Shown in pieces: positions 1 through 53,970 of a DNA stretch of 53,970 nucleotides. The stretch is taken from positions 1-53,970 of IMG/VR virus record IMGVR_UViG_3300023171_000016, one strand, 5' to 3'. Source of the stretch: a virus. The position numbers and the translations under genes are program-made. Position 1 is the stretch's first letter; every line of letters begins with the position of its first letter. The notes under the pieces were generated by a model. That model had not been told where the DNA came from. It worked only from the letters and a program-made list of their open reading frames with translations, and searched no databases.

Positions 1-126
1 AGTGGTTAGTAAATAGGTACTCGAATTTAGTTGCAGATACGGCTACCAAGGTTACAGCGGCCCAAAAATGGCGTTCGTGCCAGTCGCTACTAAACCCCAA
101 ATGCACAGCCCCTAAATAAGCCTTTG
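1..126. repeat. Terminal direct repeat, left copy
   Basis: Bases 1-126 are identical to 53840-53965. A gene reads correctly across the join, so this is best read as the overlap of a circular assembly, or a very short terminal redundancy, and not as two biological copies. The last five bases of the contig (53966-53970) do not match bases 127-131. Confidence 0.93.
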
Positions 127-217
127 CCATCGTTACCGTTAGTTCCTGTGAGCCGTATTCGTGGCGGTATAGTATGTTGTAGAGCGTTTCGAGTGTTCGG
201 CGGTTGGTGGTTAGCAT
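1..217 (-). CDS. Hypothetical protein, N-terminal part of a gene split by the contig ends
   Basis: The gene starts at the ATG at 217 and runs leftward off the contig. It continues without a frame change at 53839 and stops at 53742, giving 315 bases and 104 residues. The protein is aromatic-rich in its middle (SDWHERHFWAA) and has no motif I recognise. It begins the chain of short genes that lead leftward into the recombination module, and its stop overlaps the next start as ATGA. Confidence 0.8.
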   Translation of the reverse strand, partial: MLTTNRRTLETLYNILYRHEYGSQELTVTMAKAYLGAVHLGFSSDWHERHFWAAVTLVAVSATKFEYLFTNH

Positions 218-220
218 GGC

Positions 221-451
221 TTAGAAGTTTTCAGGAAATGATTTAAGTGTTAGTATTGGTTTTTCGTCAGCAGTAATTGTGACTTCATTTTCATTTCCAT
301 GCACCCGAATGTATGAAGCAATGGCACTAAAGAAATCGTGTAACGGGACCTCTGTTTTGTCCAACATTATGCTTTCGTTTTTAGGGCTTGTTCGGGCAAT
401 ATATATTTTACCTGTAAGTGGGCTGCCGTATAGCCTGTAGTTCTTGCTCAT
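221..451 (-). CDS. Hypothetical protein, 76 aa
   Basis: Small protein that alternates charged and beta-prone stretches. No signal peptide, membrane segment or known motif is visible. Its start overlaps the stop of the gene at 448-672 as ATGA, so it is translated in the same leftward early operon. Function unknown. Confidence 0.7.
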   Translation of the reverse strand: MSKNYRLYGSPLTGKIYIARTSPKNESIMLDKTEVPLHDFFSAIASYIRVHGNENEVTITADEKPILTLKSFPENF

Positions 452-672
452 TGTAACTGTTTTAAAATGTTATCGTATCGGGTTTTCATAAAGTCGGCTA
501 ATTCTTCATAGCGTACGGCCGTTTTCTTATAATGCACATTAATGGTGCCATCTGCGTAATTGAGTGCACTGTATTGTTTCGCTGAATCGGTGCGATACCT
601 GCACTGCCGTATCATTCTCAGGTATCCTATAGCTCGTTCGTGCTGCTTGATTCGCTGGTTTGTGGTTAGCAT
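448..672 (-). CDS. Hypothetical protein, 74 aa
   Basis: Basic, tyrosine-rich and probably helical at both ends (start MLTTNQRIKQHERAIGYLR). Its first residues MLTTN match those of the junction gene at 217, which suggests copied 5' ends or related short proteins. Function unknown. It lies in the leftward early operon. Confidence 0.7.
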   Translation of the reverse strand: MLTTNQRIKQHERAIGYLRMIRQCRYRTDSAKQYSALNYADGTINVHYKKTAVRYEELADFMKTRYDNILKQLQ

Positions 673-683
673 GTTATGTTTTT

Positions 684-1019
684 TTACTGCATTAACGATA
701 AATTTCTTTCCCTTGCATCATTTTCAGCGGTGCCGTCATTGCTGCCTTTGCTGTAGAAGCCGGTGCCCGTTATGCGGCTGGCGGTGTGCGCCGCTACCAG
801 ACTGTCCAGCTCCGCAATAGCCCTATTCAACGCCTCACGGCTTACCGGATATTTACCGAATGCGTTAGGGGATAGTGTTAGTACCATGTGTTCAGCAAGT
901 TCAATTCTACCCTGAGGTGTCATGTTCGCTTTAAGGCTGTCCGCATACTCCGTTAGTAGCTTAGTCTGCGCCTCTGTTGTAGCTGTGAGGTCTGCGTATA
1001 GTTGTTCTAGTGATTGCAT
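684..1019 (-). CDS. Hypothetical protein, 111 aa
   Basis: Mainly helical (start MQSLEQLYADLTATTEAQTK), with an alanine- and leucine-rich first half and a charged C-terminus. It is the second gene behind the leftward promoter at 1270-1299. I recognise no family. Confidence 0.7.
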   Translation of the reverse strand: MQSLEQLYADLTATTEAQTKLLTEYADSLKANMTPQGRIELAEHMVLTLSPNAFGKYPVSREALNRAIAELDSLVAAHTASRITGTGFYSKGSNDGTAENDARERNLSLMQ

Positions 1020-1032
1020 GTTGGGTGGTGAG

Positions 1033-1227
1033 TTAAAGTGAATATGAATAAGTAACCATTATTTGGGTGAACTGTCGATCAATAACCATCTGTATGTTAA
1101 CCACAGTAAAGGACACATTGCCGTCTGTTTTTGATTTTGTCCTTTCTGTTTCTGTCTTTATAAAGTCGTTAACCGACCGCTCCACATCTTCCAATAATTC
1201 CTGAGCAAATATTTTTATCCGTGTCAT
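1033..1227 (-). CDS. Hypothetical protein, 64 aa, first gene of the leftward arm
   Basis: The frame stays open to 1353, but that longer form would overlie the promoter. The ATG at 1227 (MTRIKIFAQELLEDVERSV) lies about 40 bases downstream of the -7 box and is the better start. The product is a short helix-rich protein followed by a strand-like C-terminus. Its place opposite the rightward early promoter would suit a regulator, but no DNA-binding motif is visible. Confidence 0.65.
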   Translation of the reverse strand: MTRIKIFAQELLEDVERSVNDFIKTETERTKSKTDGNVSFTVVNIQMVIDRQFTQIMVTYSYSL

Positions 1228-1269
1228 ATCCCTGAATGTTTTCCTCGCCCCGTCATTGGTTTGATAAGG

Positions 1270-1299
1270 CAAAGGTAATGCTAATTCTGATACTTGCAA
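1270..1299 (-). promoter_or_regulatory. Leftward Bacteroidota-type promoter
   Basis: On the minus strand TTG (1299-1297) is followed after 19 bases by TACCTTTG (1277-1270), matching the Bacteroidota -33/-7 consensus. It points at the gene starting at 1227 and is back to back with the rightward promoter at 1331-1362. Confidence 0.75.
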
Positions 1300-1330
1300 C
1301 TTTATTTTAGAAAAAAATAAAAATAAATTA

Positions 1331-1362
1331 TTTGCGCGGTAAAATATAAACACCTATATTTG
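1331..1362 (+). promoter_or_regulatory. Rightward early promoter, Bacteroidota type
   Basis: TTTG (1331-1334), 20 bases, then TATATTTG (1355-1362) give a near-perfect Bacteroidota promoter. The predicted start is about 15 bases before the ATG at 1382. It is the only good promoter I see for the rightward block of about 22 small genes. Confidence 0.85.
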
Positions 1363-1381
1363 CAGAAACAAACCAACAAAA

Positions 1382-1585
1382 ATGAAAAAAGCATTCAAGG
1401 TATTTTATTTCAGGGACAAAATGACGGATAAGCCTACAGTAAAGGCTTTCAGCGATTTGGTGGCACTAAAAGAAAACAGTGAAGTAACCAAGGCGCAAGT
1501 GAGTAGCCTCATTTCGGCAATGGAGCATGAAACAAAGGAAACAAAAAAGAAGCTCGAAACATACAGGGCTAAATTGAGCAAGTAA
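1382..1585 (+). CDS. Hypothetical protein, 67 aa, first gene of the rightward arm
   Basis: Lysine-rich protein (start MKKAFKVFYFRDKM) with a probable C-terminal helix or short coiled coil (EHETKETKKKLETYRAKL). It follows the early promoter directly and has an A-rich leader (aacaaaaatg), so it is probably among the first proteins made. Function unknown; a small host-directed early protein would fit the position. Confidence 0.75.
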   Translation: MKKAFKVFYFRDKMTDKPTVKAFSDLVALKENSEVTKAQVSSLISAMEHETKETKKKLETYRAKLSK

Positions 1586-1619
1586 CCCCATTCCTCACCC
1601 GCGAAAAAGCAAAGATAAA

Positions 1620-1820
1620 ATGAGCACAGAAAACGAAGTAAAGCAGACGGTAGACCGCGCTATATCTGAGATAACAGACACTATCAGGCAGATAAAGCCT
1701 GATGTTTCGGAAAGAGAAATATGGATTGTGCAGTCACAAATAAGGAGCCTATGCCAGAGCGTGATTTTAGACATAGGCAATGCAACTATTTCACTAACCA
1801 ATGCAACCAAGAGCATATGA
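1620..1820 (+). CDS. Hypothetical protein, 66 aa
   Basis: Helix-rich protein (MSTENEVKQTVDRAISEITD) without cysteines except one, and with no known motif. Its stop overlaps the ATG of the next gene at 1817 (ATGA), indicating translational coupling. Confidence 0.7.
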   Translation: MSTENEVKQTVDRAISEITDTIRQIKPDVSEREIWIVQSQIRSLCQSVILDIGNATISLTNATKSI

Positions 1821-1990
1821 CCCCCAAAGAAAAAGTACTACAGGTGTGGCCGGATGCGGTAGCACAGAAGCGCGGTGTATTGTTTTACATACAGGACGGT
1901 CGGGACGGTGACGCAATAGGATTTTCCTTACAGTCCTTTGAATTAGCATGGCAGGACGCATTAAATCAACTTAAACAACAAACCACATGA
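1817..1990 (+). CDS. Hypothetical protein, 57 aa
   Basis: The frame is open from 1721, but the ATG at 1817 overlaps the preceding stop as ATGA and is preferred. The protein (MTPKEKVLQVWPDAVAQKR) has a compact alpha/beta look with the pattern GVLFYIQDGRDGDAIGFS. Function unknown. Confidence 0.68.
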   Translation: MTPKEKVLQVWPDAVAQKRGVLFYIQDGRDGDAIGFSLQSFELAWQDALNQLKQQTT

Positions 1991-2217
1991 GAAACAAAGC
2001 AATGATGGGAGCGTTACTAATGGTTCCCGAAATGTTGATAGGTAATAGCCTTATGCAGACAGGCCCAACACCCATCAACCCCGCCGACATAGACGTGAGC
2101 GGCAGTAGTCCGAACGTGGTCAAGCTACACCCCTTCACAATCCACGACAAGACAATTCTTGCACCCGATAAAAAGGCTGCGAAGAAAATTTATAACAGGG
2201 AAAATAACAGAAAATGA
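1987..2217 (+). CDS. Hypothetical protein, 76 aa
   Basis: A methionine-rich N-terminus (MRNKAMMGALLMVPEML) is weakly hydrophobic and could be a membrane-associated segment. A proline-rich middle and a basic tail follow. It is coupled to its neighbours by ATGA overlaps on both sides. Function unknown. Confidence 0.65.
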   Translation: MRNKAMMGALLMVPEMLIGNSLMQTGPTPINPADIDVSGSSPNVVKLHPFTIHDKTILAPDKKAAKKIYNRENNRK

Positions 2218-2546
2218 GAACATGTAAATGGTGCGGCGGGGTACTGGGCCGAGACTGCTATAATGAATACGACTGCGGGGCCGTTACTCAGTCCACGCAA
2301 CAGCAGCAGCAACAAGATCCGCCGATAAGGTGGATAAAGTCAAGTGAGCAGAACCCGCCTTTTGATATGCAAGTGCTTTGTTACTGCAAGATTTACGGCA
2401 GATACATTGGCAGTTACATTCAGGTGATAGGTGTGTATGGGAACTGGAGCAATGGTAAAGAAATGGGAATTCTACCGCCAATATACTGGATGCCTTTACC
2501 GCCAGCACCTAATGAAGAAATAGACTTAGATGATTTACCATTTTAA
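2214..2546 (+). CDS. DUF551-like protein with N-terminal zinc-knuckle-like motif
   Basis: The N-terminus carries CKWCGG and two further cysteines, a possible small metal site. A polyglutamine linker (QQQQQQ) leads to a domain with the DUF551 layout: RWIKSSEQNPP near the start and YWMPLPPAP near the end. DUF551 proteins are common small phage and prophage proteins of unknown role. A second one lies at 3510-3779. The polyglutamine run is a low-complexity feature absent from its relative. Confidence 0.68.
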   Translation: MRTCKWCGGVLGRDCYNEYDCGAVTQSTQQQQQQDPPIRWIKSSEQNPPFDMQVLCYCKIYGRYIGSYIQVIGVYGNWSNGKEMGILPPIYWMPLPPAPNEEIDLDDLPF

Positions 2547-2564
2547 AAACCACAAACTAAGCAA

Positions 2565-2978
2565 ATGACCACAGAGCAACTACTACAGCCAAGGTACGAG
2601 GTGATAGAGGATTACCCGAATAGCCCGTTTACCGTAGGGCAGATAATAGATTTTTCCGAGGCTCCAATGTTTCTGTCAGGGAACGTTACGGGCAACAAAA
2701 TGCAGGGAACGGATTTCTACGACAAATACCCCCACCTTTTCCGCCACCTTAAATGGCACGAACGGCGTAAGGCTGAGGAAATGCCCTTGTACCTGAAATG
2801 CACAGACGTGGAAGATATTAAAGATGGGGAAATAGTAAAAGTAGACAGGTGGGATTTCACAGAAAACGAGGTTTATCTTGACCACGATTATGTTTGCTCC
2901 CTGTACTTAGGCTACGACCTCGGCATAGAACCCGCCACCGAAACAGAATATCTCACATACTTAAATTCACAGAAATGA
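2565..2978 (+). CDS. Hypothetical protein, 137 aa
   Basis: Acidic protein with many aromatic residues (start MTTEQLLQPRYEVIEDYP). It contains PFTVGQII, a pattern seen in small beta-barrel phage proteins, but I cannot name a family. Its stop overlaps the ATG at 2975. Confidence 0.72.
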   Translation: MTTEQLLQPRYEVIEDYPNSPFTVGQIIDFSEAPMFLSGNVTGNKMQGTDFYDKYPHLFRHLKWHERRKAEEMPLYLKCTDVEDIKDGEIVKVDRWDFTENEVYLDHDYVCSLYLGYDLGIEPATETEYLTYLNSQK

Positions 2979-3160
2979 TACTGAAAAGAATAGCCATAAT
3001 AGCAGAATTATCGGACGGCACATATAGGCAGGTAGCCGCCAAAGAAGAAGAACTGACGGTCATTATGCACACGCTGAATGCACTACATGACGGCACCGTT
3101 AAAATCATGCCTACTACACTATCTATAACATTTGAAAAACCTTACCCATGCACAAAATAA
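2975..3160 (+). CDS. Hypothetical protein, 61 aa
   Basis: The ATG at 2975 overlaps the previous stop (ATGA) and is chosen over upstream in-frame starts. The protein (MILKRIAIIAELSDGTYRQV) is strand-helix-strand in pattern and has no known motif. It overlaps the next gene by 13 bases in another frame. Confidence 0.62.
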   Translation: MILKRIAIIAELSDGTYRQVAAKEEELTVIMHTLNALHDGTVKIMPTTLSITFEKPYPCTK

Positions 3161-3510
3161 CAACAGGCAACGGCGATTTTCTATTTGTGGGGGTGCCGGA
3201 AGATGTGAAGCCGGAAACCATCAACACACGCACTACAGGCTACCTGCATTACAGGACAGAATCGTGTTCGTCTACCTGGTCACATGTAACACTCCCGCCC
3301 GGCTCATACCCCCTCATAGCCGACACCGCTACGATAACAGAGGAACAGGCGGGAATGATAGTTGAATTAGAAACGGGCATTATGTGCGCATGGTACACTG
3401 ACTACGATAATGGGCCTGTTGGATTTTTCGGCTATGCACTTGAATCCTTCGCCTCCCTCCTTCGCTCCAATCAACTCACTGGCAGATATGCCATTTTAAA
3501 AATCACATAA
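3148..3510 (+). CDS. Hypothetical protein, 120 aa
   Basis: Soluble alpha/beta protein (start MHKITTGNGDFLFVGVPED). No catalytic motif is obvious. It shares its last base with the start of the next gene (TAATG), a typical coupling arrangement in this operon. Confidence 0.7.
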   Translation: MHKITTGNGDFLFVGVPEDVKPETINTRTTGYLHYRTESCSSTWSHVTLPPGSYPLIADTATITEEQAGMIVELETGIMCAWYTDYDNGPVGFFGYALESFASLLRSNQLTGRYAILKIT

Positions 3511-3779
3511 TGAAAAAGAGAAGATACAAGATAGAATACAAATCGAATTGGGTAAGCGCAAAAGACAGAATGCCGGAAAACTCAGGGCATTACCTATGCT
3601 TCACGAATGACGAACTGATTATAACATGCTTTGTCGCTGTTAATGGCTGGTGGTCAATTGTGCCGGGTGCCGAGGCTTATGGGGATATGGGCAAGCGAAT
3701 AGTTATTGACAGCAAATTTACTGAACGAGAAGTAACACATTGGCAACCATTGCCGCCACCACCAAAACACACCACATGA
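3510..3779 (+). CDS. DUF551 domain protein
   Basis: The DUF551 signature is clear: NWVSAKDRMPENSGHYLCF near the N-terminus and VTHWQPLPPPP at the end, with an aromatic core between. The length of 89 residues fits the family. The function of DUF551 proteins is unknown. It is a paralogue or parallel acquisition of the protein at 2214-2546 and ends in an ATGA overlap. Confidence 0.75.
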   Translation: MKKRRYKIEYKSNWVSAKDRMPENSGHYLCFTNDELIITCFVAVNGWWSIVPGAEAYGDMGKRIVIDSKFTEREVTHWQPLPPPPKHTT

Positions 3780-4111
3780 CCTACAACGAAAGACTACACC
3801 AGCTGGCCGAGAAAATGGCGGCCGCTGAGCATAACGCCGAATTTGAAAAGGGCAAGTACACCTCCGACCATGCCACATGGAAAGAATTAGCGATTAAGGA
3901 AGGGCTTGTAAGCATAGTAGAAAACGAATACAAATACTATCTGCCCGTTGCCCGTCTTGCTCTGGCTGAAATGGCGGATGCTGTACGTAAGCTGTTTGAA
4001 AAGAACCACACAGACAGTGACGGGGACTACAACACGTTCTATGAGCCTGAATTACAGCATTATTTACAATCACACGGACTTGTGCCGGGTAAAAACGAAA
4101 CAAATGAGTAG
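3776..4111 (+). CDS. Hypothetical protein, 111 aa, helical
   Basis: The ATG at 3776 sits in an ATGA overlap and is preferred over 3740. The protein is almost entirely helical (MTYNERLHQLAEKMAAAEHN) with an alanine-rich centre and an acidic C-terminus. No family recognised. Confidence 0.7.
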   Translation: MTYNERLHQLAEKMAAAEHNAEFEKGKYTSDHATWKELAIKEGLVSIVENEYKYYLPVARLALAEMADAVRKLFEKNHTDSDGDYNTFYEPELQHYLQSHGLVPGKNETNE

Positions 4112-4241
4112 AAAACATCGTAAAAACTGCAAGAAACACCTAATGCGCCCCGTGGAATACAGACATTGCTACGTAAGCGTTTACAGCCGCAAAACCTACG
4201 AAATGCTGTATGATAAGGACTGGAATTATCACCCATTTTAA
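4104..4241 (+). CDS. Hypothetical basic protein, 45 aa
   Basis: A start at 4104 overlaps the previous gene's stop region by eight bases. The product (MSRKHRKNCKKHLMRPVEY) is strongly basic at its N-terminus, which could contact nucleic acid. It is a short frame, but its spacing and start fit the operon. Confidence 0.55.
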   Translation: MSRKHRKNCKKHLMRPVEYRHCYVSVYSRKTYEMLYDKDWNYHPF

Positions 4242-4261
4242 TCACACTTAAAAAACCAAAA

Positions 4262-4747
4262 ATGAATAACGAATTGAGAATGGCGGCGTTTGGGGCGTAC
4301 CCGAATGCAACCGCAATAGGACAGGATGAGCGTAACCCGCATTTCCCTGCCGATACAGGCAAGATAGTAGAGCTGGCAGCCTACAAAGCCACTATAGACA
4401 ACAATGGCGAATACTACGAGTTTATACCGGATGAGGTGAAGCTCCTACTTACGCCTTTGTCCCGCATAACGGATGAGCATGCGATTGAGGTGGCGAAGCT
4501 GGCGGATATATCGGAGGCAGAAAGAAAATATCGGCATGGCTGGAACGATTACGATAATTACGAAAGGATAGGCAAGGAAATCGCACAAGACCTGATTGAA
4601 GATTATGGCGACCCTTGCAAGGTAGGCGCAAAAAATGCTGTCGCAATTGTCGACTACCTACGCTCCAAAAGTTACCTGCTCCCATTTCGAGGCGTAGACC
4701 TCATAGCGGCTGGTATAGCTGTTGAAAAGGGGGTGGGTGATGAGTGA
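4262..4747 (+). CDS. Hypothetical protein, 161 aa
   Basis: One of the larger proteins of the early arm. It contains a repeated IxxEAxxLADIS-type helical section and an acidic middle (RHGWNDYDNYERIGKEIAQ). I recognise no domain. An A-rich leader (aaaccaaaaatg) precedes the start. It overlaps the next gene by eight bases. Confidence 0.72.
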   Translation: MNNELRMAAFGAYPNATAIGQDERNPHFPADTGKIVELAAYKATIDNNGEYYEFIPDEVKLLLTPLSRITDEHAIEVAKLADISEAERKYRHGWNDYDNYERIGKEIAQDLIEDYGDPCKVGAKNAVAIVDYLRSKSYLLPFRGVDLIAAGIAVEKGVGDE

Positions 4748-5036
4748 GCAACTACTTTCCGCAGCCGAGGTCTACGCAGACTACAGCGTTTTTGACCTTA
4801 ACGGACACCTGTTTTCTAACAACAATGACGAGGCGGCTAATGCTATTAAATGCAGCACAGAATCATTCACCGCTGGCGCACAGTGGGCTGACCCGATAGG
4901 GTTTGCGGAATGGCTACTTACGCCTGATTGCAGGGCATACAGGGAGCTTGGGACATTCAATTGGACCATGGTTGACACCGGGGAAAATGTATCGACACAA
5001 CAACTATTCACAATCTTCAAAAAACAGCAGCAATGA
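4740..5036 (+). CDS. Hypothetical protein, 98 aa
   Basis: The start at 4740 (GATGAGTGAG) is preferred over 4722 because of the coupling overlap with the previous stop. The protein (MSEQLLSAAEVYADYSVFD) contains FTAGAQWADPIGFAEWL, an aromatic stretch reminiscent of small phage proteins found near DUF551 genes. Function unknown. Confidence 0.68.
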   Translation: MSEQLLSAAEVYADYSVFDLNGHLFSNNNDEAANAIKCSTESFTAGAQWADPIGFAEWLLTPDCRAYRELGTFNWTMVDTGENVSTQQLFTIFKKQQQ

Positions 5037-5386
5037 GTAAAGTACTAACCGCCACGCTAAAAAAGCAGTGGTACGATATGACCTTGAGCGGGGTTAAAAA
5101 AGAGGAGTACAGGGAGATAAAGCCGTATTGGATAAGGCGGCTGGTTAGGACATCGTGGCTAGAGCAAACACCGGAAGGCGAATGGACTATTGACCCAGCG
5201 GAATACGAAGACATAGCGTTTATTCCCTTCACACACACCCATTTCACCAACGGCTACGGGAAACACCGCCCTTCAATGCTTATAGAATGCAAGGGCATAC
5301 GAATAGGCATCGGCAGACCGGAATGGGGCGCACCCGATTACCCTGTATTCATTATTGAGCATGGGGGTATTATAACAACCAACTAA
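5033..5386 (+). CDS. ASCH-domain-like protein
   Basis: The residues KQWYDMTLSGVKKEEYREIKP and the later HFTNGYGKHRPSMLIECKGI match the pattern of phage ASCH-like proteins, beta-barrel RNA-binding folds related to PUA domains. The length of 117 residues fits a single domain. Members are thought to bind RNA or modified nucleotides, and some have nucleoside amidohydrolase activity; neither is shown here. The gene couples to its neighbour by ATGA. Confidence 0.68.
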   Translation: MSKVLTATLKKQWYDMTLSGVKKEEYREIKPYWIRRLVRTSWLEQTPEGEWTIDPAEYEDIAFIPFTHTHFTNGYGKHRPSMLIECKGIRIGIGRPEWGAPDYPVFIIEHGGIITTN

Positions 5387-5424
5387 TTTTTAACCAGTGC
5401 AAATGCACTAAAATTGATAGAAAA

Positions 5425-5847
5425 ATGTCATTCGAAATAAACACCGAAGAAAAGACAATAACAGTACTGAAAGACTGTTCAACTTGCCAGCACCTAAAAG
5501 TATGCAGGTTTCACAAGGAGATAAGTGACGTAACAAAAACCAATGACTTTTATTCAATAGTAACCTATGCTGAATGGAATAACGCATTGGCTGTTTTTGA
5601 AAAACACGCATCATGTAGCCACTTCTTGTATAAATATAATGTAGGCCAAACAGTTTCGCTCGAATCTGCACCTGAAATAATAGAGAAAGTAATCAGGCTG
5701 ATGGGCGCATATTCATGGAGTTCTGACTTTAAAAAGAACAATTCGTGTTCCGTCAAAAACGTATTGGGAGACAAATTAGACGCCAAAGTAAGCGACTTAC
5801 TGGAAAACTCAAAATATTTTATAGCCGATAAAATTAAATCTAGATAA
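5425..5847 (+). CDS. Hypothetical cysteine-containing protein, 140 aa
   Basis: The N-terminal part holds CSTCQHLKVCRFH and a later CSH, so four cysteine/histidine groups could form a metal site. The rest is helical and charged. The gene sits between two ASCH-like genes. It has an A-rich leader and no recognised family. Confidence 0.68.
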   Translation: MSFEINTEEKTITVLKDCSTCQHLKVCRFHKEISDVTKTNDFYSIVTYAEWNNALAVFEKHASCSHFLYKYNVGQTVSLESAPEIIEKVIRLMGAYSWSSDFKKNNSCSVKNVLGDKLDAKVSDLLENSKYFIADKIKSR

Positions 5848-5848
5848 T

Positions 5849-6379
5849 ATGCCTAAATCATACGTAATACTCACCCCCGGCGCAAGTGCTGTGGTTAGTT
5901 TGGTGAAGCCGCAGCCGGTACGCACAGGGTTGCTAAGGAATGTACAGATGATGTCGTACAATGGAAAGCAGGTATATGCTTCTGAACTAACTAAGTTTGC
6001 CCCCTACGCCATCGGCCAGCGAGTGGCGGCGAAGGAAAAGTGGGGCGAAGTATACGAGATTGTTGAAGGGAAAAGAATACACGTTGCCTATATCTATGAT
6101 TCAGACAAAGGGAATGAACAGTATTCCGAGTATCATTTTGATGATTACCGTTCCCCCGTCACCATGCCGCTATCAGCCGTGCGCAGGTGGTTGGTTGTTG
6201 AGAGCGTGGAGTGTTTGAGGGTGAAGGATGTGACGAATTTTGTCGAATTAGGGGTATCAGGCAACGACAGAGAGGAAATGTTTACCAATTTCCCCGCGAC
6301 CATCATAAAGAAACACGGCCCCGCCGCATGGGACGACAACGCATATATTTTTCTAACCACTTTTAAGGATGAACAATGA
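5849..6379 (+). CDS. Probable ASCH/PUA-like phage protein, 176 aa
   Basis: The order of motifs resembles a common phage family related to ASCH domains: YAIGQRVAAKEKWGEV, then SPVTMPLSAVRRWLVVESV, then CLRVKDVTNFVELGVS. In that family the middle motif usually reads W-pSIHMPRWASRL followed by a V.RLQDI segment. This is a family-pattern assignment with no functional evidence. Its stop overlaps the HNH gene start. Confidence 0.55.
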   Translation: MPKSYVILTPGASAVVSLVKPQPVRTGLLRNVQMMSYNGKQVYASELTKFAPYAIGQRVAAKEKWGEVYEIVEGKRIHVAYIYDSDKGNEQYSEYHFDDYRSPVTMPLSAVRRWLVVESVECLRVKDVTNFVELGVSGNDREEMFTNFPATIIKKHGPAAWDDNAYIFLTTFKDEQ

Positions 6380-6765
6380 CAAAGAAAACACGGCAACAGG
6401 TACACGATAAGTTTGGCGGCAGGTGCGCTTATTGCGGGTGTGAGCTAACCAAAGGTTGGCATGTAGACCACGTGCTGCCGATAAACAGAGTGTTGAAAAG
6501 GTCAGATAAGGGACTATACACAGATAGTGAATGCGAACACCCTGAACGCAACACAGAGGATAATTATTACCCCTCATGCGCTTCGTGCAACATGATGAAG
6601 ACAAATGCGCCGATAGAGCATTTCAGAGGCGTAATAGCGGCCTTCATGCAAAGCCTCAACAAGTATAGCCCGCAATACAGGTTCGCAAAGAGATACGGGC
6701 TTATTGAGGAAACGGCAAAACCTGTGGTATTCTATTTTGAAACGTATAAAACCGAGCAGCAATGA
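6376..6765 (+). CDS. HNH endonuclease
   Basis: The 129-residue protein has CAYCG near residue 17, the core WHVDHVLPINR with the catalytic histidine pair, and a second zinc pair CASCN followed by a basic helix. This is the classic layout of a free HNH nuclease. In phages such enzymes act as homing endonucleases, in packaging beside terminase or in DNA degradation; here it is far from terminase and in the early arm, so host or competitor DNA cleavage is more likely. It is coupled by ATGA on both sides. Confidence 0.85.
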   Translation: MTKKTRQQVHDKFGGRCAYCGCELTKGWHVDHVLPINRVLKRSDKGLYTDSECEHPERNTEDNYYPSCASCNMMKTNAPIEHFRGVIAAFMQSLNKYSPQYRFAKRYGLIEETAKPVVFYFETYKTEQQ

Positions 6766-6923
6766 GCATAGACCAGCAGATAGCAATTATTGAATCGCTC
6801 ATACACAAACAGGCGTGCGATATAATGTATGGCGGATTGAAGCACGCAGACCATTTCGAGTTGATTTTGAAACGGAGGAAATTATTGATAACTAAACAAA
6901 CCACACAAGATGAAAAGAGTTAA
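6762..6923 (+). CDS. Small hypothetical protein, 53 aa
   Basis: An open frame of 53 codons starts with the ATG that overlaps the HNH stop (ATGA) and ends 14 bases into the next gene. The product is helical (MSIDQQIAIIESLIHKQ) with a basic C-terminal half (LILKRRKLLITK). The tight overlaps on both sides support it as a real gene. Function unknown. Confidence 0.62.
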   Translation: MSIDQQIAIIESLIHKQACDIMYGGLKHADHFELILKRRKLLITKQTTQDEKS

Positions 6924-7296
6924 CAAAGAAACGGCCGTAGGGCTGAAAGAGGTGGGGTACGATGTGCCGTGTAAGCCGCATTATTATGGGCCTGAATGTA
7001 AGGCGTACTATAAGGTAGTATCATCCGTGAATCACAACAAATTCCCTTTGTGCGTTTCTGCCCCCGACCTGAATGAAGCCGCTGAATGGTTACGTGACGT
7101 GAAGGGCTTGCACATATCCGCACAACCGGACATCAACTACCTGCCTAAAAAATGGGTCTATGAGCTGTTTATGCTGAACGGCACAGAATGGAGTTTAGGC
7201 GATAGCCATAGCACATACGACACCCACGACATAGCCCTTGCCGCTGGAATTTCCCGTGCGGTTGACATTTTAAAAGAGCGCACCAATGGCAAATAA
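6910..7296 (+). CDS. Hypothetical phage protein, 128 aa
   Basis: The pattern HNKFPLCVSAPDLNEAAEWLRD followed by a conserved-looking helix resembles small proteins I associate with Bacteroidota phages, but I cannot give a function. It is probably a soluble alpha/beta protein. It overlaps both neighbours slightly. Confidence 0.68.
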   Translation: MKRVNKETAVGLKEVGYDVPCKPHYYGPECKAYYKVVSSVNHNKFPLCVSAPDLNEAAEWLRDVKGLHISAQPDINYLPKKWVYELFMLNGTEWSLGDSHSTYDTHDIALAAGISRAVDILKERTNGK

Positions 7297-7594
7297 ATGG
7301 ATAATTACTAACGGGCAGTTTCGCATGGCATCTGCTATTGACTTTCACAGAGAGTTGGCAGACGACATTAAGACCGTAATAGGCGGTGGATGGTGGCACT
7401 TAGTTCATGCCGAAAAGAAACTATACCTATACGGCACATCCGACGAGTTTGGCCCATGTAGCGAGGAGCAAGTAAGGCAGTCCATTGAGCAGTATATGTC
7501 GCCAAGGCTACTTGGCTATAAGGTATATCTATCAAGCGGACTAACCGTATCCGATGCGGTTTTTAAAGGGTCCTTTATAGGAGAAATAATGTAA
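7286..7594 (+). CDS. Hypothetical protein, 102 aa
   Basis: Starts MANKWIITNGQFRMASAIDF and has a beta-rich N-terminus followed by a helix (EEQVRQSIEQYM). It overlaps the preceding gene by 11 bases. No motif recognised. Confidence 0.68.
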   Translation: MANKWIITNGQFRMASAIDFHRELADDIKTVIGGGWWHLVHAEKKLYLYGTSDEFGPCSEEQVRQSIEQYMSPRLLGYKVYLSSGLTVSDAVFKGSFIGEIM

Positions 7595-7653
7595 TTCACT
7601 CACCGGCACCTATGTTGCCATAACCACCTGCGATAAGGCGCAGTAATAATAAG

Positions 7654-7935
7654 ATGAAAAACAGATACGAAAGCAGCGAAGTTTTTACGGCATACGCCAC
7701 AATGGATGCGGGTTATTATATGCTACAGCAGTTGTTATTGAAGCTGAATAAGCCACGAAGCCCGATTGAATCTGCCGTAGATAAAGCATGCGGATATAAC
7801 GAAAACATTGAGATTGCAAAGGAGGCAATTGTTATCCTAAAAGACATAATAGAAGCAAAGGCTATCGCCGAGGTTGACGATACTGGCGACGTTCAGATGC
7901 TCAACAATTTACAGAATTTCATCACTAACAACTAA
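7654..7935 (+). CDS. Hypothetical protein, 93 aa, helical
   Basis: Nearly all-helical protein (MKNRYESSEVFTAYATMDAG), acidic at the C-terminus. The 59 bases before it hold no gene. Function unknown. Confidence 0.68.
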   Translation: MKNRYESSEVFTAYATMDAGYYMLQQLLLKLNKPRSPIESAVDKACGYNENIEIAKEAIVILKDIIEAKAIAEVDDTGDVQMLNNLQNFITNN

Positions 7936-7958
7936 ACAACCGCTGGAGGCGGGGGATT

Positions 7959-8243
7959 ATGAAAAAGGGAATATACAGACTATGTTTTTCGGCAGGCAGG
8001 AGCGGACACCTGCACGGAATATTTATAGCAACTAAAACAGCCGTTGACGACCTTGTTAAGTCTGAAAATGTAATACATTTTGGCGAAGTATTGGGCAAGC
8101 ACTCTGAGGTTTACGGCCCTATAGACAAAGGAGAAATAACGCTTGTTACCAATGACAAAACCGCCGTAGATGCGTTTAGTAAGTTCAAAATGGAAACAGG
8201 GTATAATCCATTCAACTACTTACATCAGGACGAAGACGAGTAA
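7959..8243 (+). CDS. Hypothetical protein, 94 aa
   Basis: An alpha/beta protein with the internal pattern SGHLHGIFIATKTAVDDLV and later LVTNDKTAVDAFSKF, which look like two copies of a strand-plus-helix unit. The start follows cgctggaggcggggg, one of the few purine-rich stretches ahead of a start here. Function unknown. Confidence 0.68.
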   Translation: MKKGIYRLCFSAGRSGHLHGIFIATKTAVDDLVKSENVIHFGEVLGKHSEVYGPIDKGEITLVTNDKTAVDAFSKFKMETGYNPFNYLHQDEDE

Positions 8244-8254
8244 CTAACCCCACG

Positions 8255-8275
8255 GGTGCCGCAAATCGTGGCACC
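8255..8275 (+). terminator. Candidate intergenic hairpin
   Basis: GGTGCC (8255-8260) pairs with GGCACC (8270-8275) across a nine-base loop and is followed by TGTTT. It lies between two early genes and may attenuate or terminate rightward transcription partially. Confidence 0.5.
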
Positions 8276-8293
8276 TGTTTAAAAACAAAACTT

Positions 8294-8506
8294 ATGACAC
8301 AGGAACAAGCAATTGAAGCCGTTGAAGATGCAGACATAAGTACATCCGGCTGGCTCGATGTAATAATTGAGCAGATAAGCGACAAGTACGCACAGGGTTA
8401 TTTGACCTGTTTTCTCGAAAACTTATCCGGCAGATTATCGGCAACTTACGAAGAATATAGAGAAGAAGTTTTAGAAGCACTTGAATATGATATTTGGGGT
8501 AAGTAA
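8294..8506 (+). CDS. Hypothetical acidic protein, 70 aa, last gene of the rightward arm
   Basis: Strongly acidic, helical protein (MTQEQAIEAVEDADISTSG). Its charge and size would suit a DNA mimic or inhibitor, but that is speculation. It ends just before the convergent terminator. Confidence 0.65.
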   Translation: MTQEQAIEAVEDADISTSGWLDVIIEQISDKYAQGYLTCFLENLSGRLSATYEEYREEVLEALEYDIWGK

Positions 8507-8509
8507 CAG

Positions 8510-8530
8510 ACGGGGCCGAAATGGCCCCGT
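8510..8530. terminator. Bidirectional terminator between converging arms
   Basis: A perfect eight-base stem (ACGGGGCC/GGCCCCGT) with a five-base loop fills the 28 bases between the stop of the last rightward gene and the stop of the endolysin gene. It is positioned to end transcription from both sides. Confidence 0.8.
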
Positions 8531-8534
8531 TCCT

Positions 8535-9041
8535 TTACCCTATAAACCCCACTAATTTCGGGTCGTCTAACCTTCGTGTACGTCTGCATACCATGCCGCC
8601 GGTACGGCTCCCGTTCGCATCGGTATTGCCTTCTATTGTCACCATTACGCCACCATCTACAGATACTACTATGCCGGTATGGCCTAATCCTTTGCCATAA
8701 TCCATAATGAATATGTAGCCCGGTAAAATAGTGGCGTTTTTAGGCTTACGCATGTGTTGTGGAGCATTACGCCATCCGTTCAATACGCCGCCTGTTTTGT
8801 GCAAAGGATTGGCTACATGGAGGATTTCGGCAGCTTCATTGAAGCATCGGTAAACAAAGGCCATACACCAAGCATTATTTTTGCCAAGTCCCACCGTTTT
8901 CAGGCATGCTTCGACAAACGGCCCGGCATTGCTACCCGCTGGAATTTCCTTTTTGCCGATGTATGTTGTAGCTATCTGTAGTGCCGTTTCTGCCAGCGAT
9001 AACGGCAGGGTTACGGATTGATTTTGTGTTTCTGTGTTCAT
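8535..9041 (-). CDS. CHAP-domain endolysin
   Basis: The 168-residue protein has the CHAP catalytic set in order: C59 in NNAWCMAFVYRC, H121 in GLGHTGIVV, and the acidic/amide group in TIEGNT (residues 136-140). CHAP enzymes cut peptide crosslinks or the amide bond of peptidoglycan. There is no signal peptide, so release would need a holin; candidates are the membrane genes at 12499-13406. It is the last gene of the leftward arm, as fits late expression. A cell-wall-binding domain is absent. Confidence 0.85.
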   Translation of the reverse strand: MNTETQNQSVTLPLSLAETALQIATTYIGKKEIPAGSNAGPFVEACLKTVGLGKNNAWCMAFVYRCFNEAAEILHVANPLHKTGGVLNGWRNAPQHMRKPKNATILPGYIFIMDYGKGLGHTGIVVSVDGGVMVTIEGNTDANGSRTGGMVCRRTRRLDDPKLVGFIG

Positions 9042-9053
9042 GGTGTATATTTG
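9023..9053 (+). promoter_or_regulatory. Rightward promoter divergent from the endolysin gene
   Basis: TTTG (9023-9026), 19 bases, TATATTTG (9046-9053): a perfect Bacteroidota promoter match on the plus strand, with its -33 box inside the endolysin coding region. No rightward gene follows; the transcript would reach a hairpin at 9081-9111. Confidence 0.55.
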
Positions 9054-9056
9054 TGG

Positions 9057-9115
9057 CTACTTTCCGTGTTCTTATTACCTACACCCCGTAATCCCCATAC
9101 TTGCGGGGTGTATTA
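9057..9115 (+). ncRNA. Candidate short RNA ending in a hairpin
   Basis: From the promoter at 9023-9053 a transcript of about 55 bases would end at a hairpin with an eight-base stem, ACACCCCG (9081-9088) and CGGGGTGT (9104-9111), followed by ATTATTTAAT. No open frame of note lies within it. It could be a small regulatory RNA, or the hairpin may simply insulate the endolysin region. Confidence 0.35.
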
Positions 9116-9132
9116 TTTAATATAATATCCAC

Positions 9133-9168
9133 GCAAAAGTTGTACATAATTTTAGGGCAAAAGTTGTA
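9133..9168. repeat. Two 12-base direct repeats in the endolysin upstream region
   Basis: GCAAAAGTTGTA occurs at 9133-9144 and again at 9157-9168, a period of 24 bases. Two hairpins follow at 9180-9196 and 9201-9217. The region 9116-9242 holds no gene. The repeats could be operator sites; the related core AACTTTGCG recurs near 9783, 10261, 11262 and 11570. Confidence 0.45.
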
Positions 9169-9242
9169 GATTAAATCAGGCGGGATTTCTACCCGCAGCC
9201 CCGTCTTTGCCGGACGGTATATTTAGCTTTTCTACGACTGAT

Positions 9243-9605
9243 TTATGCCAACACCTGTTTATTATCCTCAAACACCTTTTCAAACAGTTCGCCGTACTTT
9301 TCGCTTTCAAGACGGTGTTCGTCAATATGGGCTATCATGCGTGTTGCTATTTCCTTTGCCACACGCTTACGCTCCCGTGATGTGGCTGCACCTTCAAGAC
9401 GTTCTTTCAGGGCATTCAGGGCCACAATCAGGGCCAGCCTCAATGCTTCGTCTTTATCGCCCGGTATGACCTGTGTAACGATTATTGCGCCCTTACTTTC
9501 TGCCAGCCACAGCAGCTTAGTCGTCACCTGCAATACCTTTTCTGATATGCGGCGGATTGATGCGGGGACAGCCCCGAAAGCGAGCATTAGTTTACGAAGG
9601 AACAT
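9243..9605 (-). CDS. Hypothetical protein, 120 aa
   Basis: A hydrophobic, amphipathic N-terminal half (MFLRKLMLAFGAVPASIRRI) is followed by long charged helices (SRERKRVAKEIATRMI). It lies immediately upstream of the endolysin, overlapping a one-span membrane gene, so a role in lysis is possible. No domain recognised. Confidence 0.68.
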   Translation of the reverse strand: MFLRKLMLAFGAVPASIRRISEKVLQVTTKLLWLAESKGAIIVTQVIPGDKDEALRLALIVALNALKERLEGAATSRERKRVAKEIATRMIAHIDEHRLESEKYGELFEKVFEDNKQVLA

Positions 9606-9703
9606 ATGATACCGATTATTAGTAGTGAGGTAATTACGATGCCAAGTATTGTTCGGCTCGCTGTCTTATCTGGTGGTGGCACTTTGCCGATGTTGTCTAA
9701 CAT
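9587..9703 (-). CDS. Small single-span membrane protein, 38 aa
   Basis: An ATG at 9703 opens a 38-residue frame with a proline-rich N-terminus and one C-terminal membrane segment (TILGIVITSLLIIGIICSF). It overlaps the next gene by 19 bases. Its size and place before the endolysin would suit a holin-like or antiholin-like role, but this is inference. Confidence 0.55.
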   Translation of the reverse strand: MLDNIGKVPPPDKTASRTILGIVITSLLIIGIICSFVN

Positions 9704-9737
9704 GTTGTAAAGATAAGTAATTAATTCACACAAAAAA

Positions 9738-9763
9738 GGCCCACACGTGTCAAGGTGCAGGCC
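9738..9763 (-). terminator. Intrinsic terminator
   Basis: On the minus strand a nine-base stem with two G-U pairs (GGCCTGCAC/GTGTGGGCC) is followed by six U residues (9737-9732). It ends the transcript of the gene at 9806-10255, right after the conserved 3' element. Confidence 0.75.
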
Positions 9764-9767
9764 GTTC

Positions 9768-9809
9768 ACTGCCTCGCTGAAAACTTTGCGAGAAAACAGC
9801 GGGAGTTAG
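9768..9809 (-). repeat. 42-base duplicated 3'-UTR element, copy 1
   Basis: This 42-base block differs from 11248-11289 at one position only (9781 versus 11261). On the minus strand each copy begins at the stop codon of an unrelated small gene (CTAACTCCCGCTG) and is followed directly by an intrinsic terminator. It can form alternative short stems (CGCTG/CAGCG or CTCGC/GCGAG). Confidence 0.8.
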
Positions 9810-10255
9810 ATAAATATTATGTTGCCCATTCTGTGCATTTCAATGTCACCTGCGCCAAAAATAGCCATCCATTTAGCTTTATCCGCCTTAAATTCGGCAA
9901 ATGTGGTAGCATGTTCAGCCGCAAATTCGGCGCACTCATCAATGGTTGAAAAAACAGGTGTTATAGGCGTACCCTCTGTGGTTGTTTCGTAACCCTGAAA
10001 ATGGGTACACAATTCCGCGTCTTTTGGGTCATATGGCAGATAAGAAGAAACACACGGCGCATCGCCCCCATATTCTGCATAATACTTATAATCGCTGTCT
10101 TGTTCAGGGTGTTCGCGTTTACTCCAAAGGTCGTTGTTTTTCAGCCATTCAGCTAATGCCGCTGCGTAGCTTTCATTGTACATAGGAATATATTTCCCGT
10201 AACTGTCTTGTGGGTGTTTCCAATTGGCCGGAACTCTCCTTAATTCTCTTCCCAT
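9806..10255 (-). CDS. Hypothetical protein, 149 aa
   Basis: The frame is open to 10351, but the upstream part overlies a terminator and promoter; the ATG at 10255 follows a leader (AACTTTGCGAAAAA) shared with the gene at 11558. The protein is acidic and tyrosine-rich (YNESYAAALAEWLKNNDLW). A separate promoter, gene and terminator make it a self-contained cassette. Function unknown. Confidence 0.72.
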   Translation of the reverse strand: MGRELRRVPANWKHPQDSYGKYIPMYNESYAAALAEWLKNNDLWSKREHPEQDSDYKYYAEYGGDAPCVSSYLPYDPKDAELCTHFQGYETTTEGTPITPVFSTIDECAEFAAEHATTFAEFKADKAKWMAIFGAGDIEMHRMGNIIFI

Positions 10256-10292
10256 TTTTTCGCAAAGTTTTTCACCGCTACCTGCGGCCCGA

Positions 10293-10300
10293 CAAAGATA
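10293..10300 (-). promoter_or_regulatory. -7 box of a cassette promoter
   Basis: TATCTTTG on the minus strand lies 38 bases upstream of the ATG at 10255 and just behind the terminator at 10310-10329. A clear TTTG -33 box is missing, so it may need help or be weak. Confidence 0.5.
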
Positions 10301-10309
10301 CACAAAAAA

Positions 10310-10329
10310 GCCCCACCTTTCGGCAGGGC
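10310..10329 (-). terminator. Intrinsic terminator with GAAA tetraloop
   Basis: GCCCTGCC-GAAA-GGTGGGGC on the minus strand forms an eight-base stem (two G-U pairs) followed by six U residues (10309-10304). It ends the transcript of the coiled-coil gene at 10356-11183. Confidence 0.8.
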
Positions 10330-10355
10330 AGTACGCGTAGGGAACATTCACGAAC

Positions 10356-11183
10356 CTACGGTAGTAAGTTAAGGCATTCGGCGTAGTGGTTGGCGGTTTC
10401 TACTGCTTGATTGCGCTCTGTTGCAAAGTGGTTGTGTGCTGATTTTACCAGTTCGGCGAGTGTAAATGCCCGCTCTGTATTGGTAAGGTCTGCGAGAATG
10501 TTTTCTATTCGGTGAATAGGCTTTTTCTCTTGCTCCGAAAGCAGCATGTCCAACACATGTGCATCATATTCGTTGCGCTCCGCTTTCGCCTTCAATTCCA
10601 CAATTTCGGCGGTAAGTTCATTTATCTGTTCTGCTGCGGTGGTCAGCGTACGTTTGTTAAATGCAACCTCTTTTTGTAGTTCTGTATTGATAGTACACCA
10701 CCCGTTAATCCCTTTTTTCAATTCTGCATTATCCGCACTTAGTTCTGCAATCGTTTCATCTTTACCTGAATCCTGTGCATGTAGTTGTTCGATGTACGTG
10801 CGCCTGTCTGCAAGCGTAGCCGTAAGCCCGTCTATTTCTGCTTTCAGGTCTGCGCGGCTGCCTATCGCTTCGTCAAGCTGGCAGTTGAGGGAATTGATAG
10901 CAGAGTTACATTTTTCAATGTGTACACTAAGCCCTTCAATAGTTTTGTCCTTTTCCCTTACTGCTGCGTGTAGCGGAGCAACATCGGCACGTAGTTTATC
11001 TCGCTCATTGAACAACCCTTTCATAATATTTTCCGCTTCGTCTACTTGATTTCCGAGGGAGGAAATGGTTATTTTGTTCGATTCAAGTTTCGCCGCCTGC
11101 TTGTTGCTCTGTGCCAACTGTGCTTTAACCAGCCCTTCCAACTCCTTTACCCTCGATAATAACTGTGCATTTGTCTGTTTCAT
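10356..11183 (-). CDS. Coiled-coil protein, 275 aa
   Basis: The start at 11183 (MKQTNAQLLSRVKELEGLV) is chosen because the longer frame runs into a terminator and promoter region. Most of the protein is heptad-like and charged, predicted as one long coiled coil from about residue 5 to 230, with a short non-coil C-terminus (VKSAHNHFATERNQAVETA). It could be a structural spacer or a scaffold. It forms its own transcription unit near the end of the leftward arm. Confidence 0.75.
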   Translation of the reverse strand: MKQTNAQLLSRVKELEGLVKAQLAQSNKQAAKLESNKITISSLGNQVDEAENIMKGLFNERDKLRADVAPLHAAVREKDKTIEGLSVHIEKCNSAINSLNCQLDEAIGSRADLKAEIDGLTATLADRRTYIEQLHAQDSGKDETIAELSADNAELKKGINGWCTINTELQKEVAFNKRTLTTAAEQINELTAEIVELKAKAERNEYDAHVLDMLLSEQEKKPIHRIENILADLTNTERAFTLAELVKSAHNHFATERNQAVETANHYAECLNLLP

Positions 11184-11208
11184 TTTGTGAATGTTTTTTT
11201 GTGAGGGG

Positions 11209-11216
11209 TAAAGGTA
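11209..11216 (-). promoter_or_regulatory. -7 box of a cassette promoter
   Basis: TACCTTTA lies upstream of the ATG at 11183, within a 15-base block (plus strand 11207-11221) repeated at 11596-11610 ahead of the gene starting at 11558. No TTTG -33 box is visible at either site. Confidence 0.45.
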
Positions 11217-11222
11217 ATAAAA

Positions 11223-11244
11223 AAGGCCCACAGTTGTGAGCCTT
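11223..11244 (-). terminator. Intrinsic terminator
   Basis: AAGGCTCACA pairs with TGTGGGCCTT on the minus strand (stem of eight to nine bases, one G-U pair) and is followed by further U residues. It directly follows the second copy of the 42-base element. Confidence 0.72.
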
Positions 11245-11247
11245 AGT

Positions 11248-11289
11248 ACTGCCTCGCTGATAACTTTGCGAGAAAACAGCGGGAGTTAG
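11248..11289 (-). repeat. 42-base duplicated 3'-UTR element, copy 2
   Basis: Second copy of the element at 9768-9809, with one mismatch. It begins at the stop codon of the gene at 11286-11558 and runs into the terminator at 11223-11244. The coding regions upstream of the two copies are unrelated, so the similarity is confined to the 3' end. Confidence 0.8.
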
Positions 11290-11558
11290 TCGGTAGATAC
11301 CGTACAATATTGGAATACCAGACTATTTGCAGCATGGTTAAACTCCATGTTGTTCAGGCCGCTATTCGTTAACTCATTGAATATCCTGTTAGGAACCACC
11401 GTAGCCAACGCATGCATAAACATGGTGAATTTCTGGTCATCGTTTAGGTCTTCCTGTGGTATGTGAAAGTCATTGTCTTCTTCAAACACCTGTGCAATTG
11501 CTCCGTACAGCTTAACTGCGTACTGAAAAATTTGGTCTTGCTTCTCTTGATGTGTCAT
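11286..11558 (-). CDS. Hypothetical protein, 90 aa
   Basis: The ATG at 11558 follows the leader AACTTTGCGAAAAAAA, like the gene at 10255, and is preferred over 11570. The protein (MTHQEKQDQIFQYAVKLYG) is helical with an acidic middle. It is a self-contained cassette with its own 5' and 3' signals. Function unknown. Confidence 0.7.
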   Translation of the reverse strand: MTHQEKQDQIFQYAVKLYGAIAQVFEEDNDFHIPQEDLNDDQKFTMFMHALATVVPNRIFNELTNSGLNNMEFNHAANSLVFQYCTVSTD

Positions 11559-11597
11559 TTTTTTTCGCAAAGTTTATCCGGCAACATTACCGGACGG

Positions 11598-11605
11598 TAA
11601 AGGTA
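11598..11605 (-). promoter_or_regulatory. -7 box of a cassette promoter
   Basis: TACCTTTA on the minus strand, 40 bases upstream of the ATG at 11558, in the same 15-base repeated context as at 11209-11216. No -33 box is visible. Confidence 0.42.
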
Positions 11606-11642
11606 ATAAACTTTCCGCAATTTCCGGTTAGTTGGTGTAAAA

Positions 11643-11775
11643 TGAGTAACGCCGCATCGGAGCGGCGTTAGACTTTCATTGAATCGTTTTTTGCTCCTGC
11701 GCCGACAACACGATATTGCTTAGGCTTGGGGACTCGAACCCCGCTGCACCGATAACCTACTTACTTTCGGTTTGA
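11643..11775 (-). ncRNA. Candidate ncRNA with a tRNA-like T-arm
   Basis: A perfect promoter and a perfect terminator frame about 130 bases with no convincing open frame. The RNA contains GGGGTTCGAGTCCCC (11732-11718), an exact tRNA T-arm, but no partner for an acceptor stem (TTAGGCT) exists upstream and no cloverleaf can be built. It contains a stem ACCGA/TCGGT before the T-arm. It may be a decayed fifth tRNA, a tRNA mimic or a regulatory RNA. Confidence 0.5.
11647..11670 (-). terminator. Strong intrinsic terminator
   Basis: A perfect nine-base stem (TAACGCCGC/GCGGCGTTA) with a six-base loop is followed on the minus strand by CTCATTTT. It ends the RNA that starts at the promoter 11781-11811. 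Confidence 0.8.
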
Positions 11776-11780
11776 GGCTA

Positions 11781-11811
11781 CAAAGGTAGTAACGTTTTTG
11801 ACACTACCAAA
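11781..11811 (-). promoter_or_regulatory. Perfect Bacteroidota promoter for the T-arm RNA
   Basis: TTTG (11811-11808), 19 bases, TACCTTTG (11788-11781) on the minus strand. It is one of the best consensus matches in the genome, and no coding region starts behind it. Confidence 0.75.
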
Positions 11812-11859
11812 CATTTCTGCATAATTTACTTTCAGGGGTGGCGGTGGGTTGCTTTAAAC

Positions 11860-11966
11860 AAAAAAGGGCATAACGAATCGTTACCCCCTTTCAAATCCAC
11901 CATGTTATGCTGACCGGGCGGATACTCTAAACCAAAACATCGAAGTAGATGCAATAGCGTAGTGCG
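11860..11966 (-). ncRNA. Candidate small RNA or attenuator between tRNA-Tyr and the T-arm RNA
   Basis: A TATATTTG box at 11977-11970 lies just after the tRNA terminator, and about 100 bases later a U-tailed hairpin (11887-11866) ends the unit. GCATAAC at 11910-11904 can pair with GTTATGC at 11874-11868, the 3' arm of that terminator, so two exclusive folds are possible. No coding frame of note is inside. The -33 box is at a poor spacing (14 bases). Confidence 0.42.
11866..11887 (-). terminator. Intrinsic terminator with possible antiterminator
   Basis: Minus-strand stem GGG/CCC plus TAACG/CGTTA with an internal mismatch, followed by six U residues (11865-11860). The 3' arm is complementary to GCATAAC at 11910-11904. 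Confidence 0.65.
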
Positions 11967-11995
11967 CCACAAATATACAACTTTCCATAAACAAA

Positions 11996-12018
11996 ACACC
12001 CGCCACGTGGACGGGTGT
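11996..12018 (-). terminator. Terminator of the tRNA operon
   Basis: ACACCCG/CGGGTGT stem on the minus strand, extended by an inner CACGTG, then TTTTGTTT. It lies five bases beyond the 3' end of tRNA-Tyr. Confidence 0.75.
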
Positions 12019-12022
12019 AAAG

Positions 12023-12106
12023 TCGAAGTAGAGGGATTCGAACCCCCGAAGCCATAAGGCGGCTGATTTACAGTCCACCCGTTTTATCCATCTTACCTAT
12101 ACTCCG
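12023..12106 (-). tRNA. tRNA-Tyr (GTA)
   Basis: The acceptor stem CGGAGTA/TACTTCG pairs with one G-U. The anticodon loop CTGTAAA has anticodon GTA. A long variable arm (GCC-TTAT-GGC) is present, as expected for bacterial tRNA-Tyr, and the T-loop is TTCGAAT. The anticodon stem has one apparent mismatch. CCA is not encoded. Last of four tandem tRNAs. Confidence 0.9.
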
Positions 12107-12112
12107 ATTTTG

Positions 12113-12185
12113 TGGGAACGGTTGGGGTCGAACCAACATCTAAGGTTTTTCAGACCTTCGCTAAGACCGCATCAGCTACGCTCCC
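12113..12185 (-). tRNA. tRNA-Phe (GAA)
   Basis: Acceptor GGGAGCG/CGTTCCC, anticodon loop CTGAAAA with anticodon GAA, T-arm with TTCGACC. Length 73 bases, CCA not encoded. Six bases separate it from tRNA-Tyr. Confidence 0.92.
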
Positions 12186-12190
12186 ATAAT

Positions 12191-12263
12191 GTACCCCCAC
12201 ATGGAATTGAACCATGATCATCCGGTTAAAAGCCGGTAGCTCTGCCGTTGAGCTATAAGGGTA
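12191..12263 (-). tRNA. tRNA-Lys (TTT)
   Basis: Acceptor TACCCTT/GGGGGTA with two G-U pairs, anticodon loop CTTTTAA with anticodon TTT in a perfect CCGG/CCGG-type stem, T-arm ATGG-TTCAATT-CCAT. Length 73 bases. CCA not encoded. Confidence 0.92.
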
Positions 12264-12268
12264 TTTTG

Positions 12269-12341
12269 CACGCACCCAGAGAATCGAACTCTGCCAAATG
12301 GTTTTGGAGACCTTTTCGCCATCCTTGGGACATTGGCACGT
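12269..12341 (-). tRNA. tRNA-Trp (CCA)
   Basis: Acceptor ACGTGCC/GGTGCGT, D-stem TGTC/GGCG, anticodon loop CTCCAAA with anticodon CCA, T-arm CAGAG/CTCTG with loop TTCGATT. The anticodon stem has one A-A mismatch. First of the four tandem tRNAs; it follows a terminator at 12355-12380, so it depends on read-through or processing. Confidence 0.85.
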
Positions 12342-12354
12342 ATAAAAACAAAAA

Positions 12355-12380
12355 TCCCGCTTAGTTTTCACCAAGCGGGA
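12355..12380 (-). terminator. Intrinsic terminator before the tRNA operon
   Basis: TCCCGCTT/AAGCGGGA, an eight-base perfect stem, followed on the minus strand by TTTTTG. It lies between the promoter at 12468-12498 and the first tRNA, so it can act as an attenuator for the tRNAs. Confidence 0.75.
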
Positions 12381-12464
12381 CACTATTATGTTTAACAAAA
12401 TAGCTATCGCTTGGTAACGTTTCCGTACCAATAACTAAAGCTAAAATGTTTCGTTGTATTCATG
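12355..12464 (-). ncRNA. Candidate leader RNA upstream of the tRNAs
   Basis: A perfect promoter gives a transcript of about 110 bases that reaches the terminator at 12355-12380. It holds a GAAA-loop hairpin (GGTACGGAAACGTTACC) and, starting at 12463, a possible 19-codon leader peptide (MNTTKHFSFSYWYGNVTKR). This could be an attenuation leader for the tRNA genes or an independent small RNA. Confidence 0.48.
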
Positions 12465-12467
12465 CCA

Positions 12468-12498
12468 CAAATGTACTACTATTTTTCAATTCACCAAA
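12468..12498 (-). promoter_or_regulatory. Promoter upstream of the tRNA cluster
   Basis: TTTG (12498-12495), 19 bases, TACATTTG (12475-12468). The spacer and box closely resemble the promoter at 40333-40362 (both contain ATTGAAAAA close to AGTAGTACATTTG). Confidence 0.78.
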
Positions 12499-12744
12499 TT
12501 ATATCCCAATATCCTCCATTCCCGTATCAGTCAGCCCGAAAAACTTTATAGTGTAGTGCATTAGCGTGGTGCCTATAGTCATGCCTGTTACTATCTGATA
12601 TTTCAGGTGTTCCGGTATGCCGGGCAGCATGGTTAGCACGATAGCAATTGCGCCGTTAATGAATGAGAAAATGCGAAAGGCTAATTTCAGCCCTTTCGGC
12701 GTGGGGTTGTTCACCTGTGCAACTCCGAATTTAATGTCTGCCAT
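12499..12744 (-). CDS. Small membrane protein, holin candidate, 81 aa
   Basis: Two hydrophobic segments are visible (residues about 20-42, FRIFSFINGAIAIVLTMLPG, and about 50-70). The N-terminus is soluble and polar. With the two membrane genes upstream it forms a run of holin-like proteins at the end of the structural region. No family-specific motif supports the call beyond topology and place. Confidence 0.6.
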   Translation of the reverse strand: MADIKFGVAQVNNPTPKGLKLAFRIFSFINGAIAIVLTMLPGIPEHLKYQIVTGMTIGTTLMHYTIKFFGLTDTGMEDIGI

Positions 12745-12747
12745 ATT

Positions 12748-13089
12748 TTACGGTTTATCCTTAATTTCTAATCTTGTTACTTTCGCCAGTACGCCCCGCC
12801 AGTCTATCAGCTTTAGGAATATCATTATGTCGCGGCTTGCAAGGGTAGCGACCGGCACGCAATATGCGCCAGCCTCAGGTGCATGTGCAAGGAACCACTT
12901 ACTTGTAATGAAACCTACGAAAATACCCATAAAGCTGGTGCCGAGAATATACAATCGGGTTATGCGCTTCTTATTGATTATATCCAGCCCAAAAGTACCT
13001 ACAAGCCCTATAAGGACGTAGGCAAACCATGCTCCGTACTTCGTTAGCACGTCTAAAGTTTCTTGGTAGAGTGTTTGTCTGTTTGACAT
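12748..13089 (-). CDS. Membrane protein, holin candidate, 113 aa
   Basis: The ATG at 13089 (MSNRQTLYQETLDVLTKYG) is preferred, although one at 13107 is possible. Membrane segments span about residues 20-37 (AWFAYVLIGLVGTFGLDI), 45-62 and probably 72-90. The layout of a short amphipathic N-terminus and about three spans resembles phage holins. It overlaps the next membrane gene by 37 bases. Confidence 0.6.
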   Translation of the reverse strand: MSNRQTLYQETLDVLTKYGAWFAYVLIGLVGTFGLDIINKKRITRLYILGTSFMGIFVGFITSKWFLAHAPEAGAYCVPVATLASRDIMIFLKLIDWRGVLAKVTRLEIKDKP

Positions 13090-13406
13090 AATCTGTAAAT
13101 GAGCCATGCGGTAGCCGATGCTGCAAAAATTATTTCTATTCCGTCGATTTGGGCCGCTTGCCCCCTCACTTCGTCTATCCAGTTATTTACAGCCAAAACG
13201 CCGCAATACTCTAACCAAACCTTTTCCCGTGTCGTGCATTTGTACAGCTTACAGGCTATAGCCATGCACACGAATGAGAACGCCTGCCATGTGCAGAATG
13301 ATTGACTTAGTGCCGCCGCTGTTTTGGCTGGCAGCCCCTCACTATGAATAAGCCACCGTGGCAGCGTATTCGTTAGTATGGCAATTATGGTAAATACTAT
13401 GCTCAT
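13053..13406 (-). CDS. Membrane protein, 117 aa
   Basis: An N-terminal hydrophobic segment (MSIVFTIIAILTNTLPRWL), a middle segment around FSFVCMAIACKL and a C-terminal one (IEIIFAASATAWLIYRL) suggest three spans. It belongs to the holin-like cluster. Function unknown. Confidence 0.62.
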   Translation of the reverse strand: MSIVFTIIAILTNTLPRWLIHSEGLPAKTAAALSQSFCTWQAFSFVCMAIACKLYKCTTREKVWLEYCGVLAVNNWIDEVRGQAAQIDGIEIIFAASATAWLIYRLCQTDKHSTKKL

Positions 13407-13693
13407 TTGCGAATTACTGGTGGTCTGCCGCCTACGAACTCTACCGCTACGCTGGTGTATGGGTTATTGCCGCCGGAATCTGTGAAGTTGATTGAGGCAT
13501 TGGCACCTACGTCAGCATAACCGCACAGCACATTTGCGCCGTTCCTGTCTTTTTCTATCCACATGCTGCCTATGTAGTTGGCAACCGTACCTGTTACCGA
13601 TGTTGGCACCTGTGGTACATTATCAATGCCTGTTATTAGGTCGCTGCCTATGTTGTCTACGTGGTAGCATACTTTATTGTCTGTACAACACAT
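13403..13693 (-). CDS. Hypothetical protein, 96 aa, probably fibre-associated
   Basis: A cysteine-rich N-terminus (MCCTDNKVCYHVD) leads into a small beta-rich domain (GNNPYTSVAVEFVGGRPP). No signal peptide. It lies next to two secreted-looking fibre-like genes and may be a virion accessory protein. Confidence 0.6.
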   Translation of the reverse strand: MCCTDNKVCYHVDNIGSDLITGIDNVPQVPTSVTGTVANYIGSMWIEKDRNGANVLCGYADVGANASINFTDSGGNNPYTSVAVEFVGGRPPVIRK

Positions 13694-13719
13694 TTTTATA
13701 TTGGTTTAAAAGTTACAAA

Positions 13720-14322
13720 TTACCTACGCACTATCAGCACGTCAACCGTTGCCCCGCTTACCGGCGTAGTCGCTATAGACAAGGCCAAAGTAAGCACAGA
13801 TACGCGCTGATATACAAGTACTGAAAATGCTGTAGTTGAAATAGAAATTACCCTACATTGATACTGATCTGTACCGCCTATAATATTGGCTTGTATCGAA
13901 GGTGTTGCGGCATATGCCACAGGGAATGTAATGTTGAATAAACCCGCGCCGTTAGTAGTTCCGGTATATGATGTATCTCGGCGGGTAGATGTTGCCGGTA
14001 TGCTGATAACGCCGGTTGCTGCATTGTAAGCCGGTGTTGCGTTGGTGGTGACTACTGATAGTGCGGCGCGTGCAGCAGAAGACATTGCCGCCCTAAGTGC
14101 AGCCGCTGTATCTCTGTCCCTACGGTCTATGTACTTCTTTGCGCACTCGCTTGCCCACGGCGAATGTGTGCTAACGTCAATAACACCCATAGTGTCCTGA
14201 CAAAGCCCTGACATATACACACCATTTGCAAACATTATCACAGGCGTAACAGTTACACCGGTTTGCCCCGCTGCTACTGACAGGGAGCGGGCAAGTAGGA
14301 GGAAAATTAGTAGGTTTTTCAT
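13720..14322 (-). CDS. Secreted-type beta-rich protein, 200 aa, fibre-like
   Basis: The N-terminus is a classical signal peptide: MKN, a leucine-rich core (LLIFLLLARSLSVA) and a likely cleavage near AAGQ. The rest is beta-rich with Ala/Thr/Val, and its C-terminal part (GAGLFNITFPVAYAATPSIQ) resembles tail-fibre tip domains. It sits between fibre genes, so it is a virion protein or a secreted factor. The signal peptide is unexpected for a virion part. Confidence 0.68.
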   Translation of the reverse strand: MKNLLIFLLLARSLSVAAGQTGVTVTPVIMFANGVYMSGLCQDTMGVIDVSTHSPWASECAKKYIDRRDRDTAAALRAAMSSAARAALSVVTTNATPAYNAATGVISIPATSTRRDTSYTGTTNGAGLFNITFPVAYAATPSIQANIIGGTDQYQCRVISISTTAFSVLVYQRVSVLTLALSIATTPVSGATVDVLIVRR

Positions 14323-14323
14323 C

Positions 14324-14695
14324 TTATTCTATGGGTCTTAATTGTGGTATCTGAGTACGAATATAGTTATAAAGATACACTACACGCGCAGTAGTATCAT
14401 CGCTGCATATGTCGCGGTACATGTGGTATGCGGTGCCGTTAAATGGTAGGTTGTATGTGCATTGCTTCACGCCTGCATCGGAGTAGGTAAACACTGATAA
14501 CATGCCGTTATCTATGGTATTATCACCGGAAACGATAACGCCCATGCGGGTGCTTATATCGGTGCCGAAACCACAGAGCGTATCTGTAATATCGGTGTAA
14601 TAGTATGTGCCTACGCTGTCATAGCGCACGGTTATTGTTGCGCTGCTGTCGGTGAACCGGAACAGTATTAGGAGGATGAGTAGTGTGTATTTCAT
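14324..14695 (-). CDS. Secreted-type small protein, 123 aa
   Basis: Begins with a signal-peptide-like stretch (MKYTLLILLILFRFTDSSA) and continues with a short polar beta-rich domain holding three cysteines. It directly follows the fibre region and precedes the 200-residue secreted protein with one base between them. Function unknown. Confidence 0.66.
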   Translation of the reverse strand: MKYTLLILLILFRFTDSSATITVRYDSVGTYYYTDITDTLCGFGTDISTRMGVIVSGDNTIDNGMLSVFTYSDAGVKQCTYNLPFNGTAYHMYRDICSDDTTARVVYLYNYIRTQIPQLRPIE

Positions 14696-14704
14696 ATAGC
14701 TGTT

Positions 14705-14794
14705 TTACTTTGAGAGATATACTAAGGCGATTACGACAATCATGTGTACAATAGTGCAAATGTATTCGATTACGTCATCAGAAAGTTGTCTCAT
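14705..14794 (-). CDS. Very small single-span membrane protein, 29 aa
   Basis: An ATG at 14794 opens a 29-codon frame ending at 14705, with a membrane segment (ICTIVHMIVVIALVYL). It fills the space between two genes in the same direction. Small size makes it tentative. Confidence 0.45.
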   Translation of the reverse strand: MRQLSDDVIEYICTIVHMIVVIALVYLSK

Positions 14795-14804
14795 GTTACC
14801 TTTT

Positions 14805-15023
14805 TTAGTCCATTGTGTGTACATCATCGTACCAGTTTGAGGGGGTTGTTTCTTCTTCATCGTGCGAAAATTCGGCTGCGATGTTTAGGGAAATAAACAA
14901 TGCAATTGCAGCAAGTGCAAAATTTGAGTATATGGCTAGCGATAGGCTAGTATAAAGCATTGAATTTATGTACCAAATAGCCGAAAGGCACAGACACAAT
15001 AAGAATATGAGTATAGATTTCAT
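14805..15023 (-). CDS. Two-span membrane protein, 72 aa
   Basis: Two hydrophobic segments (MKSILIFLLCLCLSAIWYI and the segment about 28-50 ending FISLNIAA) precede an acidic C-terminal tail (HDEEETTPSNWYDD). It lies directly behind the large fibre gene. A small membrane protein of unknown role. Confidence 0.62.
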   Translation of the reverse strand: MKSILIFLLCLCLSAIWYINSMLYTSLSLAIYSNFALAAIALFISLNIAAEFSHDEEETTPSNWYDDVHTMD

Positions 15024-15033
15024 AGCCCCAAAT

Positions 15034-18000
15034 CTACAACAATTTGATATAATAAGTTACACTACCTGCCGCACCGTTTAAATAAATTGTTGAACTGCTG
15101 GCAGATAACAGGCGATTGAACGTAGTTGTAGTGAACACACCCGCAGAATATGCCACATCACCGCCTATTTGTGTGCCGCCGGAAGAAGTACCCACGCGGA
15201 TAGTTTCAGCCCCTACAGGCACTGCCGTAATGCTTACAAGCTGCATTAGTGCGGGTAGTGTGAATGTGGTGTTGCCTGTGGCGGTTACTGTTATTGTCGT
15301 GGCCGCCGTCCGTAGCTGGCCGGTAGATGGGTTGGCTAACACCATGTAATCCGTAGCAAGTCCGGCAGGTGTTGTAAGGCTACTAATTGCCGCGCTGCCT
15401 GTTACCTGTAGTTTGTTTGTACCATCGTCAGCCACTGCGCCTAAAATCCAGTTACCACTGCTCGGAATGTAGGCCCGAATGTTACCGGCACCATCTGCAA
15501 GTATAATATTATTGCTGCTGGCTGTTACATTCAGGCCCCCAGCATTACCGCTGTGACCGCCTGTAATTACATTGTTACTCCCGCTTACCATCGCTGAACC
15601 CGCGCCATATCCGAGAAAAACGCCATTAATACCTGTATAGTGCGCCCCTGTTGTTCCACTACCCGCACCAACACCCACCGCAACATTATTGTCCTGATCT
15701 GCAAACTGTAGAGCATTCACACCCACCGCCGTATTATCTATCACGCCCGTTGCTACAGTGCCATTCATTGCATTATGCCCTATGGCTGTGTTGCCGTTGC
15801 TGGTGGTAATGGCTCCAAGCGCGCCACTGCCTACTGCCGTATTGCCGCCGCTGCCACCTGTCGGGTTTGTAACCGCATCCATTGCGCTTGAACCGAATGT
15901 AGTTTGATTATTCCCGCTGGCAAGTACTGCCAATGTGTTCAACCCTACGCCTGTGTTCAGTGTATTACCGGACGCTCCGGAGCCTACACGAATACCATTT
16001 GCCACCTGTATGCCTAATGTGAACTGCCAAAAACCCGTTGTTACATTCGGAGTAGCAATCGCCGCACCAACCGTAGGCGTGATAGTAATCAACGTACTTC
16101 CAGCAGTAATGCTACTCACATACCCCCCCACAATAGAACTTGCACTATTCCCCGCAAAAGTTATCGCAGTAGTACCCATTGTAAACGGTGGTGCCGCTGT
16201 TTCGACTACCGATATAGCCGCCTGTGTACCTTCGCTTACTACTACCGCCGCACCTTGCAATATCAACCCGTCCGGTGAATGATTGTCGAAGTCTGTAGCC
16301 CTTGTGAGTACCCATGCCACGGCACCGCTGCCGACTGTCGTAACGGTGTATATGCCCTGCCTGAACCTGTTAGCTACCGCCTCGCTCCATACTAACACCC
16401 TGTCATTAACTGCCAGTGCAACGCCGTCAATGCTTAACGCTGCGAGTGTGCCGCTGTTTGTTAGTGTTGCACCTACTCCCGCCGCATTATTGTTGTATGT
16501 AGCCGTTAATGAAGCAGTAGTAGCAACACGTACCGCACGCTGAACGGGCGGCATGACGTATGCGCCGGAGGTTACACGGCCCTTGCTGTCGGTGGTGACA
16601 TTGTTGTATGTCCCTGCCGTTCCGGCCGCTGCAAGCGTAGGATTTGGATATGTCCCCGTAAGATCACCACCGGCCGAACCGGCTATAGTAGGCGCAACCG
16701 TAGTTACAGTAGTTGTGCGCCCATAAGCATCAACGGTTATTACCGGTATAGCTGTTGCGCTGCCTGTAGTAGCCGGTGTAGCATTTACTGTAACAAGGTC
16801 TAACACAGGATTTACGCCGCCTGTGCTGCTTATTCTGCCTGCTGTGCCGCTAACGCTGGTAACTTTATGATTAGCCAATGATCTTACTGCTGCCTGTGTC
16901 GGCGCAATTGAATTACTATTTCCTGACAGCGTTGTATCACATGCTAATGGCGCAGCTGGCTGTACAAATATCCTACCGTTTACCGTGCTATTCAGCGCAA
17001 TACCGACTATCATAGTATAGTATGGGTGCTTTGCCGGCACATTTGTAATCTGCCCTGCTACAGTATCAAGATACAATATGTCACCGTCCGAAAATGATGA
17101 AGTATTGAAGCCCATAACCGTGCCGAGTGTGGTAACAAATCCGGTAGTATTATCCGGTATGTTTTCCGTGGCTATGCCCACCATAAACGAGGTAGCCAGT
17201 GTTCGTGCATCTGCTAATGCTATTGTGGGATTGTTGCCAAGTGCATCATTTATATAAACCGCCTGCCCGTCCGTAATTGTTACGCCGGTATTGTTCCTTG
17301 CTCTGATGTGGTTTTCCTGTCCTACTTGTAATGTAACCTCATTATTTAGCGGTACAGATATTGTTTCATTCGTTGCATCCCAATACATTTGTCCGGTAGT
17401 CGTCAGTGATCCGGTTGGTGTCAGGTCAAGTACAACGCTGTTTGGCAAAATATTGTGTTCGCCTAAGTTTACATTATGTGTCGCACCATTATACGGGACT
17501 AAGCTATCCCGCAAAGATTGTGCGGTGTCTGCAAGAGCTAATGCTGCGGCTGCACGTACATCTGCTGCCGTGTCTGCTAATGCTGCATAAATGTGTGTAG
17601 TGTCAAAACTGCTCGGAATATTCGCTGCAACACTATCCACATACCGCCTGTTTGCAATAACGCCAGTGTCCACACGCACTGTACCGGTTGTTGTTATCGG
17701 GCCGCCTAATGTGCCGTAACCTGTAGCAACAATCGAAACTGTACCCTTCCCATTAATAGCCGTATAAATATTCGTCCGGCTTGTATCTGCCCTGAAATTG
17801 GTATAAAACGTAGCACTATCACCACTACCGCCACCGCCTGCCGGTACAGCAAAAATAACCTTACCATTCGCATCAGTCGTTAAAAACCGTGCAGCATTAG
17901 TATTAGTATATGCACCCAATTTTAGAACGCCTAAAGTGCGGCTGGTATCAGTCGTGCGGCTGGTAGCCCCGAAACTGTAAGTGATCTGCCCATAAGTAAC

Positions 18001-18054
18001 AGACGACAACAGGCACAATGCCATTAAAAACAGTACTAATTTTAAAATCCTCAT
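15034..18054 (-). CDS. Large tail-fibre/adhesin-like protein with signal peptide, 1006 aa
   Basis: The N-terminus is a signal peptide (MRILKLVLFLMALCLLSSV, cleavage near YGQ). A long Thr/Ala/Gly/Val-rich beta region follows. Residues about 698-800 carry repeats of the YadA-head or trimeric-adhesin type (NTAVGSGALG, NTAIGHNAM, NTAVGVNAL, NNVAVGVGAG). The C-terminus resembles a fibre tip (GAAGSVTYYIKLL). It is probably a trimeric host-recognition fibre. Bacteroidota host genomes encode secreted proteins of similar make-up, so exchange with host surface adhesins is plausible. Confidence 0.78.
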   Translation of the reverse strand: MRILKLVLFLMALCLLSSVTYGQITYSFGATSRTTDTSRTLGVLKLGAYTNTNAARFLTTDANGKVIFAVPAGGGGSGDSATFYTNFRADTSRTNIYTAINGKGTVSIVATGYGTLGGPITTTGTVRVDTGVIANRRYVDSVAANIPSSFDTTHIYAALADTAADVRAAAALALADTAQSLRDSLVPYNGATHNVNLGEHNILPNSVVLDLTPTGSLTTTGQMYWDATNETISVPLNNEVTLQVGQENHIRARNNTGVTITDGQAVYINDALGNNPTIALADARTLATSFMVGIATENIPDNTTGFVTTLGTVMGFNTSSFSDGDILYLDTVAGQITNVPAKHPYYTMIVGIALNSTVNGRIFVQPAAPLACDTTLSGNSNSIAPTQAAVRSLANHKVTSVSGTAGRISSTGGVNPVLDLVTVNATPATTGSATAIPVITVDAYGRTTTVTTVAPTIAGSAGGDLTGTYPNPTLAAAGTAGTYNNVTTDSKGRVTSGAYVMPPVQRAVRVATTASLTATYNNNAAGVGATLTNSGTLAALSIDGVALAVNDRVLVWSEAVANRFRQGIYTVTTVGSGAVAWVLTRATDFDNHSPDGLILQGAAVVVSEGTQAAISVVETAAPPFTMGTTAITFAGNSASSIVGGYVSSITAGSTLITITPTVGAAIATPNVTTGFWQFTLGIQVANGIRVGSGASGNTLNTGVGLNTLAVLASGNNQTTFGSSAMDAVTNPTGGSGGNTAVGSGALGAITTSNGNTAIGHNAMNGTVATGVIDNTAVGVNALQFADQDNNVAVGVGAGSGTTGAHYTGINGVFLGYGAGSAMVSGSNNVITGGHSGNAGGLNVTASSNNIILADGAGNIRAYIPSSGNWILGAVADDGTNKLQVTGSAAISSLTTPAGLATDYMVLANPSTGQLRTAATTITVTATGNTTFTLPALMQLVSITAVPVGAETIRVGTSSGGTQIGGDVAYSAGVFTTTTFNRLLSASSSTIYLNGAAGSVTYYIKLL

Positions 18055-18569
18055 GCCTGTGCGAATATTGTTTGCCCGTTAAAAAATCCGAATGAAATAG
18101 CTGTGATAGTAGCCCCTGACTGCGTGAAACCTACGTCACGTAAATAGGTTTGATTCTCTGTAGATATGGCCTGAATTTCGTGCAGCGCAAAGAACGCATC
18201 CGTGTATTCCTGTCCGTCAACGTCAACTATAATTAGCTTGTTTGCGCCTGCTTCGGGGTTAGGTGTAATGTTGTTGCCCATACCTAATGTCATGTGCATA
18301 TTCAACTTATAGCAGGTGTCATTTACTAATTCTCCATCACTGTCAAATATGGTCATTACGTGCAGGTAAGATGAATTTAATGTATTAGGCAATACTATAG
18401 GTTCATCAGCAACCACAGCTATAACAGACGTTTTAAACGCACCGTTAAATTCTATCCTTACTGTGTAGTTACCGCTTTCGGTCAATACTATACCGGTATT
18501 TATTCCGGTGTCGCATGGATTAACGTACAAGTTTATGCACTCATTTATTGTACAGGCTGGACAACTCAT
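18051..18569 (-). CDS. Probable virion protein, 172 aa, cysteine-rich N-terminus
   Basis: The ATG at 18569 (MSCPACTINECINLYVNPC) overlaps the stop of the gene at 18566 (ATGA) and is chosen over 18635. After the cysteine-rich start the protein is beta-rich. It lies between connector-type genes and the fibre, so a tail or baseplate role is likely. I cannot name a family. Confidence 0.65.
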   Translation of the reverse strand: MSCPACTINECINLYVNPCDTGINTGIVLTESGNYTVRIEFNGAFKTSVIAVVADEPIVLPNTLNSSYLHVMTIFDSDGELVNDTCYKLNMHMTLGMGNNITPNPEAGANKLIIVDVDGQEYTDAFFALHEIQAISTENQTYLRDVGFTQSGATITAISFGFFNGQTIFAQA

Positions 18570-18925
18570 TTTTGATTGTATGTAAGGGTGAAAAAACCTG
18601 CAAGGGATGCAATGAACCAAAATAATAACAGCCACACCGCGCTACCTGCTGCACCTAAAGGCCATTGAGTAAACAACTGCATGCCAAAAACGTATAAAGG
18701 CATATACGGCAATACCCACCACCACGATGTACACTGCTCACAGCCACCAAATACCTTTTCCAGCATTGAGCCTCGCTTATACAGCGCATCCATTGCACAC
18801 TGCCACTTACCACCGGTAATAACATCTAAAAGCCCGTTTGTCTGCATTGCGCCCCACATGAATTTAATGAAGCCCATGTAACCAAGCACAAATAAACCGG
18901 ATAGTACTATAAATTTTGTTTCCAT
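18566..18925 (-). CDS. Membrane protein, 119 aa
   Basis: The ATG at 18925 (METKFIVLSGLFVLGYMGF) is chosen over an upstream GTG. Three segments are hydrophobic (residues 5-22, about 66-86 and 90-112), with CEQC between them. A membrane protein inside the structural operon is unusual; it could be a holin-type protein or a superinfection factor. Confidence 0.65.
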   Translation of the reverse strand: METKFIVLSGLFVLGYMGFIKFMWGAMQTNGLLDVITGGKWQCAMDALYKRGSMLEKVFGGCEQCTSWWWVLPYMPLYVFGMQLFTQWPLGAAGSAVWLLLFWFIASLAGFFTLTYNQK

Positions 18926-18927
18926 AA

Positions 18928-19464
18928 CTAACAATTTTTGCAGGGATTTTGAATGCACCTTAGTGCCTTATAAACGTATGGTATCGTATAGGTGAAGCTG
19001 ATTGAAACAACCTGCATATTTTCAGGTAATCGCTGTAGTGCGTTTACCCTGTCGCTGTCCGGTATCTTGATTAACTCCTGTAGTATCGCGCCGGCACCCC
19101 AATTTGCTTTCGTGTATCGGAAGTTGCCTTTACAGTAGTTGGCAAGCGTAGATAACAGATTTTCGAGCAACAATGTTTCATCAGCATCGCGCACGCACGA
19201 CACTAAAACAAGGTCGTATTTAATACCTATGCTACCTGCCATATCAGCTATAACGTTGCTGTTGCTGGTATCAAACTGCGCCGTATGCGGGTATCGTATG
19301 TAGAAGTAGTTTCCATATTCGTCAGATGGGAATATACGTTCATACCCATCGTTCACTACGCCTATAATTTCATCTTGTTCAGCGAACGGGAAATATTTAT
19401 CAAAGTAGGTGTTATTCTCCTTTATGAAGTCAGCTACAGCCGTTATGTGTTCTGTTATCGTCAT
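18928..19464 (-). CDS. Hypothetical neck/tail-completion candidate, 178 aa
   Basis: A soluble alpha/beta protein of the size and position of tail terminator or head-tail joining proteins, downstream of capsid and two connector-type genes. The C-terminus ends CIQNPCKNC. No direct motif supports the role. Confidence 0.58.
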   Translation of the reverse strand: MTITEHITAVADFIKENNTYFDKYFPFAEQDEIIGVVNDGYERIFPSDEYGNYFYIRYPHTAQFDTSNSNVIADMAGSIGIKYDLVLVSCVRDADETLLLENLLSTLANYCKGNFRYTKANWGAGAILQELIKIPDSDRVNALQRLPENMQVVSISFTYTIPYVYKALRCIQNPCKNC

Positions 19465-20165
19465 TGCCCTATATTTACACCTAATGTTTCCCCTTCTAAT
19501 ATAATTCCTACCGTCAACCGTTTCAGGGAAAATAAAGCCCTTTTTTCAAATTCTTCTATTTCTGATGCCGAGGCCTGCAAAAATACACCTCTTCCTGCCA
19601 TTTTACCCGTACCGTATGCCTGCCCATTATACACATCCGCGCTACGTTGTGTGGTAAGTCCCAAAACAATTGCATCGCCCTGCCTGCCCTCTTGATAATC
19701 ATTAAGCATTTGGCCGCCGTAGCTCATGTTTGTTATGTCTGTGCGCAATCCCTGAATATCCCTTAGTTCTTTATATCCACCCGGCAGATACATTGATTTG
19801 CGCTGCTGGTAGTTTTTGCGTACTAATATCGGATTGTACAGCCCTTTTTTTGTCGGCTCTAACTTACCCTTACGCAGCTTGTTTATCGTGTAGGTGTCTA
19901 ACGTAATGTCATTCGCACTGGTCTTGCCATACCCAAAGAACCCACCGCCCACAAACTGGCTTTGCGCGGCATACATTTGCTTAGTACTGTACTTACGCAA
20001 CTGGCTGCCGTCTGTAGCTTCGCCTTTATTTTTCACCCTGTTACGGATAGCCAGCAACAAACCTGCTGCCGCTGGTGCAATGGCAAGGTCAACCAAATCA
20101 CCACCGACTAAGGTAGCGTTAAGGTTTTCTAGCCGTTCCATCAATGTCGCGAGCGTTACTGTCAT
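19461..20165 (-). CDS. Hypothetical head-tail joining candidate, 234 aa
   Basis: The start at 20165 (MTVTLATLMERLENLNATLV) overlaps the previous stop by four bases. The protein is basic in its middle (VRKNYQQRKSMYLPGGYKEL) and helical at both ends. Its place suits a tail-completion or connector protein. No family recognised. Confidence 0.6.
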   Translation of the reverse strand: MTVTLATLMERLENLNATLVGGDLVDLAIAPAAAGLLLAIRNRVKNKGEATDGSQLRKYSTKQMYAAQSQFVGGGFFGYGKTSANDITLDTYTINKLRKGKLEPTKKGLYNPILVRKNYQQRKSMYLPGGYKELRDIQGLRTDITNMSYGGQMLNDYQEGRQGDAIVLGLTTQRSADVYNGQAYGTGKMAGRGVFLQASASEIEEFEKRALFSLKRLTVGIILEGETLGVNIGQ

Positions 20166-21136
20166 ATGTTTGTCATTACTACAATTCCCCTGCAATTAAG
20201 GCATTCGTCCTGATATTGTTTAAGCATTTCAAATAGTCCCCCTTCAATCATAGCACTGAATTTGGACGTGTATTTGCCCTGTAATTCCGGTAGGTAGTAT
20301 TTTTGTATATCCTCCCTGTTGTATGTCGTCCAGCTATTCCACCGGTTAGACTTGTACATTTCTTCATACACCATTTCCTGCCACTTCAACCATATCAATT
20401 CACCCATAAATGCGCGGGAAAAATTGCACATCAATGCTTCATAATCGCACTCACAAACAAACTGAATATTAAGCCCGTACCCGTTCGACCTTACGGCTCC
20501 ATCGCCATCGTAACCCTGTGCGCTGCCGCATGGGTTTTTACTGCCACTACACCCATCTTTGCAGGTTATCACGCTTGACCCAAAATGAATGGTTGTGTTA
20601 TCTACGCGAACCAAAATAGTATGATTCTGCGCTGTGTATTCGATGTTGAATGTGTTAAGCTGGTTAGCTACAAAAGTAACATCTACATACGTGCTTATCT
20701 CTATCCCGTTGTTGTAGTCGGTAATGAGTATTTGCCCATCACCGGACACCAACGGGAAACATTGTATTTTCTTTATTTTCAGCTTACGTAAGCCGCCCCG
20801 TGTAGTTCTTCCTTTGAGTACCTGTCCCCTGTACCCGTCATATGTACCGGTGTCCTCCGTGGTATTGAAGTATGCCGTATCGTATAGCCTTTCTGTTAGT
20901 GTGCTGGCAATGTTGTTAGCCTGCAACACGCCTATGAAGTCATTTCTTACGGTAATAATAGCTGTTTCTTTCTTAGCGTTGAACATTGCAACGCCTGTAC
21001 CGTACTGCTCCGTGGCAATCTTGTTACCATTGAGCGGTGACATACCCGGTGCATTCATCAGCGTTAACCCGCTGGTGCTTGTTTCATCTTCACAAAGTCC
21101 GAGTGAAACAACGTCATTAAGGCAAGATACAAGCAT
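20162..21136 (-). CDS. Virion protein of unknown role, 324 aa
   Basis: The start at 21136 (MLVSCLNDVVSLGLCEDET) is used because the longer frame enters the terminator at 21154-21185. The C-terminal half is cysteine-rich (CKDGCSG, CECDYEALMC, CLNC). A TACTTTTA box with a weak -33 precedes it, and it is the first gene after the capsid gene, so connector or minor capsid protein are the main options. Confidence 0.62.
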   Translation of the reverse strand: MLVSCLNDVVSLGLCEDETSTSGLTLMNAPGMSPLNGNKIATEQYGTGVAMFNAKKETAIITVRNDFIGVLQANNIASTLTERLYDTAYFNTTEDTGTYDGYRGQVLKGRTTRGGLRKLKIKKIQCFPLVSGDGQILITDYNNGIEISTYVDVTFVANQLNTFNIEYTAQNHTILVRVDNTTIHFGSSVITCKDGCSGSKNPCGSAQGYDGDGAVRSNGYGLNIQFVCECDYEALMCNFSRAFMGELIWLKWQEMVYEEMYKSNRWNSWTTYNREDIQKYYLPELQGKYTSKFSAMIEGGLFEMLKQYQDECLNCRGIVVMTNI

Positions 21137-21153
21137 ATTGCTATAAAAGTAAA

Positions 21154-21185
21154 ACAGGGGTGCAGGCATGAACCCACACCCCTGT
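21154..21185 (-). terminator. Terminator after the capsid gene
   Basis: A nine-base perfect stem (ACAGGGGTG/CACCCCTGT) with a 14-base loop, followed by TTTACTTTT on the minus strand. It separates the capsid message from downstream genes. Confidence 0.78.
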
Positions 21186-21208
21186 TTTGGGTTAGTTAAA
21201 AATTGCTA

Positions 21209-22564
21209 TTACGCTGTGAATGTAAACGCTGTGTCGTTGATGTTACCTGCCAGTGCAGTGTAACCGCTGTACTGTATGTTCACGCCGTTCAGGGTGAATG
21301 TTACACCGCTGTAGCTTGCATTGAACAGGGCAACAAGTGCCGTATCATTGGCAACCGATACATTCGGGTAAGACTGCTGTCCGCCGATGTTGAGGTTCGT
21401 TACTGTGAACGGATAGCTGAACGCGGGGTTATAGCTGAAAGTGTCTTCTTCTACTACAGGGCTAAGTGCTGTGCCGGTTGGGCAGTTAGGCACTACGATA
21501 GGACATGTGCGGTAAAGCATGATGCCGTTGATACCTTCGGCGTTACAAACCTGTATAGGTGTATAAAGTATGTCCCAGTTAAGCTCGAAATGCCAGTCAT
21601 AGCGGCCTGTATAGCTGCCTTCTACGCACGGGGTGTAGTGCATATAGAAGTCCCACAGAATATCGTAGTTCGGGCTTTTGAATGTGGTACGCACTACTGT
21701 TTCTGTGCCCATCTTCATCAGAGAATCGAAGCCCGTGGCCCAGTCAGTGATGTTGGTAGCCCACATACCGGCGTTCCTGTTCCAGCTCACGAACTTCAAC
21801 GCTTCCGGCGTGAATGTGAGTATGTATTCAGGGTCGGTCGGCCCTACACCCATTATGGTGTTCAGGTTCACATCATAGTACAGGTTGGCGATTGCCAGCG
21901 ATGCGAAGTTTTGGCCCAGTGTGGTATTGGCTGTTGCAATCTCGCTTGCCTTGCGCCAGTAGAACACCTCAGTTTTACCAATGTAGAACGTATTGACATA
22001 GGCAAGGTCTGTTTGTTCCAGCTCTATCTGCCAGAAACCCATCGGGGTCATCAGTCCGTTAGTTGTGTTGCTGGCTGTTACACGTGCGCCGAACTCAGAG
22101 CCATCAGCATGTACACCCTTGTGGGCGATAATGTCTGTGAGTATCTGTATATCCAGTTCCTTTTCCAGCGCGCCAAGGATAGTGGCTATCTGTATGCGGC
22201 CGTGGTCTTGTATCTGAAAGTCACCATCTACATAACGGAGCTGGTCAGGGTACAGGCTGTATGTCTTGCTTTTCAGCAGCTTGTTTATCGTGTAGAAGTT
22301 CTGTATTGGTGCCTGCTCAGTGCCGGGCGCACACAGGTTTATCGAAGTATCTTCACTTACCACATCGCACTGTATAGGGTAGTAAGACACTTTCAGTTGG
22401 CGCAGCTTGCCGGGGCCGTCAAGGAAATCGCCGGAAACTTCGCGTATAGTGCTATTCAGGTCACGGGCATTCAGTACGGCCCTTATGCCTTCAAATATCG
22501 GGGTTCTGTATTTCTGGTCATAAAGAAATTTCTGAATTGCCCTGCCTGCATTTAAAAATGACAT
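21209..22564 (-). CDS. Major capsid protein (probable)
   Basis: The 451-residue protein follows a scaffold-like gene and has its own promoter (22698-22728) and terminator (21154-21185), as expected for the most abundant virion protein. It starts MSFLNAGRAIQKFLYDQKY, has a mixed alpha/beta body and ends in an Ig-like, Thr/Asn-rich domain (residues about 375-451) that may be surface-exposed. The HK97-type fold is inferred from place and size; sequence alone does not show it. Confidence 0.72.
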   Translation of the reverse strand: MSFLNAGRAIQKFLYDQKYRTPIFEGIRAVLNARDLNSTIREVSGDFLDGPGKLRQLKVSYYPIQCDVVSEDTSINLCAPGTEQAPIQNFYTINKLLKSKTYSLYPDQLRYVDGDFQIQDHGRIQIATILGALEKELDIQILTDIIAHKGVHADGSEFGARVTASNTTNGLMTPMGFWQIELEQTDLAYVNTFYIGKTEVFYWRKASEIATANTTLGQNFASLAIANLYYDVNLNTIMGVGPTDPEYILTFTPEALKFVSWNRNAGMWATNITDWATGFDSLMKMGTETVVRTTFKSPNYDILWDFYMHYTPCVEGSYTGRYDWHFELNWDILYTPIQVCNAEGINGIMLYRTCPIVVPNCPTGTALSPVVEEDTFSYNPAFSYPFTVTNLNIGGQQSYPNVSVANDTALVALFNASYSGVTFTLNGVNIQYSGYTALAGNINDTAFTFTA

Positions 22565-22697
22565 GTTGTCAGTAATTTAAGAGGTTAATAAAAGATTGAT
22601 ATTAACCTCTTGCTGTTAGGCTCGGTTCAGCCTGCAACGCGTTACGGATAGGTGCGTGAAACCTGCAATGGTTTTAGGAGTGACCATGAACACGGTG

Positions 22698-22728
22698 TAA
22701 AAGTATGTAAGCGTTTTGATATAGCAAA
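22698..22728 (-). promoter_or_regulatory. Late promoter of the capsid gene
   Basis: TTTG (22728-22725), 19 bases, TACTTTTA (22705-22698). The same boxes and spacing occur at 26725-26755 and 37871-37901, and with a final G at 42177-42207. Confidence 0.78.
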
Positions 22729-22743
22729 ATAAAAATAAAAAAA

Positions 22744-22763
22744 CCCACACATTGCTGTGTGGG
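22744..22763 (-). terminator. Terminator after the scaffold gene
   Basis: CCCACACA-GCAA-TGTGTGGG on the minus strand, an eight-base stem with a GCAA tetraloop, followed by seven U residues. With the promoter at 22698-22728 it separates scaffold from capsid expression. Confidence 0.85.
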
Positions 22764-22801
22764 CCTGTCGTGGTTCACTGGTTATGGCACAGCGGCCCAC
22801 A

Positions 22802-23662
22802 CTACGCTGGAATGCCTAAATACTCCATAAGGTTGCTCTCTGCCTGCTGGTTTGGCGACATCATGTTACCATCAGCCCCTTTAACAAAGTGGTCTTTCGG
22901 CTTTGCTATTGCCTCCGCCGGATTTACGGCCCTGTTGTCTTCGTTCCACTGCATCCGGTCTACGTGGTATTGTTTCTGTATGTCGGCAAGTTTAACCTGC
23001 TGCGAACGGGCATCATTCAGCGCGAGGTTATTCGGGTTGTTTTTTTCGTACAACACTATATCCTTACCGTCCTCTGTCAGCTTCACAGTAAAGTTGCCGT
23101 GCAAATACTGCTCAAAATCTGATTGCAGTATATCTTTTTTCGCCTTCGGGTCAATCCCCTTAGCATTCGCGTACAACTGTCCCAGCACATTTTTAATGCC
23201 GAAAGAAGCTATTTTCTGCTGAAACTCTTGTTCTTTAGCAGTTAGCGTACCCTTTACTGCTTCCAGTTCCTTGGCATGGTTAGACATTACCTCTTGTAGC
23301 TGCTGTGCTGCCGTGTCCTTGTCCGTTCCGAGGCTCTTGGCGTAATGCTGAACGGCCAAACGTGTGGCTTCTTTACCGTCCTTGCCTTCTATTTCTGCTG
23401 CGGGTATGCCGGTAAGCTCTATGAGCGTTTTTTTATGTGCGGCGGTTATCTTTCCGGACACTTTACCGTTAATTTCGCCTTCCAGTACGCCCCTTAGTTT
23501 CTGCTCTATTATCGGGCTACGGTTCGCATCAACAAGGCTCAATATTTCATCCTCATTGTATGCCGTTTCTGCATTATCGTCCGCAACAAGGTCTACGTCC
23601 TCCCCTGTTAACTTGCTGTACGCTTGCTGTAATTGTTTTGCTGTTAATTTGCGCTGTGCCAT
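22802..23662 (-). CDS. Scaffolding protein (probable), 286 aa
   Basis: A charged, lysine/glutamate-rich protein with long helices around residues 120-165 (coiled coil, AKELEAVKGTLTAKEQEF) and a short conserved-looking C-terminus (LMEYLGIPA). Place directly upstream of the capsid gene and composition match phage scaffolds, which guide procapsid assembly and then leave. No protease motif is visible. Confidence 0.72.
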   Translation of the reverse strand: MAQRKLTAKQLQQAYSKLTGEDVDLVADDNAETAYNEDEILSLVDANRSPIIEQKLRGVLEGEINGKVSGKITAAHKKTLIELTGIPAAEIEGKDGKEATRLAVQHYAKSLGTDKDTAAQQLQEVMSNHAKELEAVKGTLTAKEQEFQQKIASFGIKNVLGQLYANAKGIDPKAKKDILQSDFEQYLHGNFTVKLTEDGKDIVLYEKNNPNNLALNDARSQQVKLADIQKQYHVDRMQWNEDNRAVNPAEAIAKPKDHFVKGADGNMMSPNQQAESNLMEYLGIPA

Positions 23663-23665
23663 ATG

Positions 23666-23854
23666 CTACTTTTTTTTTAAAGTGAAATTTTCCCGTTTAC
23701 TATATACCCTGTCCCACATTTCCTGAGTGACTACCATTGAGCCGCTACCCGATACTTCTACTTCTACATATCCGGCTTCAAGTACTGTTTCACTTGAATG
23801 CGTTACTACCGTGGGCTGTAGTACGGGTTGTAGTACTTTTTTGTTGTCTTTCAT
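23666..23854 (-). CDS. Small hypothetical protein, 62 aa
   Basis: Val/Ser-rich protein (MKDNKKVLQPVLQPTVVTH) with a basic C-terminus. It sits three bases before the scaffold gene. The repeated VLQP resembles VLRPVKHILQP in the gene upstream (23856-24197). Function unknown; a head accessory factor is possible. Confidence 0.6.
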   Translation of the reverse strand: MKDNKKVLQPVLQPTVVTHSSETVLEAGYVEVEVSGSGSMVVTQEMWDRVYSKRENFTLKKK

Positions 23855-23855
23855 G

Positions 23856-24197
23856 CTATCCGAGTTTAAATTGTGTGGGATAACGCTTTACCATGCTTTC
23901 GGCGCGTTTCTTGCTCATAAGCGAACCTTTACCACCGGATATGGGTACAAGACGCGCTTTTTCGGCTGTGTTGCCGCTGGCCGGCGCGGGGGTGTCCAAT
24001 GAAGGTTGCAATATATGCTTTACGGGCCTTAGTACCGGCTTTGTCGCGGTAACATCCGTGTGTGCTTTACCCTTTTGTTCTTCCACAAGGATGTTAAACC
24101 CCTGCTCACTTAGCCCCATCAACAGCAGTTGGTGCGGGTCTGTAATGGATGGGTTTTTGTCCATCAGTTCTTTGTCTTTGGTTGTTAGCTTTGCCAT
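23856..24197 (-). CDS. Small hypothetical protein, 113 aa
   Basis: Lysine-rich protein (MAKLTTKDKELMDKNPSIT) between portal and scaffold genes. It has a helical N-terminus, a flexible Pro/Ala middle and a basic C-terminus. Function unknown. Confidence 0.62.
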   Translation of the reverse strand: MAKLTTKDKELMDKNPSITDPHQLLLMGLSEQGFNILVEEQKGKAHTDVTATKPVLRPVKHILQPSLDTPAPASGNTAEKARLVPISGGKGSLMSKKRAESMVKRYPTQFKLG

Positions 24198-24208
24198 AAT
24201 CGATTTTT

Positions 24209-26035
24209 TTATTCGTTAACTTTTACTACTGTTTCTGTTGTTTCCGGTGGTTCCGGCTTTTCAATGGTGTCGTTCTCTTTTTTTACCAGTGCTTCAATTT
24301 CATCATACGGAGCATTCACAAACCATATTGTACCGCGCTCACGCTTTATTTTGTCAAGTATGGTAGGCAGGTTATTGCTGAATGAAAACGCATCTATTGT
24401 GATTGCATTACTTGCCAGCATTGCCGATTTTTCTATCATTGGAGTAACAGCGAACGGGTCCATTTGGTTGATAAGTGACACCTTTCGCTTCATGTAATCA
24501 CTGCCGCCAAAAACCTTATCAACGTACTGCTCAAGCTGCTTTTTAATCACGTATTCCGGTATGTCTGCGTCTTTGCTTTCCTTCATTTCTTCCAGCAAAT
24601 CAAACTCCGTTTTAAGCGCAAAATCAGTAGGCTTCACTAACTCATATTGCGGTATTTCCGGCTTACGCTCTCCGTCCGTTACTTGGGTATGCCGGATAGA
24701 TAACACGTCAATTAAGCACGATTCTATAAGATTCCACACACCATTACTTACCATTGACCGGTACAGGTATTCAGCCTCTCGGTCTATTTCTTTTGCTTTG
24801 CCGCTTTGCGCTTCGTCTATGGTCTGTTGGTGAAGGGAGCTTTTAATACCTGCTTTTATAAGGTCTGCCGTTTCTTGTAGATGCTTGTTGATGTTAACAT
24901 CGAAGTTGATTATTTTAAGCAACTCCTTATCTGCCATATCTTTCGGCACCATTACCCGCTGGCCGGGATTGAAAGACATTATGAACTTTGCGCCGTTACA
25001 GTCGGGGCAAGCAATTCGTGAAAAGTCTTTATTTTCAGATTCGCATACGCACTGGCTGCCTTTATGGTGGCACGTGTTACAAAACTGTACCTCCCCGTGC
25101 GCATTGCAGCCGGGGCAATCTGTCTGCACCATCTGAATAAATGGAAAACACGCCTCTTTATTTACCATCTGCACGTCACTGTGTGCAGAAACAAAGTCAT
25201 CACAAAATGGCAATGCAGCCTTTAGATAGCTGTCATAGTAACGCAACGTATTCCATATTCCGCCTGCAATATGTATAGGCTTACGGTTCAGCAAGTGTGC
25301 ATAATATCCATCGTCCACGCCATCAGCATTTACATATGTCTTACCGTCCTCCTCTCGCTTAAACCTGAAATATCCGGTATCAGTAATCCACCACGCATAC
25401 TGCCTATCTGAAAATGGTTCGTAATAAACTACTTCATCTTCGCTTATGTATAGTATTTCGGCAGAAGGTATATGTATGATTTCAGGCTCTACCATTGTGC
25501 CGGTTTCTTTGCGGCTTACTTTTGGCTTCACCACAAACAGACTGTTAGGGTCTTCGCATATGGCTTTAAACATCCACTCGAAATACCCTACAAACGTTTT
25601 ACCTGAAAAGTTTTTCCCGTCTATATACTTTTGGTCTTCTGTGTCTGATATCAGCAGTGTGTATTTGCTGTCGCCAAAAATACACGCTGACAGGCTATTG
25701 ATAGCTTCCAGCAGTGGGGCCATTTGATACGGCCTGTAAACAGACTTACGGTATTCCCTTGTTATCTGTGGTTCGCGGGGATATCGGTTAAGCAGGTAGG
25801 TATCGAATATTAAATCGTAATTAGCATTTATCCACCATGTAGGCGTAGTTTGTGCTGTGCCTAATGCGTAACCGCTTGTTTCATTATACCGCAATGGGTA
25901 GAACCTCGGACACGTACCTGTGGTATGTATCGAGGTTCTATAAAATATATTCTGCCACTGTATAAGGAAAGGTTGCAGGGCAAAACTGCCGTTAAGCATA
26001 CTTAAAACTTCTGTTTGGCTACGAGCCATAATCAC
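24209..26035 (-). CDS. Portal protein with CxxC insertion (probable)
   Basis: The 608-residue protein has the size, acidic helical C-terminal half and gene context of a portal, the dodecameric ring through which DNA enters and leaves the head. Residues 307-346 hold CPGC, CNTC, CVC and CPDC, a DnaJ-like zinc-binding pattern, which is unusual for a portal. The segment after it (DVNINKHLQETADLIKAGI, SGKAKEIDREAEYL) resembles portal clip and stem regions. Start at 26035 or at the Met two codons later. Confidence 0.72.
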   Translation of the reverse strand: MIMARSQTEVLSMLNGSFALQPFLIQWQNIFYRTSIHTTGTCPRFYPLRYNETSGYALGTAQTTPTWWINANYDLIFDTYLLNRYPREPQITREYRKSVYRPYQMAPLLEAINSLSACIFGDSKYTLLISDTEDQKYIDGKNFSGKTFVGYFEWMFKAICEDPNSLFVVKPKVSRKETGTMVEPEIIHIPSAEILYISEDEVVYYEPFSDRQYAWWITDTGYFRFKREEDGKTYVNADGVDDGYYAHLLNRKPIHIAGGIWNTLRYYDSYLKAALPFCDDFVSAHSDVQMVNKEACFPFIQMVQTDCPGCNAHGEVQFCNTCHHKGSQCVCESENKDFSRIACPDCNGAKFIMSFNPGQRVMVPKDMADKELLKIINFDVNINKHLQETADLIKAGIKSSLHQQTIDEAQSGKAKEIDREAEYLYRSMVSNGVWNLIESCLIDVLSIRHTQVTDGERKPEIPQYELVKPTDFALKTEFDLLEEMKESKDADIPEYVIKKQLEQYVDKVFGGSDYMKRKVSLINQMDPFAVTPMIEKSAMLASNAITIDAFSFSNNLPTILDKIKRERGTIWFVNAPYDEIEALVKKENDTIEKPEPPETTETVVKVNE

Positions 26036-26049
26036 GCCAAATTAAAGGA

Positions 26050-26670
26050 TTAAAGTATGATACCGGCATCGGTAGCATTGAAGAATACTTTGTTACGCAT
26101 GTCCAGCGGATCACCGTTGAACAGTAAGCGGAACTGCTTTGTTTCTGTTGCAGTTGCGCCCTGCGTTGTAGGCCGTATATAGTTCACGAACCCACGAAGC
26201 GAGCCTATGAAATCTATCTTACGGAAATCGTTATTGCAGTATCCCAACAGGAACCGTATGTTACCCTGATTGGTTAGCTTATCCATCCAGTACGTGTAAT
26301 CAAAGAACGTATCATTTATGAACGGGGAAACGCTTGAAACGTCCTGTATGTATCGGTCTTCAAACGTCACCGCGCGTCCTTGCAGAACCTGAATAGAAGG
26401 GCGGCAATCGTCAATTGCTATTTCTTCATAGTTGGGGTCTTCAAATGTCATATTGAACAGCCGGTTACTGAATACCAAATCACCTGATTCAGCAAGGGCT
26501 AACATTGCTGCATTTACTGCGGCCTGATCGCCTGTAGGCAGTGTAATGTCGCAATTGTAGAACCCGAAACGTATTGGCGTAGTCTGCCGGAATGTGTTGG
26601 AACAATCGGGCGAAGGAAGCCCGATAAGCTGTGCAGGCGTGCAATTAGTAAAACACGGAGTTGATGCCAT
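26050..26670 (-). CDS. Structural protein with late promoter, candidate major tail protein, 206 aa
   Basis: Starts MASTPCFTNCTPAQLIGLP with three cysteines in 23 residues, then a beta-rich body with a C-terminal strand pattern (ETKQFRLLFNGDPLDMRNKV). The gene has its own late promoter, like the capsid gene, so high expression is expected. Lying between tail genes and the portal, it may be the tail tube subunit. The role is inferred. Confidence 0.55.
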   Translation of the reverse strand: MASTPCFTNCTPAQLIGLPSPDCSNTFRQTTPIRFGFYNCDITLPTGDQAAVNAAMLALAESGDLVFSNRLFNMTFEDPNYEEIAIDDCRPSIQVLQGRAVTFEDRYIQDVSSVSPFINDTFFDYTYWMDKLTNQGNIRFLLGYCNNDFRKIDFIGSLRGFVNYIRPTTQGATATETKQFRLLFNGDPLDMRNKVFFNATDAGIIL

Positions 26671-26724
26671 TTTGTGAGTATTATGTCAGTTAATAATCAC
26701 AATTGTATCCGGCAATTGCTGTGG

Positions 26725-26755
26725 TAAAAGTAGGCATTTTAAAATAACAAACAAA
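26725..26755 (-). promoter_or_regulatory. Late promoter of the candidate tail protein and portal
   Basis: TTTG (26755-26752), 19 bases, TACTTTTA (26732-26725), identical in boxes and spacing to the capsid promoter. Confidence 0.75.
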
Positions 26756-26761
26756 AATCTT

Positions 26762-27616
26762 TTATGAGGCGGTTACTATGGTAGTGTGTGTAGTGCCGCA
26801 ACAGTCAGTGTAAGTCACCTGATAAATTGGGAATACGTCACCATCACAGTTAGTAAAGCCAACTATATTCATGTTGGGGTTTATCGGTATCGGGTTAGGT
26901 GTGCATCCGCTGCCGCATATCGCATCGTCAGAATAAGTACCGCTATCCGGCACGCCTGATGTAAGCGCATTTGTTTGCAGGTAGTTCACGGTGTAGCTGT
27001 TGCACCCGCTGCCGCAATCATCAACAAACAGGTACAAATCCCATTCAGTACATGCGGGGTTAGTAGGTATTAATGCGTAGTATTCACCGGTTTCCTGATT
27101 GCACAACACCGGGCCGTTACACTCAATTACATAGTTCCCATCGGTGCAAATGATATTATCCAATAGCGTTACAGAGTAAATGAATGATGTGGCATATCCG
27201 CCTATCCATACTGTTTTTCTGTAAATATCCCCGCCTATGCTCACTAAGTCAGATAGTGAATTAATGGTTACCGTGAACACACTACCACCAGTAACTATGC
27301 CACTTATTTTAAACGGGCAACTGAACCCACCAGACATATCGAAGTCGAAACGCGCATAGCCAAAAATTATTGGCGTAGTTCCCATATCTACAGAAACATC
27401 GGACAATATTGGACATTCACACTCTGATATAGTAAAGCAAAATCCATTATCCGCACCTGAATTATCTACATAAGCCACATAGTCACCGGGCGTAGTTATA
27501 CCGGGGTCAAATGTGGCGTTCGTTTGAACTACAGGGCCATATACAACAGTAGTGCTGCTGTCTTCTATAGTTACAAGAAATGAGCCTGTAGGCGCGGGTA
27601 TGGTTATTGTAGGCAT
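26762..27616 (-). CDS. Cysteine-rich beta protein, virion-associated, 284 aa
   Basis: Starts with an Ig-like segment (MPTITIPAPTGSFLVTIED) and contains many cysteines (CECPIL, CGSGCNSY, CGSGCTPN, DCCGTT). It is probably an extracellular virion protein of the tail tip, stabilised by disulphides or metal. No family recognised. Confidence 0.62.
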   Translation of the reverse strand: MPTITIPAPTGSFLVTIEDSSTTVVYGPVVQTNATFDPGITTPGDYVAYVDNSGADNGFCFTISECECPILSDVSVDMGTTPIIFGYARFDFDMSGGFSCPFKISGIVTGGSVFTVTINSLSDLVSIGGDIYRKTVWIGGYATSFIYSVTLLDNIICTDGNYVIECNGPVLCNQETGEYYALIPTNPACTEWDLYLFVDDCGSGCNSYTVNYLQTNALTSGVPDSGTYSDDAICGSGCTPNPIPINPNMNIVGFTNCDGDVFPIYQVTYTDCCGTTHTTIVTAS

Positions 27617-27619
27617 GGC

Positions 27620-27895
27620 TTATTGTCCTGTTGTAAATGTATCTGTTTCCCAATCGCTGAATTGATTATCAGGGTTACACCTGCGTAGTTGATACTCATA
27701 ATCGGTATCGTCTGCCAGTGGGCCTATACCAATAAATGCACTGTCAACGGCAGGGCTTACCGACTGATAAACCGGCAGCGGGTACGTATATGTTTGCTGT
27801 GTCCAGTTGGTAGCACCGACAATGCGAAACCACAGCTCATAGTACAATGTACTGTTGCTGTCATCACCTATAAACAATCTGTGTAGCCGGGCCAT
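27620..27895 (-). CDS. Fibronectin-III-like tail protein, 91 aa
   Basis: A single small beta domain with the FN3-type order YYELWFRIVG, then DTDYEYQLRRCN, then FSDWETDTFTTG. FN3-like domains are common decorations of siphophage tail tips and bind surface sugars weakly. It lies between two larger tail genes. Confidence 0.62.
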   Translation of the reverse strand: MARLHRLFIGDDSNSTLYYELWFRIVGATNWTQQTYTYPLPVYQSVSPAVDSAFIGIGPLADDTDYEYQLRRCNPDNQFSDWETDTFTTGQ

Positions 27896-29536
27896 TTAAA
27901 GCGGATATTTTATGTTGAATAATTCAATGTAGTATGTGCTGCCTGCCGTGCTTGTTTCCTGTCCTGAATAGGTAATAGTACCATCCATTTCAATCAGCAA
28001 TGTAGATGCAGGCGGCATGTTTCCGTTATCGGTTGAAGTTATGAGTATGTCCCGCGAAGGCATACCGGACTGCATAACACCCAACACCATATTAGTAAAC
28101 GGCCCTGAATATGCGCCTGTAGACCATGACATATTCAGCGTTCCCTCACCTCCGTATTGCACCGCACTGCTGTAGTTTGGCGACAACAACCAACCGGGCG
28201 CAGGGGTTATAGCTATCATGTATTCGTTATAATCTACATCATCTTCACCCGTAATATCAGGCACGGGTACTGATATTGCTATGTCATCTTCACCCGTAAC
28301 GTCCGGTACTGGCACCTGATTGTTATTCGTCACTCCATTGCACAACGGTGAAAGGTCTGTAGTATTTACCGGCAGCTGCTTAGGGAATATCCTTTGCTGT
28401 GCTATCGGCTGGTCTACATACAGGAACTTAGGCAGCACACCGCTGCTGATAACCTTTAGTGTGGCATATACAGGACATGGAGCCACAAACGGTAATTGCG
28501 CAACCTCGGACGTTCCCGGCAATGAATCAAGATATATCGCCAGCGTATCGGGGCTTTGTGCTATCAGCCTCATGCTATCATCGTACAGGCGTTCAAATGG
28601 CGCAGGGAACAGGTAATACGTTGCAAGGCTACTGCAATCAGGTTGGCAACCGTACATCTGCCATTCGAAATTACCTTGAAATGGTATAGCCATCTTATAC
28701 ATGTACACGCAATTCACGGGTACACCTGCTACCTGCTCAAATACCTTGCCGCCTATAGACTGCCGCTCTACATCGTCAACAAACAGTTTGTTACCACGTA
28801 GCATGCCCTCAATGTCTTTCATTTTCCACACGGGGAAAGCGACATTGCCGGTAAGCGTGTATTGTGCAGTATAGCCCGTTTTTTGTGTCCTGTTGTTAAT
28901 GCTTATTATGCGCTCCACCTCTGTAGGTAAGTCCCTGAATCTGCCCGGTATGTAGCTGTAACGGGTGTATGTAAAGGGAATACCTGTAATAGCTGAACCT
29001 GTAGCGTAGTAGTCGCCGGTATAAACATCGAAGCAATCAAATGACGTTTGCAGTTTTACATATTCTTCACCACATAATGCCGGATTCGCACCGGGAATAC
29101 ATGGCGCAGTTGGCACTCCGTCAATCAGTATTTCAGGAACGAAAGAACCGGGAACCACGGAAGCTATTTTGTATTGCTGTGTCCACTTATTGAACAGGGT
29201 AACACCTGCATTTGTAATTACTACATTCAGTACATAACACTTATTGGAGAGCATGTAATCACTGTAGCTGTTTCCACGAATATTTACAAAGTAGTAGGTA
29301 GTCCCGCCTAACATGAACGAGGCAAAATAAATATCAAAATACGCTGTACCGTCTTCCTGAAATGAACCATCAACGCTACACACGTTTACAGTGACTGCGA
29401 TAACCGGCGAAGACAGCGCAAAACCGTTAGCCTGTAAAGACATATCCAATGGGCTGAAAATAGCATCGGAGTAGCACCCGTAAGGCTCTGCCGAATGGTA
29501 ATATTGAAGCTCTGATATGTTGTTTACGAAGATCAT
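27896..29536 (-). CDS. Tail-tip/adhesion-type protein, 546 aa
   Basis: A large beta-rich protein with scattered cysteines. Around residues 405-435 a 15-residue unit is repeated twice (VPVPDVTGEDD, VPVPDITGEDD), forming a proline-acidic hinge before a C-terminal Ig-like domain. The hinge may bind calcium, given its DD pairs. It lies in the tail-tip module downstream of the hydrophobic tail protein. Confidence 0.62.
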   Translation of the reverse strand: MIFVNNISELQYYHSAEPYGCYSDAIFSPLDMSLQANGFALSSPVIAVTVNVCSVDGSFQEDGTAYFDIYFASFMLGGTTYYFVNIRGNSYSDYMLSNKCYVLNVVITNAGVTLFNKWTQQYKIASVVPGSFVPEILIDGVPTAPCIPGANPALCGEEYVKLQTSFDCFDVYTGDYYATGSAITGIPFTYTRYSYIPGRFRDLPTEVERIISINNRTQKTGYTAQYTLTGNVAFPVWKMKDIEGMLRGNKLFVDDVERQSIGGKVFEQVAGVPVNCVYMYKMAIPFQGNFEWQMYGCQPDCSSLATYYLFPAPFERLYDDSMRLIAQSPDTLAIYLDSLPGTSEVAQLPFVAPCPVYATLKVISSGVLPKFLYVDQPIAQQRIFPKQLPVNTTDLSPLCNGVTNNNQVPVPDVTGEDDIAISVPVPDITGEDDVDYNEYMIAITPAPGWLLSPNYSSAVQYGGEGTLNMSWSTGAYSGPFTNMVLGVMQSGMPSRDILITSTDNGNMPPASTLLIEMDGTITYSGQETSTAGSTYYIELFNIKYPL

Positions 29537-29537
29537 A

Positions 29538-29726
29538 CTACGCCCGTGCTGAGATATAGTTTAAAATGTCACTGTCTAAATTATTCTGCGCTTCTTTTGC
29601 GTAAGATGCCAATTTACGAACTACTTTCAGTAGTCTGTTTCTTTGCATTCTCCTAAAGTCCAGTTCGTCAACAAACCTAACCGAATAAAGCCCGTAAGGT
29701 AATATTTTCCAGTTTTTCATAATCAT
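29538..29726 (-). CDS. Small basic protein, 62 aa
   Basis: Basic helical protein (MIMKNWKILPYGLYSVRFVD, later RRMQRNRLLKVVRKLASYA). It overlaps the upstream tail gene by four bases. Function unknown; a tail accessory or chaperone is possible. Confidence 0.58.
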   Translation of the reverse strand: MIMKNWKILPYGLYSVRFVDELDFRRMQRNRLLKVVRKLASYAKEAQNNLDSDILNYISARA

Positions 29727-32098
29727 ACTACTCCCGATAATTCTATATACTGTCCTGTCCCCTCACTATCGCCCACTTTATAACATGCTTTGATGCCTGT
29801 AATTATGCCCATGTTATAAAATGTTGTGTCCAAAAGTACAGTAAATAACAGTCTTTGCCCATTTACATTTTCAGTAAGCCTCAATTTTTCTATATCCTCA
29901 CAGCACAAAGGTATTTTCAACCGCCATTTTTTATTCAAACGTGGGTATCTGCACGGGTCATCTATCCAATGGTATCTATCCCATAACGTGCCTGCATAGT
30001 GTGGCTCATAGTACATAGAGTAATTAACCAGTATTGCCGCATTTGCCAGCACTGTTGCCCCGAAAATGTTGGTTACCGCATATACACCTGCCGGAGTTCC
30101 AAACGGCGGGAATTGGCCTATAACCTCTACTTTCGGCGGGTGATTGTCAACCCACGGCGTAGGCGAAGGTATAGAAGCAGGAACAAATGTAGTCCCGCCA
30201 ACGTCCGGCACCATAGTAGGGTACAGCGTGTTAATGGTCGGTTCAGTAATTCCCGGCACAGTGCCAGCATAGCCGGACTTGCCAATAGTATATACTGTGC
30301 CATCAATATTTATCTTGTCACGTACCGCCGTAGCATTCAGGTAGTTTGGGTCGGTTGGATTAGCAACATCACCATCCCATATTAGTATTTTAGGTTTGCT
30401 GATTGTTTCGGACTGCAACAACAATTTGTAGTCTGCATATGCGCCTATCTTGGTTGCCAGTTCTCCGAGTATCACCAACCCTAATGGGCTTACCGCCGTA
30501 AGTGAGTACGACACTTGTAGCGCATCATATATGTAATTGGTAGTGCTGCCATCACAGTTAAAGTGAGCCGCTGAAAAACCGGATAGCTTATTGAGCATAC
30601 CGTTAAAAATAGGATTGATAACGGTATTCCCGAATGATATATGCTGTGTGCCGTTGTAGAAGTCGCCTGCCTCTACACCACATTTATCGGCTGTGTCGTC
30701 TTCGTACAGATACGAAACGGATGCAGGCAATACTAATTCCTGCTGCTCATAACATATACCCTCAACTATCTTACTACGGTCTGCACCGCCTATACTGAAA
30801 TCATACAACGGGGCTTGGTCTTGAAACCAATCTTTTCGCTTAAAATACAGCGTAGGAACACCCGCCTCTACTATTATCCGCCACTGGCTGTTATACAGGT
30901 TCCCCATTTCATCTAAAAACCTATCAAGCGATATTACAGGCGCGTTTTCAGGCTGGTAGTATGTTGTAGTGTCAGGGTCTGTTTCTCCGGTAAACAGGTT
31001 TATTTTTCTGAACCTGCGCACGCCACGCTTCACCTGCGGGAATAAGTAACATGCGTTATAATCAGGGTTCGGCTCTGTGTGTAATGCACCGTCACTATGT
31101 GTAAGTGATATGATAGGCGCAAAGAATGTATCAGCGGTCGAAGCGGAAACTACTACACCACACTTATTGCAGACATTCAGAATATAGTCACGAACGAACG
31201 GCGCGGGGTGTTCCCTGCCACAGCCTGCCGCCTCAATCATGGTGTTAGCCCATCCTAAGAATACTTCTACAGGTGTAACAGGTGCGGGGCCGGGGTCTGC
31301 ATCGGGTATATCAGGTATTGGCGTACCGCCGACTATAGCGATAATAGCATTTACTGCTGAAATAATGAAGTTGATAGCGGCAATCAGTCCCGACAATGCC
31401 ACACGGATAAGCCACACAATCAGCAATATCGGATAGAACACTGTGTACAGCAGTGACATTATTATAGCTACCAACATGGACAATTGCCACAGTAACACTA
31501 ACGTCCAGTTGGGCCGCTTTTCTATGCAGTACCCGAAACGCGGGTGTTTGACTAACAGCCCCGTGTTTACGTCTACCGGTTCGGGCTGGAACCAGCCTTG
31601 CCAGTTATCGCTAATTACCGTGCGCTCTATGCAGTTCGTATAATCTTCAATCTGCTTCAAATTCAGGTTGAACACGCATAGGCTGTTAAATTCGCACCAC
31701 TCCAAGTGATCGGACTTAATGAAATATCCCGTGTACCTGCCGCAGCTTGTATCGGTTATCTGTACCTCTACCTGATTTAGCGTACCGGCCACATCGTCAA
31801 CCAAATAAGCCTTTAGAAAATCATATGCGGCACGTTCAAACGACAGTGAAGCAGAAACCCCTTTAACCGGCGCAAACTTACCTACTGCCGCTTTGCCATC
31901 GTCTGTTTTTTCGGCTGACCATTCTAATTCTATGTCTTGTAGCCCTTCAACATAATCGGTGAAGTCTTGCCACGGGTTACTGATACTGCCAATAGTCACA
32001 GCCAAAGACAAAGGATTAGGGCCGGTGTAGTACACATCGTTACCGTAAATATCCTTTAGCTGCCGTTTCCTTAGCTGTATCGTTAGTTGTTTGAGCAT
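29723..32098 (-). CDS. Tail-tip protein with membrane-like segment, 791 aa
   Basis: It lies two genes after the tape measure, the place of distal tail or tail-tip (Dit/Tal-like) proteins. The N-terminal 170 residues look like a beta-rich tail domain. Residues 199-257 are almost uninterrupted hydrophobic (VLLWQLSMLVAIIMSLLY and similar), enough for two to three membrane spans. The C-terminal 500 residues are again beta-rich. The hydrophobic block may insert into the host membrane during DNA entry. The assignment rests on context and composition. Confidence 0.65.
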   Translation of the reverse strand: MLKQLTIQLRKRQLKDIYGNDVYYTGPNPLSLAVTIGSISNPWQDFTDYVEGLQDIELEWSAEKTDDGKAAVGKFAPVKGVSASLSFERAAYDFLKAYLVDDVAGTLNQVEVQITDTSCGRYTGYFIKSDHLEWCEFNSLCVFNLNLKQIEDYTNCIERTVISDNWQGWFQPEPVDVNTGLLVKHPRFGYCIEKRPNWTLVLLWQLSMLVAIIMSLLYTVFYPILLIVWLIRVALSGLIAAINFIISAVNAIIAIVGGTPIPDIPDADPGPAPVTPVEVFLGWANTMIEAAGCGREHPAPFVRDYILNVCNKCGVVVSASTADTFFAPIISLTHSDGALHTEPNPDYNACYLFPQVKRGVRRFRKINLFTGETDPDTTTYYQPENAPVISLDRFLDEMGNLYNSQWRIIVEAGVPTLYFKRKDWFQDQAPLYDFSIGGADRSKIVEGICYEQQELVLPASVSYLYEDDTADKCGVEAGDFYNGTQHISFGNTVINPIFNGMLNKLSGFSAAHFNCDGSTTNYIYDALQVSYSLTAVSPLGLVILGELATKIGAYADYKLLLQSETISKPKILIWDGDVANPTDPNYLNATAVRDKINIDGTVYTIGKSGYAGTVPGITEPTINTLYPTMVPDVGGTTFVPASIPSPTPWVDNHPPKVEVIGQFPPFGTPAGVYAVTNIFGATVLANAAILVNYSMYYEPHYAGTLWDRYHWIDDPCRYPRLNKKWRLKIPLCCEDIEKLRLTENVNGQRLLFTVLLDTTFYNMGIITGIKACYKVGDSEGTGQYIELSGVV

Positions 32099-32296
32099 TT
32101 ATTTCAGCTTACAGGTAACGTCATTTTTTGCCGTATCGTTAATGTTCCTTTGGCGCATTTCGCAGTAGCCCTTAGCTAATTCATACTCATTACCTATGTG
32201 GAAACTTGCCCCATTGCTGCACTTGCAATCGTATGACGATTTTAGTTTTTTGCAGGACACCGCACAAATAGCAACTATTAATATTAAATATTTCAT
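32099..32296 (-). CDS. Small lipoprotein, candidate superinfection-exclusion factor, 65 aa
   Basis: A type II signal peptide ends in a lipobox (AVSC, C15) followed by KK. The mature part is short, with four more cysteines. The Bacteroidota surface-export motif (acidic residues after the lipidated cysteine) is absent, so it should stay facing the periplasm. Phage lipoproteins such as Llp of T5 block receptors, and this could be similar. It is inside the tail module. Confidence 0.66.
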   Translation of the reverse strand: MKYLILIVAICAVSCKKLKSSYDCKCSNGASFHIGNEYELAKGYCEMRQRNINDTAKNDVTCKLK

Positions 32297-32308
32297 TTGC
32301 CAAAGATA

Positions 32309-35302
32309 CTAACTTTTCCATTTAACGCGGTCTTTCCTCATTTGCCGCTCTGTAATCAGAGCCACACCCCTTTCATCAATTGTATTCCTAACGCTCAATT
32401 TCTGCCCCTCTACGGCCTCACGAACGGCCCTCATTTCGCTGCGTAGCCCATCTATGTCGCTACGTGTGCCATGCGACCCCATGTAGTTGGCAGGCGCAAG
32501 GCTATACCCCTTGTTCATAGCTTCCAATAATGGTTTGTTTCGTCTAGTGGCCGCCTCGGTCATAATGCTTTCACCTGCACTTATGCGAACTAAATTGCTG
32601 TCACTGGTGCCGGTGCCTTTGCCCTTGTACCCTACTACACCGTCTTTGAACCCTTCTAACTGTGAACTCCTATCCAAACCTCGAACCAACCCATAACCGG
32701 AAACAATAGCCCCGACCGCCGCCGCAACGGTAGCAATAGAAGCAATGCCGCCGCCCTCTGCCGCCGCCTTCGCTACTGCCAATAGAGCATAACTAAGCTG
32801 CAATGCACTGTTTACCGCCTGCTGCTGCTGTGCTGACTTGCGCTGCTCAATCTGTGCCGCCCTTAGTGCCTTTGTTTCAATATCCAGTACCTGCGTATTG
32901 CCCTTTTCAGTCAGCGCAATAGCCGCCGATACACGCTGCTCACGGGCCTGTATTTCCCTGTCAAGATCTTGCAGCCGGTATGTGTTCAGTGTGTTATATC
33001 CTTGTGCCGCAATCTGTGTTATCTGCGTGAACGCATCGGCAAAGGCTGACACATAGGCAACCGTAATATTACGCGTGCTGTCATTTATTTTAGTATTGCT
33101 GGCATTGATTGCAGCGTCCAACCTGTCCAGTTCAGTAATGGCTAAATCCACTTGTTCCTGCGCGGCTTTAATGCCTTCGGGTGTGGTTGCCCCTTCACGC
33201 GCTTTATTGGCCTGTTCCAGCCTGTTTTGTGCCGCTATGCGCAGTTGTGTGTTCTGCTCAATGTTTACACGCTCCTGAACACCAATATTGCGCAATGTTG
33301 CCAACCGGTTTTTAAAGTCACGGCCAAAGAACCCACCACCGCCTTTACCGGATATGGCTAACTGCTCTTCACTAAAACCCTTAGCAACGGACGCATTTAG
33401 TTGCGCTGTCTGCCGCTGAACCTCTGCGATAATATCAGCGTACCCCTGCTTTATGTTGTTGATGCGCTTTACCTGTGCCGCTGATTCTTCATCCTGTTGT
33501 TTCTGCTGGTATATGGTGTATATCCGGCTAAGGTCGTCCAACAACTGCTGATATTCTGCCGTTTCGGTAAGTCCCTGTTTTTCAAGTTCAGCCCTGCGCT
33601 TGTTCAGCGATTGCACCTGCTCATCATATTGCGCACTATTAGCCGCCCTTTGTACCTGCAATTCCTTATCAGCAACATTATTGCGTAACTCCAAATTCTG
33701 TTGCAGGTCTACGCCGGTAAGTAGTTGTAACTGCTGGTTGGCGTGTGCAAGTTCCTCCGATAGCAGTTCCTGATTTAATTTCTGCTGCTCATGTAACTGC
33801 TGCTCATTGAATAATCGGATGGCTTCCAGTTTCTTAGCTTCATTGTCGCGCACAAGGTTGTCGAAACGAATATCGAACTTCGCCCGTACCTCTGCCGTAG
33901 CTGTACCCGCCTTTTCTGCCGCATCAAGTTCTAAGTTAAGCGCACGAACCGCCGCCGCACCCTGAATATTGAATGATTCCTCAATGTTTTGCGCTGTTTT
34001 CTCCCTGCGTGCGATTTCGTCAAGCAGGTATTTATCATTGTCGGCTGATATTTCCTGATTGAGCTTTTTGTTAAGCTGGAAGATAGCCGCATTACGCTTT
34101 GCTACAAACTCTATACGAGCTTGTTCTATTTCGGCTTCTTTGTCTAATACGCTTTGCCGCTGCTCTTCCAGTTTCACACCATATTCCCTTTCAACCCTTA
34201 GCAATACATCACGAAACGATACACGCTGTTTAACTGCATCCGCCAAGTCTAACCGGAATTGCTCTTTTTCTTTTTCAGGTAATGATATTTTTGATATTTC
34301 AGCAAACAGGTCTTTTGCTATCTGTATTCTTTGCTTGTCCGGAAGTATGCGGGTTAATATGCTCTCTTCTACATCTTGACCTCCTATGAGCTGCAAATCC
34401 TTTACTTTCTCCCTGAATGTGTTGATTGCCTGCTCTGCCTGCTTTGCATCCGACAATTCAGCGGCCCGGCGTTTCTGTGCAGCCTCAAAGTTTGTTTGTT
34501 CTGCCTTTGCAACCTCACCATTAACAACCCCTGCCGCCTTTGCTGCTTCCTCAGTACGCTTTAAACCATCAACAGACGTAGCAAAGGAACTTTTGCGCAG
34601 AATGTCTAGCTTTTCCTGATCTTCTACAACTTGTAATATAGAATCACCCAACGCCTCGAAAGAACCTGCCAGTTTTTCATTCACTTCCAGCAAATCACGT
34701 GACTGCTGATTTAAACTCAGCTCATAGGTAATGAGCCCCGTTAACGCATCAACTACGCCCGGTATGATAGATAGCCCTGTGCCTAAACCTATGCCCTGTA
34801 ATAAGCCCCTCACAGCCCCTGCCGCCTCATCCTTAAAACTATCACCAAACAACTGCTCTATGATGTTTTGTTCAGGACTTGTCAAATCTGCCAATTCCTT
34901 TTTCAACACCTCAATTTCCGCCGTAATCCCCTTTGTAGCCTCAACTGATGTTTGCCTTTCCCGTGCTTGTTTCAGGTCGTTTATTTTATCGGTCAACTGC
35001 TCAATAATACCCAACTCCCGCGTGAGCGCATTTTGTATTAATGGTGACTGCTGCACCTGCTTTGTCAACTGCTTAGTCTGCGTATCAATGGATTTATTCA
35101 GGTCGTCTATGGCCTTTTTAGCACGCTTTACGCGCTCCGTGTCTGTATCCTTGGCTGATTGCCGCTCTAACAGTTCCTTTTTTTTTCGTAGGTCTTCAAT
35201 GGCCTCGGCCTGTTTTTTGAACGCATCTAATTGCGCCTGCAATGGTGCATTGTTGCCAACCTCTACCGATAGCTTTGTGATTACTTCTATTATTTCAGCC
35301 AT
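32309..35302 (-). CDS. Tape measure protein, 997 aa
   Basis: A 997-residue, mostly coiled-coil protein, with hydrophobic segments around residues 165-200 (GLGTGLSIIPGVVDALTGLI) and 835-880 (ALLAVAKAAAEGGGIASIA), which is the standard make-up of a tape measure protein. It sets tail length, so the tail is long and non-contractile or contractile; no sheath gene is visible, which favours a siphovirus. No tail-assembly chaperone pair with frameshift lies upstream. Confidence 0.85.
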   Translation of the reverse strand: MAEIIEVITKLSVEVGNNAPLQAQLDAFKKQAEAIEDLRKKKELLERQSAKDTDTERVKRAKKAIDDLNKSIDTQTKQLTKQVQQSPLIQNALTRELGIIEQLTDKINDLKQARERQTSVEATKGITAEIEVLKKELADLTSPEQNIIEQLFGDSFKDEAAGAVRGLLQGIGLGTGLSIIPGVVDALTGLITYELSLNQQSRDLLEVNEKLAGSFEALGDSILQVVEDQEKLDILRKSSFATSVDGLKRTEEAAKAAGVVNGEVAKAEQTNFEAAQKRRAAELSDAKQAEQAINTFREKVKDLQLIGGQDVEESILTRILPDKQRIQIAKDLFAEISKISLPEKEKEQFRLDLADAVKQRVSFRDVLLRVEREYGVKLEEQRQSVLDKEAEIEQARIEFVAKRNAAIFQLNKKLNQEISADNDKYLLDEIARREKTAQNIEESFNIQGAAAVRALNLELDAAEKAGTATAEVRAKFDIRFDNLVRDNEAKKLEAIRLFNEQQLHEQQKLNQELLSEELAHANQQLQLLTGVDLQQNLELRNNVADKELQVQRAANSAQYDEQVQSLNKRRAELEKQGLTETAEYQQLLDDLSRIYTIYQQKQQDEESAAQVKRINNIKQGYADIIAEVQRQTAQLNASVAKGFSEEQLAISGKGGGGFFGRDFKNRLATLRNIGVQERVNIEQNTQLRIAAQNRLEQANKAREGATTPEGIKAAQEQVDLAITELDRLDAAINASNTKINDSTRNITVAYVSAFADAFTQITQIAAQGYNTLNTYRLQDLDREIQAREQRVSAAIALTEKGNTQVLDIETKALRAAQIEQRKSAQQQQAVNSALQLSYALLAVAKAAAEGGGIASIATVAAAVGAIVSGYGLVRGLDRSSQLEGFKDGVVGYKGKGTGTSDSNLVRISAGESIMTEAATRRNKPLLEAMNKGYSLAPANYMGSHGTRSDIDGLRSEMRAVREAVEGQKLSVRNTIDERGVALITERQMRKDRVKWKS

Positions 35303-35317
35303 GTAGCGAAATTACAC

Positions 35318-35325
35318 TATATTTG
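35318..35325 (+). promoter_or_regulatory. Promoter -7 box of the isolated rightward gene
   Basis: TATATTTG, 20 bases before the ATG at 35345. The -33 match is weak (TTTC at 35293-35296, spacing 21). Confidence 0.5.
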
Positions 35326-35344
35326 GGGCTAAAACCAAATAGTT

Positions 35345-35818
35345 ATGGCAGACAAATTGAACAAGAAAATCAGCATGCCGGTTGCCCCGCAGCCTTCGAC
35401 ACCAAAACCAACACCCGAACAACAGAAAGAAGCACGATTTCAGGCGTTCAGCCAGCAGTGGCTAAGTGAAAATATCTATGTGCCGCCGTATGTGCCGGAA
35501 CAATTCGCACACTGGTTCTGGCTTACGTTCAGCAATTTCAGCGCATCCGGCCTGAGAATAGCGCATAACCTGTATAACGACATACTCCGCGCCGAACAGT
35601 ACACCTACAACCAGTACAACATAGTATTACAGTTGTTCTCTATGGTCAACGGCGCACAGCTACAGTGCAGCCGTGGTGAATACCTCGAATTTCAGGACGC
35701 TTGCCGTCTGATGGAATCGGACTTCACCGAGGCGCAGCTAAAGGCAGTAGAAATAATGAGAAAGGAATTTGACGATATAGAATCGGTTATGGCAACCAAT
35801 GAAGTAGGGCAGGCGTAG
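35345..35818 (+). CDS. Isolated rightward gene, 157 aa, unknown function
   Basis: The only rightward gene outside the early arm. The protein has a low-complexity Pro/Lys start, then an aromatic, helical body (FAHWFWLTFSNFSASGLRIA) without membrane spans. It is divergent from the tape measure, and its 3' end overlaps the converging glycosyltransferase gene by 32 bases. Codon usage looks like its neighbours. Opposite orientation suggests later insertion, or a regulator or antisense role. Confidence 0.72.
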   Translation: MADKLNKKISMPVAPQPSTPKPTPEQQKEARFQAFSQQWLSENIYVPPYVPEQFAHWFWLTFSNFSASGLRIAHNLYNDILRAEQYTYNQYNIVLQLFSMVNGAQLQCSRGEYLEFQDACRLMESDFTEAQLKAVEIMRKEFDDIESVMATNEVGQA

Positions 35819-36371
35819 CATTCGTTTTTTTAAGTAATGGCAGGGCTTTATGGCATTCAGTATTACCACCGTGTACTGTTGCGATAAAGCCCTCTTTATA
35901 TCCGTGGCAATGCAGGCGGCCATTGTTGCTTATAAACGCCGTGTCTTCACCGTGGGACGTGTCAGGGAATGGCTTACGCTCCCATGTTTTGCGCCAGTAG
36001 CACAGTGTGGCCCCGCATAGGTATAGTTGGCCCTTGGGTGTTAGTTCGTGCATCTGCCTGCGCTGTGTATCGTAGAAGTAGGCGTTTGATAGACCTACTA
36101 TGTCGGCCCCACTGCTTTGCAGGGCTTCTACGCTGCGGGTTATCCAGTCGGGGGCGTATATGTCGTCGCTGTCAAAATGCAGTATTATTTCGCCAGAAGC
36201 ATGTCTGCATAGGTTATTCCTTTTGAAACCTATGCAGTTGTTGCTAAAATCGCATAGATGCTCAATTTTGCCCTTATAGTCTTGTTCTGAAATTATGCAA
36301 TCAGCACGGAATGCCATTTCTTTCCTGTCGTATGTGTTTGGCGTAATGACCGTAACATTAGGCATATTCAT
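35787..36371 (-). CDS. GT2-type glycosyltransferase, 194 aa
   Basis: A GT-A fold is indicated by the N-terminal VTVITPNTYDR, the metal-binding DxD-type motif HFDSDDIYAPDW (about residues 65-76) and a late ED pair (HGEDTAFI) that can act as base. It is shorter than typical GT2 enzymes. It probably transfers a sugar from a nucleotide donor onto phage or host glycan. It overlaps the small gene upstream by four bases. Confidence 0.75.
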   Translation of the reverse strand: MNMPNVTVITPNTYDRKEMAFRADCIISEQDYKGKIEHLCDFSNNCIGFKRNNLCRHASGEIILHFDSDDIYAPDWITRSVEALQSSGADIVGLSNAYFYDTQRRQMHELTPKGQLYLCGATLCYWRKTWERKPFPDTSHGEDTAFISNNGRLHCHGYKEGFIATVHGGNTECHKALPLLKKTNATPALLHWLP

Positions 36372-36508
36372 AAAACTACCTGTATAAAAGTGTTAAGCAA
36401 ATTTGAGTGATAGCCCCAGTTCATGCCCATAACATGGAGTTTTATAATCTTACCGTTAGTTATTATTTCGGCATGCGGCCACATCTTGAATATCATTGGT
36501 TTTGTCAT
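36368..36508 (-). CDS. Small hypothetical protein, 46 aa
   Basis: A 46-codon frame (MTKPMIFKMWPHAEIITNG) with ATGA overlaps at both ends fills the space between the glycosyltransferase and the next small gene. A compact beta protein of unknown role. Confidence 0.55.
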   Translation of the reverse strand: MTKPMIFKMWPHAEIITNGKIIKLHVMGMNWGYHSNLLNTFIQVVL

Positions 36509-36681
36509 TGCTTGATTTTTTGAATGATAACATCCACTACATCTTTAGGCAACGATGCCCCTTGCTGCAATGCCTCATTTAATACCTGCATACCAAATAC
36601 CTGCATTGCGTGTACTATCAGTTTCTTTTCAGATGCGGTACATTGCATGGTGCATACTAAAACATGTGCTGCTGTGTCCAT
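36505..36681 (-). CDS. Small helical protein, 58 aa
   Basis: A 58-codon frame (MDTAAHVLVCTMQCTASEK) begins at the base where the KTSC gene stops and overlaps the next start by four bases. Methionine-rich and helical. Function unknown. Confidence 0.55.
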   Translation of the reverse strand: MDTAAHVLVCTMQCTASEKKLIVHAMQVFGMQVLNEALQQGASLPKDVVDVIIQKIKQ

Positions 36682-36902
36682 TATCTCAACCTTTTAAACT
36701 GATAAACACCTTTAACATATGTATTATAGAAACTGCCGTAGCTGGCTGCATTCTTAAACCTCAACCACATGGACATAGGAAAATCACGGTATTCGTACTT
36801 GCCATAGTTTATCATATCCACGGTTAATATCCGCGCCGATTCGTTATAGCTGATTTCGGTGAATAGCGAGCTGCTACGGGTTTCTATTGAGTGTTTAGCC
36901 AT
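36681..36902 (-). CDS. KTSC domain protein, 73 aa
   Basis: The sequence fits the KTSC family: SSSLFTEISYNESARILTV, then YGKYEYRDFP, then ASYGSFYNTYVKG. KTSC is a small domain of unknown function found alone or fused to lysyl-tRNA synthetases and other proteins. A second member is at 52082-52297. Here it sits between sugar-transfer genes. Confidence 0.75.
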   Translation of the reverse strand: MAKHSIETRSSSLFTEISYNESARILTVDMINYGKYEYRDFPMSMWLRFKNAASYGSFYNTYVKGVYQFKRLR

Positions 36903-37605
36903 GAAATACGTATTTATGCTTTTTCAGCAGGTAAGAAATATTATCAAATGTCTGCCCTTTTATCGGACGTTGGTATAGGTGAATTTCAGGGGCTTTCAAG
37001 TCGAGTAGTTCTAGTAGGTAGATAATGGAGGTGTTGACGGTGTGGATTTCTTTGCATTTCTCAATCATATGCGCCCAATCGAAAATAGAAAATGATTTCA
37101 ATGGGTGCATTAGGATGGTGTAGTTGTCTCTAACTATCGGTATAGAAATGGTTAGTTTGCTTTCACTACCAAAAATATTATTAACCAGAATACATTCATT
37201 GGGTGTATAAGGGTAATTATACTGCAATTCTTTTTCCTGTTTCTCATCCCTCACCCACATCGCCCTTTCCCGCCAATCCTCAAAATCCATACCATACAGC
37301 ATATACTTAGCCTTCATGCAGTCATTGTACGGCACTTTCAGTATAGCATCTGCCCACCTCAAAGGCAACGCGGTACACCGGCCTAATGTCGGATGCTCAA
37401 ATTCGTATTGATCACGCCGGTCAAAGTCTATTTGCATTGTGCGGTGGTCTACGAACTTAATATGCGGGTATGCACGCTGCAAGCCTTCTACGAAATGAGC
37501 CAGCACAGGCCACACTATTGGCCTGCCGTCTGCTATGCGGTGTACTAATGTTTGAGTGAAAATTATATCGCCGAGTCCGAAAAATTGGTTGGGGATAATG
37601 GTCAT
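36895..37605 (-). CDS. Glycosyltransferase-like protein, 236 aa
   Basis: The N-terminus (FFGLGDIIFTQTLVHRIADG) resembles the start of heptosyltransferase-like GT-B enzymes (GT9 type). The length is short for a complete GT-B enzyme and I see no donor-binding motif in the C-terminal half. Context beside a GT2 enzyme, a GT2-DUF5672 fusion and a methyltransferase supports a role in glycan decoration. Confidence 0.58.
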   Translation of the reverse strand: MTIIPNQFFGLGDIIFTQTLVHRIADGRPIVWPVLAHFVEGLQRAYPHIKFVDHRTMQIDFDRRDQYEFEHPTLGRCTALPLRWADAILKVPYNDCMKAKYMLYGMDFEDWRERAMWVRDEKQEKELQYNYPYTPNECILVNNIFGSESKLTISIPIVRDNYTILMHPLKSFSIFDWAHMIEKCKEIHTVNTSIIYLLELLDLKAPEIHLYQRPIKGQTFDNISYLLKKHKYVFHG

Positions 37606-37775
37606 AGAAGATAGTTTTTAAGATTTGGGAATAAGCCGCATATGGTATCTAAGTCGATATACGATAAATCTTTTTTCTCCGAAATAGTCATCAACAAATC
37701 TATGGTCTCTACTTGCTCTTTTTCGAGATTATAGCAATCGTACCTTTCAAATACTTCTTCAAATGACTTTTCCAT
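37602..37775 (-). CDS. Small acidic protein, 57 aa
   Basis: The ATG at 37775 (MEKSFEEVFERYDCYNLEK) follows the leader hairpin at 37787-37833; a longer frame would cover that hairpin. The product is acidic and helical. Its start is 12 bases after the hairpin, so its translation may depend on terminator read-through. Confidence 0.62.
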   Translation of the reverse strand: MEKSFEEVFERYDCYNLEKEQVETIDLLMTISEKKDLSYIDLDTICGLFPNLKNYLL

Positions 37776-37786
37776 AAACAAAAAAA

Positions 37787-37833
37787 GCCACCAAAACGCA
37801 TCAACCCCGGTAGGTATCAGCATATAAGGTGGC
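37787..37833 (-). terminator. Hairpin with U-tract in the leader of the sugar cassette
   Basis: GCCACC/GGTGGC on the minus strand encloses 35 bases and is followed by seven U residues. It lies 30-80 bases after a late promoter (37871-37901), so it may attenuate downstream genes. Confidence 0.6.
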
Positions 37834-37870
37834 AATAAGTTTGAACAATCGTAGTTTTCCGGCTACATGG

Positions 37871-37901
37871 TAAAAGTACTTATTTTTTTCGGTATTGCAA
37901 A
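37871..37901 (-). promoter_or_regulatory. Late promoter at the end of the GT2-DUF5672 gene
   Basis: TTTG (37901-37898), 19 bases, TACTTTTA (37878-37871), identical to the capsid promoter in boxes and spacing. It overlaps the last codons of the upstream gene. Confidence 0.75.
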
Positions 37902-39115
37902 TCTTTCGGCAACATTGACATATCTACATGCGGCCCGTGGAAACCGAACGAACCGGAATACCTGTTATCAGGTGAAGGCACACCGTACGCCTCAATGCTA
38001 AACCGGTCGGCGACCTCTGCCGGTGCGAACTTGATACCCAACTGCTCCAATGCTGGCCGGTATGTCCGGCATATGTGGTAGTCTTCGGGGTGAAGATAAT
38101 CCAAATGGTGTTCAGCCAGCAAGTCACACAGCTTTTTACTGCGCAGCGAAAATCCGCCGTTACCTACGTTGCGCCCGTCTTTATACCACCATGTTGCGCC
38201 TATGTAGTCGTATTGCAACCATTCAGGGTTCCACGCCTCACAGTTAAGTACATACCCGTCAGCGTGAATAGTCAGCACATGCGATGTGCTGAAATGCTTG
38301 TAAAGTTCTTTGAGCATGAAGCGGCTGTAGTCCTCTCGCCGTTGCTCATTAGTGCCTTTCCTGAACAGGTCTTTAGTAATTATGTTGACGGCCCCAAATT
38401 GTATATCACGCTGGCTTATTTCCGCGGCACGGTTGATGCCTGCAACATCATGCCCATCAATACCGAACAGGGTGACGTTAGGCAGAGAAAGGCGTTTAAA
38501 GTCGTGCGCTACGTCTGCGCCTATATGCCCCATGCTTGACTTTAGACCGATGTGCTGAACACATGAAGGTATTGTAATTGCTACGCTTCCTGCGCTTTCA
38601 CTTGCCATGTAATCCCAGTTGCCAGACTTTGCCTGTAGTGCTGGCTTTATGTGCTTTTCGTATTGCTCACGGTTGAAACACATATTTATGCCGTTGGCGT
38701 GGGCTTTTACTGCGCAGCTATCCAGCAACTTAATTATTTTCTCTTTAGGGTTGTTGAAACCCGAAACAATCATTTTTTGCCGGTCGTGCAATCTAACCAA
38801 CCTTTCAATAAAATCCGGCTTTACTAACGTGTCGCTGTCGAGGGTTATGATAAGGTCGGCGCCTGCCGTAATCGCATCTTCAATGCCTATCATTAGCGCA
38901 TGTTTAACGCCGTGGTTCGTGCCCAACATGCGCCATATGTAGCCTTGTTCTTTAACTAATGAGCGCCAAGGATGTTCAGGCATTATTTCTGTGCTGCCAT
39001 CGTCAACAATTACAACCATATCCGGCTTCACAGTCAACGCAGTCAGCGATTCAAAACACTGCTTCACGTATTCCGGCCTGTTGTACACCGGTATTACTAG
39101 AGCTACTTTATTCAT
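37880..39115 (-). CDS. GT2 glycosyltransferase fused to DUF5672 domain, 411 aa
   Basis: The N-terminal half is a GT2 domain: VALVIPVYNRPEYVKQCF, VIVDDGSTE and the DxD motif TLDSDTLVKPDF. The C-terminal half (about residues 245-400) fits DUF5672: LTIHADGYVL, YDYIGATWW, GNGGFSLRS, PEDYHICR and SGSFGFHGPH. DUF5672 is itself sugar-transfer related. A two-domain enzyme could add two sugars in series. It would decorate virion or host surface glycans. Confidence 0.78.
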   Translation of the reverse strand: MNKVALVIPVYNRPEYVKQCFESLTALTVKPDMVVIVDDGSTEIMPEHPWRSLVKEQGYIWRMLGTNHGVKHALMIGIEDAITAGADLIITLDSDTLVKPDFIERLVRLHDRQKMIVSGFNNPKEKIIKLLDSCAVKAHANGINMCFNREQYEKHIKPALQAKSGNWDYMASESAGSVAITIPSCVQHIGLKSSMGHIGADVAHDFKRLSLPNVTLFGIDGHDVAGINRAAEISQRDIQFGAVNIITKDLFRKGTNEQRREDYSRFMLKELYKHFSTSHVLTIHADGYVLNCEAWNPEWLQYDYIGATWWYKDGRNVGNGGFSLRSKKLCDLLAEHHLDYLHPEDYHICRTYRPALEQLGIKFAPAEVADRFSIEAYGVPSPDNRYSGSFGFHGPHVDMSMLPKDLQYRKK

Positions 39116-39118
39116 TCC

Positions 39119-39625
39119 CTACGCTTTTTGAGCCATTACACAAAAACTGTTATTCAAATCCACACCCGATACAAAAATGTTTTCCCATCCTCTTGCTGTC
39201 AGATAATCCCGGATCAGTACAGGCGTGAACACATGCACATGCTTACGGTTGTTCCACGGCAGCCAGTATGTCTGCGTAGGGTGCGGCAGGTACAGGAACA
39301 ACACACCCGCACGCTTTATGCGCGTCTGCCAGTAATCCAACGCATCGACCCAGTTCGATAAGTGTTCTGCGCAATGCGAGCTGAATATGTAATCAAAATG
39401 TCCCGGCGGCAGGTTCATTGCATCATATTCGCCTAATGCGGGGTCAACCTGTAACGCTGGCACGCCATCAATGTCAGTAAAGGCCCATTCCGGACGGTTA
39501 CAGCCCACATCGCAGCCATAACCACGGCATACTTCACGGGCGAACGGAAACGCGAATTTAGCGGCAAATCCTGCAGCCTGAAATGCGGGGTATCTTGTGG
39601 TTTCGTGTAGTATGGTTTTTATCAT
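39119..39625 (-). CDS. SAM-dependent methyltransferase, 168 aa
   Basis: The nucleotide-binding glycine motif is DVGCNRPEW (residues about 40-48), with a following acidic segment (ALQVDPAL) and the class-I post-motif YIFSSHCAEHLSNWVDAL. Short class-I methyltransferases of this type often act on sugars or nucleotides in surface polysaccharide clusters. Its place beside glycosyltransferases supports a sugar target. Confidence 0.75.
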   Translation of the reverse strand: MIKTILHETTRYPAFQAAGFAAKFAFPFAREVCRGYGCDVGCNRPEWAFTDIDGVPALQVDPALGEYDAMNLPPGHFDYIFSSHCAEHLSNWVDALDYWQTRIKRAGVLFLYLPHPTQTYWLPWNNRKHVHVFTPVLIRDYLTARGWENIFVSGVDLNNSFCVMAQKA

Positions 39626-39798
39626 GCCTTATTCGCGTTTTTAATGGCTTCGTTCCTTTTGTCAAGCCATTCGTTATAATTCAGTATTCGGTAATAGTAT
39701 TCAAAGTAAGTGCAGTTAGCTAAATAATCAGCCTGTTGCTGGTCACCTTCTGCGCGCGCTAAACAAGACTGCACCACGCCATGGTAACACTGCTCCAT
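39622..39798 (-). CDS. Small hypothetical protein, 58 aa
   Basis: The ATG at 39798 (MEQCYHGVVQSCLARAEGD) is five bases after the upstream stop. A longer open frame to 39885 would need a TTG start and overlap the upstream gene by 82 bases. Helical, with aromatic residues (YFEYYYRILNY). Function unknown. Confidence 0.6.
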   Translation of the reverse strand: MEQCYHGVVQSCLARAEGDQQQADYLANCTYFEYYYRILNYNEWLDKRNEAIKNANKA

Positions 39799-39803
39799 TA
39801 GCT

Positions 39804-40328
39804 TCACGGGGTCTTGGGTAACATCAGCATATTTATTGCTTCCTCCCTGCTCGTCAAATATTCCCTTACCTGCAAACCACGACAAATTGTCGCATAGTCG
39901 GGCGTAAGTGCTACGCCCTGAATCAAAAAAAAATCACGTAGCGCGGGGTCTGCCTTTGCCATATCCAGCTTCTTACGGGTATATGCTTCATGCACTTCAT
40001 CAGGGTTTTCGCCCTCTATGAATACGCCTATGGCAGCCATACGCAAAATGCACTGTTCATCTAAGGTGTTGTTGATCCGATATTGCAGGTTATGAGCAAT
40101 AGCCGACATGTCGCTTATGAACGTAGTTATAGGCACCTGCTTATTTACGCGGTCTAAAATTTCCTTTACAAAGGATTGCAGCACTTCCGGCGACACGCCG
40201 CAACGGCTGAATGTGTCTTGTGCTTGCATCGCCAGTTCGCGGGACTTGTGGTATTGCGTATCTTCTGCCGGTGCATAAAAACCGGGATATACCTCACGAT
40301 AAAGTGGGTTGTTTTTGTACTGTGCCAT
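39804..40328 (-). CDS. Hypothetical protein, 174 aa
   Basis: Helical protein (MAQYKNNPLYREVYPGFYAP) directly behind the terminase large subunit, with its own promoter at 40333-40362 and an almost leaderless ATG. No motif recognised. Placement fits a head- or packaging-related protein. Confidence 0.65.
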   Translation of the reverse strand: MAQYKNNPLYREVYPGFYAPAEDTQYHKSRELAMQAQDTFSRCGVSPEVLQSFVKEILDRVNKQVPITTFISDMSAIAHNLQYRINNTLDEQCILRMAAIGVFIEGENPDEVHEAYTRKKLDMAKADPALRDFFLIQGVALTPDYATICRGLQVREYLTSREEAINMLMLPKTP

Positions 40329-40332
40329 GTGT

Positions 40333-40362
40333 CAAATGTACTACTTTTTCAATAACTTCAAA
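40333..40362 (-). promoter_or_regulatory. Promoter at the 3' end of the terminase gene
   Basis: TTTG (40362-40359), 18 bases, TACATTTG (40340-40333). It shares an extended spacer with the promoter at 12468-12498. The predicted start lies at the ATG at 40328. Confidence 0.65.
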
Positions 40363-41678
40363 TATGTATCGCGTATGTATTGCAAAAAGTACGTTTGCAG
40401 CAAGTAGCGCATGCCATCAAAGTAATCCATCTTGTAGTTATCCCTGTCCTTTAGCAACTGCGAACCCTTAACACTTTTCTGGTCTACAGTCGCCTTTCGC
40501 ATATCAGCTATCAGCGTCACACAGCACGGGTCAACATACACGGGGTAATGCTCAAAAACGGCATTACACAGCAACCGGCTATCTGCATGTTCCAAATTGG
40601 CGGTGTTAAGGTTCATTTGCCTATCAGATAGCCCCAACAATGCCTGAATCATTTGGTAAATAGTCTGGTTGCGGCCCACGTCCTGATTTTGCCCCGAACG
40701 GTCTCCGGTAACGTACAGTATACTATTTGGAAATGCGGTTAGTATGTGATTGCAAATGTCATCTACTTTGATATGCCCACCAAATTCACGTATTGCGTGC
40801 AGGAAATTACCGCCGCCGCCCCGCTGTCGTGACATCTGCCAAGCAGTGCAGCTCAAGGGGTCGGCGTTAATATCGAATGTTAGGTAAACGGGTTCCGATT
40901 GTAGGAATGGGAGTTTTCGAATGTGTGAACGCTTATCGTATTCATCCCTGAACGCATACAGCCAAGGGTATTCATTTAGGTTAATATCCCAATTTCCTTT
41001 AACGTATATCTCATACTGCACCGTAGGCAGATTTGCAAGAGAAGCCATGTAATCGGCATCAGCAGTAATGAATGGGTTATCGGTAATAAGAGCAGGTATG
41101 TACATGAAGTCATCCGGCAATGTGCCTGCCTTCCATCGGTCGTACAATAGCGTTTTAACCCATGACCACGAAGGGTTACAGGTCATCAACACCAGAGGCT
41201 TAGGCTTCACGCATCCAATAGGCGGTATATGAGAACCGGCACGTTCTATTGCCTTCCAAAAAGACACTTCCTGTAGTTCGTTAGCCTCTTCCAACAGGAA
41301 ACCGTTTACTTCAAGACCCTTCCATCTGTTCAACTCCTTATCGTCATCGAAATTTTCAGAAAAGAAAATAATCTGTGACCCATTTCGGAATGTAACAGTT
41401 TGCGTGTCCTGATTGTATTTTGTAATAAAGTTGGTGGGTACTATTTTGTTGAATGACGGTATAGTATTGCGCTTCAACGTTTGCAGGCTATCCCTGACTA
41501 TTGCCCATCGTGTATTAGGGTAAACCTTAGCCAGCAAAATAAGCGTACCTAGTCCGCAAAATGTCTTACCTGAGCGTATGCCGCCACCGTAAAGTATGTA
41601 TTTGTGCTGTTTATCAAATGCGGCCTCAATAAACTTTTGCTGCTTCGGGAAAGCATCGAATAGGATTTGATTAGCCAC
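40341..41678 (-). CDS. Terminase large subunit
   Basis: The ATPase has Walker A YGGGIRSGKTFCGL (residues about 30-43) and Walker B GFLLEEANELQE. The C-terminal nuclease region includes TFDINADPLSCTAW and YVTGDRSGQNQDV, matching the two acidic clusters of the RNase-H-like nuclease. It packages DNA into the head with the small subunit. The frame begins with GTG just after the small-subunit stop. The length of 445 residues is normal. Confidence 0.92.
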   Translation of the reverse strand: MANQILFDAFPKQQKFIEAAFDKQHKYILYGGGIRSGKTFCGLGTLILLAKVYPNTRWAIVRDSLQTLKRNTIPSFNKIVPTNFITKYNQDTQTVTFRNGSQIIFFSENFDDDKELNRWKGLEVNGFLLEEANELQEVSFWKAIERAGSHIPPIGCVKPKPLVLMTCNPSWSWVKTLLYDRWKAGTLPDDFMYIPALITDNPFITADADYMASLANLPTVQYEIYVKGNWDINLNEYPWLYAFRDEYDKRSHIRKLPFLQSEPVYLTFDINADPLSCTAWQMSRQRGGGGNFLHAIREFGGHIKVDDICNHILTAFPNSILYVTGDRSGQNQDVGRNQTIYQMIQALLGLSDRQMNLNTANLEHADSRLLCNAVFEHYPVYVDPCCVTLIADMRKATVDQKSVKGSQLLKDRDNYKMDYFDGMRYLLQTYFLQYIRDTYLKLLKK

Positions 41679-41679
41679 A

Positions 41680-42171
41680 TTACCCTATTTTTATTTCTTG
41701 GTCGCCTATTTTGAAAACTTGGTCGGTAGTGACATTGGCGTTAATTTCCTTCTTATCGGTGAACATGGCTACATGCTTACCCATCAGCTCTAACGCCCTG
41801 TTTGCTCCATTGCTGTCAAATTCCCACACCCCCTGACCTTCTTCATCGGTCTTTTGCTCCATGCATTTATCAATCGGATTGAACACCATTACAGGTGTAG
41901 CCTGCATGCACCTATCTGCTACCTCTTTTAATTTTTCAACGACGAAAGTTGCATCTACCAAAGTATTTGCACTTCTTTCTTTCATTTTTTGTTGTATATA
42001 CGCGCGAATATCAACATGCTTCAACAAACGTTGACCCTGAGAGTATGCAGTATCTTTGCTGTAACCGGCCCTTTGTGCTGCCTGTGTTGCATTAAGGTCT
42101 ATTAGATATTCCTCGCAGAAAGTCTTCTGTTTTTCATTAAGGTTTGCTATATCTATCAGTTCTTCTGCCAT
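41680..42171 (-). CDS. Terminase small subunit
   Basis: The start at 42171 (MAEELIDIANLNEKQKTFC) is chosen. Residues about 13-55 (NEKQKTFCEEYLIDLNATQAAQRAGYSKD) form the helix-turn-helix DNA-binding domain typical of terminase small subunits. It recognises phage DNA and recruits the large subunit. The ATG is close to the predicted transcription start of the late promoter 42177-42207. Confidence 0.85.
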   Translation of the reverse strand: MAEELIDIANLNEKQKTFCEEYLIDLNATQAAQRAGYSKDTAYSQGQRLLKHVDIRAYIQQKMKERSANTLVDATFVVEKLKEVADRCMQATPVMVFNPIDKCMEQKTDEEGQGVWEFDSNGANRALELMGKHVAMFTDKKEINANVTTDQVFKIGDQEIKIG

Positions 42172-42176
42172 ATCCC

Positions 42177-42207
42177 CAAAAGTAAACAAAAAACTGATAC
42201 GGGCAAA
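42177..42207 (-). promoter_or_regulatory. Late promoter of the terminase operon
   Basis: TTTG (42207-42204), 19 bases, TACTTTTG (42184-42177). Same spacing and near-identical -7 box as the capsid promoter. The message is nearly leaderless. Confidence 0.78.
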
Positions 42208-42213
42208 AAATAC

Positions 42214-42432
42214 CTACTTGGCGGCATAATCCCTGCCTTTATCGGTTAAAGTTACAATACCCTCCCTGTCTACCTGTGCGTACCCGTGGCGGATGAGGGC
42301 GTTCATAATTTCTGTGTGGATAACGTCCTCGCCGTCTACCCATATGTACCATTTCGAGAAACGTTCCGCCTTTCGCGTCCTCAACTGCTCAATAAGCGCC
42401 TTTTGGTTTGGTGTTGGTTTGTGGGGGATCAT
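42214..42432 (-). CDS. Small winged-helix-like protein, 72 aa
   Basis: The pattern MNALIRHGYAQVDREGIVTLTDKG has the helix-then-wing look of a small winged-helix protein. It could regulate late genes or assist packaging, as it lies just before terminase. A weak family match by pattern only. Confidence 0.55.
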   Translation of the reverse strand: MIPHKPTPNQKALIEQLRTRKAERFSKWYIWVDGEDVIHTEIMNALIRHGYAQVDREGIVTLTDKGRDYAAK

Positions 42433-42818
42433 GATATATTTATTTTATTGTTCCAAGTGTAGTTGTTTCTCTTGCTTACTTTTTTAGCGCAATATCGGTA
42501 AATTCTGTGCCTAAGACCTGTTCCGTTGAAATAGCTATTTGATACGCTATTCCATCTTTCAAGTGATTCATGTTCCATGTTGTAGTATTTCTTAGTAAAG
42601 TAGTATGTATAAAAGAAATTTATCTGAAAGAAAGTAGCAAGCCATTTAAACATTTGGGATATGAAATCGTATATCAGGAATGAAATTCCGAATACCACTA
42701 AAATAAAAAAAAGTATAATTTTACCCTTCAACTTAAATTGATCATCCCTTAGGTAGTAACCCGCCACAACTAGGTTAATTGATATGTAAATTGCTAATAC
42801 TGCATTAATGTGTATCAT
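42429..42818 (-). CDS. Two-span membrane protein, 129 aa
   Basis: The ATG at 42818 (MIHINAVLAIYISINLVV) overlaps the VRR-NUC stop by four bases and is preferred over 42896. Two membrane segments (about residues 5-22 and 35-58) precede a long basic cytoplasmic tail. Function unknown. Confidence 0.65.
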   Translation of the reverse strand: MIHINAVLAIYISINLVVAGYYLRDDQFKLKGKIILFFILVVFGISFLIYDFISQMFKWLATFFQINFFYTYYFTKKYYNMEHESLERWNSVSNSYFNGTGLRHRIYRYCAKKVSKRNNYTWNNKINIS

Positions 42819-43321
42819 TTTCCATTTTTTATGCCATTCCCGGCGGGTGAAATAATATCGTGATGCTCCTGCACTGCCATACCCAAAACAACGCACTCAA
42901 TGCAGTATCTCCATTGCGGGAATGTGCGCGGTACGTAGGTAGGCACGCCGGCTATTGCGTGCCGTTCGTGTATGTCCCGCTGTTTCGGCCCTACCGTACC
43001 AGACGGCAATTTCAGTTCTATACCAACTGCGGGGCGATTTAAGCGGGGTTCTCCTATGTAGATGTAATCTTGTACCCCTGATACTAAACCCTGCGCTACA
43101 AGTGCCATTACGCGCTGCCTGTGCTGGTCTACAGTTTCGCCCTTAGCCCGTGTTATTTCGTTCGGTACATGGAATAGCAAGCCATGCAGGTCAGCTAGGT
43201 AGGTGTTGTGCGCCCATTGGTAGTAATCTGCGCCTTGTCTGGCTTCTGTGGCGTAGCCATTCACGCCTGTGTCGGGGTTGGTGGTTGATTCTATTTCTAG
43301 TATTTGGTTTGGTGTTTTCAT
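42815..43321 (-). CDS. VRR-NUC nuclease, 168 aa
   Basis: The VRR-NUC core is present: GVQDYIYIGEP, then VGIELKLPSGTVGPKQRDI and VPTYVP. These give the D, E-x-K catalytic residues of this PD-(D/E)XK family. Phage VRR-NUC enzymes act on branched or flapped DNA. The gene lies just after DnaB, in line with a role in replication or recombination intermediates. Confidence 0.82.
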   Translation of the reverse strand: MKTPNQILEIESTTNPDTGVNGYATEARQGADYYQWAHNTYLADLHGLLFHVPNEITRAKGETVDQHRQRVMALVAQGLVSGVQDYIYIGEPRLNRPAVGIELKLPSGTVGPKQRDIHERHAIAGVPTYVPRTFPQWRYCIECVVLGMAVQEHHDIISPAGNGIKNGK

Positions 43322-43336
43322 ATTTGCGTATTTGTG

Positions 43337-44746
43337 TTAAAATGGTGCGTCATCTTCTGGTGGTAGTGGGTTGCGTAAGTGCTGAAATCCAGCGCGCGGG
43401 TTATCAGGTGGGCGTGTGGTTGGTGTTGGCGTTTCCCATAGCATAAGGTCGCCGGAAAACTTCAACTCTACATCGCCACATTGCCCGTCCCTGTTTTTCA
43501 CAATACACACTATGTGCTTTGTTTCTTCCTCTGATATTTGGTTGGGCCATATCATCATGACTATGTTTGCATCTTGCTCTACTGCGCCGGATTCTCTAAG
43601 GTTTGACAAAGTAGGGCGTTTAGTAGTTGTTTTTTCAACCTCCCTGTTAAGCTGAGCCAATGCTACTATAGAAATTTCCAGCTCCGAGGCTAACAGTTTA
43701 AGTGTGCGGGTAATGGTTGCAATTTCCTGTTCCCTGTTGCCGTTCTTGTCCCTGTTTGCCCGTATCAATTGCAGGTAGTCAATGTAGACAATCTTTATTT
43801 TGTTCTTTTTTACTTTCCGGCGTATGGCTGCAACTATCCTATCAAGGCTTTGCGTTTTGTCGTCTATCTCAATTGGCAGGCTATAGAAAAACGAAGCGTA
43901 TTCTATAAGTTTCTGACTTTGGTAGTCTGTAAGATCAGCCTTTTTTACTGCCGAAAAGAAAACCCCCGTTTTCATTGCCGCAAACCTTTTCACCAATTCC
44001 TTTTTACCGGCCTCTAATGAGAATATCAGAGTAGGCACCATGCCTTTAAGTGCAAAGTTAAGTGCAAGGGCCGTTTTACCTACAGATGGGCGTGCTGCCA
44101 GTACTATGAGGTTTCCCGGCTGCCAGCCGTCCGTCATGCTGTTTATTTCTTCATAACCGGTATCTATGCCGGTAAGTCCCTGCGGCCTGTCTTTCATTTC
44201 TTCTATGTCCATCAGCATTTCGGTATAAGTTTCGCCAATAGCCACAAATTCGCTTATAGAGTTGCCCTCTGTTATTGCCTGTATCTGCTTTTCAGTATCG
44301 GCTATAAGGTCAAAAACGTCTTGATTGTCATCGTATGCGTCTGCTATTGCTTTGCCGCAAATCCTGATAATCTCCCTGCTGTTGAATTTTTCTATTATTA
44401 TCAGCGAGTGCGTCTGTACGTGAGCGGATGAATTTACAGACTGAGTGAGCAATGTTAGGGCGTACCGGCCCCCGACTATTTCAAGTTCTGCTGTTTTGTT
44501 GAGTTGTTCAGCCACGGTAAGCAAATCAATTGGCCGGTGCTGGTTGAATAACTGCACCATTGCTGCATATATCTTTTGGTGCGCGTCTACATAGAACATT
44601 TCAGGCTTTAGCAGCTCATGTACTGTTTCAAATGCTTCACGCTCTAACAGGCACGCACCTATTACCGCTTGCTCCAATTCTGTAGCTTGTGGTGGCACTT
44701 TGCCATATATGAGCGTGTTTAGTTGGGTTTTATTGAGGGGTGCCAT
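43337..44746 (-). CDS. dnaB: Replicative DNA helicase (DnaB family)
   Basis: The 469-residue protein has the DnaB N-terminal domain (PPQATELEQAVIGACLLERE) and the RecA-like helicase domain: Walker A LAARPSVGKTALALNF, Walker B KIVYIDYLQLI and the arginine-finger region (ALAQLNREVEKTT, LRESGAVEQDANIV). It unwinds DNA as a hexamer at the fork. It overlaps the Lin1244/Lin1753-like gene, which may load it. No primase domain or separate primase is visible. Confidence 0.93.
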   Translation of the reverse strand: MAPLNKTQLNTLIYGKVPPQATELEQAVIGACLLEREAFETVHELLKPEMFYVDAHQKIYAAMVQLFNQHRPIDLLTVAEQLNKTAELEIVGGRYALTLLTQSVNSSAHVQTHSLIIIEKFNSREIIRICGKAIADAYDDNQDVFDLIADTEKQIQAITEGNSISEFVAIGETYTEMLMDIEEMKDRPQGLTGIDTGYEEINSMTDGWQPGNLIVLAARPSVGKTALALNFALKGMVPTLIFSLEAGKKELVKRFAAMKTGVFFSAVKKADLTDYQSQKLIEYASFFYSLPIEIDDKTQSLDRIVAAIRRKVKKNKIKIVYIDYLQLIRANRDKNGNREQEIATITRTLKLLASELEISIVALAQLNREVEKTTTKRPTLSNLRESGAVEQDANIVMMIWPNQISEEETKHIVCIVKNRDGQCGDVELKFSGDLMLWETPTPTTRPPDNPRAGFQHLRNPLPPEDDAPF

Positions 44747-45419
44747 ATTGCTTAAGCCAGTTTTTAAGTGTTATAAATGCAGATTTGTATTTTTTGGTAA
44801 GTGAGTTATTGTTGTGCATCTTTTCGCACATGTCAGTCATTTGCCGTTTCCTATAACCCATATCCCGTATCTCAAAGTATTGTTCAGTTGTGAACGGCTC
44901 ACACATAGAGAATAGCGAAGGGGTGTTTTTCTCTATCCAATTTTGAAACAAATCGAATTCTTTTTTTTGTTCCTCAGAAAATACTATTACGTTAGTAATA
45001 GTATTATTTCCTTTCTTTTCTTTTCCTTTCTTTTCTTTTATAGCATTGCCATCGCTATGCGTTCGCATTGCGTTCGCATCTTCCCACCTCGTTTTGGCTG
45101 ATTTTGAAGCTTTTAGAGATTTTTCATTTCTTAATTCTAAGCGTTTTCTTACACTATTGCTCCAAAATTCATTTTCGTCTTTTTTGAACAAATCGAAGTC
45201 ATTTATTACGCACATTATTTTACTAATATCTACCCTTAGCGTAAAGCAATAGGTGGGTATTTCGGCCAACTTCAACGCGCCGCCCTGAGTATACATAAGC
45301 TCTACTAAATCCCAAAAAATACCTTTCCCCTCATGTCCCATAGACATTTGCAACTTCACCATTTTCGGGTCTTGCCCTGCATTATAATCATGAGAAAACC
45401 AGTAAGATTTTTCGGACAT
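44730..45419 (-). CDS. Lin1244/Lin1753-type replication protein, 229 aa
   Basis: The N-terminus fits the domain found in phage replication initiators: WFSHDYNAGQDPKMVKLQM and GHEGKGIFWDLVELMY. A basic low-complexity linker (KEKKGKEKKG) and a helical C-terminus follow. Such proteins usually lie directly upstream of DnaB and are thought to bind the origin and load it. It overlaps dnaB by 17 bases. Confidence 0.78.
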   Translation of the reverse strand: MSEKSYWFSHDYNAGQDPKMVKLQMSMGHEGKGIFWDLVELMYTQGGALKLAEIPTYCFTLRVDISKIMCVINDFDLFKKDENEFWSNSVRKRLELRNEKSLKASKSAKTRWEDANAMRTHSDGNAIKEKKGKEKKGNNTITNVIVFSEEQKKEFDLFQNWIEKNTPSLFSMCEPFTTEQYFEIRDMGYRKRQMTDMCEKMHNNNSLTKKYKSAFITLKNWLKQYGTPQ

Positions 45420-46136
45420 TTATATTCTTATTAAGGGGTAATTTGAAGCGGGTGTAAGCGGCCCAAAATCGTCTTTATAAACTATATAGGCACCTGTTAC
45501 GGGCCTCCTGTCGCCTTTGGACTGCATGATGTGCCGGATAAGGTTTATGTATAGTGTCAACTGATCATCGTCTAAGGCAAATAGTTTAGCGTCTATTATT
45601 CTAACCTCTGCTTTATTGCTGCAAATGAAGTCTGGAAAACAAATACTACGTGCGCTGCCGGATAGTTTATACTCAATGCACTGTTGAGGTATCACAATAT
45701 CCCAAATTCCACGAAGATATACAAGGGCTTCGGCCTCCTGTTTTAATGAATTTATCTTTGCCTTTTCATACCCATTATAGAGTGTTTCGGTAGGGGTAAA
45801 GCCATATTCTAACCTTAAATCCTTTCTTCCTGTGCCTTTAATGAACTCCCATAACGGCTTATACTTTATCTGCTTAATAAGCCCACACGCCTTTAGCACG
45901 TAGGCTAAAACATCACGTGGCACCTGTACCCGTGGCTTTATTACCGGTTCCTTTCCGCTGAATGACATATGTTTGCCTTTTATGGTCTTGTAGTTCTCGC
46001 AGCCCCAAAAACCATAACTGGAAACATAATTAAGTTTACCGCCACAAAACGCACACTGCTTTTCCCTGAAACACCTTATTTTTTCTTCAACCTCTTTAAA
46101 GTTCTGTATTTCTTCAATCTTCAATTCGTGCGCCAA
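45420..46136 (-). CDS. Putative nuclease with zinc-finger start, 238 aa
   Basis: N-terminal CAFCGGKL and a later cysteine (WGCENY) suggest a small zinc site. The C-terminal half has a restriction-fold pattern: CFPDFICSNKAEVRIIDAKLF (D, then DAK). It could be a resolvase- or primase-associated nuclease. It follows the small gene behind the structured leader and precedes the replication genes. Confidence 0.6.
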   Translation of the reverse strand: MAHELKIEEIQNFKEVEEKIRCFREKQCAFCGGKLNYVSSYGFWGCENYKTIKGKHMSFSGKEPVIKPRVQVPRDVLAYVLKACGLIKQIKYKPLWEFIKGTGRKDLRLEYGFTPTETLYNGYEKAKINSLKQEAEALVYLRGIWDIVIPQQCIEYKLSGSARSICFPDFICSNKAEVRIIDAKLFALDDDQLTLYINLIRHIMQSKGDRRPVTGAYIVYKDDFGPLTPASNYPLIRI

Positions 46137-46142
46137 CTCATC

Positions 46143-46253
46143 TTAAGCGTTCAATATAGCATCACCATGCGCTATTATCGTGAAATGGCTCTGCTCGTCA
46201 AATGGTGTTTTAAATTCCGGAGTTGGGGAAAGTTTGGCAAAATCTATTTTCAT
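46143..46253 (-). CDS. Small protein behind the structured leader, 36 aa
   Basis: A 36-codon frame starts 12 bases after the long hairpin (MKIDFAKLSPTPEFKTPFD) and ends 6 bases before the nuclease-like gene. As the first frame after the leader RNA it may be the regulated reading frame. Function unknown. Confidence 0.5.
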   Translation of the reverse strand: MKIDFAKLSPTPEFKTPFDEQSHFTIIAHGDAILNA

Positions 46254-46255
46254 AA

Positions 46256-46380
46256 ATTAATAAAGCCCACATGGGATTGACGGGTAGAAGCGGCTCAAGC
46301 TCTGCTGTGTTGCCTCCGTCAGCCCCATGTGGGCGTAAAATGTTGTTGATTATTCAGGCTTCTACCTCTGAATTACTGGA
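46256..46380 (-). ncRNA. Structured leader RNA with complementary hairpin loops
   Basis: Hairpin 1 has a six-base stem (ATTCAG/CTGAAT) and a 10-base loop (46367-46358). Hairpin 2 has a 19-base stem (46334-46316 with 46283-46265, one G-U and one mismatch) and a 32-base loop. Bases 46366-46358 in loop 1 are exactly complementary to 46291-46283 at the 3' side of loop 2, so a kissing interaction of eight to nine pairs is possible. A promoter lies directly upstream. Confidence 0.65.
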
Positions 46381-46383
46381 CTG

Positions 46384-46414
46384 CGAATATACTAATAAAT
46401 CGCTGAAAATCAAA
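46384..46414 (-). promoter_or_regulatory. Promoter of the replication operon leader
   Basis: TTTG (46414-46411), 19 bases, TATATTCG (46391-46384), one mismatch to consensus. The -33 box overlaps the stop codon of the helicase gene. Confidence 0.68.
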
Positions 46415-47882
46415 CTAATTTATTCGTGTAAAATACTTTTTCTCCGACCTTTGCGCGGTGGTGTTCGGCCCATCCCAACTTATAGCCCTTAGCCATGCCG
46501 AATATAGTCAAAAATTCAGGGTCGGATATGCTCCGAGCCTTAGCAACCCTGATAGCAAAGTTCAATTTGTCGTTTTCCTTTGACCATTTAGCAAGCTCTA
46601 TCGCAGTTAGTTCACTTAGTTTCTTGCCGTATTTCGGTTTTTCCAACATCACAGTCCTAACCCCATCCAGTTGCTCAACCGCCTGCTTAACAAATACATG
46701 ACCACAGTTCGGACACTCCATAGCAGTAGGCCGTAGCATATAGTTACATTTCGGGCATATCTTCACCGGAGCAACCCCTTCGCGCTTCTTTGGTATCTTG
46801 TTCCACATTTCGGCCCACGGGTGATTATAGTCCCACCTGCCGTGCCGCTTGCCGTTGCCGCCAAAGTCAACAACACGAAAACCGGTTTTACCGGTAGCTG
46901 TTGACATGCGCGAACCACGGCCAATAGATTGCAGATAACGCGGTAGTGATGTAGTAGCCATGTACAGAAAAATTAGGTCTACCGGTGGAAAGTCATAACC
47001 CTTGTTCATGCTGGCTACTGATATGCAGATAGTAACCGGCGAACCCAAATCGTGGAACTGTCCAAGGTCGTAGGATTGTTTCGCCTCACTGCGAATGTCG
47101 TAACGGCTGTGCTGCACACAGTTTGCGCGACCCTGTTCGCTAAGGTATGCCGCCAATGATTCAGCGGATTTTATCGAGGCGCAAAAAATCATGCAGCGTT
47201 TATAGGGTGATTCATCTAAGTACTGCAATGCAAACCTGTGCGCGTCCGGTGTGTCAAAAATACGTTCCTGTGATTCTTCCGTAAAGTCACCATTGCTGCC
47301 TATTTTCAGCGTGCTAATGCCGGATGGTATTACCTGCGCGTGGGTGTATGGCATTAGTCGGCCATTGTCTACCAACCATTCGGGCTGTGAGCCTACAGTA
47401 ATGCCGTTGTAAAGTAGTGGCAGGTGCTTGGCCCACTTCATTGCAGGCGTGGCCGTAAATCCAATAAGCAGTGATTGCGGTAACTGTAGCAATAGCTTGG
47501 TCGCTGTACCTATGTGAGCTTCGTCATTGATAGTTAGTAGACCTTCGCCCATCATTGAGAACTGGCTTATTAGTTTTGGCCTCCGTGCCAGTGTTTGCGC
47601 CATTGCTATGTACAACCGTCCCGGCTGAATGTATGTAAGCTTTGCGGTGCTGTTGATATTCACGCCCCCCGGTATTTCCGCGTCCAGTTGCCTGTATATT
47701 TTGTCGGATTCAGTAACCACCAACACTGTGCGCTTTTGCAGTGCATTCAGGGCTATCGTTATAAACACCTTCGACTTACCGAAACCAGTGGCGGCACACG
47801 CTATCTCGCGCTTACGTGCCGCCACTCCCTCGGCGATGTTTTTGTAAAATTCCTTTTGGTCTGGGTAAAGTTGAATACTCAT
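46410..47882 (-). CDS. SF2 DEAD/DEAH-type helicase with zinc ribbon, 490 aa
   Basis: All core helicase motifs are visible: Walker A AATGFGKSKV (about 31-40), DEAH in LTINDEAHIG, GFTATPA, and motif VI QSIGRGSRM. A C-terminal zinc ribbon is present (CPKCNYML, CPNCGHV). It unwinds or translocates on DNA or branched DNA. It is in the same operon as RecT and the RecE-like nuclease and so is probably the recombination or repair helicase. Confidence 0.88.
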   Translation of the reverse strand: MSIQLYPDQKEFYKNIAEGVAARKREIACAATGFGKSKVFITIALNALQKRTVLVVTESDKIYRQLDAEIPGGVNINSTAKLTYIQPGRLYIAMAQTLARRPKLISQFSMMGEGLLTINDEAHIGTATKLLLQLPQSLLIGFTATPAMKWAKHLPLLYNGITVGSQPEWLVDNGRLMPYTHAQVIPSGISTLKIGSNGDFTEESQERIFDTPDAHRFALQYLDESPYKRCMIFCASIKSAESLAAYLSEQGRANCVQHSRYDIRSEAKQSYDLGQFHDLGSPVTICISVASMNKGYDFPPVDLIFLYMATTSLPRYLQSIGRGSRMSTATGKTGFRVVDFGGNGKRHGRWDYNHPWAEMWNKIPKKREGVAPVKICPKCNYMLRPTAMECPNCGHVFVKQAVEQLDGVRTVMLEKPKYGKKLSELTAIELAKWSKENDKLNFAIRVAKARSISDPEFLTIFGMAKGYKLGWAEHHRAKVGEKVFYTNKLV

Positions 47883-48526
47883 GATATAGTTTCGTTTTCG
47901 CGTTCTGGTTCAGGCTCCCATGCAGCCGAAAATTCTTTATCAGAGAATAATTCTACAAGTCCGCTTATCTGCGATAGCCTTAATACTTCGTCAGCGTCCA
48001 TGCCTAATTCTTTGCTTATTTTTTCCGGTGACCAGTTTCGGCGTTTAAGGTCAACCACAATTTCAGACATGCTATCAACCTTATGTTTCCCGCGCGCCCT
48101 GTTGTGGCGTATTGTAGACGCTATTCTGTCGCCTTTACCGGTCTGGCTTTCCCGTATGGTCACCACCGGAAGATAGCCATGTATTCTGGCAGTTATATCG
48201 GGGCAATCCTTGCCAACTATATTACGGTGAAACCCGTCTATAACCTCCCTATTACCGTCACCGTCCGGCATTGTAACAATCGGCTGCGTGTAACCGTCAT
48301 TGGATATACTTACCCTTAGCAACTCCTTTTCTGGTGGGGCAACGCTGTTGGGGTTGTAGTCATTGGCGTACACGCTGTTGTTGATGACCCATAGCACGCA
48401 GTCTACCGGCTCCGTTTTGAACGGGCTTACTTCGTGAATGAGTAGGCGAAGTTCATTTATTGCATTTACCTTTTCAGCTAATGGCAGTTCAGCCAGCGAC
48501 GCTATGTAGTCTTTAATTTCCGTCAT
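47879..48526 (-). CDS. ibrB: IbrB-like ParB-fold protein, 215 aa
   Basis: A ParB/sulfiredoxin-like core is clear: SISNDGYTQPIVTM and EVIDGFHRNIVG, followed by a helix-turn-helix-like segment (WSPEKISKELGMDADEVL). The gene directly follows an IbrA-like PAPS-reductase gene, overlapping it by 14 bases, the arrangement of ibrA-ibrB in E. coli prophages. The symbol reflects this similarity. A role in DNA modification is possible but unproven. Confidence 0.78.
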   Translation of the reverse strand: MTEIKDYIASLAELPLAEKVNAINELRLLIHEVSPFKTEPVDCVLWVINNSVYANDYNPNSVAPPEKELLRVSISNDGYTQPIVTMPDGDGNREVIDGFHRNIVGKDCPDITARIHGYLPVVTIRESQTGKGDRIASTIRHNRARGKHKVDSMSEIVVDLKRRNWSPEKISKELGMDADEVLRLSQISGLVELFSDKEFSAAWEPEPERENETIS

Positions 48527-49733
48527 AAAAATTGTCTTTTAGTCTGCGTGATTTTTTTAAGCCTAAGTACCGTTGATAAGCCGCTGTTTTCTGTTGTGTG
48601 AACCCTAAACCCTTGCACCAAAAATCGTTCCTTAATAGGGACTTGCATATTCTGCGCCACGATGGGGCAAGTTTTTTGCTTTCCAGAATATAGGGAGCTT
48701 CGTCCGGTATTCCGTCAGGGTAGCCCCGTTCGCGCCACCACTCAATGAACGTGTATATTTTATTCAGGTAGTGCTGTTTTGTTACGTCCGGTATGCTGTT
48801 AAGGAATAATCCGGCGAAACTATTCCATGTATGGTTAGGCGGCAGTTTTACGCGGTTGTAGCCGTTTATAGAACCACTTTCGTTAATGTACAGCGCGCCG
48901 CTGTTTGCGCCATTTACACGCGCTACGACCTTCGCCCATGTTTCAGGTTCTATGAGGTGAAACAGCCACAGGCCGCGCCGCTGGTCATCGCCGTAGGGCT
49001 GGCATATCCGCTGCTGGTGTATAGATAGCCCAGCCTTGTGCATCAGTTCGTATAGCTGGTTATATCTGTCTGTTGGGTGTTTGCTGTGGTATATCCAAAT
49101 GTCCTCCGTGGTCATATCGTATATGGGGTAGACGTTGAATACATTAGGGGTTACCAGAGTTGTGTAACACCGGCCCTGTATCGTAACTTTGTCCTTGCTG
49201 GCTATAGTCCGGTAGCGGTTCAGGCTTTCATCTGTCCTTATGCCTACCAGACACGCGCACGATTGACCTTGTGAATACCATTCGCCAAACTCAGGTACAA
49301 ACTCTTCAAACTCCATACCATCACGAAAGAACGGGAAAAATGACGGGTCACTTATTGCCTTTTCAGGTATTGGCCTTATCCAATTTTCTTTTTGTTCAGC
49401 ATCCCAACACTTCCAAAAGGGCTCATACACGCTTACTGCATTTCTCAGGTGAATAGGCAGGCACACCCAATACAACTCTATGTTATCCGCATACTGTTCT
49501 ATGCAGGCGTGAAGGTGGTCTATTGTGAATTTATATTGCCCTTCGAGGTCTACAATTAGCACGCCAACTTTTGCGCTGCGCTTCACTGCTTCTTTCATCA
49601 CTATATGCAGCATTACCGTACTATCCTTACCCCCGCTGAACGAAATATACACCCGCTTAAATGTGTCGAATACCCATTGTGTGCGCTGTACAGCCGCTTC
49701 ATAAACATTGACATCTAATCTGTACTTTGGCAT
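48513..49733 (-). CDS. ibrA: IbrA-like PAPS-reductase family protein, 406 aa
   Basis: The PP-loop of the adenylyl-transfer fold is SFSGGKDSTV (residues 31-40). The middle holds a catalytic-looking cysteine segment (CACLVGIRTDESLNR) and the C-terminal part matches the DUF3440 type of IbrA (YPIYDMTTEDIWIYH, YPDGIPDEAPYILESKKLAPSW). The family resembles sulfonucleotide reductases and DndC. With its IbrB partner it may modify nucleic acid or a host factor; the substrate is unknown. Confidence 0.82.
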   Translation of the reverse strand: MPKYRLDVNVYEAAVQRTQWVFDTFKRVYISFSGGKDSTVMLHIVMKEAVKRSAKVGVLIVDLEGQYKFTIDHLHACIEQYADNIELYWVCLPIHLRNAVSVYEPFWKCWDAEQKENWIRPIPEKAISDPSFFPFFRDGMEFEEFVPEFGEWYSQGQSCACLVGIRTDESLNRYRTIASKDKVTIQGRCYTTLVTPNVFNVYPIYDMTTEDIWIYHSKHPTDRYNQLYELMHKAGLSIHQQRICQPYGDDQRRGLWLFHLIEPETWAKVVARVNGANSGALYINESGSINGYNRVKLPPNHTWNSFAGLFLNSIPDVTKQHYLNKIYTFIEWWRERGYPDGIPDEAPYILESKKLAPSWRRICKSLLRNDFWCKGLGFTQQKTAAYQRYLGLKKSRRLKDNFYDGN

Positions 49734-50098
49734 TCTGTTTGTGCGTTAATCCATGATTGCAATATTACGTCTGCTATGCTGTCTGCTTCGTTCTGCTGTG
49801 GTTTGGTGAGCAGTGACCACGCCTCCATAGTTACGGTACTTGGAACACCTGCATACAGGCAACATGCAGCCTGACCCAAGTAAGCTATGCGATTTAGTGA
49901 GGGGTTGCTAAGGTTATGCTCACAGGAATATCGCCATTCGTCAACTACTTTTTGCATGTATTCTTTTGTCTTATCCGGTTGCGAAAACATTTCTATAACG
50001 GATCGTAGTTTTTGTTCTTTTTCGCTTCCTGACATGTTGTCGTAAAATCCGTGCTGGTGGTCTTCCCATAGGTGCCACGGGTGGTATATTCGCGTCAT
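49715..50098 (-). CDS. Hypothetical protein, 127 aa
   Basis: The ATG at 50098 (MTRIYHPWHLWEDHQHGFY) is in an ATGA overlap; a longer frame to 50218 overlies the previous gene. The protein is helical with tryptophans and ends in a Glu/Asp tail. It resembles the phage DNA-metabolism accessory proteins seen near recT genes, but I cannot name it. Confidence 0.68.
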   Translation of the reverse strand: MTRIYHPWHLWEDHQHGFYDNMSGSEKEQKLRSVIEMFSQPDKTKEYMQKVVDEWRYSCEHNLSNPSLNRIAYLGQAACCLYAGVPSTVTMEAWSLLTKPQQNEADSIADVILQSWINAQTECQSTD

Positions 50099-50415
50099 TG
50101 CTCCGCCACCTCCTGAGCGTATTTTTCTACACTTGAGCGTTGTTCGTCTGTCATTTCCGACATTAGTGTGAACACGGAGCCGTACACCATAAAATCGCGC
50201 TTCCAGTCGTCGGCCCATAGTTTCCGGTCTTCCGGTGTAACGTCCTTTATAAAGAACTTTTCAAACAACGTAAACCGTTTAAAAAACTCTTTCATAGCCT
50301 GCTTTATGCCAAATTGAATACCCCCGCACCCTAATAGGTAGTCTTTGTATTGTTCAGCGCATTTCAGTAGCGCGAACATGGCGTATACTTGCTTTGCTTC
50401 TTTTTTGTGTATCAT
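50095..50415 (-). CDS. Hypothetical protein, 106 aa, helical
   Basis: Basic, aromatic-rich helical protein (FFKRFTLFEKFFIKDV). No motif recognised. It is coupled to the gene downstream by ATGA and lies ten bases after the RecE-like gene. Confidence 0.68.
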   Translation of the reverse strand: MIHKKEAKQVYAMFALLKCAEQYKDYLLGCGGIQFGIKQAMKEFFKRFTLFEKFFIKDVTPEDRKLWADDWKRDFMVYGSVFTLMSEMTDEQRSSVEKYAQEVAEQ

Positions 50416-50424
50416 GTGGTTAAT

Positions 50425-51012
50425 TTAAGCTGTCCCGAATTTCAATATTTGTTCCGCCATCCAGTCCGGCGCGGTCGGTGTTTTCCTGTCACTAAAAAAT
50501 ATATCGTCACTTTTTGCGCAATAGATAAGCAGGTATGATTTAGGGACGTTGGCACATGAACGCTCAATGTAACACTGATTATCGTACCCCATGTATTCAA
50601 TGTGCTTTTCGGCATCCTTGCTTTTAATCCCGCATACCTTCATTTCTACAGTGGCGATACGTGGCAGAACGAAGTCTACCAGTGACTTTACATGTATGGT
50701 GAACCCTGAATATTCAGCGGTCGCCGTTACGCCTACCTGCTTCTTTAATTGGTACAGGTACGGCATCTTATCGAGCATGTACATAGCTATGCGTTTTGCC
50801 TGCTGGAAACTGGCTGAATTTGGCGGGAAAGACTTACCACCAGTGATTATAGCATCTACCATAGAACCTAGTCGCATTTTAGGCGTTTCATCTATCGTGG
50901 GCATGACCCCGTTTATATTGTACTTAAAGAAACTGTTGGAGTAGCCGGGGCTTGAAAGGTATTGCCCGAACTCCATTTCAGGCAATACCTTGTGATTAGT
51001 GAATGTTATCAT
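50425..51012 (-). CDS. RecE-like PD-(D/E)XK exonuclease, 195 aa
   Basis: The order of motifs fits the YqaJ/RecE nuclease core: MRLGSMVDAI (cf. the FGxAxH start), FTIHVKSLVDFVL with a catalytic aspartate, VEMKVC (E-x-K), and MGYDNQCYIERSC (Q-box helix). It would make single strands at DNA ends for the RecT partner. Short length is normal for phage versions. Confidence 0.75.
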   Translation of the reverse strand: MITFTNHKVLPEMEFGQYLSSPGYSNSFFKYNINGVMPTIDETPKMRLGSMVDAIITGGKSFPPNSASFQQAKRIAMYMLDKMPYLYQLKKQVGVTATAEYSGFTIHVKSLVDFVLPRIATVEMKVCGIKSKDAEKHIEYMGYDNQCYIERSCANVPKSYLLIYCAKSDDIFFSDRKTPTAPDWMAEQILKFGTA

Positions 51013-52082
51013 AGCCTGTCTTCTTTTTTGAACGTGATACCCGTTATGGTTAGGTCGTTATCTTCACTTTTCAGGCGCGCCAGCACATCAGCCATTTGTG
51101 ATATTTTCACATTGAAAACTGATTTTGTGCGCAGCTTATCCCATCCTTTCAGGGTTATAAACGCGCTCATTATAGCGAGGCCGGTGGCGGCGGTGTCGTC
51201 CATATCCAATACATACACTTCTTTCAGTGACTTATGTGCCAGTTCTACGCGCTCTACTGCATGCCCCTGCATTGTAGCAGATATGTTTTGCATATTCTTT
51301 TCGTCTGCAATATCCTGTGCCGTGGTCTGCTTTTCGTAGGTCGCCTGTGCCACTGATTCCGCGCTGAACTTTTTATCGTTCGCGAAGCTGGAAAATTTCA
51401 GCGTCAGTAGCTTGTGGTACATGTCTACGTAGCTATCGGGATTGTGCGCGCCGAATATTTCCGTAATTATTGCCAGTTTTTCGGGGTCGCTATCCTTCAT
51501 TTCCGGCAACATGAAGTCTTTAGCCTGTAGTGCCAGTTTCATTTTATCCATTACAGCGGGTTCTATGCTGGTGCAGGTAGGCGATTCAATAGCGCGGATA
51601 TACAGGTCTGCTACGCGGTCATTGATTAGCTGCTGGCACTTGCTTTGCAGCTCATTGTATTCCTGTAGTGCCATTGTTTTAAATGAAGCTAAGGCGTTAA
51701 TGCGTGCCTGCTTTGCGTTGGCCTCCGCCTGTGCCTGTTGCTTTAGTGGCAGCAGTGCCGCGCCGTATGCTTCTATGTGTGCTTTAACGGACTTTTCAGC
51801 GGTCATCTGTCGTTCTTTCCATGCGTCAGTAACGGCGGTTATTTTTTGGCGTTGCACCGAAATTTCCTGTTGTCCGCGCTTTAGTCCAGCCAACACTAAT
51901 TCATACTCTGCTATCAGCTCTATTGATGTTGGTAATGGGGTGGCGGCTATAGCGGTCGCAGCTTCGTGATTTAGCTGCACCTCTGTTAGCGCGGCATTAT
52001 ATCCGAACGCCTGCCAGCCTGTAGCCTTTTTTGTGGCATCCGGTATGGCCGCCTGTTGTATTACTGTGAGTTCCTGTGACAT
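51009..52082 (-). CDS. Coiled-coil partner of the recombination pair, 357 aa
   Basis: Long helices dominate, with a central coiled coil (residues about 60-150, VSVQ/EKSVKAHIEAY and AQAEANAKQARINALAS). No catalytic motif is visible. It lies between the RecE-like nuclease and RecT, coupled to both sides by overlaps, so it is probably a structural or regulatory partner of the recombinase. Family unknown to me. Confidence 0.65.
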   Translation of the reverse strand: MSQELTVIQQAAIPDATKKATGWQAFGYNAALTEVQLNHEAATAIAATPLPTSIELIAEYELVLAGLKRGQQEISVQRQKITAVTDAWKERQMTAEKSVKAHIEAYGAALLPLKQQAQAEANAKQARINALASFKTMALQEYNELQSKCQQLINDRVADLYIRAIESPTCTSIEPAVMDKMKLALQAKDFMLPEMKDSDPEKLAIITEIFGAHNPDSYVDMYHKLLTLKFSSFANDKKFSAESVAQATYEKQTTAQDIADEKNMQNISATMQGHAVERVELAHKSLKEVYVLDMDDTAATGLAIMSAFITLKGWDKLRTKSVFNVKISQMADVLARLKSEDNDLTITGITFKKEDRL

Positions 52083-52297
52083 TATTGGTTTGGTTGTGGG
52101 TGTGAGAAAATTCCTTTGATTTTGCTATTGTAATAGCCGCCTACGCTGTCTGCCTGCTTCATTTCCATGTACGTGCTGAACGGTACATCTACATACACAT
52201 ACTGCCTGTTATTTTTGAATGATACTGTCAGCGTGTTATCTATCCATGCGACACGGGCAATCATGCTGCTATTCGTTACTTCGTGTTCGTGGTTCAT
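52082..52297 (-). CDS. KTSC domain protein, 71 aa
   Basis: Fits the KTSC pattern: SSMIARVAWIDNTLTVSF, then YVYVDVPFSTYMEM, then DSVGGYYNSKIKG. This second KTSC gene sits between RecT and the coiled-coil partner. It overlaps RecT by four bases. KTSC function is unknown; two different members in one genome is uncommon. Confidence 0.75.
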   Translation of the reverse strand: MNHEHEVTNSSMIARVAWIDNTLTVSFKNNRQYVYVDVPFSTYMEMKQADSVGGYYNSKIKGIFSHPQPNQ

Positions 52298-53124
52298 AGG
52301 TCATTCGCTGTTATCGCATCCGGCGGTGAAACAATAAATGAAGGCGAGTATGTGCCGGTCATTTCTTCTGCCTCTGTAAATTCTTCTTCCGGTTCGTTGG
52401 TCACGCGCTTTTCGGTAGGTATGGACACATTAAGCATCACCTTAGCATTCGGGTTTGTGCCGAGCTTTTCGAGCGAGTGGCGCAGTGCCTTGGCTATAGC
52501 AAATTCAGGGTCTATGCTGCCGTTGTGGCTACGGTACAGTTCGTTTGCATGGTTCAGGGTGTTGGCATCCGGCTGTGGCTTTGTGCTGTGCTGTGCGTTC
52601 CATGTACGTGCATTCTTTTTGTGGCTGGCAGTCATCCACTTTTTGAAGTACACAGTATCATATTCGATTGTTTCCCACCGTGGTGAAGGCACAGACGGGC
52701 GCAATAGCTTTACTGTAACCTTTATGCACTGTCCTTTTTCATTGTACGAAACCGATGGGCGTTCGTGGTCTAATATCGTTCCGCACTGATAGGCTACCGA
52801 CAATGCACCATTAGCAGTTAAAGGGGCTTCAAGTACCTTTACATAGCTATTTCCCTGCTTCACGCTGCCCGGTATAAGGTACATCAGCTTTGCATCGGGG
52901 TCTAAGGTGAGGTTTAGCTTTATGGCCCTGCGAACGGCTATCAGTATGCTTTGCGGTGCGCATTGCAGAATAGCGGGGGTTTTAAATCCATGTTCTTCTA
53001 CATACTGTATTTCCTGCAGTACCATTGTTTCAATGTCAGTACCGGGGCGGGCGTTCAGGCCCATCAATGCCTTTAGCGTAGGCAGGTTGTTCGTTAGTAT
53101 CTGTATTCCTGTTTCTGTGCTCAT
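52294..53124 (-). CDS. recT: RecT family single-strand annealing protein
   Basis: The 276-residue protein has the RecT pattern: CAPQSILIAVRRAIKLNLTLDP, then APLTANGALSVAYQCG and the segment around FKKWMTASHK. The C-terminus is acidic and unstructured, as usual. RecT proteins anneal complementary strands in phage recombination and concatemer formation. The nuclease partner is at 50425-51012. Confidence 0.9.
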   Translation of the reverse strand: MSTETGIQILTNNLPTLKALMGLNARPGTDIETMVLQEIQYVEEHGFKTPAILQCAPQSILIAVRRAIKLNLTLDPDAKLMYLIPGSVKQGNSYVKVLEAPLTANGALSVAYQCGTILDHERPSVSYNEKGQCIKVTVKLLRPSVPSPRWETIEYDTVYFKKWMTASHKKNARTWNAQHSTKPQPDANTLNHANELYRSHNGSIDPEFAIAKALRHSLEKLGTNPNAKVMLNVSIPTEKRVTNEPEEEFTEAEEMTGTYSPSFIVSPPDAITANDL

Positions 53125-53243
53125 TTTATACGTGTTTTAAGTGAGTGAATGTTTAGTATTATGCAAAACTTTATCAGCAGTTCATGCTTACGCTGCCGCC
53201 GTGTTTTGTTGGGTCGGGTGTAGTGGCGGATGTATAGGTTCAT
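53121..53243 (-). CDS. Small basic protein, 40 aa
   Basis: A 40-codon frame with ATGA overlaps at both ends (MNLYIRHYTRPNKTRRQRK) fills the space between YopX and RecT. Highly basic N-terminus. The overlaps support it as real; function unknown. Confidence 0.5.
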   Translation of the reverse strand: MNLYIRHYTRPNKTRRQRKHELLIKFCIILNIHSLKTRIK

Positions 53244-53635
53244 AGGTTCTGTGGGTTGTCGTGAATGTTGCCGATAACTTCTATTTGGTCTCTTCTAACA
53301 TCAAATGGTAAGCATGCAGGCAATTGGGACCTGAATTGCATATTTTTTGGCTGCCACTCACACACTGCAATAACATGTTCTTTCGTTATTTCTCCTTCTT
53401 CGTTCTTTTTGTACAGCTTTGCAATATCACCTTGATACACATTATTCCAATTCCTGTCCTCCACGCCCGTAAACTGCCCAACAGTATCGCCATCTACCTC
53501 ATGCCGGAATAGCGTTTTTTCAGAGCATATAAAGTGCTGGTTCAGTTCAGCATCGAAGTGGTAGTAGCCGGTTATCCATGGCTTTAGGTCTCCAGTAGAC
53601 CGGCCCCTACATAGTAGTTGTTGCTGTGGTTTCAT
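53240..53635 (-). CDS. yopX: YopX family protein, 131 aa
   Basis: The family layout is visible: LKPWITGYYHFDAELN, then FTGVEDRNWNNVYQGDIAKLY, and the C-terminal strand EVIGNIHDNP. YopX is a small beta-barrel found in many phages, function unknown. It lies just before the recombination genes in the leftward operon. Confidence 0.82.
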   Translation of the reverse strand: MKPQQQLLCRGRSTGDLKPWITGYYHFDAELNQHFICSEKTLFRHEVDGDTVGQFTGVEDRNWNNVYQGDIAKLYKKNEEGEITKEHVIAVCEWQPKNMQFRSQLPACLPFDVRRDQIEVIGNIHDNPQNL

Positions 53636-53745
53636 TTGTCTGTGTTTTTAGTGTAAAAGATAATTTTTAGAAATACCACCGCTACCATCAGCACGGCGAT
53701 TATTATGGCGTGTTTTCCGAGTGTGTCGAGTTGTTGGGGTGTCAT
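53632..53745 (-). CDS. Small single-span membrane protein, 37 aa
   Basis: A 37-codon frame with ATGA overlaps at both ends carries one membrane segment (HAIIIAVLMVAVVFLKIIF). Its position between the junction gene and yopX fits the packed operon. Function unknown. Confidence 0.52.
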   Translation of the reverse strand: MTPQQLDTLGKHAIIIAVLMVAVVFLKIIFYTKNTDK

Positions 53746-53970
53746 GGGGTAATCTGTTTTTTAAGGTTATCAATAGCTGTTTCCAGCCCTGTAAATACTT
53801 CATTGCTGCTGTTCCAAAGGTTGTGGGTGGGCCAGTCGAAGTGGTTAGTAAATAGGTACTCGAATTTAGTTGCAGATACGGCTACCAAGGTTACAGCGGC
53901 CCAAAAATGGCGTTCGTGCCAGTCGCTACTAAACCCCAAATGCACAGCCCCTAAATAAGCCTTTGGGGTT
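53742..53970 (-). CDS. Hypothetical protein, C-terminal part of the gene split by the contig ends
   Basis: Continues the gene at 1-217 in the same frame (AKAYLGAVHLGFSSDWHERH). The product ends FTGLETAIDNLKKQITP. Bases 53840-53965 duplicate 1-126. The last five bases are not part of the true sequence. Together the two parts give a 104-residue protein of unknown function. Confidence 0.8.
   Translation of the reverse strand, partial: TPKAYLGAVHLGFSSDWHERHFWAAVTLVAVSATKFEYLFTNHFDWPTHNLWNSSNEVFTGLETAIDNLKKQITP
53840..53965. repeat. Terminal direct repeat, right copy
   Basis: Identical to 1-126. The nine bases 53962-53970 are the reverse complement of 53932-53940, which suggests that the mismatched tail is an assembly fold-back error. 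Confidence 0.92.

Follow-up and report, generated by a model that had tools for sequence, protein, structure and literature searches.

A two-hairpin kissing leader element ahead of replication and homing-endonuclease operons in some Bacteroidota phages

The leader pseudoknot of the IncB/IncI-alpha repA/repZ type is formed by long-range loop pairing in front of a replication initiator, and in the Pistol ribozyme the loop of hairpin 1 base-pairs with one strand of the internal loop in a second helix. Two phage systems are also close to the locus described here. HK022 putRNA (~70 nt) contains an RNA triplex, binds RNA polymerase directly and acts as a cis antiterminator (PMC9378689). The leaders of T4-type homing endonucleases (I-TevI, mobE and segB) place a structure before the gene that probably limits its expression (PMC3014915). 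In the 53,970-nt stretch of viral DNA that we analyzed (IMG/VR record IMGVR_UViG_3300023171_000016; hereafter the window), two hairpins whose loops can kiss lie between a Bacteroidota-type promoter and a replication operon. The promoter, fold, kissing pairing, placement and recurrence of this element were computed; its structure and placement are well supported, and it probably acts as an on/off control element of a kind not described before. A literature search that covered journals other than subscription journals returned no paper describing a kissing leader, and the host-phage papers make no mention of one.

The element occupies positions 46391-46253 of the window, from promoter box to ATG, and all of its parts lie on the minus strand. 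The promoter (46384..46414) is composed of TTTG (46414-46411), a 19-nt spacer and the box TATATTCG (46391-46384), and the upstream helicase gene (46410-47882, minus) terminates within this TTTG-19-TATATTCG sequence. In F. psychrophilum, the promoter box is located at -12 to -5 and start sites lie 5 nt past the box (PMC9723704); applying this rule to TATATTCG places the predicted +1 of the leader RNA near 46379. The 5' hairpin, P1 (46352..46373), has a 6-bp stem (ATTCAG, 46373-46368, with CTGAAT, 46357-46352) and a 10-nt loop, AGGTAGAAGC (46358..46367). A 17-nt unpaired linker (46335..46351) connects it to the second hairpin, H2 (46265..46334), which was defined by the minimum-energy fold and whose equivalent stems covary in relatives. 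H2 contains P2 (46334-46324/46275-46265; 11 bp, or 12 counting a G-U), P3 (46321-46317/46282-46278) and a small inner stem (46314-46312/46294-46292). The preliminary description had assigned a 19-base stem to hairpin 2; the stem is long, but instead of 19 uninterrupted pairs the outer fold comprises 12 bp (46334-46323 with 46276-46265), a 1x1 mismatch and then 6 bp. Inside H2, on the 3' side and flanked by the small inner hairpin and by P3, the kissing strand GCTTCTACC (46283..46291) pairs with GGTAGAAGC (46366-46358) of the P1 loop, and C46283, the last kiss base, can also pair with G46316, which creates a competition. Directly after H2, the T-rich tail TTTATTAATTT (46254..46264) resembles a weak terminator U-tract, and its T-run (5 T in 8) is among the two weakest in the family. 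A 23-codon frame, MGLTEATQQSLSRFYPSIPCGLY, also runs through H2 (46327-46256, minus) and is not conserved in other members.

P1 and H2 both emerge from free-energy folding without prior hint, and the fold (-42.6 kcal/mol, z=-3.4) beats 200 of 200 dinucleotide shuffles. The coordinates given in the preliminary description for the promoter, P1, its loop and the complementary strands were all correct when checked against the sequence. The nine-base match that it reported between 46366-46358 and 46291-46283 is a perfect complement, and essentially none of 20,000 shuffles of the loop and the H2 interior gives 9 bp (p=5e-5). In a both-strand scan with a descriptor consisting of a hairpin, a second hairpin and a loop match, the window element was the top site with a score of 68, compared with a maximum of 66 in 8 whole-window shuffles; the descriptor score by itself is not decisive for this element, and the relatives decide. 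No Rfam 15 family was detected at the window element at gathering or permissive thresholds, nor was there any Rfam match at seven related loci, and the best sub-threshold matches at these elements were microRNA models with 15-18 bits.

The genes behind the leader form a replication operon on the minus strand. Its first frame is a 36-codon ORF (46143..46253), whose ATG lies 11 nt after H2 and which has no Pfam or PHROG match; it is not a conserved partner of the leader. The 238-aa protein that follows (45420..46136), previously called a nuclease, likewise has no Pfam or PHROG match and, as a search anchor, retrieved no close viral relative. The initiator and DnaB genes described earlier were confirmed by the matches of the replication initiation protein (44730..45419) to Lin1244_N and phrog_2562 and of the DnaB-type replicative helicase (43337..44746) to DnaB_C (E=3e-75). 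Elsewhere in the window, region 47879-49733 encodes a DUF3440/PAPS-reductase protein and then a 215-aa protein without a Pfam match that reads as ParB-type, resembling an IbrA/IbrB-like pair, and Flavobacterium phages FCL-2 and 6H also have a similar annotated pair. On the minus strand, a cluster at 12022-12341 comprises four tRNA genes (Tyr, Phe, Lys and Trp).

The preliminary description concerned a single element, and the relatives reveal a multi-copy family that is also located before homing-endonuclease genes. At least 13 further loci in uncultured and cultured phages have the same architecture with unrelated sequences, with up to three copies per genome; a blastn search with the window element gave no match in phages. 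The helicases closest to that of the window in IMG/VR are 59% identical (contigs L002 and L008). Directly after the helicase, L002 carries the same plan in different letters, with the promoter TAACTTTG and a first hairpin, CACTAG-CGGCAA-CTAGTG, whose CGGCAA is complemented by the loop of the next hairpin, TTGCCG; a T-run follows this second hairpin. In L008, the stem letters are changed to CCAG/CTGG with every pairing retained, and the next start codon in the L002 group lies ~80 nt further on. In helicase relatives at ~45% identity, a comparable gap after the helicase is missing, and prokaryote genomes yielded no relatives of the helicase. Dense GGTAACAAACTTTG-type iteron-like repeats, possibly a replication origin, follow the primase gene in phages of the L002 group (L054 17486-17795 and the corresponding stretch of L057).

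A descriptor scan of whole related contigs identified leaders in L061/L063, L064, L105, L107 and L101. The L061/L063 leader is located directly before the helicase, and the L064 leader precedes an HNH/endonuclease VII-like gene that itself lies between two terminase genes. The L105 loop is nearly that of the window (AGGTAGAATC with GATTCTACC), and the kiss GATTCTACC/GGTAGAATC differs by one compensated pair. In the window, L105 and L061, an additional small hairpin precedes the kissing strand on its 5' side and sets these three apart as a subtype. The strongest real descriptor sites score 61-78, and 614 kb of shuffled genomes produced 32 matches at a loose threshold, only one of them above 60. 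Because lower-scoring descriptor sites prove nothing alone, the loop match was dropped as a criterion in later steps. A consensus pattern matched 14 sites in genome contigs, of which those inspected by eye looked like chance, and of its matches in viral contigs none was real outside the known groups. L133 2024-2160 is an uncertain candidate leader, in which the second hairpin has 19 bp and the loop match only 5 bp. L061 additionally encodes, at 8462-9292, a DNA methyltransferase of the D12 class that contains a long internal repeat of LQQLEQ type.

Among cultured phages, leaders are present in FCV-1.01, FCL-2, FCOV-S1, snusmum, mumin, lillamy and morran. A blastn search with an FCV-1.01 leader identified FCOV-S1, snusmum and morran; with morran as the query, lillamy and mumin were then found. 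Flavobacterium columnare phage FCV-1.01 has two leaders, one before the replication-initiation operon and the other before a NUMOD4/HNH/AP2 homing endonuclease, and snusmum has three, before a helicase operon, a NUMOD4 endonuclease gene and an SNF2-type helicase (gp032). The annotated gp032 start (9166) falls within the leader (L118 9166-9202). A start at ATG 9202 fits better, and the protein read from there resembles the SNF2 helicase-methylases that follow leaders in L101 and L063. FCL-2 carries, in the same syntenic place as FCV-1.01, a leader whose loop is entirely different (ATCATCCAC, matched by GTGGATG). Leader and gene are swapped as one cassette between these two phages, whose homology ends at 35786, no more than 16 nt from the start of the promoter box, and homology between mumin and lillamy ends right after the leader, with different replication genes beyond. 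These exchange boundaries argue for a cis role at operon heads. The leader is not general to Bacteroidota phages: no strong descriptor member was detected in the scanned sequence of Cellulophaga phages phi46:1, phi17:1 and phiSM, in that of Flavobacterium phages lotta8-1, 6H and laban6-1, or in the part of the crAss-like phages covered, which comprised one half of crAss001 plus a single HNH locus. In phiSM (L114 46893-47023, minus), a 9-mer near the 5' end, CGTAGATAC, matches GTATCTACG in a strong second hairpin; hairpin 1 is non-canonical, and this may be a divergent relative.

The members share a constant layout. In all 19, a TAnnTT(T/C)G promoter is located directly ahead of the leader, with the box 2-10 nt before P1. 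The P1 loop is 6-14 nt long and the kiss 6-9 bp (19 sequences), the linker measures 12-30 nt (mostly 16-24), and the leader as a whole is about 90-130 nt in length. The two longest linkers, those of L107 and FCL-2, contain sequence able to form a small extra hairpin. Each loop matches its own H2, and matches to the H2 of other members mostly reach 2-5 bp, longer ones occurring mainly among close relatives. The downstream genes encode replication initiators, helicases, primases and free-standing homing endonucleases, and the ATG is located 10-25 nt after H2 in 15 of the 19 members. T-runs after H2 (at least 6 T in 8) are found in 13 of 15 distinct members and at 27% of 289 control gene starts. 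Since these T-rich tails are far commoner than before ordinary gene starts, H2 looks like an intrinsic terminator right before a gene. The T-run is also weak in the FCV-1.01 replication leader, and given its weakness there and in the window, termination is not universal from sequence alone.

The preliminary description had set beforehand an absence of covariation as evidence against the element; in the relatives, the stems and the loop-loop pairing both covary strongly. Six Flavobacterium phage orthologues were aligned without regard to structure (alignment A4); five were found by sequence similarity and never by loop match, and FCV-1.01 was first found by its loop match. In A4, 98.3% of 178 pair cells are paired, and sliding the partner by 1-3 columns reduces this value to 33-43%. 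Thirteen pairs are changed on both sides, which is reached in 0 of 500 shuffles, although with six related sequences these shuffle counts are not probabilities. Double compensatory changes affect 5 of 8 kissing pairs and 7 of 11 P2 pairs of H2, and G-U pairs are tolerated in the helices. Between snusmum (GTGGAACG/CGTTCCAC) and lillamy (GTGAGACG/CGTCTCAC), two adjacent kissing pairs are compensated in elements that are otherwise very similar. By reading of the sequences, the kissing-strand stem P3 also changes in step, as GGCU/AGCC, GGCA/UGCC and AGCA/UGCU in the Flavobacterium orthologues and as GCU/AGC, GCA/UGC and GUG/CAC in the L002/L008/L064 group. A MAFFT alignment of all members (A6) misaligned H2 and was excluded from the counts. 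Such covariation is strong evidence for an intramolecular kissing complex.

A covariance model that contained only the nested stems and left out the kiss (R1) recovered, at E about 0.02-0.03, the two leaders of endonuclease genes and, in addition, two previously unseen leaders, L063:12333 (E 0.024) and L118:9083 (E 0.17), in a list that also includes false matches, among them reverse complements, at similar E-values. All four leaders have the loop match, that of L063:12333 with one G-U; recovery by R1 alone is weak evidence. The model, which is specific to one subgroup and hence has little power, found no leader in 395 Bacteroidia genomes.

What would such a leader do? With moderate confidence, we propose that it belongs to a previously undescribed family of 5' leader RNAs that act in cis in Bacteroidota phages and attenuate replication and homing-endonuclease operons. 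We infer the mechanism as follows. Transcription would begin at P1 or just before, and pairing of the P1 loop with the H2 loop strand would turn the entire 5' UTR into one closed kissing structure, in which H2, with its intrinsic-terminator-like build, finishes just ahead of the first codon. Most early transcripts may then stop at H2, or may be translated poorly with H2 inside the likely ribosome footprint; structured initiation regions reduce translation in Flavobacterium (PMC6847099). The operon, which encodes replication proteins here and homing endonucleases elsewhere, would be expressed only upon read-through or when something opens the fold, and we guess that the kissing contact sets the speed or firmness of H2 formation. 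Leader control of the endonuclease genes is plausible given that T4 homing endonucleases use inhibitory leader structures (PMC3014915). The earlier suggestion of an attenuator or phage regulatory RNA before replication genes fits these observations, whereas its riboswitch-like option is not supported: loops and stems vary freely with compensation, and neither conserved aptamer-like nor highly conserved ligand-binding nucleotides are present, the only internal-loop similarities being short ones, such as GAU/UGAA, inside one subgroup. Attenuation by a leader peptide was rejected on inspection because several members (FCV-1.01, morran and L105) have no ATG inside H2, and inspection by eye revealed no alternative anti-terminator pairing shared across the family.

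Several other readings were weighed against attenuation in cis. The leader could stay on host RNA polymerase and confer resistance to downstream pauses and terminators, as HK022 putRNA does. Two stem-loops right after an early-type promoter, the scattering of several copies over the operon heads of a genome, with the shape kept but not the sequence, and the same position and size class as putL (PMC9378689) fit this idea. Nevertheless, we regard it as rather improbable, since an antiterminator would not need the terminator-like T-run of H2 present in most members, and putRNA is V-shaped with an RNA triplex, loop-loop kissing being unmentioned in PMC9378689. About equally improbable is a free-standing, trans-acting small RNA gene of ~110 nt with its own promoter and terminator hairpin that precedes operons by chance. 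A self-sufficient small RNA gene would present similarly: promoter, compact fold and T-run make up a complete one in most members, and the start codon of the L002 group is ~80 nt away. This reading is opposed by the ATG directly after H2 in 15 of 19 members, by loops that pair with each other, leaving no conserved accessible sequence, and differ between copies of one genome, and by a leader that travels with its gene.

That the element mainly stabilizes the 5' end, its terminal hairpin and kissing fold shielding phage mRNAs from decay, is unlikely; P1 is indeed a few bases from the predicted +1 in all members, but a plain 5' hairpin would suffice, and the kissing and the T-run would be left unexplained. 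We give very little weight to replication control of the plasmid type, by antisense RNA or by pseudoknot-activated translation of the initiator (IncB/IncI-alpha repA/repZ type), despite the loop-loop match before replication genes. There is no conserved antisense promoter (an opposite-strand TAnnTTTG with TTG upstream occurs in 2 of 12 leaders, in no common place and not in the window), and many copies precede homing endonucleases or DNA methylase-helicases rather than initiators. Least probable of all is a DNA-level signal, such as a replication origin or a recombination or packaging site. Inverted repeats adjoin replication genes and the leader lies at module exchange boundaries, yet its polarity is strict (promoter 5', T-run and ATG 3'), G-U pairs are tolerated, and a genome can hold up to three copies, some before endonuclease genes.

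Beyond attenuation of single operons, we tentatively consider a shape-defined RNA regulon, although it is doubtful. Leaders with the same kissing complex and private loops would be read by their shape by one common factor, which could be a phage protein or, on the host side, RNA polymerase or an RNA-binding protein, and replication and homing-endonuclease operons would be released together. If true, this would be the first such antitermination/attenuation system in Bacteroidota phages, for which very little is known of gene timing. The leader is a concrete, testable RNA element with strong covariation support, and cultured Flavobacterium phages carry it at several copies per genome. Stand-alone homing-endonuclease genes with the replication-operon leader suggest that mobile genes take over the control element of the phage itself.

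Like the IncB/IncI-alpha leader, the kissing leader uses long-range loop pairing, but the phage leaders have no antisense promoter and are not restricted to initiators. The loop pairing is also Pistol-like, but the leader has no Rfam match, a different topology and conserved core, and a long P2 followed by a T-run. T4-type leaders share with the family an RNA structure ahead of a phage homing endonuclease; there, one local hairpin hides the ribosome site or AUG, whereas here a two-hairpin kissing fold that also precedes replication operons leaves the AUG outside the helix, 10-25 nt beyond H2 in 15 of 19 members. Set beside HK022 putRNA by its published description, the leader likewise has two stem-loops immediately after an early phage promoter, several copies per genome and a cis arrangement, but it is longer (about 90-130 nt versus ~70 nt) and has a loop-loop kiss and a terminator-like 3' end of its own, and its sequence is far less constrained. 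With intrinsic-terminator attenuators it shares the order of promoter, structured leader, terminator-like hairpin with T-run, and gene; in contrast to them, inspection by eye showed no common leader peptide or antiterminator pairing in the family, and the kiss links its terminator hairpin to the 5' end.
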